NCBI GenBank assembly: GCA_913055795.1
Contig: CAJXLA010000011.1
Coordinates: 1 to 39,915, forward strand
Length of the DNA stretch: 39,915 bases
Direction: 5' to 3'
Source: an uncultured Alcanivorax sp.
GTDB taxonomy: Bacteria; Pseudomonadota; Gammaproteobacteria; Pseudomonadales; Alcanivoracaceae
Part shown: positions 1 through 39,915 of the stretch, one piece after another
How the letters are laid out: every line of letters starts with the position of its first letter
Numbering within the stretch: position 1 is the first letter of the stretch
The notes under the pieces: generated by a model
Databases searched by the model: none
The model's input: the letters and a program-made list of their open reading frames with translations, nothing else
What the model was told of the DNA's origin: nothing
Program-made: the position numbers and the translations under genes

Positions 1-6
1 TTTCTT

Positions 7-61
7 TTTCCTCCCCTTGCCAGGGGAGGAAAGGCGGCGCTCCCCCTGGCAAGGGGGGGAG
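7..61. repeat. Two C-rich short palindromes
   Basis: Two adjacent inverted repeats are visible. The first has a 10-bp stem (TTTCCTCCCC at 7-16 with GGGGAGGAAA at 23-32). The second has a 7-bp stem (CTCCCCC at 40-46 with GGGGGAG at 55-61). They belong to the same family as the palindromes near 1979, 2037, 5350, 10358 and 17765, so they are dispersed intergenic repeats rather than gene-specific terminators. No T-tract follows either hairpin. Confidence 0.75.
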
Positions 62-207
62 TTAGAGTGGGTCAAGCCTGCGCGGCCACACTGTTCTTTG
101 CTAGGATTGTCCCCCGACGCGGAGGCGGGCCCAAAAGGCCGTTGTGTCTCCCCGGATCGCGGCGGGCTCACCGGCCCGCCGCCTTGCCAGAACCCTTAGG
201 AGGGGCC

Positions 208-492
208 ATGCGAACGATTCACAAGCACCGGCTGGATCTGATCAGTGAGGTGCAGGAGCTGCGGTTGCCGGACGAAGCGGTGGTCCGCAGCGTTGACTAT
301 ACCCTGCAGGACCGGGCCGTAATGGTCTGGGTGGAAGTGGACGCGGATACCGTGATCGACGAGAAAACCGGGGTCCGCCAGTTCAAGGTCTTCCACACGG
401 GCGACGGCATTCCCGACCACGCCGTTTTCGTCGGTTCCACCATCAATCACCTCAAGCCCGAGGCGTATCACGTCTACGAATTGAATGACTAG
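208..492 (+). CDS. Small conserved protein, DUF7352-like
   Basis: A 94-residue soluble protein with no signal peptide or membrane segment. The start at 208 is chosen because a strong AGGAGG lies at 198-203; an upstream in-frame extension to 67 runs through repeat-like DNA and has no ribosome site. The pattern (an N-terminal IHKHRLDL-type strand, a hydrophobic VMVWVEV strand, then RQFKVFHTGDGIPD, and a short C-terminal strand ending in HVYEL) resembles the small beta-rich DUF7352 proteins often seen in phage or phage-derived contexts. No phage gene lies nearby. Function is unknown. The hairpin at 513-564 follows the stop codon. Confidence 0.7.
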   Translation: MRTIHKHRLDLISEVQELRLPDEAVVRSVDYTLQDRAVMVWVEVDADTVIDEKTGVRQFKVFHTGDGIPDHAVFVGSTINHLKPEAYHVYELND

Positions 493-512
493 GCCCGGCA
501 TTTTTCAGTGGA

Positions 513-564
513 GTAGGGTGCGCCGCGCGCACCTTCGGGCCAGGGGGCGCACGGCGCACCCTAC
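513..564. repeat. GTAGGGTGCGC-type palindrome
   Basis: An inverted repeat whose left arm starts GTAGGGTGCGCCGCGCGCAC and whose right arm reads, in reverse complement, GTAGGGTGCGCCGTGCGC. The same arm motif makes up the inner palindrome of the two TGTCGC-ended elements at 2095-2246 and 10381-10500, so this is a stand-alone copy of that module. It sits 20 nt behind the small gene's stop codon and could act as a transcript-end hairpin, though no T-tract follows. Confidence 0.75.
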
Positions 565-682
565 GGGTCTCCTGGCATCAGGGTGTGCCCGCGTGCATCC
601 TCTTGATCATTAGCCAGAGCCGGGGGTTAGGCGCTAGAATCCGCGCCCTCGAACGCAGTTGCAACAACAGGTGTACGACGTC

Positions 683-1802
683 ATGGAAACCAATCCGCTG
701 CGAAGCCGTCTCCAGGATCTGAAAGCGCGTACGGAAGCGCTTAGGGGGTATCTTTGACTATGCCAACCGGAAAGAAAGGTTGGAGGAAATCGAGCGGGAG
801 CTGGAGCAGGGTGAAACCTGGAATGATCCCGACCACGCCCAGGCGCTGAACAAGGAGCGCGTCCAGCTTGCGGAGCTGATCCGGAGCATTGATGACGCGT
901 CCGGCGGTCTGGATGACGCCGCTGAAATGCTGGAATTGGCGGAAGCGGAAGACGACGCCGATACCGTGGCCGAGGTGGAAGCGGACGCGGACCGGCTGGA
1001 GAAGATCGTCAAGAATCTGGAATTCCGCCGCATGTTTTCCGGCGAAATGGATGACCGCAACGCCTACCTGGATATCCAGGCCGGCTCCGGGGGGACCGAG
1101 GCCCAGGACTGGGCGGAAATGCTGCTGCGCATGTATCTGCGCTGGTGTGAAGCGCGCGGCTTCGAAACCGAGATCATCGAGGCTTCCGAGGGGGATGTGG
1201 CCGGGCTCAAGAGCGTGACGGTGCATGTGAAGGGCGATCACGCCTACGGCTGGCTGCGCACGGAAACCGGTGTGCACCGGCTGGTGCGCAAATCGCCCTT
1301 CGATTCCGGCGGGCGCCGGCATACGTCCTTCGCCTCCGTGTTCGTTTCGCCCGAGGTGGACGAGTCGATCGAGGTGGAGCTGGATCACAACAAGATCCGG
1401 GTCGATACCTATCGTGCGTCCGGCGCCGGTGGCCAGCACGTGAACCGGACGGATTCGGCCGTGCGGCTGACGTACAACTTCACGGATCCGGATACGGGCG
1501 AAGAGCATACCTTTGTGACCCAGTGCCAGGCCGGGCGCTCGCAGCACCAGAACAAGGACAAGGCCATGCAGATGCTGCAGGCCAAGGTCTATGAGATGGA
1601 GCTGCAGAAGCAGAACGCGGAAAAGCAGCGCATGGAAGAGAACAAGTCGGATATCGGCTGGGGCAGCCAGATCCGCTCCTATGTGCTCGATGACGGCCGC
1701 ATCAAGGATCTGCGCACGAACGTCGAGAGCTTCAGCACCGAGAAGGTGCTGGACGGCAACCTCGATCAGTTTATTGAAGCGTCGTTAAAGGCGGGGCTTT
1801 AA
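683..1802 (+). CDS. prfB: Peptide chain release factor 2 (programmed frameshift)
   Basis: RF2 recognises UGA and UAA stop codons and triggers peptide release on the ribosome. The first 24 codons (683-754) end in CTT followed by an in-frame TGA at 755-757; a +1 shift continues the reading frame from GAC at 756 to the TAA at 1800-1802, giving about 372 residues, the usual RF2 length. The codon-recognition tripeptide SPF is present ([15 protein letters not shown]), as is the universal GGQ release motif ([15 protein letters not shown]). SPF rather than a PxT motif identifies RF2, not RF1. A TAGAAT hexamer at 635-640 may be its -10 box, but no good -35 is visible. As in E. coli, lysS follows, here separated by about 500 bp of repeats. 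Confidence 0.97.
743..758 (+). promoter_or_regulatory. prfB +1 programmed frameshift site
   Basis: The sequence AGGGGGTATCTTTGAC holds the internal Shine-Dalgarno (AGGGGG, 743-748), the slippery CTT (752-754), the in-frame UGA (755-757) and the following C. This is the classic arrangement. When RF2 is scarce, slow termination at UGA lets the peptidyl-tRNA slip to UUU in the +1 frame, so RF2 controls its own synthesis. Confidence 0.96.
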
Positions 1803-1808
1803 CGAAGT

Positions 1809-1836
1809 GGCAAGGGGCAAGTAGCAAGGGGCAAGA
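1809..1836 (+). repeat. Heptamer tandem repeat (GGCAAGN x4)
   Basis: Four consecutive 7-mers (GGCAAGG, GGCAAGT, AGCAAGG, GGCAAGA) begin 7 nt behind the prfB stop codon. The 1803-2311 intergenic stretch holds only repeats: this array, a second array at 1937-1964, several C-rich palindromes and one TGTCGC-ended element. No convincing gene was seen there. Confidence 0.8.
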
Positions 1837-1936
1837 AAAACCGCTTCTCCCCCTGGGAAGGAGGAGACCGAGAGGGGGTCAAGCGGAGGCTCTGGAATGG
1901 ACCCCTCGTTGGTGTTTACTCCCCTTGGGAAAGGGT

Positions 1937-1964
1937 CGCAAGGGGCAAGAGGCAAGGAGCAAGG
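1937..1964 (+). repeat. Heptamer tandem repeat (second array)
   Basis: Four 7-mers (CGCAAGG, GGCAAGA, GGCAAGG, AGCAAGG) of the same consensus as the array at 1809-1836. It lies between two C-rich palindromes. Confidence 0.8.
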
Positions 1965-1978
1965 GAACCCCTCCTCGG

Positions 1979-2001
1979 TCCTCCCCTTGAGAAGGGGAGG
2001 A
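1979..2001. repeat. C-rich perfect palindrome
   Basis: A perfect 10-bp inverted repeat: TCCTCCCCTT (1979-1988), loop GAG, AAGGGGAGGA (1992-2001). A similar imperfect copy lies at about 1844-1868. No T-tract follows. Confidence 0.8.
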
Positions 2002-2036
2002 AGGGCCTGGATGAGCCACCCGGGCTTGTACATGCT

Positions 2037-2059
2037 TCTCCCCCTTGGAAAGGGGGAGA
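2037..2059. repeat. C-rich perfect palindrome
   Basis: A perfect 10-bp inverted repeat: TCTCCCCCTT (2037-2046), loop GGA, AAGGGGGAGA (2050-2059). It is an intact copy of the unit whose loop is occupied by the element at 2095-2246. Confidence 0.8.
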
Positions 2060-2094
2060 GACAGAGGGGGTTCCCTCTCCCCCTGGTAAGAGGG

Positions 2095-2246
2095 TGTCGC
2101 AAAAGGCACACCGTAGGGTGCACCCATAGGGCATAAACGCCGCGCGCACCATCGGACTCAAAGGTGCGCATGGCGTTTATGCCCTATGGGTGCACCCTAC
2201 AGCTTGTTCGACAAACGAGATGCAAAATACAGAGGCTTTAGCGACA
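2095..2246. mobile_element. MITE-like palindromic element, TGTCGC ends (copy 1)
   Basis: A 152-bp element with terminal inverted repeats TGTCGCAAAAGGC (left) and TGTCGCTAAAGCC (right, reverse complement). Inside is a long palindrome: 38-nt arms at 2113-2150 and 2163-2200 that match at 36 of 38 positions around a 12-nt loop. The right shoulder (AGCTTGTTCGA, then GATGCAAAAT) is shared with copy 2 at 10381-10500. The element splits a C-rich palindrome whose halves are TCTCCCCCT (2076-2084) and AAGGGGGAGA (2255-2264). It encodes no protein; the mobile nature is inferred from the repeated structure and nested position. Confidence 0.7.
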
Positions 2247-2311
2247 CCCTCGGTAAGGGGGAGATCGTGAGGGGGTCAGCGCGGCGCAGTGAATGGTGAC
2301 AGGATAACTCC

Positions 2312-3799
2312 ATGACCGACGAATCGAACGAAGAAACCGAAGGCCGGGACGAGAACAAGCTGATCGCGGAGCGCCGCGAGAAGCTGTCCGGGCTGCGCGA
2401 GGACGGGCAGGCGTTTCCCAATGCTTTCCGGCGCGACAGTCTGGCGGCGGATCTGCAGGCGCAGTACGGCGACAAGAGCAAGGAAGAGTTGCAAGAACTT
2501 GCCATCGAGGTATCCGTGGCCGGGCGCATCATGCTCGACCGGAAGATGTTCAAGGAAATCCAGGATCAGTCCGGGCGCATCCAGATCTGGGCCTCGAAGC
2601 AGGTCCAGAAGGCCACCAAGGACTGGGACATCGGCGATATCGTGGGCGTGCGAGGGACTTTGTCCAAATCGGGCAAGGGGGATCTCTATGTGGTCATGGA
2701 TGACTATCAGCTGCTCACCAAGTCGCTGCGGCCGCTGCCGGAAAAGCACCACGGGTTGACGGACACGGAGCTGAAGTACCGGCAGCGCTATGTGGATCTG
2801 ATCATGAGCCAGGCCACGCGCGAGTCGTTCAAGATCCGTTCGCGCATTGTCGATGCCCTGCGCCGCTATCTGGTGGATCAGGACTTCTTCGAGGCGGAAA
2901 CGCCCATGCTCCAGACCATTCCCGGCGGCGCCACCGCGCGACCCTTTGTCACCTACCACAACAGCCTGGACATGGAGATGTTCCTGCGCATCGCGCCGGA
3001 GCTCTATCTCAAGCGGCTGCTGGTGGGCGGCTTCGAGCGGGTGTTCGAGATCAACCGCAATTTCCGCAACGAGGGGCTTTCGCCGCGGCACAACCCGGAA
3101 TTCACCATGCTGGAGTTCTATCAGGCCTATGCCGATTACGAGGACCTGATGAACCTGACCGAACACCTGCTGCGGCATCTGGCACATACGGTGCTGGGCT
3201 CCACCGAGGTGGAATACCAGGGCGAGCGCTACGACTTCGGCCGGCCCTTCGCGCGCATGACGGTGCGCGAGGCCATCCTGCAGTACAACGACGATCTCAC
3301 CGATGAACAGCTGGACGACCATGACGCGCTGCGGGCGCACGCGGAAAAGCGCGGCATCGAGGTGAAGGATTCCTGGGGCCTGGGCAAGCTCCAGACCGAG
3401 CTGTTCGAGGAAACGGCGGAGCCGAAGCTGGTCCAGCCCACCTTCATTACCGAGTATCCGGCGGAAGTCTCGCCGCTGGCGCGGCCCAGTGACGCCAATC
3501 CCTTCGTCACCGAGCGCTTCGAGCTCTTCGTGGGCGGGCGCGAGATCGCCAATGGTTTCTCCGAGCTCAACGACCCGGAGGAGCAGGCGGAGCGGTTCAA
3601 GCAGCAGGTGGCGGACAAGGCCGCCGGCGACGACGAGGCGATGCATTACGACGAGGACTATATCGTGGCGCTGGAACACGGCATGCCGCCGGCGGCCGGT
3701 GAGGGGATCGGCATTGATCGGCTGGTCATGCTGTTTACGGATTCGCCCTCGATCCGTGATGTGATTCTCTTTCCGCATATGCGGCCGCGGCACGACTGA
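2312..3799 (+). CDS. lysS: Lysyl-tRNA synthetase, class II
   Basis: A cytoplasmic enzyme that charges tRNA-Lys with lysine using ATP; the 495 residues are typical of bacterial class II LysRS. The N-terminal OB-fold anticodon-binding domain includes [14 protein letters not shown] and VVGVRGTL-like strands (about residues 65-125). Motif 2 ([20 protein letters not shown]) starts near residue 251, and motif 3 ([20 protein letters not shown]) near residue 465. The ATG at 2312 follows a modest AGGATA. The charged N-terminus ([16 protein letters not shown]) is family-typical. The nearest upstream gene is prfB. Confidence 0.97.
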
Positions 3800-3869
3800 T
3801 GGCCGTAACCGTGCGCTTCTGTATCATGGAGCAACGCCGCCGGGCGAGAACAAGAAAAGGAGTGCCAGC

Positions 3870-4550
3870 ATGACATCGGCGATTCAGTACCAGGGCCGCA
3901 AGGCCCGCCGGGCGGGCAGTGAGCAGCGGCGCCAGAACATCCTCGAGGCGGCGCTGCGCATTATCGTGCGCGACGGCATCCGCAATGTGCGCCACCGAGC
4001 CGTGGCCAATGAAGCCGAGGTGCCGCTGTCCGCCACCACCTATTACTTCAAGGATATCCAGGATCTGATTGCCGATACTTTCACGCTCTTCGCCGAACGG
4101 GCCATGACGGAGGTAATCGATCCCTTCAGTGAACAGGCTTTCGCGGCTCTGCAACAGTTCGACGCGGACATGCTGAAGGATCCGGCCAGCCGCCAGCAGC
4201 TGATCGACATGCTGACCGAAATGACGGTTTCGTTTATCAACAACGAGGTGACGGACGAACGCGATCATCTCATTGCCGAGCAGGCCTTTCTCCATGAGGC
4301 GGTGCTGGACGAACGGCTCAAGGAGCTGGCCCGTACCTATCAGGACAAACAGCTCCAGGTGCTGCGTCAGGCGTGCGAGCAACTGCATACGCCCGATCCC
4401 GAACATGATGCGGAACTGGTCATGGCCACGTTCTACTATATCGAGTCGCAATTGCTGGCCTATCCGGAATCCCTGGACGAGGATGCGCTGCGGGGCAAGG
4501 TCCGGCATGTGCTGAGCTTGCTGGTGGGAGGCGGCGCCAGCGATGGCTGA
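3870..4550 (+). CDS. TetR-family transcriptional regulator
   Basis: A 226-residue predicted DNA-binding repressor. The N-terminal helix-turn-helix covers about residues 18-65 ([20 protein letters not shown], then [20 protein letters not shown]), which has the AxxAGVSxxxxYYHF-like TetR pattern. The C-terminal ligand domain is helical and unassigned. AAAAGGAG precedes the ATG at 3870. The stop codon overlaps the ung start by 8 nt (ATGGCTGA), so the two genes are translationally coupled. The ligand and targets cannot be read from the sequence. No operator-like palindrome was recognised in its short 70-nt upstream gap. Confidence 0.88.
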
Positions 4551-5232
4551 GTCGGCCGAGCGTGTCCAGATGGAGCCCGGCTGGAAGCAGGTGCTGGCGT
4601 CCGAGTTCGAAAGCGAGTACATGCAGCAGCTGCGCGATTTTCTCAAGCGGGAAAAGGAGCAGGGCAAGACGGTCTACCCGCCCGGTTCCGAGATTTTCAA
4701 CGCGTTCAATCACGCGCCCTTTGATCAGGTGAAGGCGGTGATTCTCGGGCAGGACCCCTATCACGGCCCCAATCAGGCCCACGGACTCTGTTTTTCCGTG
4801 CGCAAGGGCGTGAAGATTCCGCCGTCTCTGGTGAATATCTACAAGGAGATCGAGCAGGAACTGGATGTTTCCATGCCCGAGCACGGCAATCTGGAAGGCT
4901 GGGCCGATCAGGGTGTGCTGCTGCTGAACGCTACGCTTACGGTCCAAGCGGGCCAGGCCGGCTCCCACCAGAACAAGGGCTGGGAAAAGTTCACCCACGC
5001 CGCCATCGACCGGCTCAACCGGCAGCGCGACGGCCTGGTGTTCTTTCTCTGGGGCAGCTCGGCGCAGAAGAAAGGCAAGATTATCGACCGCAACCGGCAT
5101 CTGGTGCTGGAAGCCCCCCATCCCTCGCCGCTGTCCGCGCACCGCGGCTTCTTCGGCTGCGGGCATTTCGCCCGGGCGAATGAGTACCTGATCGAACAAG
5201 GCAAAGAGCCTATCGACTGGTCTGCTCTTTAG
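4543..5232 (+). CDS. ung: Uracil-DNA glycosylase, family 1
   Basis: Removes uracil from DNA to start base-excision repair. The 229 residues match family 1 UNG. The water-activating motif [18 protein letters not shown] carries catalytic Asp71, and [17 protein letters not shown] carries the His of the minor-groove loop at about residue 193. Between them LLLNATLTV and the [12 protein letters not shown] segment are typical. It overlaps the upstream TetR gene by 8 nt. Its last codons form the left arm of a perfect 13-bp hairpin (5215-5244). Confidence 0.97.
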
Positions 5233-5244
5233 AGCAGACCAGTC
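5215..5244 (+). terminator. 13-bp perfect hairpin across the ung stop codon
   Basis: GACTGGTCTGCTC (5215-5227), loop TTTA, GAGCAGACCAGTC (5232-5244). The TAG stop of ung (5230-5232) lies in the loop and stem edge. There is no T-run after it, so it is not a canonical intrinsic terminator; it may protect the mRNA 3' end or end transcription by another route. Confidence 0.55.
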
Positions 5245-5245
5245 A

Positions 5246-5273
5246 GGCGCGAGGCGCGAGGGACGAGGCGCGA
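5246..5273 (+). repeat. Heptamer tandem repeat (GGCGCGA x4)
   Basis: Four 7-mers (GGCGCGA, GGCGCGA, GGGACGA, GGCGCGA) begin 13 nt after the ung stop codon. The unit differs in sequence from the GGCAAGG arrays but keeps the 7-nt period. Confidence 0.75.
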
Positions 5274-5279
5274 GCGAAC

Positions 5280-5385
5280 CCCCTCTGTGATCTCCCCCTC
5301 GAGAAGGGTGAGAAGCCCGTATTCATGCACGGCGGCTGCTTCATGCTTTTCCTCCCCTTATCAGGGGGAGGATCAAGGAGGGGTT
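5280..5385. repeat. Two C-rich palindromes
   Basis: One degenerate copy (CTCCCCCTCGAGAAGGGTGAG, about 5292-5312) is preceded by CCCCTCTGTGAT. A second copy pairs CCTCCCC (5351-5357) with GGGGAGG (about 5365-5371) and continues into GATCAAGGAGGGGTT. They belong to the same family as 1979, 2037 and the split palindrome around 10381. Confidence 0.65.
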
Positions 5386-5387
5386 GC

Positions 5388-5429
5388 CTCGCCCCTCGCT
5401 CCTCGCTCCTCGCTCCTCACCCCTCGCCC
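5388..5429. repeat. Heptamer tandem repeat (CTCGCTC x6)
   Basis: Six 7-mers in a row (CTCGCCC, three CTCGCTC, CTCACCC, CTCGCCC). On the minus strand these read GAGCGAG/GGGCGAG, so the array is inverted relative to the one at 5246-5273. Together they bracket the C-rich palindromes of the ung-icmF gap. Confidence 0.75.
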
Positions 5430-5503
5430 CTTCCCGTCCCCCTCGCCCCTGGCACCTTCGTACGGCTAGAATGGGTGTTTACCCCGGCCGCCGAGGACAT
5501 CCC

Positions 5504-8500
5504 ATGAGCCGCACCGCATCCGATCTCCAGGCATCGTCGCAGGCCGACACCGGGGCGCCGCTGCGCTTTATTACGGCGGCCTCGCTGTTCGACGGCCATG
5601 ATGCCGCCATCAATATCATGCGCCGGCTGATTCAGGGCGAGGGCTGCGAGGTGGTGCATCTGGGCCACAACCGCGCCGTCCGGGATATCGTCGATGCCGC
5701 CATTCAGGAGGACGCCGATGGCATCGCCATCAGCTCCTATCAGGGCGGGCACAACGAGTTCTTCCGCTACATGGTCGATATGCTCGCCGAGCGTGGCGCC
5801 GGCCACATCCGGGTTTTCGGCGGCGGGGGCGGCACCATTACGCGCGACGAGATCGAGCAGCTCCACGACTATGGCGTCGAGCGCATCTATGCCCCCGACG
5901 ACGGCATGGAGATGGGCCTCAAGGCCATGATCGAAGACCTGGTGGAGCGGACCCAAAAGGCGCGTGCGGAGCGCTCTATTCCCGAAACCGCCGATGCCGG
6001 CGACCCGGGCTCGGTCGCCGCCATGCTCACCGCCCTGGAATGCGGCCTGCTGGGCGAGTCCGAAGTGAAGCTCAAGGAGCGCGAATGGAGCCAGAAGGGC
6101 AAGAACGTGCCCGTGGTCGGGCTCACGGGGACCGGGGGCGCGGGCAAGTCCTCGGTCACCGATGAGCTAATCAACCGCTTTCTGCGGAATTTCCCCGAGA
6201 TGAAGATCGCAATACTTGCGGTGGATCCCACGCGCCGGCGCACCGGCGGTGCGCTGCTGGGGGACCGCATCCGGGTCAACTCGCTGCGCTCGGAGCGGCT
6301 CTTCATGCGCTCCATGGCCACCCGGCGCGAGCACCTGGCCACGGCCGGCGTGCTGGAGCACTGCATCGAGTTTTTGCGCGGCGCCGGTTATGGCCTGGTG
6401 GTGGTGGAGACCGCCGGCATTGGTCAGGGCGATACCGAGATTGTCGATCTGGTGGACTTTCCGGTCTATGTGATGACCTCCGACTATGGCGCGGCCAGCC
6501 AGCTGGAAAAGATCGACATGCTCGACTATGCCGAGATGGTCGTGCTCAACAAGTATGAAAAGCGCGGCGCCGAGGATGCCCTGCGGGACGTGCGCAAGCA
6601 GTGGAAGCGCAACCGCCTGGCGTTCCAGCTGGAAAACGATCAGGTGCCCGTGTATCCCACCATCGCCAGCCAGTTCAATGATCCGGGTGTGACCTGGACC
6701 TTCGTGAATCTCTGCCGGCTTTTGCGCGAGCAGCTGGAACTGCCCGAAGACGCCTGGACGCCGCCGGTGGAAGCGCACGCCGAGGAGCCGCGTTCCGCGG
6801 CCCTGATTCCCGGTCACCGCCAGCGGTATCTCGCGGAAATCAGCGAACAGGGCCGGGCGATCAATGAACGCATCGACACCCAGGGCGAAATCGCCAGCGC
6901 CGCCCAGAGTCTTTATAACGCCTTGAAGGAACTCGAGGATCCGGCGCTGCCCGAGCCCGTCCAGCCGTACGGCCAGCCGGATGACACCAGCAACCTGGCC
7001 GAGGAAATGGCGCCCGCCATCCCGCGCCTGCGCCAGACCTATAACGAAAAACTCGATCAACTCGACGCCGAAAGCCTGGAACTGCTGCGCGGCTGGCCGC
7101 AAAAACGCGAAGGCATTCAGGCCGAGCAGTTCAGCTACACCGTGCGCGGCAAGGAAATCACGGGTAACAACTATAGCGAGTCTCTGTCCGGCAACCGGAT
7201 TCCCAAGATTGCCGCCGCCGATTACCGCGACTGGGGCGATCTGCTGAAGTACCTGGGCCGCGAGAATCTGCCCGGGTATTACCCCTACACGGGTGGTGTC
7301 TTCCCCTACCGGCGCTCCGGCGAGCAGCCCACACGCATGTTCGCCGGCGAGGGCACCCCTGAGCAGACCAACCGGCGCTTTCACTACCTCGCGCATGGGC
7401 AGGGCGTGGCGCGGCTGTCCACCGCCTTTGATTCGGTGACCTTGTACGGCGAGGACCCGGACGAACGGCCGGACATCTACGGTAAGGTGGGCAACTCCGG
7501 GGTGTCCATTGCCACCCTGGACGACATGAAAAAGCTCTACTCGGGCTTTGATCTGTGTGCCCCGACTACGTCCGTGTCCATGACCATCAATGGCCCGGCG
7601 CCCATGATCATGGCCATGTTCATGAACACGGCCATTGATCAGCAGGTGGAACAATACCTGGTGGATAACGGCCGCCTGGACGAGATCGATCAGCTCAGGA
7701 AGAAACGCTTCAGCAACGCCGAAGCGCCGGAATACGAAGGTGAGCTGCCCGAGGGCAACAACGGACTGGGCCTCAAGATGCTCGGTATTACCGGCGACGA
7801 GGTGCTGGATCAAGACACCTACAACGAGATCAGGGCCCGTGTGCTCAACACGGTGCGCGGCACCGTCCAGGCGGATATCCTCAAGGAGGATCAGGCGCAG
7901 AACACCTGCATCTTCTCCACCGAATTCGCGCTGCACATGATGGGCGATATTCAGCAATACTTTATCGACCACCATGTGCGCAACTTCTATTCGGTGTCCA
8001 TCTCCGGGTATCACATTGCCGAGGCGGGCGCGAATCCGGTGACCCAGCTGGCGTTCACCCTGGCCAATGGCTTCACCATTGTGGAGTACTACCTGGCGCG
8101 GGGCATGGATATCGATGACTTCGCGCCCAATCTATCGTTTTTCTTTTCCAACGGCATGGACCCGGAGTACGCGGTCATCGGACGAGTGGCCCGACGCATC
8201 TGGGCGCGCGCCATGCGTGAGCGCTACGGCGGCAACGCCCGAAGCCAGATGCTCAAGTACCACATTCAGACCTCGGGGCGCAGCCTCCACGCCCAGGAAA
8301 TCCAGTTCAACGATATTCGAACCACGCTGCAGGCGTTGTACGCGCTGCTGGACAACTGCAACAGTCTCCACACCAACGCCTATGATGAAGCCATCACCAC
8401 ACCCACCGAGGAATCGGTGCGCCGGGCCGTGGCCATCCAGCTGATTATCGCGGAGGAACTGGGCATCAATTACTGTGAAAACCCCTGGCAGGGCAGTTTC

Positions 8501-8959
8501 ATTATCGAGCGTCTTACCGATCAGGTGGAGGAAGCGGTATACCAGGAATTCGAGGCCCTGTCCGAACGCGGCGGTGTGCTCGGTGCCATGGACTCCATGT
8601 ACCAGCGTGGCAAGATCCAGGACGAATCGCTGTACTACGAGAGCCGCAAGCACGACGGCAGTTTGCCCATCATCGGGGTGAACACCTTCAAGCCCGAAAA
8701 GGGTGAAGAAGAGGAAGGGCCGGAAACAGAACTGGTCCGCTCCACCGAAACCCAGAAGAACGCGCAGATCGAGCACCTGCGCCGTTTCCAGCAGGCGAGG
8801 AACGAACTGGGACCGCAGGCCATCGAGGAACTCAAGCGCATGGCCCGGGAGCGCGAAAATACGTTCGCCGCGCTGATGGACGCCGTGAAATATTATTCGC
8901 TGGGTCAGATCAGCCACGCGCTCTACGAGGTCGGGGGCGAGTACCGGCGCAACATGTAA
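5504..8959 (+). CDS. icmF: Fused acyl-CoA mutase (IcmF: B12 domain, G-protein, mutase)
   Basis: An adenosylcobalamin-dependent carbon-skeleton mutase, 1151 residues. Order of parts: B12-binding domain (ASLFDGHDAAINIMRRLI, Asp/His near residues 29-32; SSYQGGH; VFGGGGGT); MeaB-like GTPase chaperone with P-loop GLTGTGGAGKSS near residues 205-216; then the mutase TIM barrel and small-subunit-like segments from about residue 550. This B12-G-mutase order defines IcmF (isobutyryl-CoA/butyryl-CoA mutase) rather than methylmalonyl-CoA mutase. Phe600 in YPYTGGVFPYRR sits where methylmalonyl-CoA mutases carry the substrate Tyr, which supports a branched-acyl-CoA substrate. The ATG at 5504 has GAGGA 6 nt upstream; an in-frame extension to 5384 crosses heptamer repeats and is rejected. 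A TAGAAT at 5467-5472 may be a -10 box. Confidence 0.93.
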   Translation: MSRTASDLQASSQADTGAPLRFITAASLFDGHDAAINIMRRLIQGEGCEVVHLGHNRAVRDIVDAAIQEDADGIAISSYQGGHNEFFRYMVDMLAERGAGHIRVFGGGGGTITRDEIEQLHDYGVERIYAPDDGMEMGLKAMIEDLVERTQKARAERSIPETADAGDPGSVAAMLTALECGLLGESEVKLKEREWSQKGKNVPVVGLTGTGGAGKSSVTDELINRFLRNFPEMKIAILAVDPTRRRTGGALLGDRIRVNSLRSERLFMRSMATRREHLATAGVLEHCIEFLRGAGYGLVVVETAGIGQGDTEIVDLVDFPVYVMTSDYGAASQLEKIDMLDYAEMVVLNKYEKRGAEDALRDVRKQWKRNRLAFQLENDQVPVYPTIASQFNDPGVTWTFVNLCRLLREQLELPEDAWTPPVEAHAEEPRSAALIPGHRQRYLAEISEQGRAINERIDTQGEIASAAQSLYNALKELEDPALPEPVQPYGQPDDTSNLAEEMAPAIPRLRQTYNEKLDQLDAESLELLRGWPQKREGIQAEQFSYTVRGKEITGNNYSESLSGNRIPKIAAADYRDWGDLLKYLGRENLPGYYPYTGGVFPYRRSGEQPTRMFAGEGTPEQTNRRFHYLAHGQGVARLSTAFDSVTLYGEDPDERPDIYGKVGNSGVSIATLDDMKKLYSGFDLCAPTTSVSMTINGPAPMIMAMFMNTAIDQQVEQYLVDNGRLDEIDQLRKKRFSNAEAPEYEGELPEGNNGLGLKMLGITGDEVLDQDTYNEIRARVLNTVRGTVQADILKEDQAQNTCIFSTEFALHMMGDIQQYFIDHHVRNFYSVSISGYHIAEAGANPVTQLAFTLANGFTIVEYYLARGMDIDDFAPNLSFFFSNGMDPEYAVIGRVARRIWARAMRERYGGNARSQMLKYHIQTSGRSLHAQEIQFNDIRTTLQALYALLDNCNSLHTNAYDEAITTPTEESVRRAVAIQLIIAEELGINYCENPWQGSFIIERLTDQVEEAVYQEFEALSERGGVLGAMDSMYQRGKIQDESLYYESRKHDGSLPIIGVNTFKPEKGEEEEGPETELVRSTETQKNAQIEHLRRFQQARNELGPQAIEELKRMARERENTFAALMDAVKYYSLGQISHALYEVGGEYRRNM

Positions 8960-9033
8960 GCCATTTGCTCAGGGGCGGCCCGGGCGCCTTGCGGATTACG
9001 GGTGAAGAGCCTTCACCAGGACAGGAACGAGAG

Positions 9034-9061
9034 GAAAGTCGAAAGACGAAAGTTGGAAGAA
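9034..9061 (+). repeat. Heptamer tandem repeat (GAAAGTC-type x4)
   Basis: Four 7-mers (GAAAGTC, GAAAGAC, GAAAGTT, GGAAGAA) sit 74 nt behind the icmF stop codon. The rest of the 8960-9210 gap shows no gene; a small open frame at 9002-9214 has no ribosome site and overlaps the next start. Confidence 0.7.
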
Positions 9062-9210
9062 TTACAGCAAGGTGTGCTCCGCGCAGCTTGGAAACAAGGG
9101 GTAGAACCCGGTCGAGCCGGGCGAGGTAGGCCGCCAGGTTCATGGCTTGACGGGGGCAGGTCTGGCCGACAGGCTTGCGCCTCTGAACACCGCGAATCGA
9201 GAGACACACC

Positions 9211-10317
9211 ATGACCGAAGACGATCAGGTTCTGTTCGAGGAAATTCCCTGTGAATCCGGCAAGAAGATCGGCCGGATCACGCTCAACGCCCCCAAAGCC
9301 CTGAACTCGCTGGCGCTGAGCATGATCCAGCGGACCCATCAGCAGCTGCTGGACTGGGAAGACGACGACAGTATTGCCTGCATCTGGCTGGAAGGCGCCG
9401 GCGAAAAGGCGTTCTGTGCCGGCGGCGACATCGTGGAAATGTACAACTCCATGACGCCATTGGGTGAGCGCAACCCCTTCACCGAAGAGTACTTCGCCTC
9501 GGAATACCGGCTGGACTATCTGATCCACGTCTATGAAAAACCCGTGATTGTCTGGGGCCATGGCGTGGTCATGGGCGGCGGCATGGGCCTGATGCAGGGC
9601 GCCGATCACCGCATCGTCACCGAAAAATCGAAGCTGGCCATGCCCGAGATCACCATCGGCCTCTATCCGGATGTGGGCGGCTCCTGGTTTCTCAACCGCA
9701 CGCCCGGCAAGACGGGCCTGTTCGCCGGCTTGACCGGTGTGCATCTCAACGCCGGGGATGCGCTTTTCATGGGTCTGGCGGATGTCTATATTCATGCCGG
9801 GCGCAAGGACGAGGTGCTGGATGGACTCAAGGGTCTGTCGCTGACCGCGCACGAGCACACCGACCATGTCCTGATTCACCGGCTGCTGCGCGAGGAAGCG
9901 CCGGCAGAAAAGCCGGACTCCCCTATCCAGCAGCACCTGGATGGCATCAACGATGTCTGTGACCGGGCTACGCTGGAGGATGTGGTCGAGGCCATGGAAC
10001 ACCACAAGAACGACAGCGACTTCATGCACCGGGCGGTGTCCAGTCTCGAACGCGGCTGTGCGCAGACGGCCTGGCTGGTGTGGGAACAGCTGGAACGGGC
10101 CCGGTATTCCTCGCTGGCGGAATGCTTCCGCATGGAATGGTGTATCTCCACTCAGTGCGCCATGCACGCCGATTTCCGCGAGGGTGTGCGTGCTCTGCTG
10201 GTGGACAAGGACGGTCAGCCCCAATTCCGCTTCCGCCATGTCTATGAAGTACCCGAGGGCTATATCGACAACTTTTTTGTTTCGCCGGCGCCGGATAATC
10301 CGCTCGACGACTTATAA
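9211..10317 (+). CDS. 3-hydroxyisobutyryl-CoA hydrolase / enoyl-CoA hydratase family
   Basis: A crotonase-fold protein of 368 residues. The oxyanion-hole segments are GEKAFCAGGDIVEMYN (about residues 70-85) and HGVVMGGGMGLMQGA (about 115-130). MPEITIGLYPDVGGSWFLNR has the Glu and Asp pair typical of 3-hydroxyisobutyryl-CoA hydrolases, and the length (longer than the roughly 260-residue hydratases) fits that subfamily. The role would be release of 3-hydroxyisobutyrate from its CoA ester in valine breakdown. Its position behind icmF, whose substrate isobutyryl-CoA is on the same pathway, supports this. A hydratase/isomerase activity cannot be excluded. Confidence 0.85.
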   Translation: MTEDDQVLFEEIPCESGKKIGRITLNAPKALNSLALSMIQRTHQQLLDWEDDDSIACIWLEGAGEKAFCAGGDIVEMYNSMTPLGERNPFTEEYFASEYRLDYLIHVYEKPVIVWGHGVVMGGGMGLMQGADHRIVTEKSKLAMPEITIGLYPDVGGSWFLNRTPGKTGLFAGLTGVHLNAGDALFMGLADVYIHAGRKDEVLDGLKGLSLTAHEHTDHVLIHRLLREEAPAEKPDSPIQQHLDGINDVCDRATLEDVVEAMEHHKNDSDFMHRAVSSLERGCAQTAWLVWEQLERARYSSLAECFRMEWCISTQCAMHADFREGVRALLVDKDGQPQFRFRHVYEVPEGYIDNFFVSPAPDNPLDDL

Positions 10318-10319
10318 GG

Positions 10320-10347
10320 AGCAAGGCGCAAGAGGCAAGGAGCAAGG
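10320..10347 (+). repeat. Heptamer tandem repeat (GGCAAGN-type x4)
   Basis: AGCAAGG, CGCAAGA, GGCAAGG, AGCAAGG start 3 nt behind the stop codon of the hydrolase gene. Same consensus as the arrays at 1809 and 1937. The 10318-10659 gap contains this array, a split C-rich palindrome, a TGTCGC-ended element and a promoter region. Confidence 0.8.
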
Positions 10348-10380
10348 AACCCCCTTTGTGATCTCCCCCTTCCAGGAGGG

Positions 10381-10500
10381 TGTCGCAAAAGGCAAAGGGT
10401 AGGGTGAGCCGTGCGCACCACTGGGCCTGGAAGGTGCGCACGGCGCACGCTACAGCTTGTTCGATAGTTCAGGATGCAAAATTTAGAGGCTTTTGCGACA
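10381..10500. mobile_element. MITE-like palindromic element, TGTCGC ends (copy 2)
   Basis: A 120-bp element with terminal inverted repeats TGTCGCAAAAGGC / TGTCGCAAAAGCC (right end reverse-complemented). Inner arms GTAGGGTGAGCCGTGCGCACC-like (21 nt, 10399-10419) and 10433-10453 match at 19 of 21 positions. The right shoulder (AGCTTGTTCGA, GATGCAAAAT) matches copy 1. It sits in the loop of a C-rich palindrome: GTGATCTCCCCCTT (10358-10371) on the left and AAGGGGGGATCAC (10510-10522) on the right. Confidence 0.72.
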
Positions 10501-10551
10501 CCTTCTCCAAAGGGGGGATCACAGAGGGTCGAGCTTCTCCACCCCTGCTCA

Positions 10552-10593
10552 TTGACGCATATCAAGACCTGCGTCGCGCCCGTGAGGTAGACT
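10552..10593 (+). promoter_or_regulatory. FNR/Anr-type box with -10 element
   Basis: TTGACGCATATCAA (10552-10565) fits the FNR/Anr half-site pattern TTGAY-N4-ATCAA. A TAGACT hexamer lies at 10588-10593. A start near 10600 would place the box centre (10558.5) at about -41.5, the standard position for class II activation by FNR. The next gene starts at 10660. Binding and oxygen control are inferred. Confidence 0.6.
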
Positions 10594-10659
10594 GTCTTCT
10601 TTTGAGCGGGGCGGTGTGCGTTAATCCGCAAAAGAGAGAAACCGAAACAGGAGCTGCTG

Positions 10660-11112
10660 ATGCGTGTCGAAACCCTGGCCGACGTTATGGAATGGACCCG
10701 GTCAGTGCACAAGAAACTGGCCGAGGCCATTGACCAGGGCGTGGTCGATTCGGGCGATGAGCGCCTGCACATGCTGGCTGATTATCTGAGCGAACATGAG
10801 CGCAGACTCACGCGCGTACTGGAGCAGGCTGAAGAAGACGCGCAGAAGTCGGTGCTTAATACCTGGGTTTACGAGTTCTTCCGCAACGTCGCGGTCAAAC
10901 ACCATGATGAATTTGATTTCCACAGCAAGGACGCGGATCAATTGCTGACCGATGTGCTTCAGGTGCATGAGGAGATTATTGCGGTCTATCGCGAGCTCGC
11001 GGGAAGGGCGGACCGGCGTTCCACTCGGGAGCTGCTGGAAAACCTGTGCTCGCTGGAAGAGCATGAAACCATGCGAACGGCCCGCGACGCGGGTATGCTT
11101 CGCGATCTCTAA
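10660..11112 (+). CDS. Small helical protein, ferritin-like
   Basis: A 150-residue, almost entirely helical, soluble protein. Acidic and His residues recur at helix-like spacing: His17, Glu45-His46-Glu47 (SEHERRL), His81-His82, His103-Glu104-Glu105 (VHEEII) and Glu133-Glu134-His135 (LEEHETMR). This E/H pattern resembles di-iron ferritin/rubrerythrin-type bundles, but the full ligand set is not proven. I recall similar unnamed proteins in other gammaproteobacteria. AGGAG precedes the ATG by a normal distance. The FNR-type promoter upstream suggests low-oxygen expression. Function unknown; iron, oxygen or nitric-oxide handling is a reasonable guess only. Confidence 0.8.
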   Translation: MRVETLADVMEWTRSVHKKLAEAIDQGVVDSGDERLHMLADYLSEHERRLTRVLEQAEEDAQKSVLNTWVYEFFRNVAVKHHDEFDFHSKDADQLLTDVLQVHEEIIAVYRELAGRADRRSTRELLENLCSLEEHETMRTARDAGMLRDL

Positions 11113-11130
11113 GGCCAGGTCCTCTGGTGA

Positions 11131-12051
11131 TCACCCCCGAGCGCACTGCTCGGGGTGGACATTCCGCCGGTCATCCGCTTGCGCCATTTCCCGCGTAAGC
11201 CAGAAACCGGAACCCAGCAACAGCGCCCCGCCATAGATCATGCCCGGATGGGGCACTTCCCCGAAGATCAGAAAGCCCAGGGTCGCGGCGACCACCGGTG
11301 AAACAATGATGTCCACCAGGGCATAGGTGTTGGCGTTGAGTGTTTTCAGCACGATGGAGATGCCGAAGTAGGCAAAGCCGGTGGACACGACGCCCAGGCA
11401 GAAGGCCCAGAGCATGACCGGCAGGTCCATGCCCAGTGCGTCGTAGGGAATGGTGCCTGTGACATCACCCGGACCGGAAATCAACAGGAAAGGCGACAGA
11501 ATAATGGCGCCGGCCAGCATGGACCAGGCAATGTCATTACCCGTTTCGGTTTTCCCTTCGTAGCGCATATAGGTGACCATGGCCGCGTAGACGGCGCCGT
11601 CGGCCAGGGCGACCAGGTTGCCCAACATGTGCCCCCCCTGGAGCGGTTTGGCCAGGACAATGCCCGTGATGGCCAGCGCGAAAATGAAGATGTAGCTTCG
11701 TCTGGCTGTCTCGCCCAGAAAGAGCCAGGAAAAGAGAAAGGTGAAAAAGGGTGCAATGGACCAGAAGATCACCACATTGGCGATGGGCGCCACGGTCATG
11801 GCGAAGTTGAAAACACTGATCTGGAGCGCGATCAGCAGCCCGATAAAGCCGGTGTCCACGAGATTGTCCCGGGGAAAAGTTTGCCGTTGCCCGGTTGCCA
11901 GCGGCAGAGCGATCAGCAGGAAAATCGCCGCAAAGGTGAGCGCATAAAAGTTCAATGTCTGAATCGGGATGCGTCCATCGGTGAGTTTGACGAAGACGCC
12001 GATGGTGGCTTCGGAGAAGGTGATCAGCGCAAGCAGCAGAACGGTTTTCAT
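11131..12051 (-). CDS. DMT-superfamily transporter (EamA type)
   Basis: A 306-residue inner-membrane protein with about ten hydrophobic segments and two EamA-like halves (LLALITFSEATIGVFVKLTDG at the N-terminus; YALVDIIVSPVVAATLGFLIFGE in the second half, the usual DMT signature before the last helices). A metabolite exporter or importer; substrate not predictable. It begins 33 nt behind rnfE and probably belongs to the same transcript, where many gammaproteobacteria have nth instead. Its last codons form part of a CCCCGAGC/GCTCGGGG hairpin (11135-11155) facing the convergent gene at 10660-11112. Confidence 0.88.
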   Translation of the reverse strand: MKTVLLLALITFSEATIGVFVKLTDGRIPIQTLNFYALTFAAIFLLIALPLATGQRQTFPRDNLVDTGFIGLLIALQISVFNFAMTVAPIANVVIFWSIAPFFTFLFSWLFLGETARRSYIFIFALAITGIVLAKPLQGGHMLGNLVALADGAVYAAMVTYMRYEGKTETGNDIAWSMLAGAIILSPFLLISGPGDVTGTIPYDALGMDLPVMLWAFCLGVVSTGFAYFGISIVLKTLNANTYALVDIIVSPVVAATLGFLIFGEVPHPGMIYGGALLLGSGFWLTREMAQADDRRNVHPEQCARG

Positions 12052-12084
12052 AAAAGCTTGTCTCCGGGGCTCGGGGTCAGTGGT

Positions 12085-12798
12085 TCAGCCCACCTTGCCG
12101 GTGGTGCGTACACGTTTGGTACCTTGCTCCACCGGTGCTCGGTGGCGCTGGCGGGCCGCTTCAATACGGCCGTCGATCAGGTTCTTGCCGGCAATGATCA
12201 GGCCCAGGCCGATAAAGGCGCCCGGCGGCAGCACGGCAAACAGAAAGCCGCGGTAGTTCTCGACTACCTTGATCTGCCAGTCCGCGGCGACCGGGCCGAA
12301 GAGCAGGTCCATGTCGGCGAAGAGGGTGCCCTGGCCGATGAGTTCACGCATGCCGCCCAGCAGCACCAGCACTACCAGAAACCCCGTGCCCATCATGAAA
12401 CCGTCCACCAGTGCGGGTAGCACCGGATTGCGTGCGGCAAAGGATTCGGCGCGGCCGAGGATGGTGCAGTTGGTCACGATCAGGGGAATGAAGATGCCCA
12501 GGATCTGGTAGAGCTCGAATGTATAGGCCTGCATGATCATTTCCGTGAGGGTGACCAGCGCCGCAATGATCATGACGAAGACGGGCAGGCGCACGGTTTC
12601 GGTAATGGTATTGCGGATGAGCGAGACCAGAAGATTGGAGGCGGTGAGCACGCCCAGGGTGGCCAGGCCCAGCCCCATGCCGTTGACGACGGTGCCGGTG
12701 ACCGCGAGCAGCGGGCACAGGCCCAGGATCTGGACCGTGGCCGGGTTGTTGCTCCATAGACCGTCGCGGGTGATGCGTCCGTAGTCGATTTCACTCAT
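12085..12798 (-). CDS. rnfE: Rnf electron transport complex subunit E
   Basis: A 237-residue integral membrane subunit of the Rnf ferredoxin:NAD+ oxidoreductase. Hallmarks are [18 protein letters not shown] near the N-terminus and [18 protein letters not shown] in the middle; RnfA and RnfE are homologous and each carry a conserved membrane Cys. The ATG at 12798 (MSEIDYGRI) is preferred over an upstream ATG because it matches the usual N-terminus; it overlaps rnfG by 8 nt. Confidence 0.95.
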
Positions 12799-13441
12799 CG
12801 CAGGGCTCCGATTCTTCGCCGGTCGTTGCCGGCCGGGCATAGAGTTCGGACGGGCGCTGGTCGTAGAAACGCAGGGCCTGGTGGACCGCGTTCACCACGG
12901 CGCGCGGCGTAATGGTCGCGCCCGTGAAGCTGTCGAAGGTACCGCCGTCCTTCTTGACCGCCCAACCGGCCTTGTCCGGGCTGTTCAGGCTCTTGCCCTC
13001 GAAACCATGAATCCAGTCCGATTTGTCGGTCTCGATCTGGTCGCCCAGCCCCGGGGTTTCGTTATGGGGCGGAACCACACGCACGCCTGTGATGGTACCG
13101 GCTTGGTCCACGCCCACCAGAAGATCAATGGGGCCACCATAGCCGTCCGGGGCTGTGACTTCCATGACCGCACCGGCGGGTTCGCCATTTTTCCGGGCGC
13201 GGTAGATACGCTGTTTTTCGCCCCCCAGCCGGGCGTCGTTGACGCGAATAGAATCCCGGCGCAGCACATTGTCGTGGTGCTCGGCCGGCATGACTTCGCG
13301 CAAGGACGTCTGCAGCGCCTGCTGGCGGTTGCATGCGATTCGCGAGCGGGTGCCCTCATGGGTGAAGGCCAATACGCCCGCCGTGGTCACGGCGAACAGG
13401 CTCAGTATGGCCGTGTTGCGGCGAACCGCTTCGCTGATCAT
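12791..13441 (-). CDS. rnfG: Rnf electron transport complex subunit G (flavoprotein)
   Basis: A 216-residue subunit with one N-terminal membrane anchor ([18 protein letters not shown]) and a periplasm-facing FMN-binding domain. [12 protein letters not shown] carries the covalent-flavin site; by family knowledge Thr176 receives the phosphoester-linked FMN. Overlaps rnfD by 4 nt (ATGA) and rnfE by 8 nt. Confidence 0.95.
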
Positions 13442-14454
13442 CCGATCCCCCGGTCCGGCTTGTCATGGCCGTAGGTGCGCGGGCGGGTATAGTAGTCCAG
13501 GGTGGGCGCGGCCAGGTTCATCAGCAGCACCGCAAAGGCTACGGCATCCGGATAGCCGCCGAAGGAACGGATCACCCAGATCAGCACACCGATCAGGGCG
13601 CCATAGATCAGCCGCCCCTGGTTGCTGGTGGCGGCGCTGACCGGGTCCGTGGCGATAAAGAAGGCACCCAGCATGGTGCCGCCGCCGAACAGATGAAAAA
13701 GCGGATCGGCGTACCGAACATCGTCGACCAACCAGAAGGCCAGGGCGGGCAGGGCCAGCCCGGCCAGGAAACCGGCGGGGATGTGCCAGTTGATGATTCG
13801 GCGCGCGAGCAGATAGAGACCGCCCAGCAGAAAGGCGGCATTCACCCATTCCCAGCCTCGGCCCGCGATCCGGCCGTGCAGAATGTCGTGGCCGGCAAGC
13901 GCCTGCGCATCACCCGCCCAGGTGCGGAAAGTATCGAGGGGCGTAGCGCCGCTGAAGGCATCCGGTGATGCCTGGCCGAGAAAAAGCGCGACCGATTCGC
14001 TGAAGGTGGGGACGTCGAAGGGTGCGATCCAGGCGGTCATGGCCACGGGGAAAGACACCAGCAGGAGCGCGTACCCGACCATGGCGGGATTGAAGGGGTT
14101 CATGCCCAGGCCGCCGTACAGATGCTTGGCCACGATGACAGCAAAGGCCACGCCCACCAGGGTGAGCCACCAGGGCGACGTGGGGGGCAGGGACAGCCCC
14201 AGCAACAGGCCCGTGACCACAACGCTCCAGTCGCTCAGGAAGAAGCGGACATCGCGGCCGCGCATGGTCAGCACCAGGGCTTCCACCGCCACCGCCACGA
14301 TCACGGCCCAGAGGACATTGATCAGTGTGCCCCAGCCGAAGATCCAGGTGAGCACCGCCAGGCCGGGACCGGTGGCGTAAACCACCTGGCGCATAAAGGC
14401 GCCGGTATCGCCCTGTTGCATGGTGTGCGGCGCAGGGCCCAGGATCAGGCTCAT
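13438..14454 (-). CDS. rnfD: Rnf electron transport complex subunit D
   Basis: A 338-residue polytopic membrane subunit related to NqrB. The SGAT motif (DAFSGATPLDTF, Thr171) is the covalent FMN attachment site. GLGMNPFNPAMVGYALLLVSFP and TDPVSAATSNQGRLIYG are conserved membrane segments. Starts with ATG overlapping the rnfC stop by 4 nt. Confidence 0.95.
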   Translation of the reverse strand: MSLILGPAPHTMQQGDTGAFMRQVVYATGPGLAVLTWIFGWGTLINVLWAVIVAVAVEALVLTMRGRDVRFFLSDWSVVVTGLLLGLSLPPTSPWWLTLVGVAFAVIVAKHLYGGLGMNPFNPAMVGYALLLVSFPVAMTAWIAPFDVPTFSESVALFLGQASPDAFSGATPLDTFRTWAGDAQALAGHDILHGRIAGRGWEWVNAAFLLGGLYLLARRIINWHIPAGFLAGLALPALAFWLVDDVRYADPLFHLFGGGTMLGAFFIATDPVSAATSNQGRLIYGALIGVLIWVIRSFGGYPDAVAFAVLLMNLAAPTLDYYTRPRTYGHDKPDRGIG

Positions 14455-16499
14455 TCGTCTTCCTTCATGCCCTGTTCCTCCATGACACGCTTGAGCCAGG
14501 CGGCCTTGTCATCGGCGTCCTGGCGCAGCTGCTCGTGCTCGCGTTCGAGGCTCTGCGCCTGCTCGGTTGCGCCGGCCTCGCGGGCGGCCTGGACTTCCTT
14601 CGCCTTGCGCCGGGCAGCCAGTTCCGCGTCCGTGGCTTCCTTTTTCAGGGTCTTGAGATCCCGCCCCGTGGCCGCTTCCACATCCGTTTTGGCTTCCTGC
14701 ACCAGGGCATCGAGCTCGGCGCGCGCTTCATCGGCCCGGGTGCGCAGCTTGTCCACATTGGCGCTGAGTTGATCCAGGTTGTCCGCGCCGTCGCGCTGGG
14801 CCTTGTTGAAGGCGGCCTGCGCCTGTTTCCACTGTTTGTTGGCCTTGTTGTAGGTGACCTTGAGCTGTTTCATGCGGCGGGCGCGTTCGTCGGCGCGGCT
14901 TTCATCATCGCCATTGCCGCTGCCGCTGCCGTCGCTGCCGCCGGATGCCGCGGAACCGCCACCGGCCGACGTTGCGGAAGCCTGGACGGCGGCGTCGCTC
15001 CGGGTCCCGTCATCGCCCGAAGGCGCCGCCTCTTGTTTGCGACGCTGGGCTTCCCGGCGCTCGCGCCGGCGCGCCTCCTTCTCGGCTTTTTGGCGTTCGA
15101 TGCGTTCCTGGCGCGCTTCGAAACGCTGCCGTGCCCGGTCCGCTTTCGCGGTTTCCGCCTCCTGGTTGCGGATCTCGCCCTTGGCGTACTGGTAATACTG
15201 CACCAGCGGAATATGGCTGGGGCAGACATAGGCACAGGCGCCGCACTCGATACAGTCCATGAGGTTGTGCTGCTGCGCGCGTTCGAATTCATCGTTCTTG
15301 GCGTACCAGTACAGCTGCTGGGGAAGCAGGTTGGCCGGACAAACCTCGGCGCAGGCGCCGCAGCGGATGCAGGGCTGTTCCGGCGGCGGTTCGGGCAGCT
15401 CCTCCGGAGTCGAGGCGATCAGACAGGTGGAGGTTTTCACCACGGGCGCGGCCGGTTCGGGCAGCGTAAAGCCCATCATGGGCCCGCCGGTGACCAGCTT
15501 GCCCAGCCGGTCCGCATCCAGCCCGGCGCATGCCAGCAGATCCTTCACCGGCGTGCCCACCAGCACCTCATAGTTGCCGGGGTGGGACACGGCATCACCC
15601 GTGACCGTGGTAATGCGCGACAGGAGAGGCTCGCCGTGTTCCAGATAGCGATAGATGCCGTAGGCGGTGGCCACGTTCTGGCAGATTACGCCCACCCGGG
15701 CTGGCAGGTCGCCGGCGGGAACCTCCTTGCCGGTGAGCAGCTGGATCAGTTGTTTTTCGCCGCCCGACGGATAACGGGTCGGGACCACGCGGATCTCGAT
15801 ATCCGTGCCCTCGGCGGCCGAACGCAGCGCCTGGATGGCTTCGGGCTTGTTGTCCTCGATGCCCACCAGAATCTCGTCGGGGCGAAGCAAATGAGCGAGC
15901 ATCCGGATGCCCCGGATAATGCCGGGAGAGCGTTCGCGCATGAGCCGATCATCGGCGGTGATATAGGGTTCGCACTCGGCGGCGTTGATGATCAGTTGTT
16001 CGATCCGGGTATCTTCGCCCGGGTCGGCCTTGACCGCCGTGGGAAAGCCGGCGCCGCCCAGTCCGGCCAGGCCGCTGTGGCGTACCTGCTCCAGCAACGC
16101 CGCCGGGTCGGTGGCCGCCCAGTCGGGCCGGTACTCAAGTTCGGCCCAGGCCTCGCGGCCGTCCGGTTCCAGTACGATGCAGGTCGCGGTCATACCCGAC
16201 GGATGCTGCACGGGACGGTCCTCGATGGCCGTGATCCGGCCCGACGTGGGGGCATGGACGGGCGCGCTGATCCGGCCCTGACTTTCGGCAATCAACTGGC
16301 CCTTGAGCACGGTCTCGTCCAGGGCCACCACGGGCCGGGCCGGGGCACCGACATGCATGTTTAGCGGCAGTACCAGCTCGTGCGGCAGCGGCCCCGGCCG
16401 GATGGGCGCGGCCGTGGACCGGGCCTTGTTCTCCGGCGGGTGGATGCCGCCGGGGAAGTCGTGGATGGGCTCTCGTTTGCCACGCAGCAGGGAGAGCAT
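14451..16499 (-). CDS. rnfC: Rnf electron transport complex subunit C
   Basis: The peripheral NADH/FMN and iron-sulfur subunit, 682 residues. The N-terminus FPGGIHPPENK is typical; the NuoF-like region (GLGGAGFPTAVK, then AAECEPYI) binds nucleotide/flavin. Two ferredoxin clusters follow, CIRCGACAEVCP (about residue 375) and CIECGACAYVCP (about 414). From about residue 440 to the end there is a long, charged coiled-coil tail (Ala/Glu/Lys/Arg rich) interrupted by a Gly/Ser stretch; such tails vary between species. It shares one base with rnfB. Confidence 0.95.
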   Translation of the reverse strand: MLSLLRGKREPIHDFPGGIHPPENKARSTAAPIRPGPLPHELVLPLNMHVGAPARPVVALDETVLKGQLIAESQGRISAPVHAPTSGRITAIEDRPVQHPSGMTATCIVLEPDGREAWAELEYRPDWAATDPAALLEQVRHSGLAGLGGAGFPTAVKADPGEDTRIEQLIINAAECEPYITADDRLMRERSPGIIRGIRMLAHLLRPDEILVGIEDNKPEAIQALRSAAEGTDIEIRVVPTRYPSGGEKQLIQLLTGKEVPAGDLPARVGVICQNVATAYGIYRYLEHGEPLLSRITTVTGDAVSHPGNYEVLVGTPVKDLLACAGLDADRLGKLVTGGPMMGFTLPEPAAPVVKTSTCLIASTPEELPEPPPEQPCIRCGACAEVCPANLLPQQLYWYAKNDEFERAQQHNLMDCIECGACAYVCPSHIPLVQYYQYAKGEIRNQEAETAKADRARQRFEARQERIERQKAEKEARRRERREAQRRKQEAAPSGDDGTRSDAAVQASATSAGGGSAASGGSDGSGSGNGDDESRADERARRMKQLKVTYNKANKQWKQAQAAFNKAQRDGADNLDQLSANVDKLRTRADEARAELDALVQEAKTDVEAATGRDLKTLKKEATDAELAARRKAKEVQAAREAGATEQAQSLEREHEQLRQDADDKAAWLKRVMEEQGMKEDE

Positions 16500-17080
16500 C
16501 AGGCCAGGTTCTCCACGGGAATGTAGGTTTCCGGACGGCCGCCCACGCCCGGCGGCCGCTCCCGGTGCCAGGATTCCAGCGTTTCTTCCACCGGCACCAT
16601 GTCGATGCAGTCCACCGGACAGGGTTCGACACAGAGATCACAGCCGGTGCATTCATCCTCGATCACGGTGTGCATCTTCTGCGCCGCGCCGATGATGGCG
16701 TCCACCGGACAGGCCTGGATGCACTTGGTGCAGCCAATGCATTCGTCCTCGCGAATATAGGCGACGCGCTTGACGTCCTCCTCGCCGTGTTCCTCGTCCA
16801 GCGGCAGAAAGTCCCGGCCCAGCAGGTCCGACAGTTCCTGGATGGTCTGTTCACCGCCCGGCGGACACTTGTTGTGCTCCTCGCCGGCGGCAATGGCCTC
16901 GGCATAGGGCCGGCAGCCGGGATGCCCGCACTGGCCGCACTGGGTCTGGGGCAAAATGGCATCAATCTGATCCACCACCGGATCGCCTTCGACCTTGAGC
17001 TTCTCGGAGGCATAGCCCAGCAGCGCGCCGAAGACGGCGGCCAGCGCCAGCAATGCAATGATGGCCGTAAGGATGGTCAT
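16499..17080 (-). CDS. rnfB: Rnf electron transport complex subunit B
   Basis: A 193-residue ferredoxin-type subunit with one N-terminal membrane helix. The 4Fe-4S domain Cys48-x2-Cys51-x4-Cys56-x15-Cys72 precedes two classic CxxCxxCxxxCP clusters (Cys114/117/120/124 and Cys144/147/150/154). It accepts electrons from soluble ferredoxin and passes them towards the membrane subunits. Overlaps rnfA by 4 nt. Confidence 0.95.
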
Positions 17081-17661
17081 ATCCGCACCAATCCGCTAAA
17101 GCCCATGAACGCCAGCGACATCAGGCCGGCAGTGATCAGGCCGATGGCGGGTCCGCGAAAGGCCACGGGCACATCGGCGGCGGCGATGCGCTCGCGCATG
17201 GCCGCGAACAGCACCAGCACCAGCGAGAACCCCAGCGCCGCGCCCAAGCCGTAGGTCAGCGAACTCATGAAGCTGGGTTCCGTCTGGCGAATATTCAACA
17301 GGGCCACGCCCAGTACGGCGCAATTGGAGGTGATGAGCGGCAGAAAGACCCCCAGCACCCGATGCAACAGGGGACTGGCCTTGCGCACGAACATCTCGGT
17401 GAGTTGCACAGCCACGGCAATCACCAGGATAAAGGCAATGGTGCGCAGATACTCCAGCGCCAGCGGTTCCAGCAACCAGGCATAGACCAGATAACTCAGC
17501 ACCGACGACAACGTCAGCACAAAGGTGGTGGCCAGCGACATGCCCATGGCCGTTTCCACCTTGTTGGATACGCCCATGAAGGGGCACAGGCCCAGGAATT
17601 GGACCAGCACGAAGTTGTTGACCAGGACCGCGCTGATCAGGATCAGAACGTATTCCGTCAT
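17077..17661 (-). CDS. rnfA: Rnf electron transport complex subunit A
   Basis: A 194-residue, six-helix membrane subunit. [19 protein letters not shown] and [16 protein letters not shown] are the family signatures with the paired membrane Cys. First gene of the rnfABCDGE operon, transcribed leftward. No strong Shine-Dalgarno is visible; a promoter candidate lies 35-64 nt upstream. Confidence 0.96.
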
Positions 17662-17695
17662 AGACGCAAGGTGTCGGGGTGCCCGAGGGGCGCCT

Positions 17696-17725
17696 AGTAT
17701 GCGCCAGCGGGCTCATGCCGTACAA
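17696..17725 (-). promoter_or_regulatory. Candidate sigma-70 promoter for rnf operon
   Basis: Read on the minus strand: TTGTAC (17725-17720), an 18-nt spacer, CATACT (17701-17696). Predicted start near 17689 gives a leader of about 28 nt before rnfA. Two good hexamers, no experimental support. Confidence 0.45.
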
Positions 17726-17739
17726 GACGGAACGCCGGT

Positions 17740-17782
17740 AACGAGGGGCGAGGTGCGCAAGGCCCTCCCCTGGGAAGGGGAG
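17740..17782. repeat. Degenerate heptamers and C-rich palindrome
   Basis: AACGAGG, GGCGAGG, TGCGCAA (17740-17760) keep the 7-nt period loosely. They adjoin a palindrome CTCCCCT (17765-17771), loop GGGA, AGGGGAG (17776-17782). The pairing of heptamers with a C-rich palindrome matches the gaps at 1809, 5246 and 10320. Confidence 0.6.
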
Positions 17783-17850
17783 TCAGAGGGGTCGATTCCG
17801 TGCCGTGAACCACCCCTGCCCGGATTTTCACCACAGAGTTGGGTCTTCCG

Positions 17851-18077
17851 TTCTCTGTGCTCTCTGTGCCCTCTGTGGTTTATTCCGGGTTTTGGAGGCG
17901 GCCCTGTCGGCTGATCGGTACCACAGAGATCCCGGCGAGCACGGCGAATACCAGGATCCGATTTCGGCTTCTCCCTTCGGTGGTTCATTCCGAAATCCGG
18001 CGGCCTTCCCGGGCTATTGAATGGAACCACAGAGATCACAGAGGGCACAGAGAAAGGAAAGACCAATCTCTGTGGTT
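17851..18077. repeat. Nonamer CACAGAGNN repeats in opposed orientation
   Basis: TTCTCTGTG, CTCTCTGTG, CCCTCTGTG (17851-17877) face CACAGAGAT, CACAGAGGG, CACAGAGAA (18028-18054). The right copy is closed by an inverted repeat AACCACAGAGAT (18025-18036) / ATCTCTGTGGTT (18066-18077). A diverged copy (ACCACAGAGATCCCGGCG) lies between, near 17920. The whole 17662-18097 gap is made of the rnf promoter region and repeats; no gene seen. Confidence 0.75.
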
Positions 18078-18097
18078 CTGTGACCTCCGCGGTTATT

Positions 18098-19246
18098 TCA
18101 GGATTTGCTGTCGTCCATCAACAGCCGCTCCAGCACCCCGTAATAAATCTCCGCCAGGGTCTCCAGATCCGCCGCCGCCACCTGTTCGTTCACCTTGTGG
18201 ATGGTGGCGTTGAGCGGGCCCAGTTCCACCACCTGGGCGCCGGTGGGGGCGATAAAGCGACCGTCCGAGGTGCCGCCGGTGGTGAGCAGCTCGGGCGTGC
18301 GGCCGGTGACCGACTGCACGGCCGCCCGGGTGGCCTCCACCAGCTGGCCCCGGTCCGTGAGGAAGGGCTGGCCCGAGAGCTTCCACTCGATGCTGTAGTC
18401 CAGACCATGGCGGTCGAGGATAGCCTCGGTCCGTTCGCGCAGCTCCGCCTCGGTCACTTCGGTGGAGAAACGGAAGTTGAACAGCACCTCGCAGCGGCCC
18501 GGGATCACGTTGGTGGTGCCATCGCCCGCGTGGATATTCGAGATCTGGAAACTGGTGGGCGGGAAGAAGTCGTTGCCCCGATCCCATTCGGTCGCTACCA
18601 GCTCGGCCAGGGCCGGCGCGGCGCGGTGGACCGGATTGTCCGCCTTGTGGGGATAGGCCACATGGCCCTGGACGCCATTGACCACCAGGCGCGCGCCCAG
18701 CGAACCCCGGCGGCCGTTCTTGATGACATCGCCCACCGCATCCGTGCTGGAGGGCTCGCCCACCAGGCAGTAGTCGATGGTCTCGTTGCGCGCCTGCAGG
18801 GTCTCGACCACCTTCCCGGTGCCATTCACCGAGGGGCCTTCCTCGTCGGAGGTGATCAGGAAACCGATACTGCCGGCGTGTTCCGGATGTGCTTCGACAA
18901 AGGCTTCCACGGCGGCGAGCATGGCGGCCAGCGAACCCTTCATATCGGCCGCGCCCCGGCCCAGCAGCATGCCGTTGTCATGGATGCGCGGCTCGAACGG
19001 CGGCTGGGACCAGTCCGTTTCGTCGCCCGGCGGCACCACATCCGTATGGCCGGCGAATACCAGCAGCGGTGCCGCATCGCCGCGGCGTGCCCAGAGGTTG
19101 TCGACCTCTTCGAACGGCAGGGATTCGCAGGCAAAGCCGAGCGCGCGGAGCTTGTCCGCCATCCAGTCCTGACAGCCGGCGTCGTCGGGCGTAACAGAGG
19201 CTCGGCGAATCAGTTCCTGTGCGTAGTCGAGGGTGCGGGCGGTCAT
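18098..19246 (-). CDS. dapE: Succinyl-diaminopimelate desuccinylase
   Basis: A cytoplasmic di-zinc M20 hydrolase that converts N-succinyl-LL-diaminopimelate to LL-DAP and succinate for lysine and peptidoglycan synthesis. 382 residues, normal length. Expected metal ligands are visible: His67 ([12 protein letters not shown]), Asp101 ([10 protein letters not shown]), Glu135/Glu136 ([11 protein letters not shown]), Glu164 (LVGEPSS) and His350 (NATIHKVNE). Last gene of the leftward dap-RND run. Its ribosome-binding site is enclosed in a 12-bp hairpin (19247-19274). Confidence 0.97.
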
Positions 19247-19274
19247 GGCGCCTCTTCCGTTTGGAAAAGGCGCC
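19247..19274 (-). promoter_or_regulatory. Hairpin burying the dapE ribosome-binding site
   Basis: On the minus strand: GGCGCCTTTTCC, loop AAAC, GGAAGAGGCGCC, directly followed by the dapE ATG. All 12 positions pair in RNA (one U-G wobble). The right arm contains the GGAAGAGG Shine-Dalgarno. A TAGACT (19280-19275, minus) just upstream could be a -10 box whose transcript would lack half of the left arm; no -35 is evident. Confidence 0.65.
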
Positions 19275-19296
19275 AGTCTAGCAAATGCGACTTGTC

Positions 19297-22200
19297 CTAT
19301 GAGGGCAACCTGTCTTCCCGGCCGCTATAGGCGGTGTAGTAGAGCAGCGGGATCACCACCAGGGTGAGCAGCGACGACACCAGGATGCCGAAGATGAGTG
19401 ATACCGCCAGGCCGCTGAAGATGGGGTCATCCAGGATGAAGGTGGCGCCGATGATCGCGGCCAGGGCGGTGAGCAGAATGGGCTTGGCGCGCACCGCTGC
19501 GGCATGAATCACCGCGTCGCGGAACGCGGTGCCGTGGCGCAACTGCTCGTTAATGAAATCCACCAGCAGTATGGAGTTGCGCACGATGATGCCGGCGAGC
19601 GCGATCATGCCGATCATGGAGGTGGCCGTGAACTGCTCATCCAGCAGGGCATGGCCGGGCATGACGCCGATAATGGTCAACGGAATGGGGGCCATGATGA
19701 TCAGCGGCACCAGATAGGAGCCGAACTGGGCCACCACCAGCAGATAGATCAGGATCATGCCCACGGCATAGGCGATGCCCATGTCGCGGAAGGTTTCATA
19801 GGTAATCTGCCATTCGCCGTCCCATTTCACCGAGGTACCGGTGACGATCTCCGGCTGATCGATGAAGTGCTGCTCGATGCCGGCGGGTTGGCCGTCATTC
19901 AGGCTGCCCACCATGTCGAACATGCCGTAGAGCGGGCTGTCGGTCGGGCCGGCCATGTTGCCGGTCACGAAGACCGCCGGTTGCAGGTCTTTGTGCTGGA
20001 TGACCTGCTCGCGCGTGGTTTTTTCCACGGAAACCACCTGCGAAAGCGCAATGCGCTCGCCCGAACGCGTGGTCAGGCGCATGGCCAGCAGACTGTCGAG
20101 ATGACTCTTGTCGGCTTCGGGCAGCTCGACGCGGATGGGCACGGCATATTTCTGGCCGTCCTGGTGGATATAGCTCACGTCCTCGCCGGACAGCGCCGCG
20201 CCCAGCGTTTGCACGATCAGGCCGTAATCCAGCCCCAGCCGGGCGGCGCGCTGGCGGTCCACATGCAGATGCCACTCCGGTGCCGGCTCCGTCATGCTGG
20301 TGTCGATATCGACGATATCCTTCGTCTCGCCGAAGAGCTTCTTCATCTTCTCGGCGGTCTCCATGCGCGCCTGCTGGTCCGGGCCATAGACCTCGGCGAC
20401 GATGGGCGCACGCACCGGTGGCCCGGGCGGCACCTCCACGATCTTCACATTGGCATCGAATTCATCCCCGATCTTTTTCAAGGGTTCGCGCAACGCCCGT
20501 GCGATGTCATGGCTCTGACGCTCGCGGTGATGCTTGTCCACCAGATTGATCTGGAGATCGCCCTGATGGGGTTCGCTGCGCAGAAAATACTGGCGCACCA
20601 GGCCGTTGAAGTTGATGGGCGCGGAGGTGCCGGCATAGAGCTGGTAATCATGCACCTCGGGGACATCCTCCACATGCCCGGCCAGCGCGTTCAGTGTGTG
20701 CAGGGTCTTTTCCATGGGCGTGCCCTCGGGCATGTCCACCACGACCTGGATTTCGGATTTGTTGTCGAAGGGCAGCATCTTGAGGATCACCACCTTGAAC
20801 ACGGGCAGGGCGGTGGTGACCAGAATCAGCGCCAGGGTGCCGATATAGAGCCAGCGCCGACGCTTGCGGCCCGCCTCGGGATCCATGAAGGGGGTGATTA
20901 CCTTGCGCACGGTGGCGCTGATGCGGTCCTCACGCTGGTGTTCGCCGTGGCCGGCCACCTTGTCCGGACGCAGAAAGTGCCGGGCCAGCCAGGGACTGAA
21001 AATGAACGCCACCAGCAACGAGATCAGCATGCCGGTACTGGCGTTGATGGGGATGGGGCTCATGTAGGGCCCCATCAGCCCGGTGACGAAGGCCATGGGC
21101 ATGAGCGCGGCGATCACGGTGAGGGTGGCCAGAATGGTGGGCCCGCCCACTTCGTCCACCGCGCGCGGAATCACGTTCTTGAGATTGGTGTCGCCCAGGG
21201 CGATATGGCGATGGATGTTTTCCACCACCACGATGGCGTCATCCACCAGAATACCGATGGAAAAGATGAGCGCGAACAGCGACACCCGGTTCAGGGTGAA
21301 CCCCCAGGCCCAGGAGGCGAATAGCGTGATGAGCAGGGTGACGATAATGGCCGCGCCCACGATCGTTGCCTCGCGCCAGCCCAGGGTGAGCAGCACCAGC
21401 GCGATCACCGCGATGGTGGCGAAGAGCAGCTTCTGAATCAGCTTGGATGCCTTGTCCGCCGCCGTCTGGCCGTAGTTGCGGGTAACATCGACGTTGACGT
21501 TGTCCGGGATGGAGATGTTGTCCAGGTGGTTCACCTTGCGGATGACCGCGTCGGCGATATCCACCGCATTGGTGCCTGCCTGTTTGGCCACGGCCATGGT
21601 AACCGCGGGCGCGAGGCCCTCGCGCTCGCTTTGCGCGGCCGGGCCGAAACCCATGCGCACGGCCTGTTCGGCCACATCGGGTTTGCGCTCCACGCGGGCA
21701 ATATCTTCCAGGAATACGGGCTCGCCACCCTGTACGCCCACCACCAGCCGGGCTACTTCGTCGGCGGAGCTGAGAAAGTCGCCCGCGCGCACGCGGATGA
21801 CCTGGTTGTCGCGGACCACATTGGTGGGTGCGGAAGTGCGGTTGCCGGCGCGAATGCTGCGCGCGAGCTGCTGATAGTCGACGCCGTAGGCGCTCATGGC
21901 CGCCGGGTCCAGTTCCACCTTCACCACGTCGTCCGGCGCGCCCAGGGTATAGACGTCGCGGGTGCCGTCCACACGCTTGATATCCACTTCCAGGCTGTGG
22001 GCTACATCGGCCAGTTTGCTGGCACTCACCTCACCTTCGTCGCCCCAGAGGGTGAGGCTGACGATGGGCACGTCATCGATGCCCTTGGGCTTGATCAGCG
22101 GCTGGCCGGTGCCGAGATCACGGGGTAGCCAGTCCTGGTTGGAAAAGACCTGGTTGTAGAGGTCGACGATGGCCTCGCGCCGGGGCACACCCACCTTGAA

Positions 22201-22506
22201 CTGCACCGTGAGCATGGCCATGCCGGGCCGCGACACCGAGTACACATGGTCCACATCGGCCAGTTCCGCGAAGATCTGCTCCGCCGGCGTGGACACCAGG
22301 GACTCGACTTCCTCCGCGCTGGCGCCCGGGAAGGGGACGAAGACGTTGGCGAAGGTGACATCGATCTGGGGTTCTTCTTCCTTGGGCGTGATGATGATGG
22401 CGAAAAGACCCAGCAGCAGGCCGGCCAGCGCCAGCAGCGGCGTGAGCTGCGAATCCTGGAACTGACGAGCAATACGTCCGGAAGTGCCTTCCTTCCTGTC
22501 GGTCAT
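19297..22506 (-). CDS. RND efflux permease (HAE-type)
   Basis: A 1069-residue proton-driven inner-membrane pump. The N-terminus ends helix 1 in [20 protein letters not shown], followed by the porter-domain start [20 protein letters not shown]. The helix-4 proton relay reads [14 protein letters not shown] near residue 420: the paired Asp is typical of multidrug-type (HAE) pumps, whereas metal-type (CzcA/CusA) pumps have a single Asp there. The late segment [18 protein letters not shown] is also standard. It starts with ATGA overlapping the adaptor stop codon. No outer-membrane channel gene is next to it, so a TolC-like partner must be elsewhere. Substrate unknown. Confidence 0.93.
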
Positions 22507-23540
22507 TGCTCACTCCCGGCCGCCTTCATGGCCCCACGCGCGTCACGGGCAATGGTTTCGCCCGCTTGCAGGCCGGCCAGAATCTCGATGCCGTCGTCAT
22601 GGCGTTCACCGGTGCGTACCTGGCGCAATTGGGGCACTTCGCTGTCGCCGAGCACATAAACGGCGTGGAGTTCGCCCTGGCGCAGTAGCGCCGATTCCGG
22701 AATCACCAGGGTTTCGCGCTCGCCCGTCACCACCCGCACCTTGACGAACATGCCGGGATAGAGGCCGGTCACCTCCGGGTCGATGCGCGCGCGGATGCGG
22801 AAGCTGTGGCTTTGCTCGTCCGCATAGGGGTAGACGGTTACCTCTTCCGTGGTGATCCGGGTGTCGCCGGGCAGCAAAACCGTAAGCGTTTTCTGCTGGC
22901 GTACCTGATCCACATATTGCTGGGGCACGGTGGCGGTCACCCGGATGTCTTCCAGCGACAGACCCGCAATAAGCTTGCGTCCGGGTTGCGCCAGTTCCCC
23001 TTCCTCGATGAAACGTTCCGTGACAATGCCGGTGTAGGGGGCTTTGATCAGGGTATAGGACAGTTGTTGTTCGGCCTGGTCGACGGCGGCATTGGCTTCT
23101 TCGAGCCGGGCCCGGGCGCGCTCGAACGCGGATTGCGTCTGGTCGAAGTCGGACTGGGAGAGGTTGCCCTGCTCAAGCAGCTGTTCCGCGCGCTCGAAAT
23201 TCTTGCGGGCCTCGTCCACGGCCGCCTGGGCTTCCTGCTTGCGGGCGCGGGCCTGTTCCAGGCGTGCACGCTGTTCCGCGTTTTCCAGTTCGATCACCAC
23301 GCTGCCGGCGGTCACGTAATCATCCACATCATAATGGACCGCCTTGACCCGGCCCGAGGTCTGGGCCGTCAGCGTGGCCTGGTTGATGGCTTCGACGGTG
23401 CCGTCCACCCGGATGCTTTCGGTCACGGTCCGTGGTTCCACGGTCAGGGTTTTCTGGGCACCGGCAAACCCGGGTGTGATCAGCAACAGGAGCAGGCTCG
23501 CCAGTCGCGGCAGGCTGTGTGACGAACGGGTGATATTCAT
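22503..23540 (-). CDS. RND efflux periplasmic adaptor (membrane fusion protein)
   Basis: Links the RND permease to an outer-membrane channel. 345 residues from the ATG at 23540, chosen because it gives a clean signal peptide (basic start, LASLLLLLITPGFAGA, cleavage likely before QKTL); a longer start at 23606 would mask it. Domains: first lipoyl half (VDGTVEAINQATLTAQTSGRVKAV), a long coiled coil from about residue 75 to 150 (RLEQARARKQEAQAAVDEAR, then FERAEQLLEQGN), second lipoyl half (YTLIKAPYTGIVTERFIEEGE), beta-barrel and membrane-proximal strands. Translationally coupled to the permease. Confidence 0.93.
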   Translation of the reverse strand: MNITRSSHSLPRLASLLLLLITPGFAGAQKTLTVEPRTVTESIRVDGTVEAINQATLTAQTSGRVKAVHYDVDDYVTAGSVVIELENAEQRARLEQARARKQEAQAAVDEARKNFERAEQLLEQGNLSQSDFDQTQSAFERARARLEEANAAVDQAEQQLSYTLIKAPYTGIVTERFIEEGELAQPGRKLIAGLSLEDIRVTATVPQQYVDQVRQQKTLTVLLPGDTRITTEEVTVYPYADEQSHSFRIRARIDPEVTGLYPGMFVKVRVVTGERETLVIPESALLRQGELHAVYVLGDSEVPQLRQVRTGERHDDGIEILAGLQAGETIARDARGAMKAAGSEQ

Positions 23541-23567
23541 CGGGGTCCCCCGGGCCGGCAAACAAAC

Positions 23568-23619
23568 GGGTGCGCTTGAGCGCACCCCTAAGCAAAGCGT
23601 GGACATTGATCCGGGTCAA
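23568..23619 (-). promoter_or_regulatory. Palindrome and FNR-like box upstream of RND genes
   Basis: Two signals in the 142-bp gap behind dapD. A 9-2-9 inverted repeat GGGTGCGCT-TG-AGCGCACCC (23568-23587) sits 28 nt before the adaptor start. TTGATCCGGGTCAA (23606-23619) is an FNR/Anr-like palindrome. Unlike the box at 10552, no convincing -10 lies at the matching distance, so activity is doubtful. The 9-2-9 repeat could be an operator or a hairpin. Confidence 0.4.
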
Positions 23620-23682
23620 GGGCAAATCAAGGAGACAAGGCCGGACTGTCCCCGAAGTCGTGCTCCGGGGACCGGGGCGGGT

Positions 23683-24717
23683 TCAGTTGTGCTTGTGCAG
23701 TTCCTCGTTGAGCGCGACCGCGTTCTTGTTGGTCAGGCACTCCACTGCGCCGGTTTCGGAATTGCGGCGGAACAGCAGGCTGTCCTGGCCGGCGAGTTCG
23801 CGCGCCTTGACGGTCCGTACCACGTCACCGTTTTCGTCCTTGAGGATGACCCTGGTGCCGGCGGTGAGATACAAACCGGCCTCCACGGTGCAGTGATCGC
23901 CCAGCGGAATGCCCACGCCGGCATTGGCGCCCAGCAGGCAGCCTTCGCCCAGCGAGATCACCACATTGCCGCCGCCGGAGAGCGTCCCCATGGTGGACGC
24001 ACCGCCGCCGATGTCCGAGCCCTTGCCGATAAAGACACCGGCCGAGATCCGGCCCTCGATCATGCCCGGGCCTTCGGTGCCGGCGTTGAAGTTGATGAAG
24101 CCCTCGTGCATGACGGTGGTGCCTTCCCCCACATACGCGCCCAGGCGCACCCGCGCGGTGTCGGCGATACGCGCGCCTTTGGGCACCACGTAATCGGTCA
24201 TTTTGGGGAACTTGTCCACGGCGTTGACTTCCAGCAGGTCGCCGTTCAGGCGCGCCATGAGCTGGCGCTCGGGCAGTTCGTCCAGATCCACCGCGCCCTC
24301 GTTGGTCCAGGCCACATTGGGCAGCAGCGGGAAGATGCCGCTCAGCACCAGGCCATGGGGCTTCACCAGGCGGTGCGAGAGCAGATGCAGCTTGAGATAG
24401 GCCTCGGGCGTGGAACTGGGCTCGGCGTCGGTTTCCAGCACGGTCAGTACCACGGGCTTGTCCGATTCCTGTAGCGCCACGGCATAGCTGGCCTGGTGTT
24501 CATGGCCGGCCGAGCGCCACTCGCGCGCGAGATGCACGATCTGGCGATGGGTCAGCTGAAAGGCCGCGTTGCCGCCTTCATACCCCAGTTCCTCGCGGAT
24601 GGAATCCACGATCGAAGCCGGCGGGTGCAGCTCCGGGTCCGGATAGAACACTTCCAGCCAGTCCTCGTTGCGGTTCTGGGTGCCACAGCCCAAAGCCAGC
24701 GCAAAATAGTCACTCAT
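23683..24717 (-). CDS. dapD: Tetrahydrodipicolinate N-succinyltransferase (long type)
   Basis: Transfers succinyl from succinyl-CoA to tetrahydrodipicolinate in the DAP/lysine pathway. 344 residues matches the Pseudomonas-type DapD, longer than the roughly 274-residue E. coli form. The left-handed beta-helix hexapeptides run from about residue 175 to 290 (VGEGTTVMHEGFINFNAGTE, then ISAGVFIGKGSDIGGGAST). The start MSDYFALALGCGTQN is family-typical. It begins 7 nt behind the yffB-like gene. Confidence 0.96.
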   Translation of the reverse strand: MSDYFALALGCGTQNRNEDWLEVFYPDPELHPPASIVDSIREELGYEGGNAAFQLTHRQIVHLAREWRSAGHEHQASYAVALQESDKPVVLTVLETDAEPSSTPEAYLKLHLLSHRLVKPHGLVLSGIFPLLPNVAWTNEGAVDLDELPERQLMARLNGDLLEVNAVDKFPKMTDYVVPKGARIADTARVRLGAYVGEGTTVMHEGFINFNAGTEGPGMIEGRISAGVFIGKGSDIGGGASTMGTLSGGGNVVISLGEGCLLGANAGVGIPLGDHCTVEAGLYLTAGTRVILKDENGDVVRTVKARELAGQDSLLFRRNSETGAVECLTNKNAVALNEELHKHN

Positions 24718-24724
24718 AGCAGAC

Positions 24725-25078
24725 TCAACCTTTTTCCAGCATGCTTTGCCATTGATCGGTGTCGAACCCGGCCACGATCTCCGCGCCGGTATCCAGCAGG
24801 GGCCGCTTGATCAGCGCCGGTTCTTCCACTGCCTGCGCATGGGCATGCTCCGCGTCCATGTGCGCACGCACGTTTTCGGGCAGCTTGCGCCAGGTGGTGC
24901 CCCGCTTGTTGATCACCGTTTCCCAGCCCAGCCGCTCGATCCATTGTTCCAGCCGGTCTTCGGGCACGCCGTCCCGGCGCAGATCATGAAAACGGTAGTC
25001 ATAGCCCTGCGCGTCGAGCCACTGCCAGGCCTTGCGGCAGGTATCGCAGTTTTTGATGCCGTACACCGTAATCGTCAC
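24725..25078 (-). CDS. ArsC/Spx-family thioredoxin-fold protein (YffB-like)
   Basis: A 117-residue protein of the arsenate-reductase-like fold. GIKNCDTCRKAWQWL gives a Cys11-x2-Cys14 motif and IKRPLLDTG the conserved Arg loop. The GTG start at 25078 is chosen because GGAGGG lies just upstream and the frame begins with TITVYGIKN; it overlaps the dapC stop by 4 nt (GTGA). YffB-type genes are also close to dapE in E. coli. A role in arsenate reduction is not established for this subgroup; glutathione-dependent thiol chemistry is often suggested. Confidence 0.9.
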   Translation of the reverse strand: MTITVYGIKNCDTCRKAWQWLDAQGYDYRFHDLRRDGVPEDRLEQWIERLGWETVINKRGTTWRKLPENVRAHMDAEHAHAQAVEEPALIKRPLLDTGAEIVAGFDTDQWQSMLEKG

Positions 25079-26256
25079 AGTCCCTCCACAAAGGCGCGGA
25101 TCCGCCGAGCGCCCTCGGCGCATTCCTCTTCGCCATCCACCAGCGCCATGCGTACCCGGTTCGCGCCCGGGTTGGCGCCGTTTACTTCGCGCGATAAATA
25201 GCGTCCGGGCAGCACCTGGACGTTCTGCTGGCGCAAAAGCTCGCGGGTAAAGGTTTCATCGTCCAGCGGTGTTTCCGGCCAGAGATAAAAACCCGCGTCC
25301 GGGGCGGATACCTTAAGCACGTCGCCGAGAATGTCCAGCACCGTGGCGAATTTGCGCCGGTAGGCGGCGCGGTTTTCCGCCACATGATCCTCGTCGGACC
25401 AGGCCGCGATGCTGGCCTTTTGATGATGCAGCGGCATGGCGCAGCCCTGATAGGTGCGATAGAGCCGGTAGCGCTGCAGCACCTCGGCGTCGCCGGCGGC
25501 GAAGCCCGAGCGCAGCCCCGGCAGGTTGGAGCGCTTGGACAAGGAATGAAAGGCCAGGCAGCGCCGGAAATCCGTGCGGCCCATCTCCGCGGCCGCCTGC
25601 AGCAGTCCGGGCGGCGGATTCCGGTCATAAATCTCGGAATAGCATTCGTCCGAGACAATGAGGAAATCGTGCCGGTCAGCCAGGGTGATCAGGTGCTGCA
25701 GTTCGGCCACGGAGAGCACGGTGCCCACCGGGTTGCCGGGCGTGCACAGAAACAGAATCTGACACTCGTTCCAGGCCTGTTCCGACAGGGCGTCCAGGTC
25801 CGGACGGAAATTGGTCGCGGCGGTGCAGGGCAGGTATTCCGGCCGGGCACCCGCGAGCAGGGTTGCGCCCTCATAGATCTGGTAGAAGGGATTGGGCATG
25901 AGCACACGGGCGTCATTCGTGCGATCCACAACCGCCTGGACAATGCTGAACAACGCTTCCCGGGTACCGGTCACGGGCAGCACCTGGGTGTCCGGCTCCA
26001 CCCGGGCCGGGGCGAAACGGTGCTCGATCCAGCCGGCAATGGCCCGGCGTAGTTCGGCGGTGCCCGCGGTGGCCGGATACCGGCTCAGCGCATGGGCATG
26101 TTCTTCCAGGGTGCGGAGCACGAAGGCCGGTGCCGGGTGCCGCGGTTCGCCGATAGACAGTGCCACCGGGGGCTTGTCTGCCGGCGTGATATCAGCCAGA
26201 AGGTGCCGCAGCTTTTCGAAGGGATACGGATGGAGCCGTTCGAGATCCGGGTTCAT
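25075..26256 (-). CDS. dapC: N-succinyldiaminopimelate aminotransferase
   Basis: A PLP-dependent class I/II aminotransferase making N-succinyl-LL-DAP from its keto precursor. 393 residues from the ATG at 26256 (MNPDLERLHPYPF), the usual N-terminus; the in-frame ATG at 26313 would lie within glnD. Lys241 in FHSLSKRSNLPGLRSGF should bind PLP; CTPGNPVGTV and VSDECYSEIY carry the cofactor-contacting Asn and Asp/Tyr. It starts 4 nt behind glnD and is flanked by dapD, which supports DapC over other aminotransferases. Confidence 0.93.
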   Translation of the reverse strand: MNPDLERLHPYPFEKLRHLLADITPADKPPVALSIGEPRHPAPAFVLRTLEEHAHALSRYPATAGTAELRRAIAGWIEHRFAPARVEPDTQVLPVTGTREALFSIVQAVVDRTNDARVLMPNPFYQIYEGATLLAGARPEYLPCTAATNFRPDLDALSEQAWNECQILFLCTPGNPVGTVLSVAELQHLITLADRHDFLIVSDECYSEIYDRNPPPGLLQAAAEMGRTDFRRCLAFHSLSKRSNLPGLRSGFAAGDAEVLQRYRLYRTYQGCAMPLHHQKASIAAWSDEDHVAENRAAYRRKFATVLDILGDVLKVSAPDAGFYLWPETPLDDETFTRELLRQQNVQVLPGRYLSREVNGANPGANRVRMALVDGEEECAEGARRIRAFVEGL

Positions 26257-26260
26257 GGCT

Positions 26261-28954
26261 TCAGTTCGCCTGTTTTTCCTGCGTGGCGTCGAGCTCTTTT
26301 TGCAGGGCCGCACGCAGTTTTTCGCACAGTTCGGGATCGCTCACCGGTTCGTCGTCGCGGTCGGTGATGAAGAAGACGTCCTCCGCCTTTTCGCCCAGGG
26401 TGGTGATGCGCGCGTTGTGCACCTGGAGTTCGAAGTTGCTGAACAGCCGTCCGATGCGTGCGAGCAGGCCGGGGCGGTCCAGGGTCTGTACATCCACCAC
26501 CGTGTGGTCATGCGCCAGGTCGTTGCTGATCACGACCTGGGTGGGGACATCGAAATGCTTGTTGCGGCGCGGCATCCGGCGCCGGGCGATCTCGCCGAAG
26601 TCCTCGGGTGTGGCCAGGGTCTCGGTGAGCGTCTTGCGGATCTGCTCGATACGTTGTGGGTCGTCGCCGATGGGCGTGCCGTTTTCGTCCAGCACCACAT
26701 AGCTATCGAGGCTGAAGCCGTCCGCCGAGGTGATAATACGCGCGTCCATGATGGTCAGGCTCAGCTGGGTGAGCGCGTTCACCGTGGCGGCAAAGAGATT
26801 CTGCGTGTCCGGTGTGTAGACAAAAATCTGGGTGCCGCCCTGATGATGATCGGCGGAGTCGCGGATGAGCACCATGGGCTCGTCCGCCGAGCCGGTTCGG
26901 CGCAGCATGGCCTCGGTGTGCCAGGCGATATCGCCGGCCGTTTCGCGCAGGAAGTATTCCTCGCCGATACCCGACCAGAGCTGCTCCACTTCCTCGCGTG
27001 AAACCGGGTGCTGTTCCAGGATTTCGAGCGCATTCTGTTTGGTTTCCGCGATCCAGTCCTGCTTGTTGGGCGGGTTGTTCAGCCCGCGCCGCAGGGCCCG
27101 TTTGGTTTCGGTGTACAACTGGCGCATGAGTGACGCGCGCCAGGAATTCCACAACTGGGGATTGGTGGCATTGATATCCGCCACCGTCAGTACATAGAGA
27201 TAATCCAGATGAACCAGGTCGCCCACCTGGCGGGCGAACTCATGCACCACGTCCGGGTCGGAGATGTCCTTGCGCTGGGCGGTGACGGACAACAGCAGGT
27301 GATTGCGTACCAGCCAGGCCACGAGTTTGGTGCCCCAGGCGGTGAGGCCGTGTCGCTCGCAGAAGGCGATGGCGTCATCACCACCCAGCTCCGAGTGATC
27401 GCCGCCGCGGCCCTTGGCGATGTCGTGATACAGCCCCGCGATATAGAGCAGCTCGGGCTTGGGGAGCCGGTAGAAGACATCGCACGCGAGTGGATACTGC
27501 TCACGCAGCTCTTCGTGGCGGAACCGGCGCATGTTCTTCACCACCAGCAGGGTATGGGCATCCACGGTGTAAATGTGGAAGAGGTCATACTGCATCATGC
27601 CGATAATGCGCCCGTATTCGGGCAAATACTGCCCCAGAATGCCGTAGCGCTTCATGCGCCGTAGCTGGGTGAAAAGCGCGTGGGGTGAGCGCAACAGCTC
27701 CATGAAGAGGCTGGTGTTGGCCGGGTCGGCGCGGAAGTCCTCGTCGATGAGCTTGCGGTTCTCGATGAGCTGGCGCACCGTGGATGCGCGCACGCCCCGG
27801 ATCTCCGGGTTGCGCGCGAGCATGAGAAAGATTTCCAGCAGCGCCGAGGGGTGACGGCTGAAGGTGTCTTCGGCGGTGACCTCGATGTAGTCGTTGCGCA
27901 CCTGGAAATGACGGCTCAGCGGGCGTACCTGCTGGGGCTGATCCTGCTGCAGAATGGCCTCGTCGAAGAGCTGCAGCAGCAGCTCGTTGAGCATGGACAT
28001 GCCCAGCGCCACCCGGTAGTAGCGCTTCATGAACTGCTCCACCGCCAGGTTGACGTCCGAGTCCTCGTAGCCGAGCAGCGCGGCCACCTGGCGTTGGTAG
28101 TCGAACAGCAGCCGGTTTTCGTTGCGGTCGCTGATCTGGTGCAGCGCCCAGCGGATCTGCCACAGATATTGCCGGCATTTCTTGAGAATGCTGTATTCGT
28201 TGTCGCGCAGGAAACCCAGCCGCACCAGCGCTTCCAGCCGGTGCTCGCCAAAATAGCGTTGCGCCACCCAGTTCACCATCTGTAAATCGCGCAACCCGCC
28301 CGGTGCGTTCTTCACGTCCGGTTCCAGGTTGTACTCGGTGTCGTGGTACTTGCGGTGGCGGGTGAGCTGTTCCTCCCACTTGGCGCGGAAAAACGGCTCC
28401 GGCGGCCACATCCGGCGGGGGCTGGTGCGCTCTACCAGGTCTTCGCGCAGCGCGTCCGGGCCGGCCAGGGTGCGCGATTCCATGAGATTGGTGGCGACGG
28501 TGATGTCCTGCTCGGCCAGCGTGACACAGTCCTCCTGGGTGCGCATGGCGTGGCCGATTTCCAGGCCCGTGTCCCAGAGAAAGGCAACAAAGGACTCCAG
28601 CCGCTGGCGCTCCGTGTCGGAGGGTTCTCCCGCGAGCAGCATGAGTACGTCCACATCGGAACACGGATGCAGTTCGCCACGACCATAACCACCTACCGCG
28701 ACCAGCGACAGGGGCGCCTCGTGCAGCCGGTAATAGTGCCAGGCCGCTTCCAGCAGGGTGTCGACGCGTTGTGCCCGGCCCGCGACCAGTTCCTCGATGG
28801 GCGTGTGCGGAAAGGCATGGTTGAGTGCGTCCTGCTCGCGCTCGAGCCACTCGCGCGCCACCGTTTCCGGTTGTTCGCTCGTCTGCAGGCGGGCGAGCAG
28901 TTCCTCGGTGTCCAGCTCCGGCGCCGGCGGCGGTGCGAGGGCCTCGTCGTCCAT
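26261..28954 (-). CDS. glnD: PII uridylyltransferase / uridylyl-removing enzyme
   Basis: The nitrogen sensor that uridylylates PII when glutamine is low and de-uridylylates it when glutamine is high. 897 residues. Nucleotidyltransferase motif VGGYGRGELHPCSDVDVLML (about residues 87-106), HD hydrolase motif GLYHDIAKGRGGDHSELG (about 505-522), and two C-terminal ACT domains (about 740-800 and 815-890; the latter includes TLDRPGLLARIGRLFSNFE). All parts are intact. It sits 1 nt behind map, an order known from Pseudomonas and relatives. Confidence 0.97.
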   Translation of the reverse strand: MDDEALAPPPAPELDTEELLARLQTSEQPETVAREWLEREQDALNHAFPHTPIEELVAGRAQRVDTLLEAAWHYYRLHEAPLSLVAVGGYGRGELHPCSDVDVLMLLAGEPSDTERQRLESFVAFLWDTGLEIGHAMRTQEDCVTLAEQDITVATNLMESRTLAGPDALREDLVERTSPRRMWPPEPFFRAKWEEQLTRHRKYHDTEYNLEPDVKNAPGGLRDLQMVNWVAQRYFGEHRLEALVRLGFLRDNEYSILKKCRQYLWQIRWALHQISDRNENRLLFDYQRQVAALLGYEDSDVNLAVEQFMKRYYRVALGMSMLNELLLQLFDEAILQQDQPQQVRPLSRHFQVRNDYIEVTAEDTFSRHPSALLEIFLMLARNPEIRGVRASTVRQLIENRKLIDEDFRADPANTSLFMELLRSPHALFTQLRRMKRYGILGQYLPEYGRIIGMMQYDLFHIYTVDAHTLLVVKNMRRFRHEELREQYPLACDVFYRLPKPELLYIAGLYHDIAKGRGGDHSELGGDDAIAFCERHGLTAWGTKLVAWLVRNHLLLSVTAQRKDISDPDVVHEFARQVGDLVHLDYLYVLTVADINATNPQLWNSWRASLMRQLYTETKRALRRGLNNPPNKQDWIAETKQNALEILEQHPVSREEVEQLWSGIGEEYFLRETAGDIAWHTEAMLRRTGSADEPMVLIRDSADHHQGGTQIFVYTPDTQNLFAATVNALTQLSLTIMDARIITSADGFSLDSYVVLDENGTPIGDDPQRIEQIRKTLTETLATPEDFGEIARRRMPRRNKHFDVPTQVVISNDLAHDHTVVDVQTLDRPGLLARIGRLFSNFELQVHNARITTLGEKAEDVFFITDRDDEPVSDPELCEKLRAALQKELDATQEKQAN

Positions 28955-28955
28955 C

Positions 28956-29741
28956 TCAGGCCGGCCCCGGCAGGTCGGTTTCCTCGGCCCGGCGGGTGAG
29001 CACGTCCGGTCCGTCGGCGGTGCAGGCGATGGTGTGCTCCCACTGGGCGGAGGGCTTGTGATCGCGCGTGACCACGGTCCAGCCGTCCGGCAGCATGCGC
29101 GTGTGGGCCTTGCCGGCGTTGATCATGGGCTCGATGGTGAAGACCATGCCTTCCTCCAGCTCCAGTCCGGTGCCCGGCTTGCCGTAGTGCAGCACCTGGG
29201 GCTCTTCGTGAAAGCCCTCGCCGATGCCGTGGCCGCAGAATTCGCGCACCACGGAAAAGCGCTGAGCCTCGGCGTGCTGCTGAATGGCGTTGCCGATGTC
29301 GCCCAGCCGCGTGCCCGGGCGGACCAGCTTGATCCCTTCGAGCATGCATGCGCGCGTGACATCCACCAGGCGCTGGCCCAGCACATTGGGCTCGCCGGCG
29401 TAGAACATCTTGCTGGTGTCACCGTGCCAGCCGTTCTTGATGACGGTTACGTCGATGTTGACGATGTCGCCTTTCTTCAGGGTCTTCTTGTCATTGGGAA
29501 TGCCGTGGCAGATCACCTGGTTGACCGAGATGCACACGGATTTGGGAAAACCGCGATACCCCAGACAGGCCGGGATCGCGCCCTGTTCGTTGACAATGTG
29601 GTCATGGCAGATGCGGTCCAGCTCGGCGGTGCTCACGCCCGGCTGGACGTGTTCGCCGATCATCTCCAGCACCTCGGCGGCCAGGCGCCCGGCCTCGCGC
29701 ATCTGCTCGATCTGCTCTGGGGTTTTGACAATCACGCTCAT
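28956..29741 (-). CDS. map: Methionine aminopeptidase, type I
   Basis: Removes the initiator Met from new proteins. 261 residues from the ATG at 29741 (MSVIVKTPEQIEQMREAG), the normal N-terminus. The five metal ligands are visible: Asp97 (NIDVTV), Asp108 (HGDTSKMF), His171 (CGHGIG), Glu204 (FTIEPM) and Glu235 (QWEHT). Divergent from rpsB, as in many bacteria, and first gene of the leftward map-glnD-dapC-yffB-dapD run. Confidence 0.97.
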   Translation of the reverse strand: MSVIVKTPEQIEQMREAGRLAAEVLEMIGEHVQPGVSTAELDRICHDHIVNEQGAIPACLGYRGFPKSVCISVNQVICHGIPNDKKTLKKGDIVNIDVTVIKNGWHGDTSKMFYAGEPNVLGQRLVDVTRACMLEGIKLVRPGTRLGDIGNAIQQHAEAQRFSVVREFCGHGIGEGFHEEPQVLHYGKPGTGLELEEGMVFTIEPMINAGKAHTRMLPDGWTVVTRDHKPSAQWEHTIACTADGPDVLTRRAEETDLPGPA

Positions 29742-29823
29742 GGAATGCGGAAAACTCCGGTTATTCAGTGGGTTGGCCACGGCGGCGGGGGTGCGCGGCC
29801 CGTCGTCCGGACCGCATTTTCCG

Positions 29824-29852
29824 TTGTCGTGAAGGCGGCGTTATGGTATAAA
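29824..29852 (+). promoter_or_regulatory. Candidate rpsB operon promoter
   Basis: TTGTCG (29824-29829), 17-nt spacer, TATAAA (29847-29852), followed by a GC-rich stretch (GCGCTCGCC) like the discriminators of stringently controlled ribosomal promoters. A start near 29859 would give a leader of about 545 nt before rpsB, containing the 266-bp palindromic element at 29929-30194. Confidence 0.65.
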
Positions 29853-29928
29853 GCGCTCGCCTTGCCCGCGCCCGGACCGGGGGCGAATTGTACCTGTACC
29901 GGGCCCGGCAAGGGAAATCGTGGTAACT

Positions 29929-30194
29929 GGAACCTCTGAACGAATCATGCGTGGGGTTTGCCGGGCCATTTTTCGTCTGGGTCAAGGCGCGCCGACGCCG
30001 CCGTACTGCCTGTACGGGTAGGAGGCGCAACGCCGAGCCAGGCGAAAAAGGGCCCGGCCCTCACGGGGTACGGCCAAAATCACGCTGGGTTCGTCGCGTG
30101 TTGGTGGTCGCAGTCGAGCCAGGCGGGCACGGCAGTTACGTCCAGGACAATTTTGGACGTAACAAAGCCCGCGTATGATTCGTTCAGAGGTTCC
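29929..30194. mobile_element. Nested-palindrome element A, in rpsB leader
   Basis: A 266-bp element bounded by a perfect 20-bp inverted repeat (GGAACCTCTGAACGAATCAT at 29929-29948; its reverse complement at 30175-30194), with imperfect pairing continuing inward. A second inverted repeat pairs CCATTTTTCGTCTGG (from 29966) with CCAGGCGAAAAAGG (30038-30051). Between them lies a 62-bp core (29982-30043) identical, in reverse orientation, to 33669-33730 in element B. A further hairpin GTTACGTCC/GGACGTAAC occurs near 30135-30163. No protein, and no clear target-site duplication. Confidence 0.8.
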
Positions 30195-30224
30195 CAATAC
30201 ACACATGTTCCGACACATGGCTTT

Positions 30225-30399
30225 GGGTGCCCAGCACCATGAACGATTCCGCCTGGCGCGGGATGCCGAGTAGGCCGTAACCCGTTGGGGTGCCCAGCAC
30301 CTGAACGGTTCGCCCCGGGGCGGATGCAGGGAACGGCGTACACCGTTCAGGTGCTGGGTTGAGCACATGCGGGAACATGGAGGCTTAACCCAGCAGGAG
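30225..30399 (+). promoter_or_regulatory. Structured rpsB leader with competing helices
   Basis: GGGTGCCCAGCACC occurs twice, 63 nt apart (30225-30238, 30288-30301). The second copy opens a 17-bp stem, CCCAGCACCTGAACGGT (30293-30309) with ACCGTTCAGGTGCTGGG (30342-30358). The right arm can instead pair downstream: TGCTGGGTTGAGC (30352-30364) with GCTTAACCCAGCA (30383-30395), 13 bp with one G-U, ending exactly at the GGAG Shine-Dalgarno (30396-30399). The two helices exclude one another. In E. coli, S2 represses rpsB-tsf through its 5' leader; a comparable role here is inference. The rest of 29742-30405 holds the promoter and element A. Confidence 0.6.
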
Positions 30400-30405
30400 A
30401 CAATG

Positions 30406-31188
30406 ATGGCATCAGTAACGATGCGGGATATGCTCAGCGCCGGCGTGCACTTCGGCCACCAGACCCGCTATTGGAACCCGAAAATGAAACCCTACATTTT
30501 CGGGGCGCGCAACAAGATTCACATTGTGAATCTGGAACAGACCCTGCCGCTGCTCAACGACGCTCTCGCGTACGTCAACAAACTCGCGGCCAACAACAAC
30601 CAGATTCTCTTCGTGGGCACCAAGCGTTCGGCGCAAAAGGTGGTCCGCGAGGAAGCCAAGCGCTGTGGCATGCCCTATGTGGACCACCGCTGGTTGGGCG
30701 GCATGCTGACCAACTGGAAAACCATCCGCCAGTCCATCAAACGCTATCGTGACCTTGAGGAACAGCAGCGCGACGGCACCCTGGACAAGCTCATCAAGAA
30801 GGAAGCGCTGGACCGCCGCCGCGAGATGGACAAGCTGGAGCGTTCCATCGGCGGTATCAAGGATATGGGCGGTCTGCCCGACGCGCTCTTCGTGGTGGAT
30901 GTGGATCACGAGAATATCGCCGTCAAGGAAGCCAACAAACTGGGTATTCCGGTGGTGGCCGTGGTGGACACCAACTCGGATCCGGACGGCGTCGATTATG
31001 TGATTCCCGGCAATGACGACGCCATCCGCGCCGTGCGGCTCTATGTGCAGACCGTGGCCGACGCCGTCCTTGAGGGTCGTCAGTACGCGTCCAATCAGGG
31101 CGGTGGCGGTAGCGAGGATGATTTCGTGGAAGTGGAAGAAGGTGAGGAGCAAGGCGACTCCGAAGACCCGGAATCCGCAACCGGCTGA
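30406..31188 (+). CDS. rpsB: 30S ribosomal protein S2
   Basis: A small-subunit protein needed with S1 for translation initiation. 260 residues. [21 protein letters not shown] and [20 protein letters not shown] are near-universal; [13 protein letters not shown] follows. Two ATGs are adjacent; the one at 30406 gives the standard N-terminus and a 6-nt gap from GGAG. Compared with the 241-residue E. coli protein it has an acidic, Gly-initiated tail ([20 protein letters not shown]). First gene of rpsB-tsf-pyrH-frr. Confidence 0.98.
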
Positions 31189-31259
31189 ACGGCGCCCGGC
31201 GGGGGGCGGCCCATCCGCTCCCTCTTACAACGACCCCGGTACAGAGATAGAGGATAATC

Positions 31260-32141
31260 ATGGCTGTAACCGCCTCACAGGTGAAAGAACTGCGTGAACG
31301 CACCGGCCTGGGCATGATGGAGTGCAAACAGGCGCTGGTGGACGCGGACGGCGATATCGAGCTGGCCATCGAGAACCTGCGCAAGTCGGGTCAGGCCAAG
31401 GCCGCCAAGAAGGCCGGCCGCACGGCCGCCGAGGGCGCCATCGTGGTCAACGTCTCCGACGACGCCCGCTACGCCACCATGGTGGAAATCAACAGCGAGA
31501 CCGATTTCGTCGCCCGCGACGACAATTTCGTGGATTTCGCCAACAAGGTGGCGCGCGCCACGCTCAACAACGATGCCCGCGATGCCGACCAGATTCTGGC
31601 GTTGACGCTGGAAGACGGCCGCGGTGTGGAAGAGGCCCGCCAGGAACTGGTGCAGAAAATCGGCGAGAACATCCAGGTACGCCGCGCCGTGCAACTGCAG
31701 GCGCCGGAAGGCGGGGCCGTAGGTGCCTATGTGCACAATGGCTCCATTGGCGCGCTTGTGGCGCTGGAAGGCGGCGATGCCCAGCTGGGCAAGGATCTGG
31801 CCATGCATATTGCGGCCGTTGCCCCCATGGTGGTGAACAAGGAAGACGTGCCCCAGGACGTACTGGAGCGCGAAAAGGATGTCATCCGGGCCCAGCCGGA
31901 CATGGAGGGCAAGCCCGAGGACATCGTCGAGAAGATGCTGGACGGGCGTTTGAACAAGTACCTCAAGGAGGTGAGCCTGGTCGAGCAGCCCTTCGTCAAG
32001 GATCCGGATACGAGCGTGAGTCAGCTGGTCAGCGACCAGGGTGCGCGTATCCTGTCCTTTGAGCGCCTGGTTGTGGGCGAGGGCATCGAAAAGGAGGACC
32101 AGGACTTCGCCAGCGAGGTAATGGCTCAGGCGAAGGGCTGA
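31260..32141 (+). CDS. tsf: Translation elongation factor Ts
   Basis: The guanine-nucleotide exchange factor that recycles EF-Tu. 293 residues. The N-terminal UBA-like domain ([19 protein letters not shown], then [19 protein letters not shown]) and the EF-Tu-contacting core ([20 protein letters not shown]) are intact. AGAGGAT lies just upstream of the ATG. Sits 71 nt behind rpsB, with which it is presumably cotranscribed. Confidence 0.98.
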
Positions 32142-32155
32142 AACCGTTGGCGCGT

Positions 32156-32182
32156 GGCGGCGCGGCCGGACCGCGCGCCGCC
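32156..32182 (+). terminator. GC hairpin in the tsf-pyrH gap
   Basis: GGCGGCGCG (32156-32164) pairs with CGCGCCGCC (32174-32182), 14 nt after the tsf stop. No T-tract follows, so it may attenuate transcription or stabilise the rpsB-tsf mRNA end rather than stop it fully. In E. coli this junction also holds a transcription end. Confidence 0.4.
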
Positions 32183-32277
32183 GCCTCTCCGGCAGTCGTC
32201 TTACGGAGCCCGCGGGCGCAGGCCGCGCGGGGGCCGTGGGCAAGCGAAAATGCAACCAAGAGGGCGGATCGGGTTCT

Positions 32278-33039
32278 ATGAGCAACGGAGAAGACCAGAC
32301 AGCCTCCGGTAATCCCAGGGAGCGTTCCCCCCGTTATCAGCGCATCCTGCTGAAACTCAGCGGTGAGGCCCTCGCTGGTAATGAGGGCTACGGCATTGAC
32401 CCCAGGGTGCTGGACGCGATCTCGCTCGAAATCGGACAACTCGTGGGCATTGGTGTCCAGGTGGGCATGGTCATCGGCGGTGGCAATCTCTTCCGCGGGG
32501 CCGCCCTTCAGGAAGCCGGGCTGGACCGGGTGGCCGGGGACCACATGGGCATGCTGGCCACGGTCATGAACGGGCTGGCGCTGCGCGATGCCCTGGAACG
32601 TGCCAATATCCGCACCCGTCTGATGTCCGCCATCCCCATGAGTGGCGTGGTGGAACATTATGATCACCGCAATGCCGTGCGTTATCTCAAGAACGGCGAA
32701 GTGGTGGTGTTCTGCGCCGGCACCGGCAATCCCTTCTTTACCACCGACTCCGCGGCCTGTCTGCGCGGCATCGAGATTGATGTGGATGTGGTGCTCAAGG
32801 CCACCAAAGTGGATGGCATCTATGACGTTGATCCAGTCAACAACGATCAGGCGGTGAAATACGACCGCCTCACCTATGACGAGGCGCTGTCGCGACGGCT
32901 GGCGGTCATGGATCTCACGGCCATCTGTCTGGCCCGGGACCATAAACTGCCCTTGCGTGTGTTCAACCTGGGCAAGCAGGGTGCATTGCTGAACATGATG
33001 CTCGGGGGCGACGAAGGAACCCTGGTGGAATCCGCATAA
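32278..33039 (+). CDS. pyrH: UMP kinase
   Basis: Phosphorylates UMP to UDP; hexameric amino-acid-kinase fold. 253 residues from the ATG at 32278 (MSNGEDQ); an upstream in-frame ATG at 32236 adds a basic 14-residue stretch and is less likely. [11 protein letters not shown] (phosphate loop), [10 protein letters not shown], and [20 protein letters not shown] with the conserved TTD are present. Confidence 0.96.
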
Positions 33040-33057
33040 CAAAGAGAGGGTACCGAC

Positions 33058-33615
33058 GTGATCGACGATATCTGTGAGGATGCCGAAAACCGGATGAAGA
33101 AAAGTGTGGACTCGCTGGATCAGTCCCTGCGCCGCACGCGCACGGGTCGTGCGAATCCCAGCCTGCTGGACGGCATCAAGGTGAATTATTACGGCGTGGA
33201 AACGCCCCTGAACCAGCTGGCCAATATCTCCGTAGAGGAGGGGCGTACCCTGGTGGTTTCCCCCTTCGACAAGTCTTCGGTGCCGGATATCGAGAAGGCG
33301 ATCATGGCCTCGGACCTGGGGTTGAATCCGTCCACTGCGGGTACCGTGATCCGCCTGCCGCTGCCGCCGCTGACCGAGGAAAGCCGCAAGGATCTGGTCA
33401 AGGTGGTGCGCCAGGAGGCGGAGCAGGCGCGTGTGGCCATCCGCAACATCCGCCGCGACGCCAATCAGGATCTCAAGGACATGCTCAAGGAGAAGGAAAT
33501 TTCCGAGGACGACGAGCGTGCGGGTGAGGAACGGATTCAGAAGATTACGGATCAGATGGTGGACAAGGTCGATTCCATGCTGAAGGAAAAGGAAGAGGAC
33601 CTGATGACGTTTTAG
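33058..33615 (+). CDS. frr: Ribosome recycling factor
   Basis: With EF-G it splits post-termination ribosomes. 185 residues, the family length. [19 protein letters not shown] and the C-terminal [20 protein letters not shown] are diagnostic. It uses GTG (33058) behind AGAGAGGG. Element B starts 7 nt after the stop codon. Confidence 0.98.
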
Positions 33616-33621
33616 GGGGAG

Positions 33622-33783
33622 GGAACCTCTGGACGGGTCCTGGAGGGTGCTTGCCACAGCCCATTTTTGCCTGGCTCGGCGTTGCGCCTCCTACCCGTAC
33701 AGGCAGTACGGCGGCGTCGGCGCGCCTTGATCAGACAAAAATGGACAGCGGCAAACACCCTCCAGGACCCGTCCAGAGGTTCC
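33622..33783. mobile_element. Nested-palindrome element B, behind frr
   Basis: A 162-bp element with 34-bp outer inverted repeats (33622-33655 and 33750-33783) matching at 33 of 34 positions, beginning GGAACCTCTGGACGGGTCCT. An inner repeat CCATTTTTG (33661-33669) / CAAAAATGG (33736-33744) encloses the 62-bp core (33669-33730) that is identical, inverted, to 29982-30043. The core centre has CCGTAC/GTACGG. The whole unit can fold as one long hairpin. Outer ends share GGAACCTCTG with element A; arms differ beyond that. Confidence 0.8.
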
Positions 33784-33853
33784 AACGGGTGCAGGCCCCG
33801 CGAGGGGTTTCAGGGATTGAACAGCGCGCGCTTCGGCGCGGCATTATGAACTC

Positions 33854-33882
33854 CGGGCCGACTACTCGGCCCGTTTTGTTTT
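33854..33882 (+). terminator. Intrinsic terminator between frr and uppS
   Basis: CGGGCCGA (33854-33861), loop CTAC, TCGGCCCG (33866-33873), then TTTTGTTTT (33874-33882). This is the only hairpin in the window with a proper T-tract. It probably ends rpsB-tsf-pyrH-frr. A smaller CGCGC-TTCG-GCGCG hairpin lies just upstream (about 33826-33840). Confidence 0.75.
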
Positions 33883-33901
33883 CCGGCAAGCGAGATCCAG
33901 T

Positions 33902-34663
33902 GTGCAGCAAGCGTCATCGCAGCAGCAGTCGCCGTTAACAGGCCTGGTGCGCCATCTGGCGATCATCATGGACGGCAACAACCGTTGGGCGCGGCGGCAC
34001 GGACTTGCGGGGGAACGCGGCCACGGTGCCGGCGAGGAAGCGGTGCATACCATGGTGCGGGCCGCCGCCGAGCGTGATATCAAGGTGCTGACCCTCTTTG
34101 CCTTCAGCTCGGAGAACTGGCGCCGTCCGGATGATGAGGTGAACCATCTGATGCATCTTTTCATGAAGGCTCTGGGCGAACGGGTGGAAGAGCTGCATCG
34201 CCAGGATGTGCGCCTGCGCTTCATCGGCGAGCGCGCCGGACTGGATGCATCCCTGTGCGCGGGCATGGATGAAGCACAGCAGCGTACCGCGGACAATCAG
34301 CGCATGACCGTGGTGGTCGCGGTGAACTACGGCGGGCAGTGGGATATCGCCCGCGCGGCACGGCGGCTGGCCGAGCAGGTCGAGCGCGGTGAGCGCACGG
34401 CTGCGTCGATCACGCCCGGAATCCTGGACGGCGAAATCTGCCTGGCGGATCTGCCCGCGCCGGAGATGATTATTCGCACTGCCGGGGAACAACGGCTAAG
34501 CAATTTTCTGCTCTGGCAGGCGGCCTATAGCGAATTCTGGTTCACCGACGAGCTCTGGCCGGATGTCGGGGCGGCAACCCTGGATCAGGCGCTGACGGAT
34601 TTTGGCCGGCGCAAGCGCCGTTTCGGCGGACGCTCGGACGCGGGTGCGGAGGAACAGCGCTGA
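33902..34663 (+). CDS. uppS: Undecaprenyl diphosphate synthase
   Basis: A cis-prenyltransferase making the C55 lipid carrier for cell-wall synthesis. 253 residues. HLAIIMDGNNRWARRHGL holds catalytic Asp24; TLFAFSSENWRRP and RTAGEQRLSNFLLWQAAYSE follow. The latter usually reads RTGGEQR, so a Gly-to-Ala change is present but conservative. The start is a GTG at 33902 with a poor Shine-Dalgarno, only 20 nt after the terminator's T-tract, so its mRNA must come from read-through or a promoter I cannot see. Confidence 0.95.
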   Translation: MQQASSQQQSPLTGLVRHLAIIMDGNNRWARRHGLAGERGHGAGEEAVHTMVRAAAERDIKVLTLFAFSSENWRRPDDEVNHLMHLFMKALGERVEELHRQDVRLRFIGERAGLDASLCAGMDEAQQRTADNQRMTVVVAVNYGGQWDIARAARRLAEQVERGERTAASITPGILDGEICLADLPAPEMIIRTAGEQRLSNFLLWQAAYSEFWFTDELWPDVGAATLDQALTDFGRRKRRFGGRSDAGAEEQR

Positions 34664-35484
34664 TGCTGCGCTTACGGGTCATGACCGCACTGATTCTGCT
34701 GCCCATTGTTCTGGGCGCGGTATTGTTTCTGGACCGAACGCTGTTTGCGCTGGCCGCGGGCGTATTCTTTGTCGCCGGCGGTTGGGAGTGGTCGGGCATT
34801 CAGGGCGGCACCGGACTCTCGCGGCTGGCCTGGTCGGCATCGCTGGCTGCGCTCATGCTGCTCGTGGAGTATTACCGGCCTGATTTCGTGCTCACCTGGT
34901 TGCCGCTGTTGTGGTTGCCTGTGCTGGCGCTCGTGGCGCTTTATCCGCGGGGCGCGGCCCTGTGGAGTCCCACTCCGGTGATGATGGTGCTCGGGTGGTG
35001 GCTGCTGGTGCCGGCCTGGGCGGCCGTGGTGGAGGTTCAGGATCAGGGCGTGCTGGGTCTCACGGGGCCGCTGGCGCTGATGTTCGTGCTGGTCTGGGTC
35101 TGGGCGGCGGATATCGGCGCCTTTTTCGCCGGCCGTGCCTGGGGTCGCCACAAGCTGGCGCCCCGTGTCAGCCCGGGCAAGACCCTGGAGGGGCTAGCTG
35201 GTGGTCTGGCGCTGGCTCTGGTGCTGGTGCTCGCGGCGGGCTGGTGGTGGCCGGTAGTGCCCGGCGAGCGGGGTATGCTGGTGGCCGTTGCGGCTTTGAC
35301 CGTGCTGGCCTCGGCACTGGGCGATCTCTTCGAGAGCATGGTCAAGCGCTACCACGGCATCAAGGACAGCGGCACCCTGCTGCCCGGCCATGGCGGTATG
35401 CTGGACCGGATCGACAGCGTTACCGCCGCGCTGCCCGTGATGGTGGCCTCCGTGAGCTGGTTCGGCCTGCCGGGAGGCGCCTGA
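34663..35484 (+). CDS. cdsA: Phosphatidate cytidylyltransferase (CDP-DAG synthase)
   Basis: An inner-membrane enzyme making CDP-diacylglycerol from CTP and phosphatidate. 273 residues with about eight hydrophobic segments. The family signature occurs near the C-terminus: SMVKRYHGIKDSGTLLPGHG followed by GMLDRIDS. Start and uppS stop share the sequence TGATG. Confidence 0.96.
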   Translation: MLRLRVMTALILLPIVLGAVLFLDRTLFALAAGVFFVAGGWEWSGIQGGTGLSRLAWSASLAALMLLVEYYRPDFVLTWLPLLWLPVLALVALYPRGAALWSPTPVMMVLGWWLLVPAWAAVVEVQDQGVLGLTGPLALMFVLVWVWAADIGAFFAGRAWGRHKLAPRVSPGKTLEGLAGGLALALVLVLAAGWWWPVVPGERGMLVAVAALTVLASALGDLFESMVKRYHGIKDSGTLLPGHGGMLDRIDSVTAALPVMVASVSWFGLPGGA

Positions 35485-35485
35485 T

Positions 35486-36679
35486 ATGGAAAGTCTGACG
35501 GTGCTGGGGGCAACCGGCAGTATCGGCACCCAGACGCTGGATGTAGTCCGTCGTCATCCGGACCGTTTCCGGATTCACGCGCTCACCGCCTGCAGTCGCT
35601 GGCATGACATGGCTTCGCTCTGTTCGGAGTTTTCCCCCGAGACCGTGGTCATGACGGACCCGGACGCCGCCGCGGCGCTGCGGAACCATCTGCGGGAAAC
35701 CGAGTCTGACACTGAGGTGCTCGCCGGCGACGCCGAAGTCGCCACGATAGCGGGTCGAACGGAAGGCAACACCGTGGTGGCCGGTATTGTGGGCGCGGCC
35801 GGCGTGCGGCCCACCCTGGCGGCGGTGAATGCGGGCAAGCGCATTCTGCTGGCCAACAAGGAAGCGCTGGTGGTCACTGGACGGCTTTTCATGGAGGCGG
35901 TGCATGCGCACGGCGCCACCCTGATTCCCGTGGACAGCGAACACAACGCGATTTTCCAGTGTCTGCCGGAAGCGGTGCAGCGGGGAGAACAGTCCCTGGA
36001 TGACGCGGGGGTAGGGCGGTTGTTGCTTACCGCCTCGGGCGGGCCTTTTCGACAGGCGGATCGGGACAGGCTGGCGTTGGTTACGCCCGAGCAGGCGGTG
36101 TGTCATCCCAACTGGGATATGGGGCCGAAGATTTCCGTGGACTCGGCCACGCTGATGAACAAGGGACTGGAATTGATCGAGGCGTGCTGGCTGTTCCAGG
36201 TGACGCCCGAACGAATCGAGGTGGTGGTGCATCCGCAAAGCGTAGTCCATTCCATGGCGGAATACGCCGACGGCTCGGTACTGGCGCAGCTGGGTACGCC
36301 CGACATGCGTACACCTCTGGCGCACGCGTTGGGGTGGCCGGAGCGGATCGCCGCGGGTGCGCAGTCGCTCGACTTTACCCGGCTGACGGGCCTCGACTTC
36401 CAGGCCCCGGACGAGCAGCGTTTTCCGGCGCTGCGTCTGGCGCGGCAATCGTTGCAAATGGGCGGTTGTGCCACGGCCGTGCTGAACGCCGCCAATGAGG
36501 AAGCCGTGGCGGCCTTTCTCGATCATCGGATCGGTTTCATGGACATTCCCCGACTGGTGGAAGAAGCGCTGACGGAGCTCCCCAATCCGGCGCTGGAGTC
36601 GCTGGACCAGGTACTGGATGTGGACGAGGGCGCACGCAACTTTATACGCGAACGTGTTCACAGGGAGCGGCCTGCATGA
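35486..36679 (+). CDS. dxr: 1-deoxy-D-xylulose-5-phosphate reductoisomerase
   Basis: The first committed step of the MEP isoprenoid pathway, supplying precursors for UppS. 397 residues. NADPH-binding GATGSIGTQTLDVV at about 8-21; metal/substrate motifs LANKEALVV, PVDSEHNAIFQCLPE, TASGGPFR and HPNWDMGPKISVDSATLMNK. It begins 1 nt behind cdsA and overlaps rseP by 4 nt. Confidence 0.97.
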   Translation: MESLTVLGATGSIGTQTLDVVRRHPDRFRIHALTACSRWHDMASLCSEFSPETVVMTDPDAAAALRNHLRETESDTEVLAGDAEVATIAGRTEGNTVVAGIVGAAGVRPTLAAVNAGKRILLANKEALVVTGRLFMEAVHAHGATLIPVDSEHNAIFQCLPEAVQRGEQSLDDAGVGRLLLTASGGPFRQADRDRLALVTPEQAVCHPNWDMGPKISVDSATLMNKGLELIEACWLFQVTPERIEVVVHPQSVVHSMAEYADGSVLAQLGTPDMRTPLAHALGWPERIAAGAQSLDFTRLTGLDFQAPDEQRFPALRLARQSLQMGGCATAVLNAANEEAVAAFLDHRIGFMDIPRLVEEALTELPNPALESLDQVLDVDEGARNFIRERVHRERPA

Positions 36680-37995
36680 TGACCACCTTGCTGGCGTTTG
36701 CCGTCACGATTCTGATTATCGTGGCCATCCACGAGTACGGCCACTATCTCGCCATGCGCATCTTCGGTGTGCGTGTGCTCAAGTTTTCCATCGGTTTCGG
36801 CCCGCGTCTGGTGGGCTGGACCAGCCGTGGTGGCACGGAATTCGTCATCAGCGGTGTACCGCTGGGCGGTTTCGTGCGCCCGCTCGACCGCCGCGAGGCC
36901 GAAGTGCCGCCGGAGCAGTCGGATCAGGATCTGCAGGCGCAACCGCCCTGGCAGCGCATCATCATCTATGCGGCGGGTCCGGCGGCGAATCTGGTGCTGG
37001 CGCTGGCGCTGTACTGGGTGATCATGCTGGGGGGGCAGACCATGATTCCGCCCGTGGTGGATGAAGTACAGCCGGATTCGGTGGCCGCTCAGGCGGGGCT
37101 GGAACCGGGCGATGAACTGCTGCGCCTGGGGGAATATCCGGTGCGCGGCTGGTCCGAGGTCACTTCGGCGCTCATGCATTATGCCGGCGAATCCGGACCC
37201 ATCCCGGTGCGTGTGACCGACAACGCGGGCAACGAGCGCACCCTGTCATTGTCCCTGGAGCCCTGGTCCCGGGATGTGGAAAAACCACCGCTGGAACAGC
37301 TCGGCTTTACGCCACGCTCGCCGCGTGCCGTGGTGGGCGAGGTGATACCGGGCAGTCCGGCGGAAAAGGCCGGCTTGCAAAGCGGTGACCAGGTCGTGGC
37401 GGCCCTTGGAGACCCGGTCGAGAACTGGCGGGACTGGGTGGAAGTGGTGCGCGCCCACCCGGATGAAGCGCTGACGCTGACGCTGGTCCGCGACGGCAAC
37501 CGTCGGGAGGTAGAGATTGTGCCCGAAGCCATTGATTCGGGTGAGCAGGTGTATGGACGCGCCGGTGTCTCCGCCGGGGATATCCGCCAGATTGAACACG
37601 GTGTTCTGGGGGCGGTGCCCGCCGCCTGGAACAAGGTGACGGATCAGACCAGCATGATCCTGGGCGCCATGGGCCGAATGATTACCGGGGACCTGTCATT
37701 GAAAACCCTGGGCGGCCCTGTGACCATTGCCGAGGCGGCGGGGCAGACGGCATCCACCGGCCTGTACACGTTCACGCTCTTTCTCGCCTTTTTCAGTATC
37801 AGCCTGGGGCTGATCAATCTGCTGCCCGTACCCATGCTGGATGGTGGCTGGATTGTATTCGGGTTTATCGAGTGGGCCATCGGGCGGCCCTTGCCCGAGC
37901 GTTTCCTGATGATGGCGCAAAGCTTCGGCCTGACGGCGGTCATCATGTTGATGAGTCTGGCGATCTACAATGACCTGGTACGGCATTTCGGATGA
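36676..37995 (+). CDS. rseP: Site-2 protease RseP (intramembrane metalloprotease)
   Basis: Cleaves anti-sigma factor RseA in the membrane to release sigma-E. 439 residues. The zinc motif is HEYGH (His19, Glu20, His23) in the first helix, and the third ligand region is LLPVPMLDGGW near the C-terminus. Two PDZ domains lie between (about 125-205 with VAAQAGLEPGDELL; about 215-290 with SPAEKAGLQSGDQVV). Followed directly by bamA, an envelope-biogenesis pairing. Confidence 0.97.
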   Translation: MMTTLLAFAVTILIIVAIHEYGHYLAMRIFGVRVLKFSIGFGPRLVGWTSRGGTEFVISGVPLGGFVRPLDRREAEVPPEQSDQDLQAQPPWQRIIIYAAGPAANLVLALALYWVIMLGGQTMIPPVVDEVQPDSVAAQAGLEPGDELLRLGEYPVRGWSEVTSALMHYAGESGPIPVRVTDNAGNERTLSLSLEPWSRDVEKPPLEQLGFTPRSPRAVVGEVIPGSPAEKAGLQSGDQVVAALGDPVENWRDWVEVVRAHPDEALTLTLVRDGNRREVEIVPEAIDSGEQVYGRAGVSAGDIRQIEHGVLGAVPAAWNKVTDQTSMILGAMGRMITGDLSLKTLGGPVTIAEAAGQTASTGLYTFTLFLAFFSISLGLINLLPVPMLDGGWIVFGFIEWAIGRPLPERFLMMAQSFGLTAVIMLMSLAIYNDLVRHFG

Positions 37996-39915
37996 GATTC
38001 GGGGGATTTTTGCAAGCCTGGAAAATGGGGCTCCTGGCGAGCCTTGTGCTGTTTGTGACTCTGCCCGCCGGCGCGGCGGAGTTGCCGTTCCGCGTCAAGG
38101 ATATTCGCGTGGAAGGACTGCAACGGATCCCGGTCGAGCGGGTCTTCCGGACTTTGCCTATCCAGGCCGGCGACCGCGTGAATCAGGCCGACGTGCGTCA
38201 GGCCGTGGAACGGCTCTATGGCACGGGCGATTTCGAGGACGTCCAGCTGGGCCGCGACGGCGATGTGCTGGTGGTGGTCGTGTCGGAACGGCCGTCCATT
38301 GCCAGCATCGAAATCGAGGGCAACAAGTCCATCAACGACAAGAAACTGCGCCAGGGGCTGCGTGACGCCGGTCTGGAGGAAGGTGAGGTGTATCAGCGCT
38401 CCACCCTGGAAAACATTACCGGCGAGCTCAAGCGCCAGTATATTGCCCAGGGGCGTTATGGCGCGCAGGTGGACATCGAGGCACAACCGCTGTCGCGCAA
38501 CCGGGTGGGGTTGACCATTGATATTTATGAGGGCAAACCCGCGAAGATCCGGGATATCAATATCGTGGGCAACGAAGTGTTCTCGGACGAGAAACTGCTG
38601 GATCAATTCCAGCTGCGCCCGTCCGGTTTCTGGACCTTTTTCGGCAGCAAGGACAAATATGCCCGCGAACGTCTGTCCGGTGATCTGGAAAGCCTGCGTT
38701 CGTTCTACCTCGATCGCGGCTATATCAACTTCTCCATCGAGTCCAACCAGGTCAGCGTGACCGCCGACCGGCGCGAGGTCTATATCACCATCAACATCGC
38801 CGAGGGTGAGCAATTCAAGGTTCGGGATGTGAAGCTGGCCGGGGATTTGCCGGTGGATGAGCAGGAGCTGCGTCCGTTGCTGCTGGTGGAAGAAGACGAG
38901 ACGTTTTCCCAGCAGCGGGTCACCTATACCAGCGAGCTGCTCAAGCGCCGGCTGGGTAACGAGGGGTACACCTTTGCCGAGGTGGAAGGCCGGCCCAGCG
39001 AAAATGAAGATGGCGAAACCGTGAACGTGACCTTTTATGTGGAACCCGGCAATCGGGTCTATGTCCGGCGCATCGAGTTCAGCGGGAATACCAAGACGCG
39101 TGACGAGGTGCTGCGCCGGGAGTTGCGTCAGTTCGAGGGGGCACCGGCGAATTCCGCGCTGATTGACCTTTCCCGCCGGCGGTTGCAACGGCTGGGGTAC
39201 TTCAGCCGCGTCCAGGCTGACACCAACCGGGTGCCGGGCAACGAGGACAAGGTGGATGTTGAATACCAGGTGGAAGAGCAGCCGTCGGGCTCTATTGGCG
39301 CCAATATCGGCTATTCCCAGGCCAACGGCGTGCAGTTCGGTGCCAATGTGAGTCAGAAGAACTTCATGGGGACCGGCGATCAGGTATCCTTCTCGATCAA
39401 TCGGAGTCAGGTGCGTGAAAGTTACAACTTCTCGCACCGCGACCCCTACTATACGCTCGACGGCGTGAGTCGTGGTTTCAGTCTTTACTATACGGCCACC
39501 GACTTTGATGAAACCTCGGTGTCTTCCTATGCCTCGGACCGGGCCGGCGGTTCCGTGACCTTTGGGTATCCGTTGTCGGAAACGGCGCGTGTGAGCTTCG
39601 GCATGGGTGTGGAACAGATTGATCTGACCACCGGGCGTTTCGTCGCCTTGGATATCGAGCAGTTTTTGCTTGAGCGCGGTTTCCGGTTTGATCAGATCAA
39701 GGCCAATGCCTCCTGGCGCGAGAGCACCATGAACCGCGGTATTCTGCCCGATCGCGGCTGGTCCCAGAAGCTGAACCTGGAAGCGGCCGTCGCCGGCAGC
39801 GATTACAAGTTTTTCAAGGCCACCTGGACCGGGGATCGCTATTATCCGCTGGTGGGGAACTGGACCCTGCGCAGCCGCGCCGAGGTGGGCTTCGGGGATG
39901 GCTACGGCGATGAAC
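37992..39915 (+). CDS. bamA: Outer membrane assembly protein BamA (3' end missing)
   Basis: The Omp85 core of the BAM complex that inserts beta-barrel proteins. The frame runs open to the window end: 641 codons seen, about 120-150 residues missing. Signal peptide MRFGGFLQAWKMGLLASLVL with cleavage likely after PAGAA. Five POTRA domains cover about residues 30-420 (FRVKDIRVEGLQRIPVERVF; ERPSIASIEIEGNKSINDKK; KPAKIRDINIVGNEVFSDEK). The barrel begins near 425 (GSIGANIGYSQANGVQFGA). The ATG overlaps the rseP stop codon by 4 nt. Confidence 0.96.
   Translation, partial: MRFGGFLQAWKMGLLASLVLFVTLPAGAAELPFRVKDIRVEGLQRIPVERVFRTLPIQAGDRVNQADVRQAVERLYGTGDFEDVQLGRDGDVLVVVVSERPSIASIEIEGNKSINDKKLRQGLRDAGLEEGEVYQRSTLENITGELKRQYIAQGRYGAQVDIEAQPLSRNRVGLTIDIYEGKPAKIRDINIVGNEVFSDEKLLDQFQLRPSGFWTFFGSKDKYARERLSGDLESLRSFYLDRGYINFSIESNQVSVTADRREVYITINIAEGEQFKVRDVKLAGDLPVDEQELRPLLLVEEDETFSQQRVTYTSELLKRRLGNEGYTFAEVEGRPSENEDGETVNVTFYVEPGNRVYVRRIEFSGNTKTRDEVLRRELRQFEGAPANSALIDLSRRRLQRLGYFSRVQADTNRVPGNEDKVDVEYQVEEQPSGSIGANIGYSQANGVQFGANVSQKNFMGTGDQVSFSINRSQVRESYNFSHRDPYYTLDGVSRGFSLYYTATDFDETSVSSYASDRAGGSVTFGYPLSETARVSFGMGVEQIDLTTGRFVALDIEQFLLERGFRFDQIKANASWRESTMNRGILPDRGWSQKLNLEAAVAGSDYKFFKATWTGDRYYPLVGNWTLRSRAEVGFGDGYGDE

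Follow-up and report, generated by a model that had tools for sequence, protein, structure and literature searches.

The rpsB motif reported in the Candidatus Pelagibacter ubique study is built from a P1 stem, a P2 that is short or missing, a P3 of variable size and a pseudoknot formed between J2-3 and the strand that follows P1 (PMC2704228). According to the same study, P3 exceeds 12 bp in some Gammaproteobacteria. Autorepression by ribosomal protein S2 through the rpsB leader is established in E. coli, where it is assisted by S1; the operator excludes the ribosome-binding site, and the repression mechanism is called unclear in the review (PMC10931766). A t44 RNA is transcribed 5' of rpsB in Alcanivorax dieselolei, from a start site that is probably common with rpsB (PMC9788540).

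The window, which is the whole 39,915-nt stretch of DNA that was analysed, matches a single Rfam family, RF00127 (t44). The match scores above the gathering threshold, covers the full model (1-95) with 118 nt left unmodelled inside P3, and lies immediately 5' of rpsB-tsf:

30182..30389, + strand: t44 / rpsB leader (RF00127), 52.1 bits (gathering score 44 bits), E 8.9e-9
30396..30399, + strand: Shine-Dalgarno (SD) GGAG, read from the sequence
30406..31188, + strand: rpsB (S2), PF00318, E 4.2e-101, ATG start at 30406 placed by homology
from 31260, 3' of rpsB: tsf, identified from the open reading frames

In the Rfam comparison that the first-pass annotation proposed, the motif that it did not recognise is found to be the known t44 element. 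Its description of a structured rpsB leader whose pairing extends up to the SD agrees with this match and with the coordinates of inverted repeat I7 (30352-30395), and its suggestion of S2 autoregulation is supported by t44 family membership and the E. coli precedent (PMC10931766). The leader folds better than dinucleotide shuffles do (z = -3.23), 1 shuffle in 200 being equally good. The t44 model also matches in 51 of 57 relatives and in 270 of the 369 genomes of the class. Among named S2 proteins, the nearest belong to Alcanivorax and Alloalcanivorax (~80-86% identity), and the window's own family of relatives is therefore probably Alcanivoracaceae.

The window leader is a known, ordinary S2 leader in which P3 is elaborated in a lineage-specific way. 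It shares with RF00127 the full-length match, the position upstream of rpsB-tsf, P1 and the GGGUGC core, and differs from it by the unmodelled P3 segment, a duplication of J2-3 and the P3 5' arm, a bulged A30365 in P1b and a MITE-like repeat directly upstream. With the Pelagibacter study's motif it has in common P1, P3 and a pseudoknot in which J2-3 pairs with the 3' extension, whereas two competing P3 5' arms are not described in the consulted passages of PMC2704228. The E. coli rpsB-tsf operator, which responds to S2 with S1, has the same gene and leader family, so that the same regulator would be expected here (PMC10931766). We consider it highly probable (about 0.85) that the element belongs, as a lineage-specific form, to the t44 / rpsB leaders and acts as an S2-responsive translational operator.

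The conserved pairings were defined from the rpsB leaders of relatives, 147 of 161 being anchored on P1 pairing and 123 distinct ones being used for the covariation counts. They assign the following strands in the window:

30204..30211, + strand: P1a 5' strand, pairs with 30372-30379; 98.7% of cells paired
30372..30379, + strand: P1a 3' strand, pairs with 30204-30211
30216..30223, + strand: P1b 5' strand, pairs with 30361-30369 with A30365 bulged; pair probabilities 0.80-0.98
30361..30369, + strand: P1b 3' strand, from pair probabilities and covariation among relatives
30224..30228, + strand: J2-3 pseudoknot strand UGGGU, pairs with 30388-30392; from outer-pair covariation and the published pseudoknot (PMC2704228)
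30388..30392, + strand: 3' extension pseudoknot strand ACCCA, 3 nt 5' of GGAG; from covariation

P1 carries the conserved internal loop. Covariation of P1a is 5.67 versus 2.19 in shuffles that ignore kinship (0/500; 123 leaders). P1b seems unpaired when the window serves as reference, an artefact of the extra A30365; in the shifted, proper register it pairs in 73% and covaries strongly among relatives. The outer pseudoknot pair, 30224 with 30392, is standard in 86 of the 123 leaders, where 52.9 ± 4.8 are expected (0/2000 shuffles, ignoring kinship), and is found as six types (T-A, G-C, C-G, A-T, T-G and G-T). The other four of the five pairs are nearly invariant and the pseudoknot covariation thus amounts to one pair. 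Slid pairings adjacent to this register give no covariation signal among the 123 leaders, and the J × K pairing gives none inside the window's own family (p = 0.60). Judged from this sequence comparison, the conserved partner of the AACCC that precedes the SD is UGGGU 30224-30228, which lies beyond the interval considered by the first-pass annotation, and not TGCTGGG. The end of the ACCC strand is found mostly 10-27 nt 5' of the start codon across the class.

Membership of the family, covariation in P1 and at the outer pseudoknot pair, and the duplication are shown here; the mechanism is a proposal. The transcript would fold into P1 (30204-30223 with 30361-30379), a very long P3 and the pseudoknot of 30224-30228 with 30388-30392. 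Surplus S2, aided by S1 as in E. coli, would bind and stabilise this operator fold. The pseudoknot next to the SD would then hinder 30S loading, and synthesis of S2 and EF-Ts would fall. For this leader, S2 binding and the block of 30S by the pseudoknot are inferred; speaking against the block is the E. coli operator, which does not include the ribosome-binding site (PMC10931766). The way in which S2 represses its mRNA is described as unclear (PMC10931766). In most of the compared leaders covariation places the 3' strand of the pseudoknot ~10-27 nt 5' of the start codon, which makes the pseudoknot, rather than the hairpin, the candidate step. Note that the P3 5' arm and a J-like strand are tandemly duplicated in the window, so that P3 could form with either copy:

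30222..30284, + strand: tandem copy A, J2-3 and P3 5' arm in canonical position; 63-nt spacing
30285..30349, + strand: tandem copy B, a second J-like GGGGUGC and the P3 5' arm named by the first-pass annotation (30293-30309)
30342..30358, + strand: the only P3 3' arm, with complementarity to either 5' arm

The 17-bp stem of the first-pass annotation (I3, 30293-30309 with 30342-30358) is exact, 17 of 17 positions pairing, and is the variable P3 of the published rpsB motif. Its 5' arm has a second copy upstream at 30222-30238 (17 nt, 94% identical, 63 nt spacing). Copies A and B match at 22 of 24 positions in the arm and at 26 of 38 in the remainder, the latter reached in 0/1000 shuffles. An assembly artefact is disfavoured because the copies are strongly diverged in sequence. 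The predicted P3 duplex energies are -31.3 kcal/mol for copy A and -44.7 kcal/mol for copy B. In the fold ensemble, a nested model that excludes pseudoknot energy, the 3' arm pairs with copy A in ~90% and with copy B, the pairing of the first-pass annotation, in ~10%; under the same model the two isomers are ~1.5 kcal/mol apart. Counted from J to where P1 ends, the leader spans 155 nt, more than any other of the 123 (the next being 122). No comparable duplication is found in the other leaders of the set or in the same-genus genome that was compared. An inserted mobile element as the source of the P3 extension was discarded: a search of the own genome with 30218-30365 gave short chance matches only, and the units are a tandem duplication. 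A weak mir-2232 hit at 30291-30359 (20.5 bits, gathering 70) is a chance match of the P3 hairpin. The duplication would represent tolerated (neutral) variation, because both isomers keep P1 and the length of P3 is known to vary. The leader is a natural variant with two interchangeable P3 arms.

The leader is preceded by two further elements:

29844..29856, + strand: putative conserved rpsB promoter -10 region (TGGTATAAAGCGC); TGGTATAA is found upstream of the leaders of 128 relatives
29929..30194, unstranded: MITE-like repeat with 32-nt inverted ends (I1), inserted after the promoter and ahead of the t44 leader

The distance from the -10 region to J2-3 is 374 nt in the window versus a median of 94 (50-214) in the 128 relatives, because the copy of the MITE-like repeat separates the promoter from the leader.

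A different regulatory use of the leader was put forward by the first-pass annotation, namely that TGCTGGG (30352-30358) switches partners, pairing either within P3 or in a 13-bp hairpin (30352-30395) abutting the SD. Leaders of the window's family might use this hairpin as an additional regulatory state. The strands of the helix are:

30352..30364, + strand: 5' strand of the alternative 13-bp helix, made of the P3 3' arm and the P1b 3' strand
30383..30395, + strand: 3' strand of the alternative helix, from the inverted repeat and the fold model

The helices exist as drawn: the second has 13 pairs with one G-U, TGCTGGG is common to both, and GGAG follows at 30396-30399. What finds no support is that these two helices are the conserved switch, the SD-proximal strand coevolving with J2-3 and not with TGCTGGG. 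Among 129 leaders the perfect 13-pair helix is unmatched in length; at least 13 pairs occur in 0.15% of mismatched leader combinations, so that ~0.2 would be expected per 129. The GGGUU with AACCC core would follow from the design of the t44 family: with GCCC/GGGU closing P3 and AACCC as the pseudoknot strand, the P3 3' strand can always compete to some extent. Covariation had been suggested as a check of the switch, and the 13-bp helix is without compensatory changes across the class, the kind of result that the first-pass annotation itself counted against its proposal. None of its variable positions covaries above shuffles that ignore kinship (123 leaders), and across the class strands of matched species do not pair better than those of mismatched species (-9.74 vs -9.56 kcal/mol; 243/2000). 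The hairpin lies ~3.3 kcal/mol above the ensemble in the nested model, which excludes pseudoknot energy. Within the window's family the competing helix is unusually strong. Most leaders reach at least 10 pairs in it, and the hairpin fold of L026, L038 and L042 comes to within 0.1 kcal/mol of the nested optimum; this family supplies leaders in which the SD hairpin almost equals the operator in stability. When matched and mismatched strands are compared at the genus level, p is 0.005 if the window is included and 0.05 if it is left out, on few independent changes, while eleven control stretches (unrelated 17-nt windows) give p 0.07-0.94; the window, however, was chosen for this very hairpin. Within the family, one A decides whether the helix stays intact; a compensatory change accompanies it in the window, and none does in L005, L007, L009 or L034. 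An SD hairpin is possible, yet the sequences give no sign of its evolutionary maintenance across the class, where the two-helix switch is not supported; it is weakly supported inside the window's family, and we regard it as unlikely.

The duplicated arm allows other readings. The two 5' arms might compete for the single 3' arm, giving two operator isomers that place different J strands beside P3, which would tune or time S2 regulation in this species. The small energy gap between isomers and the better match of the copies in the arm than in the remainder are in line with such an exchange, and copy B, being closer to the 3' arm, should form first during transcription. The difference in conservation between arm and remainder is, however, not significant (Fisher p = 0.059), the duplication is confined to this leader within the set, and P3 is the family's variable stem anyway, which makes this reading quite improbable. 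Equally doubtful is a combination in which the window's family would have gained an SD-sequestering hairpin from the P3/P1b 3' strand, S2 would choose between the pseudoknotted operator and the hairpin, and strand exchange of the duplicated arm would set the balance here. Insertions, the MITE upstream and the duplication inside, could alternatively have damaged the leader to the point that regulation is lost: the transcript would be ~280 nt longer, the P3 region is the longest among 123, and the model score is down to 52 bits. None of P1, J2-3, the 3' extension or the conserved internal-loop sequence is disrupted, however, and we hold such a loss to be very unlikely. The preferred reading is an S2-responsive t44 operator.

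The MITE-like repeat occurs at least 20 times in this genome, in full or in part, including the copies at 29929-30194 and 33622-33783, and copies are found at loci L102, L104, L105, L107 and L110 as well. It was not found in the same-genus genome, and core matches of only 73-74% occur in 3 others of the 46 family genomes. The outer ends of the repeat (GGAACCTC..GAGGTTCC) do not vary; the next 15-20 nt vary by copy and are complementary within each, which may reflect homogenisation of the arms in each copy or selection for the hairpin.

Leaders of two other genera depart from this organization. The rpsB leaders of Psychrobacter (L124, L135, L139, L146, L170) have a P3 region of ~96-122 nt and are without the usual CGnCAC internal-loop sequence, which suggests a divergent S2 leader in this genus. 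Those of Marinomonas (L118, L130) are without recognisable TGGAGG and P1a sequence and keep GGGGTG and AACCC.
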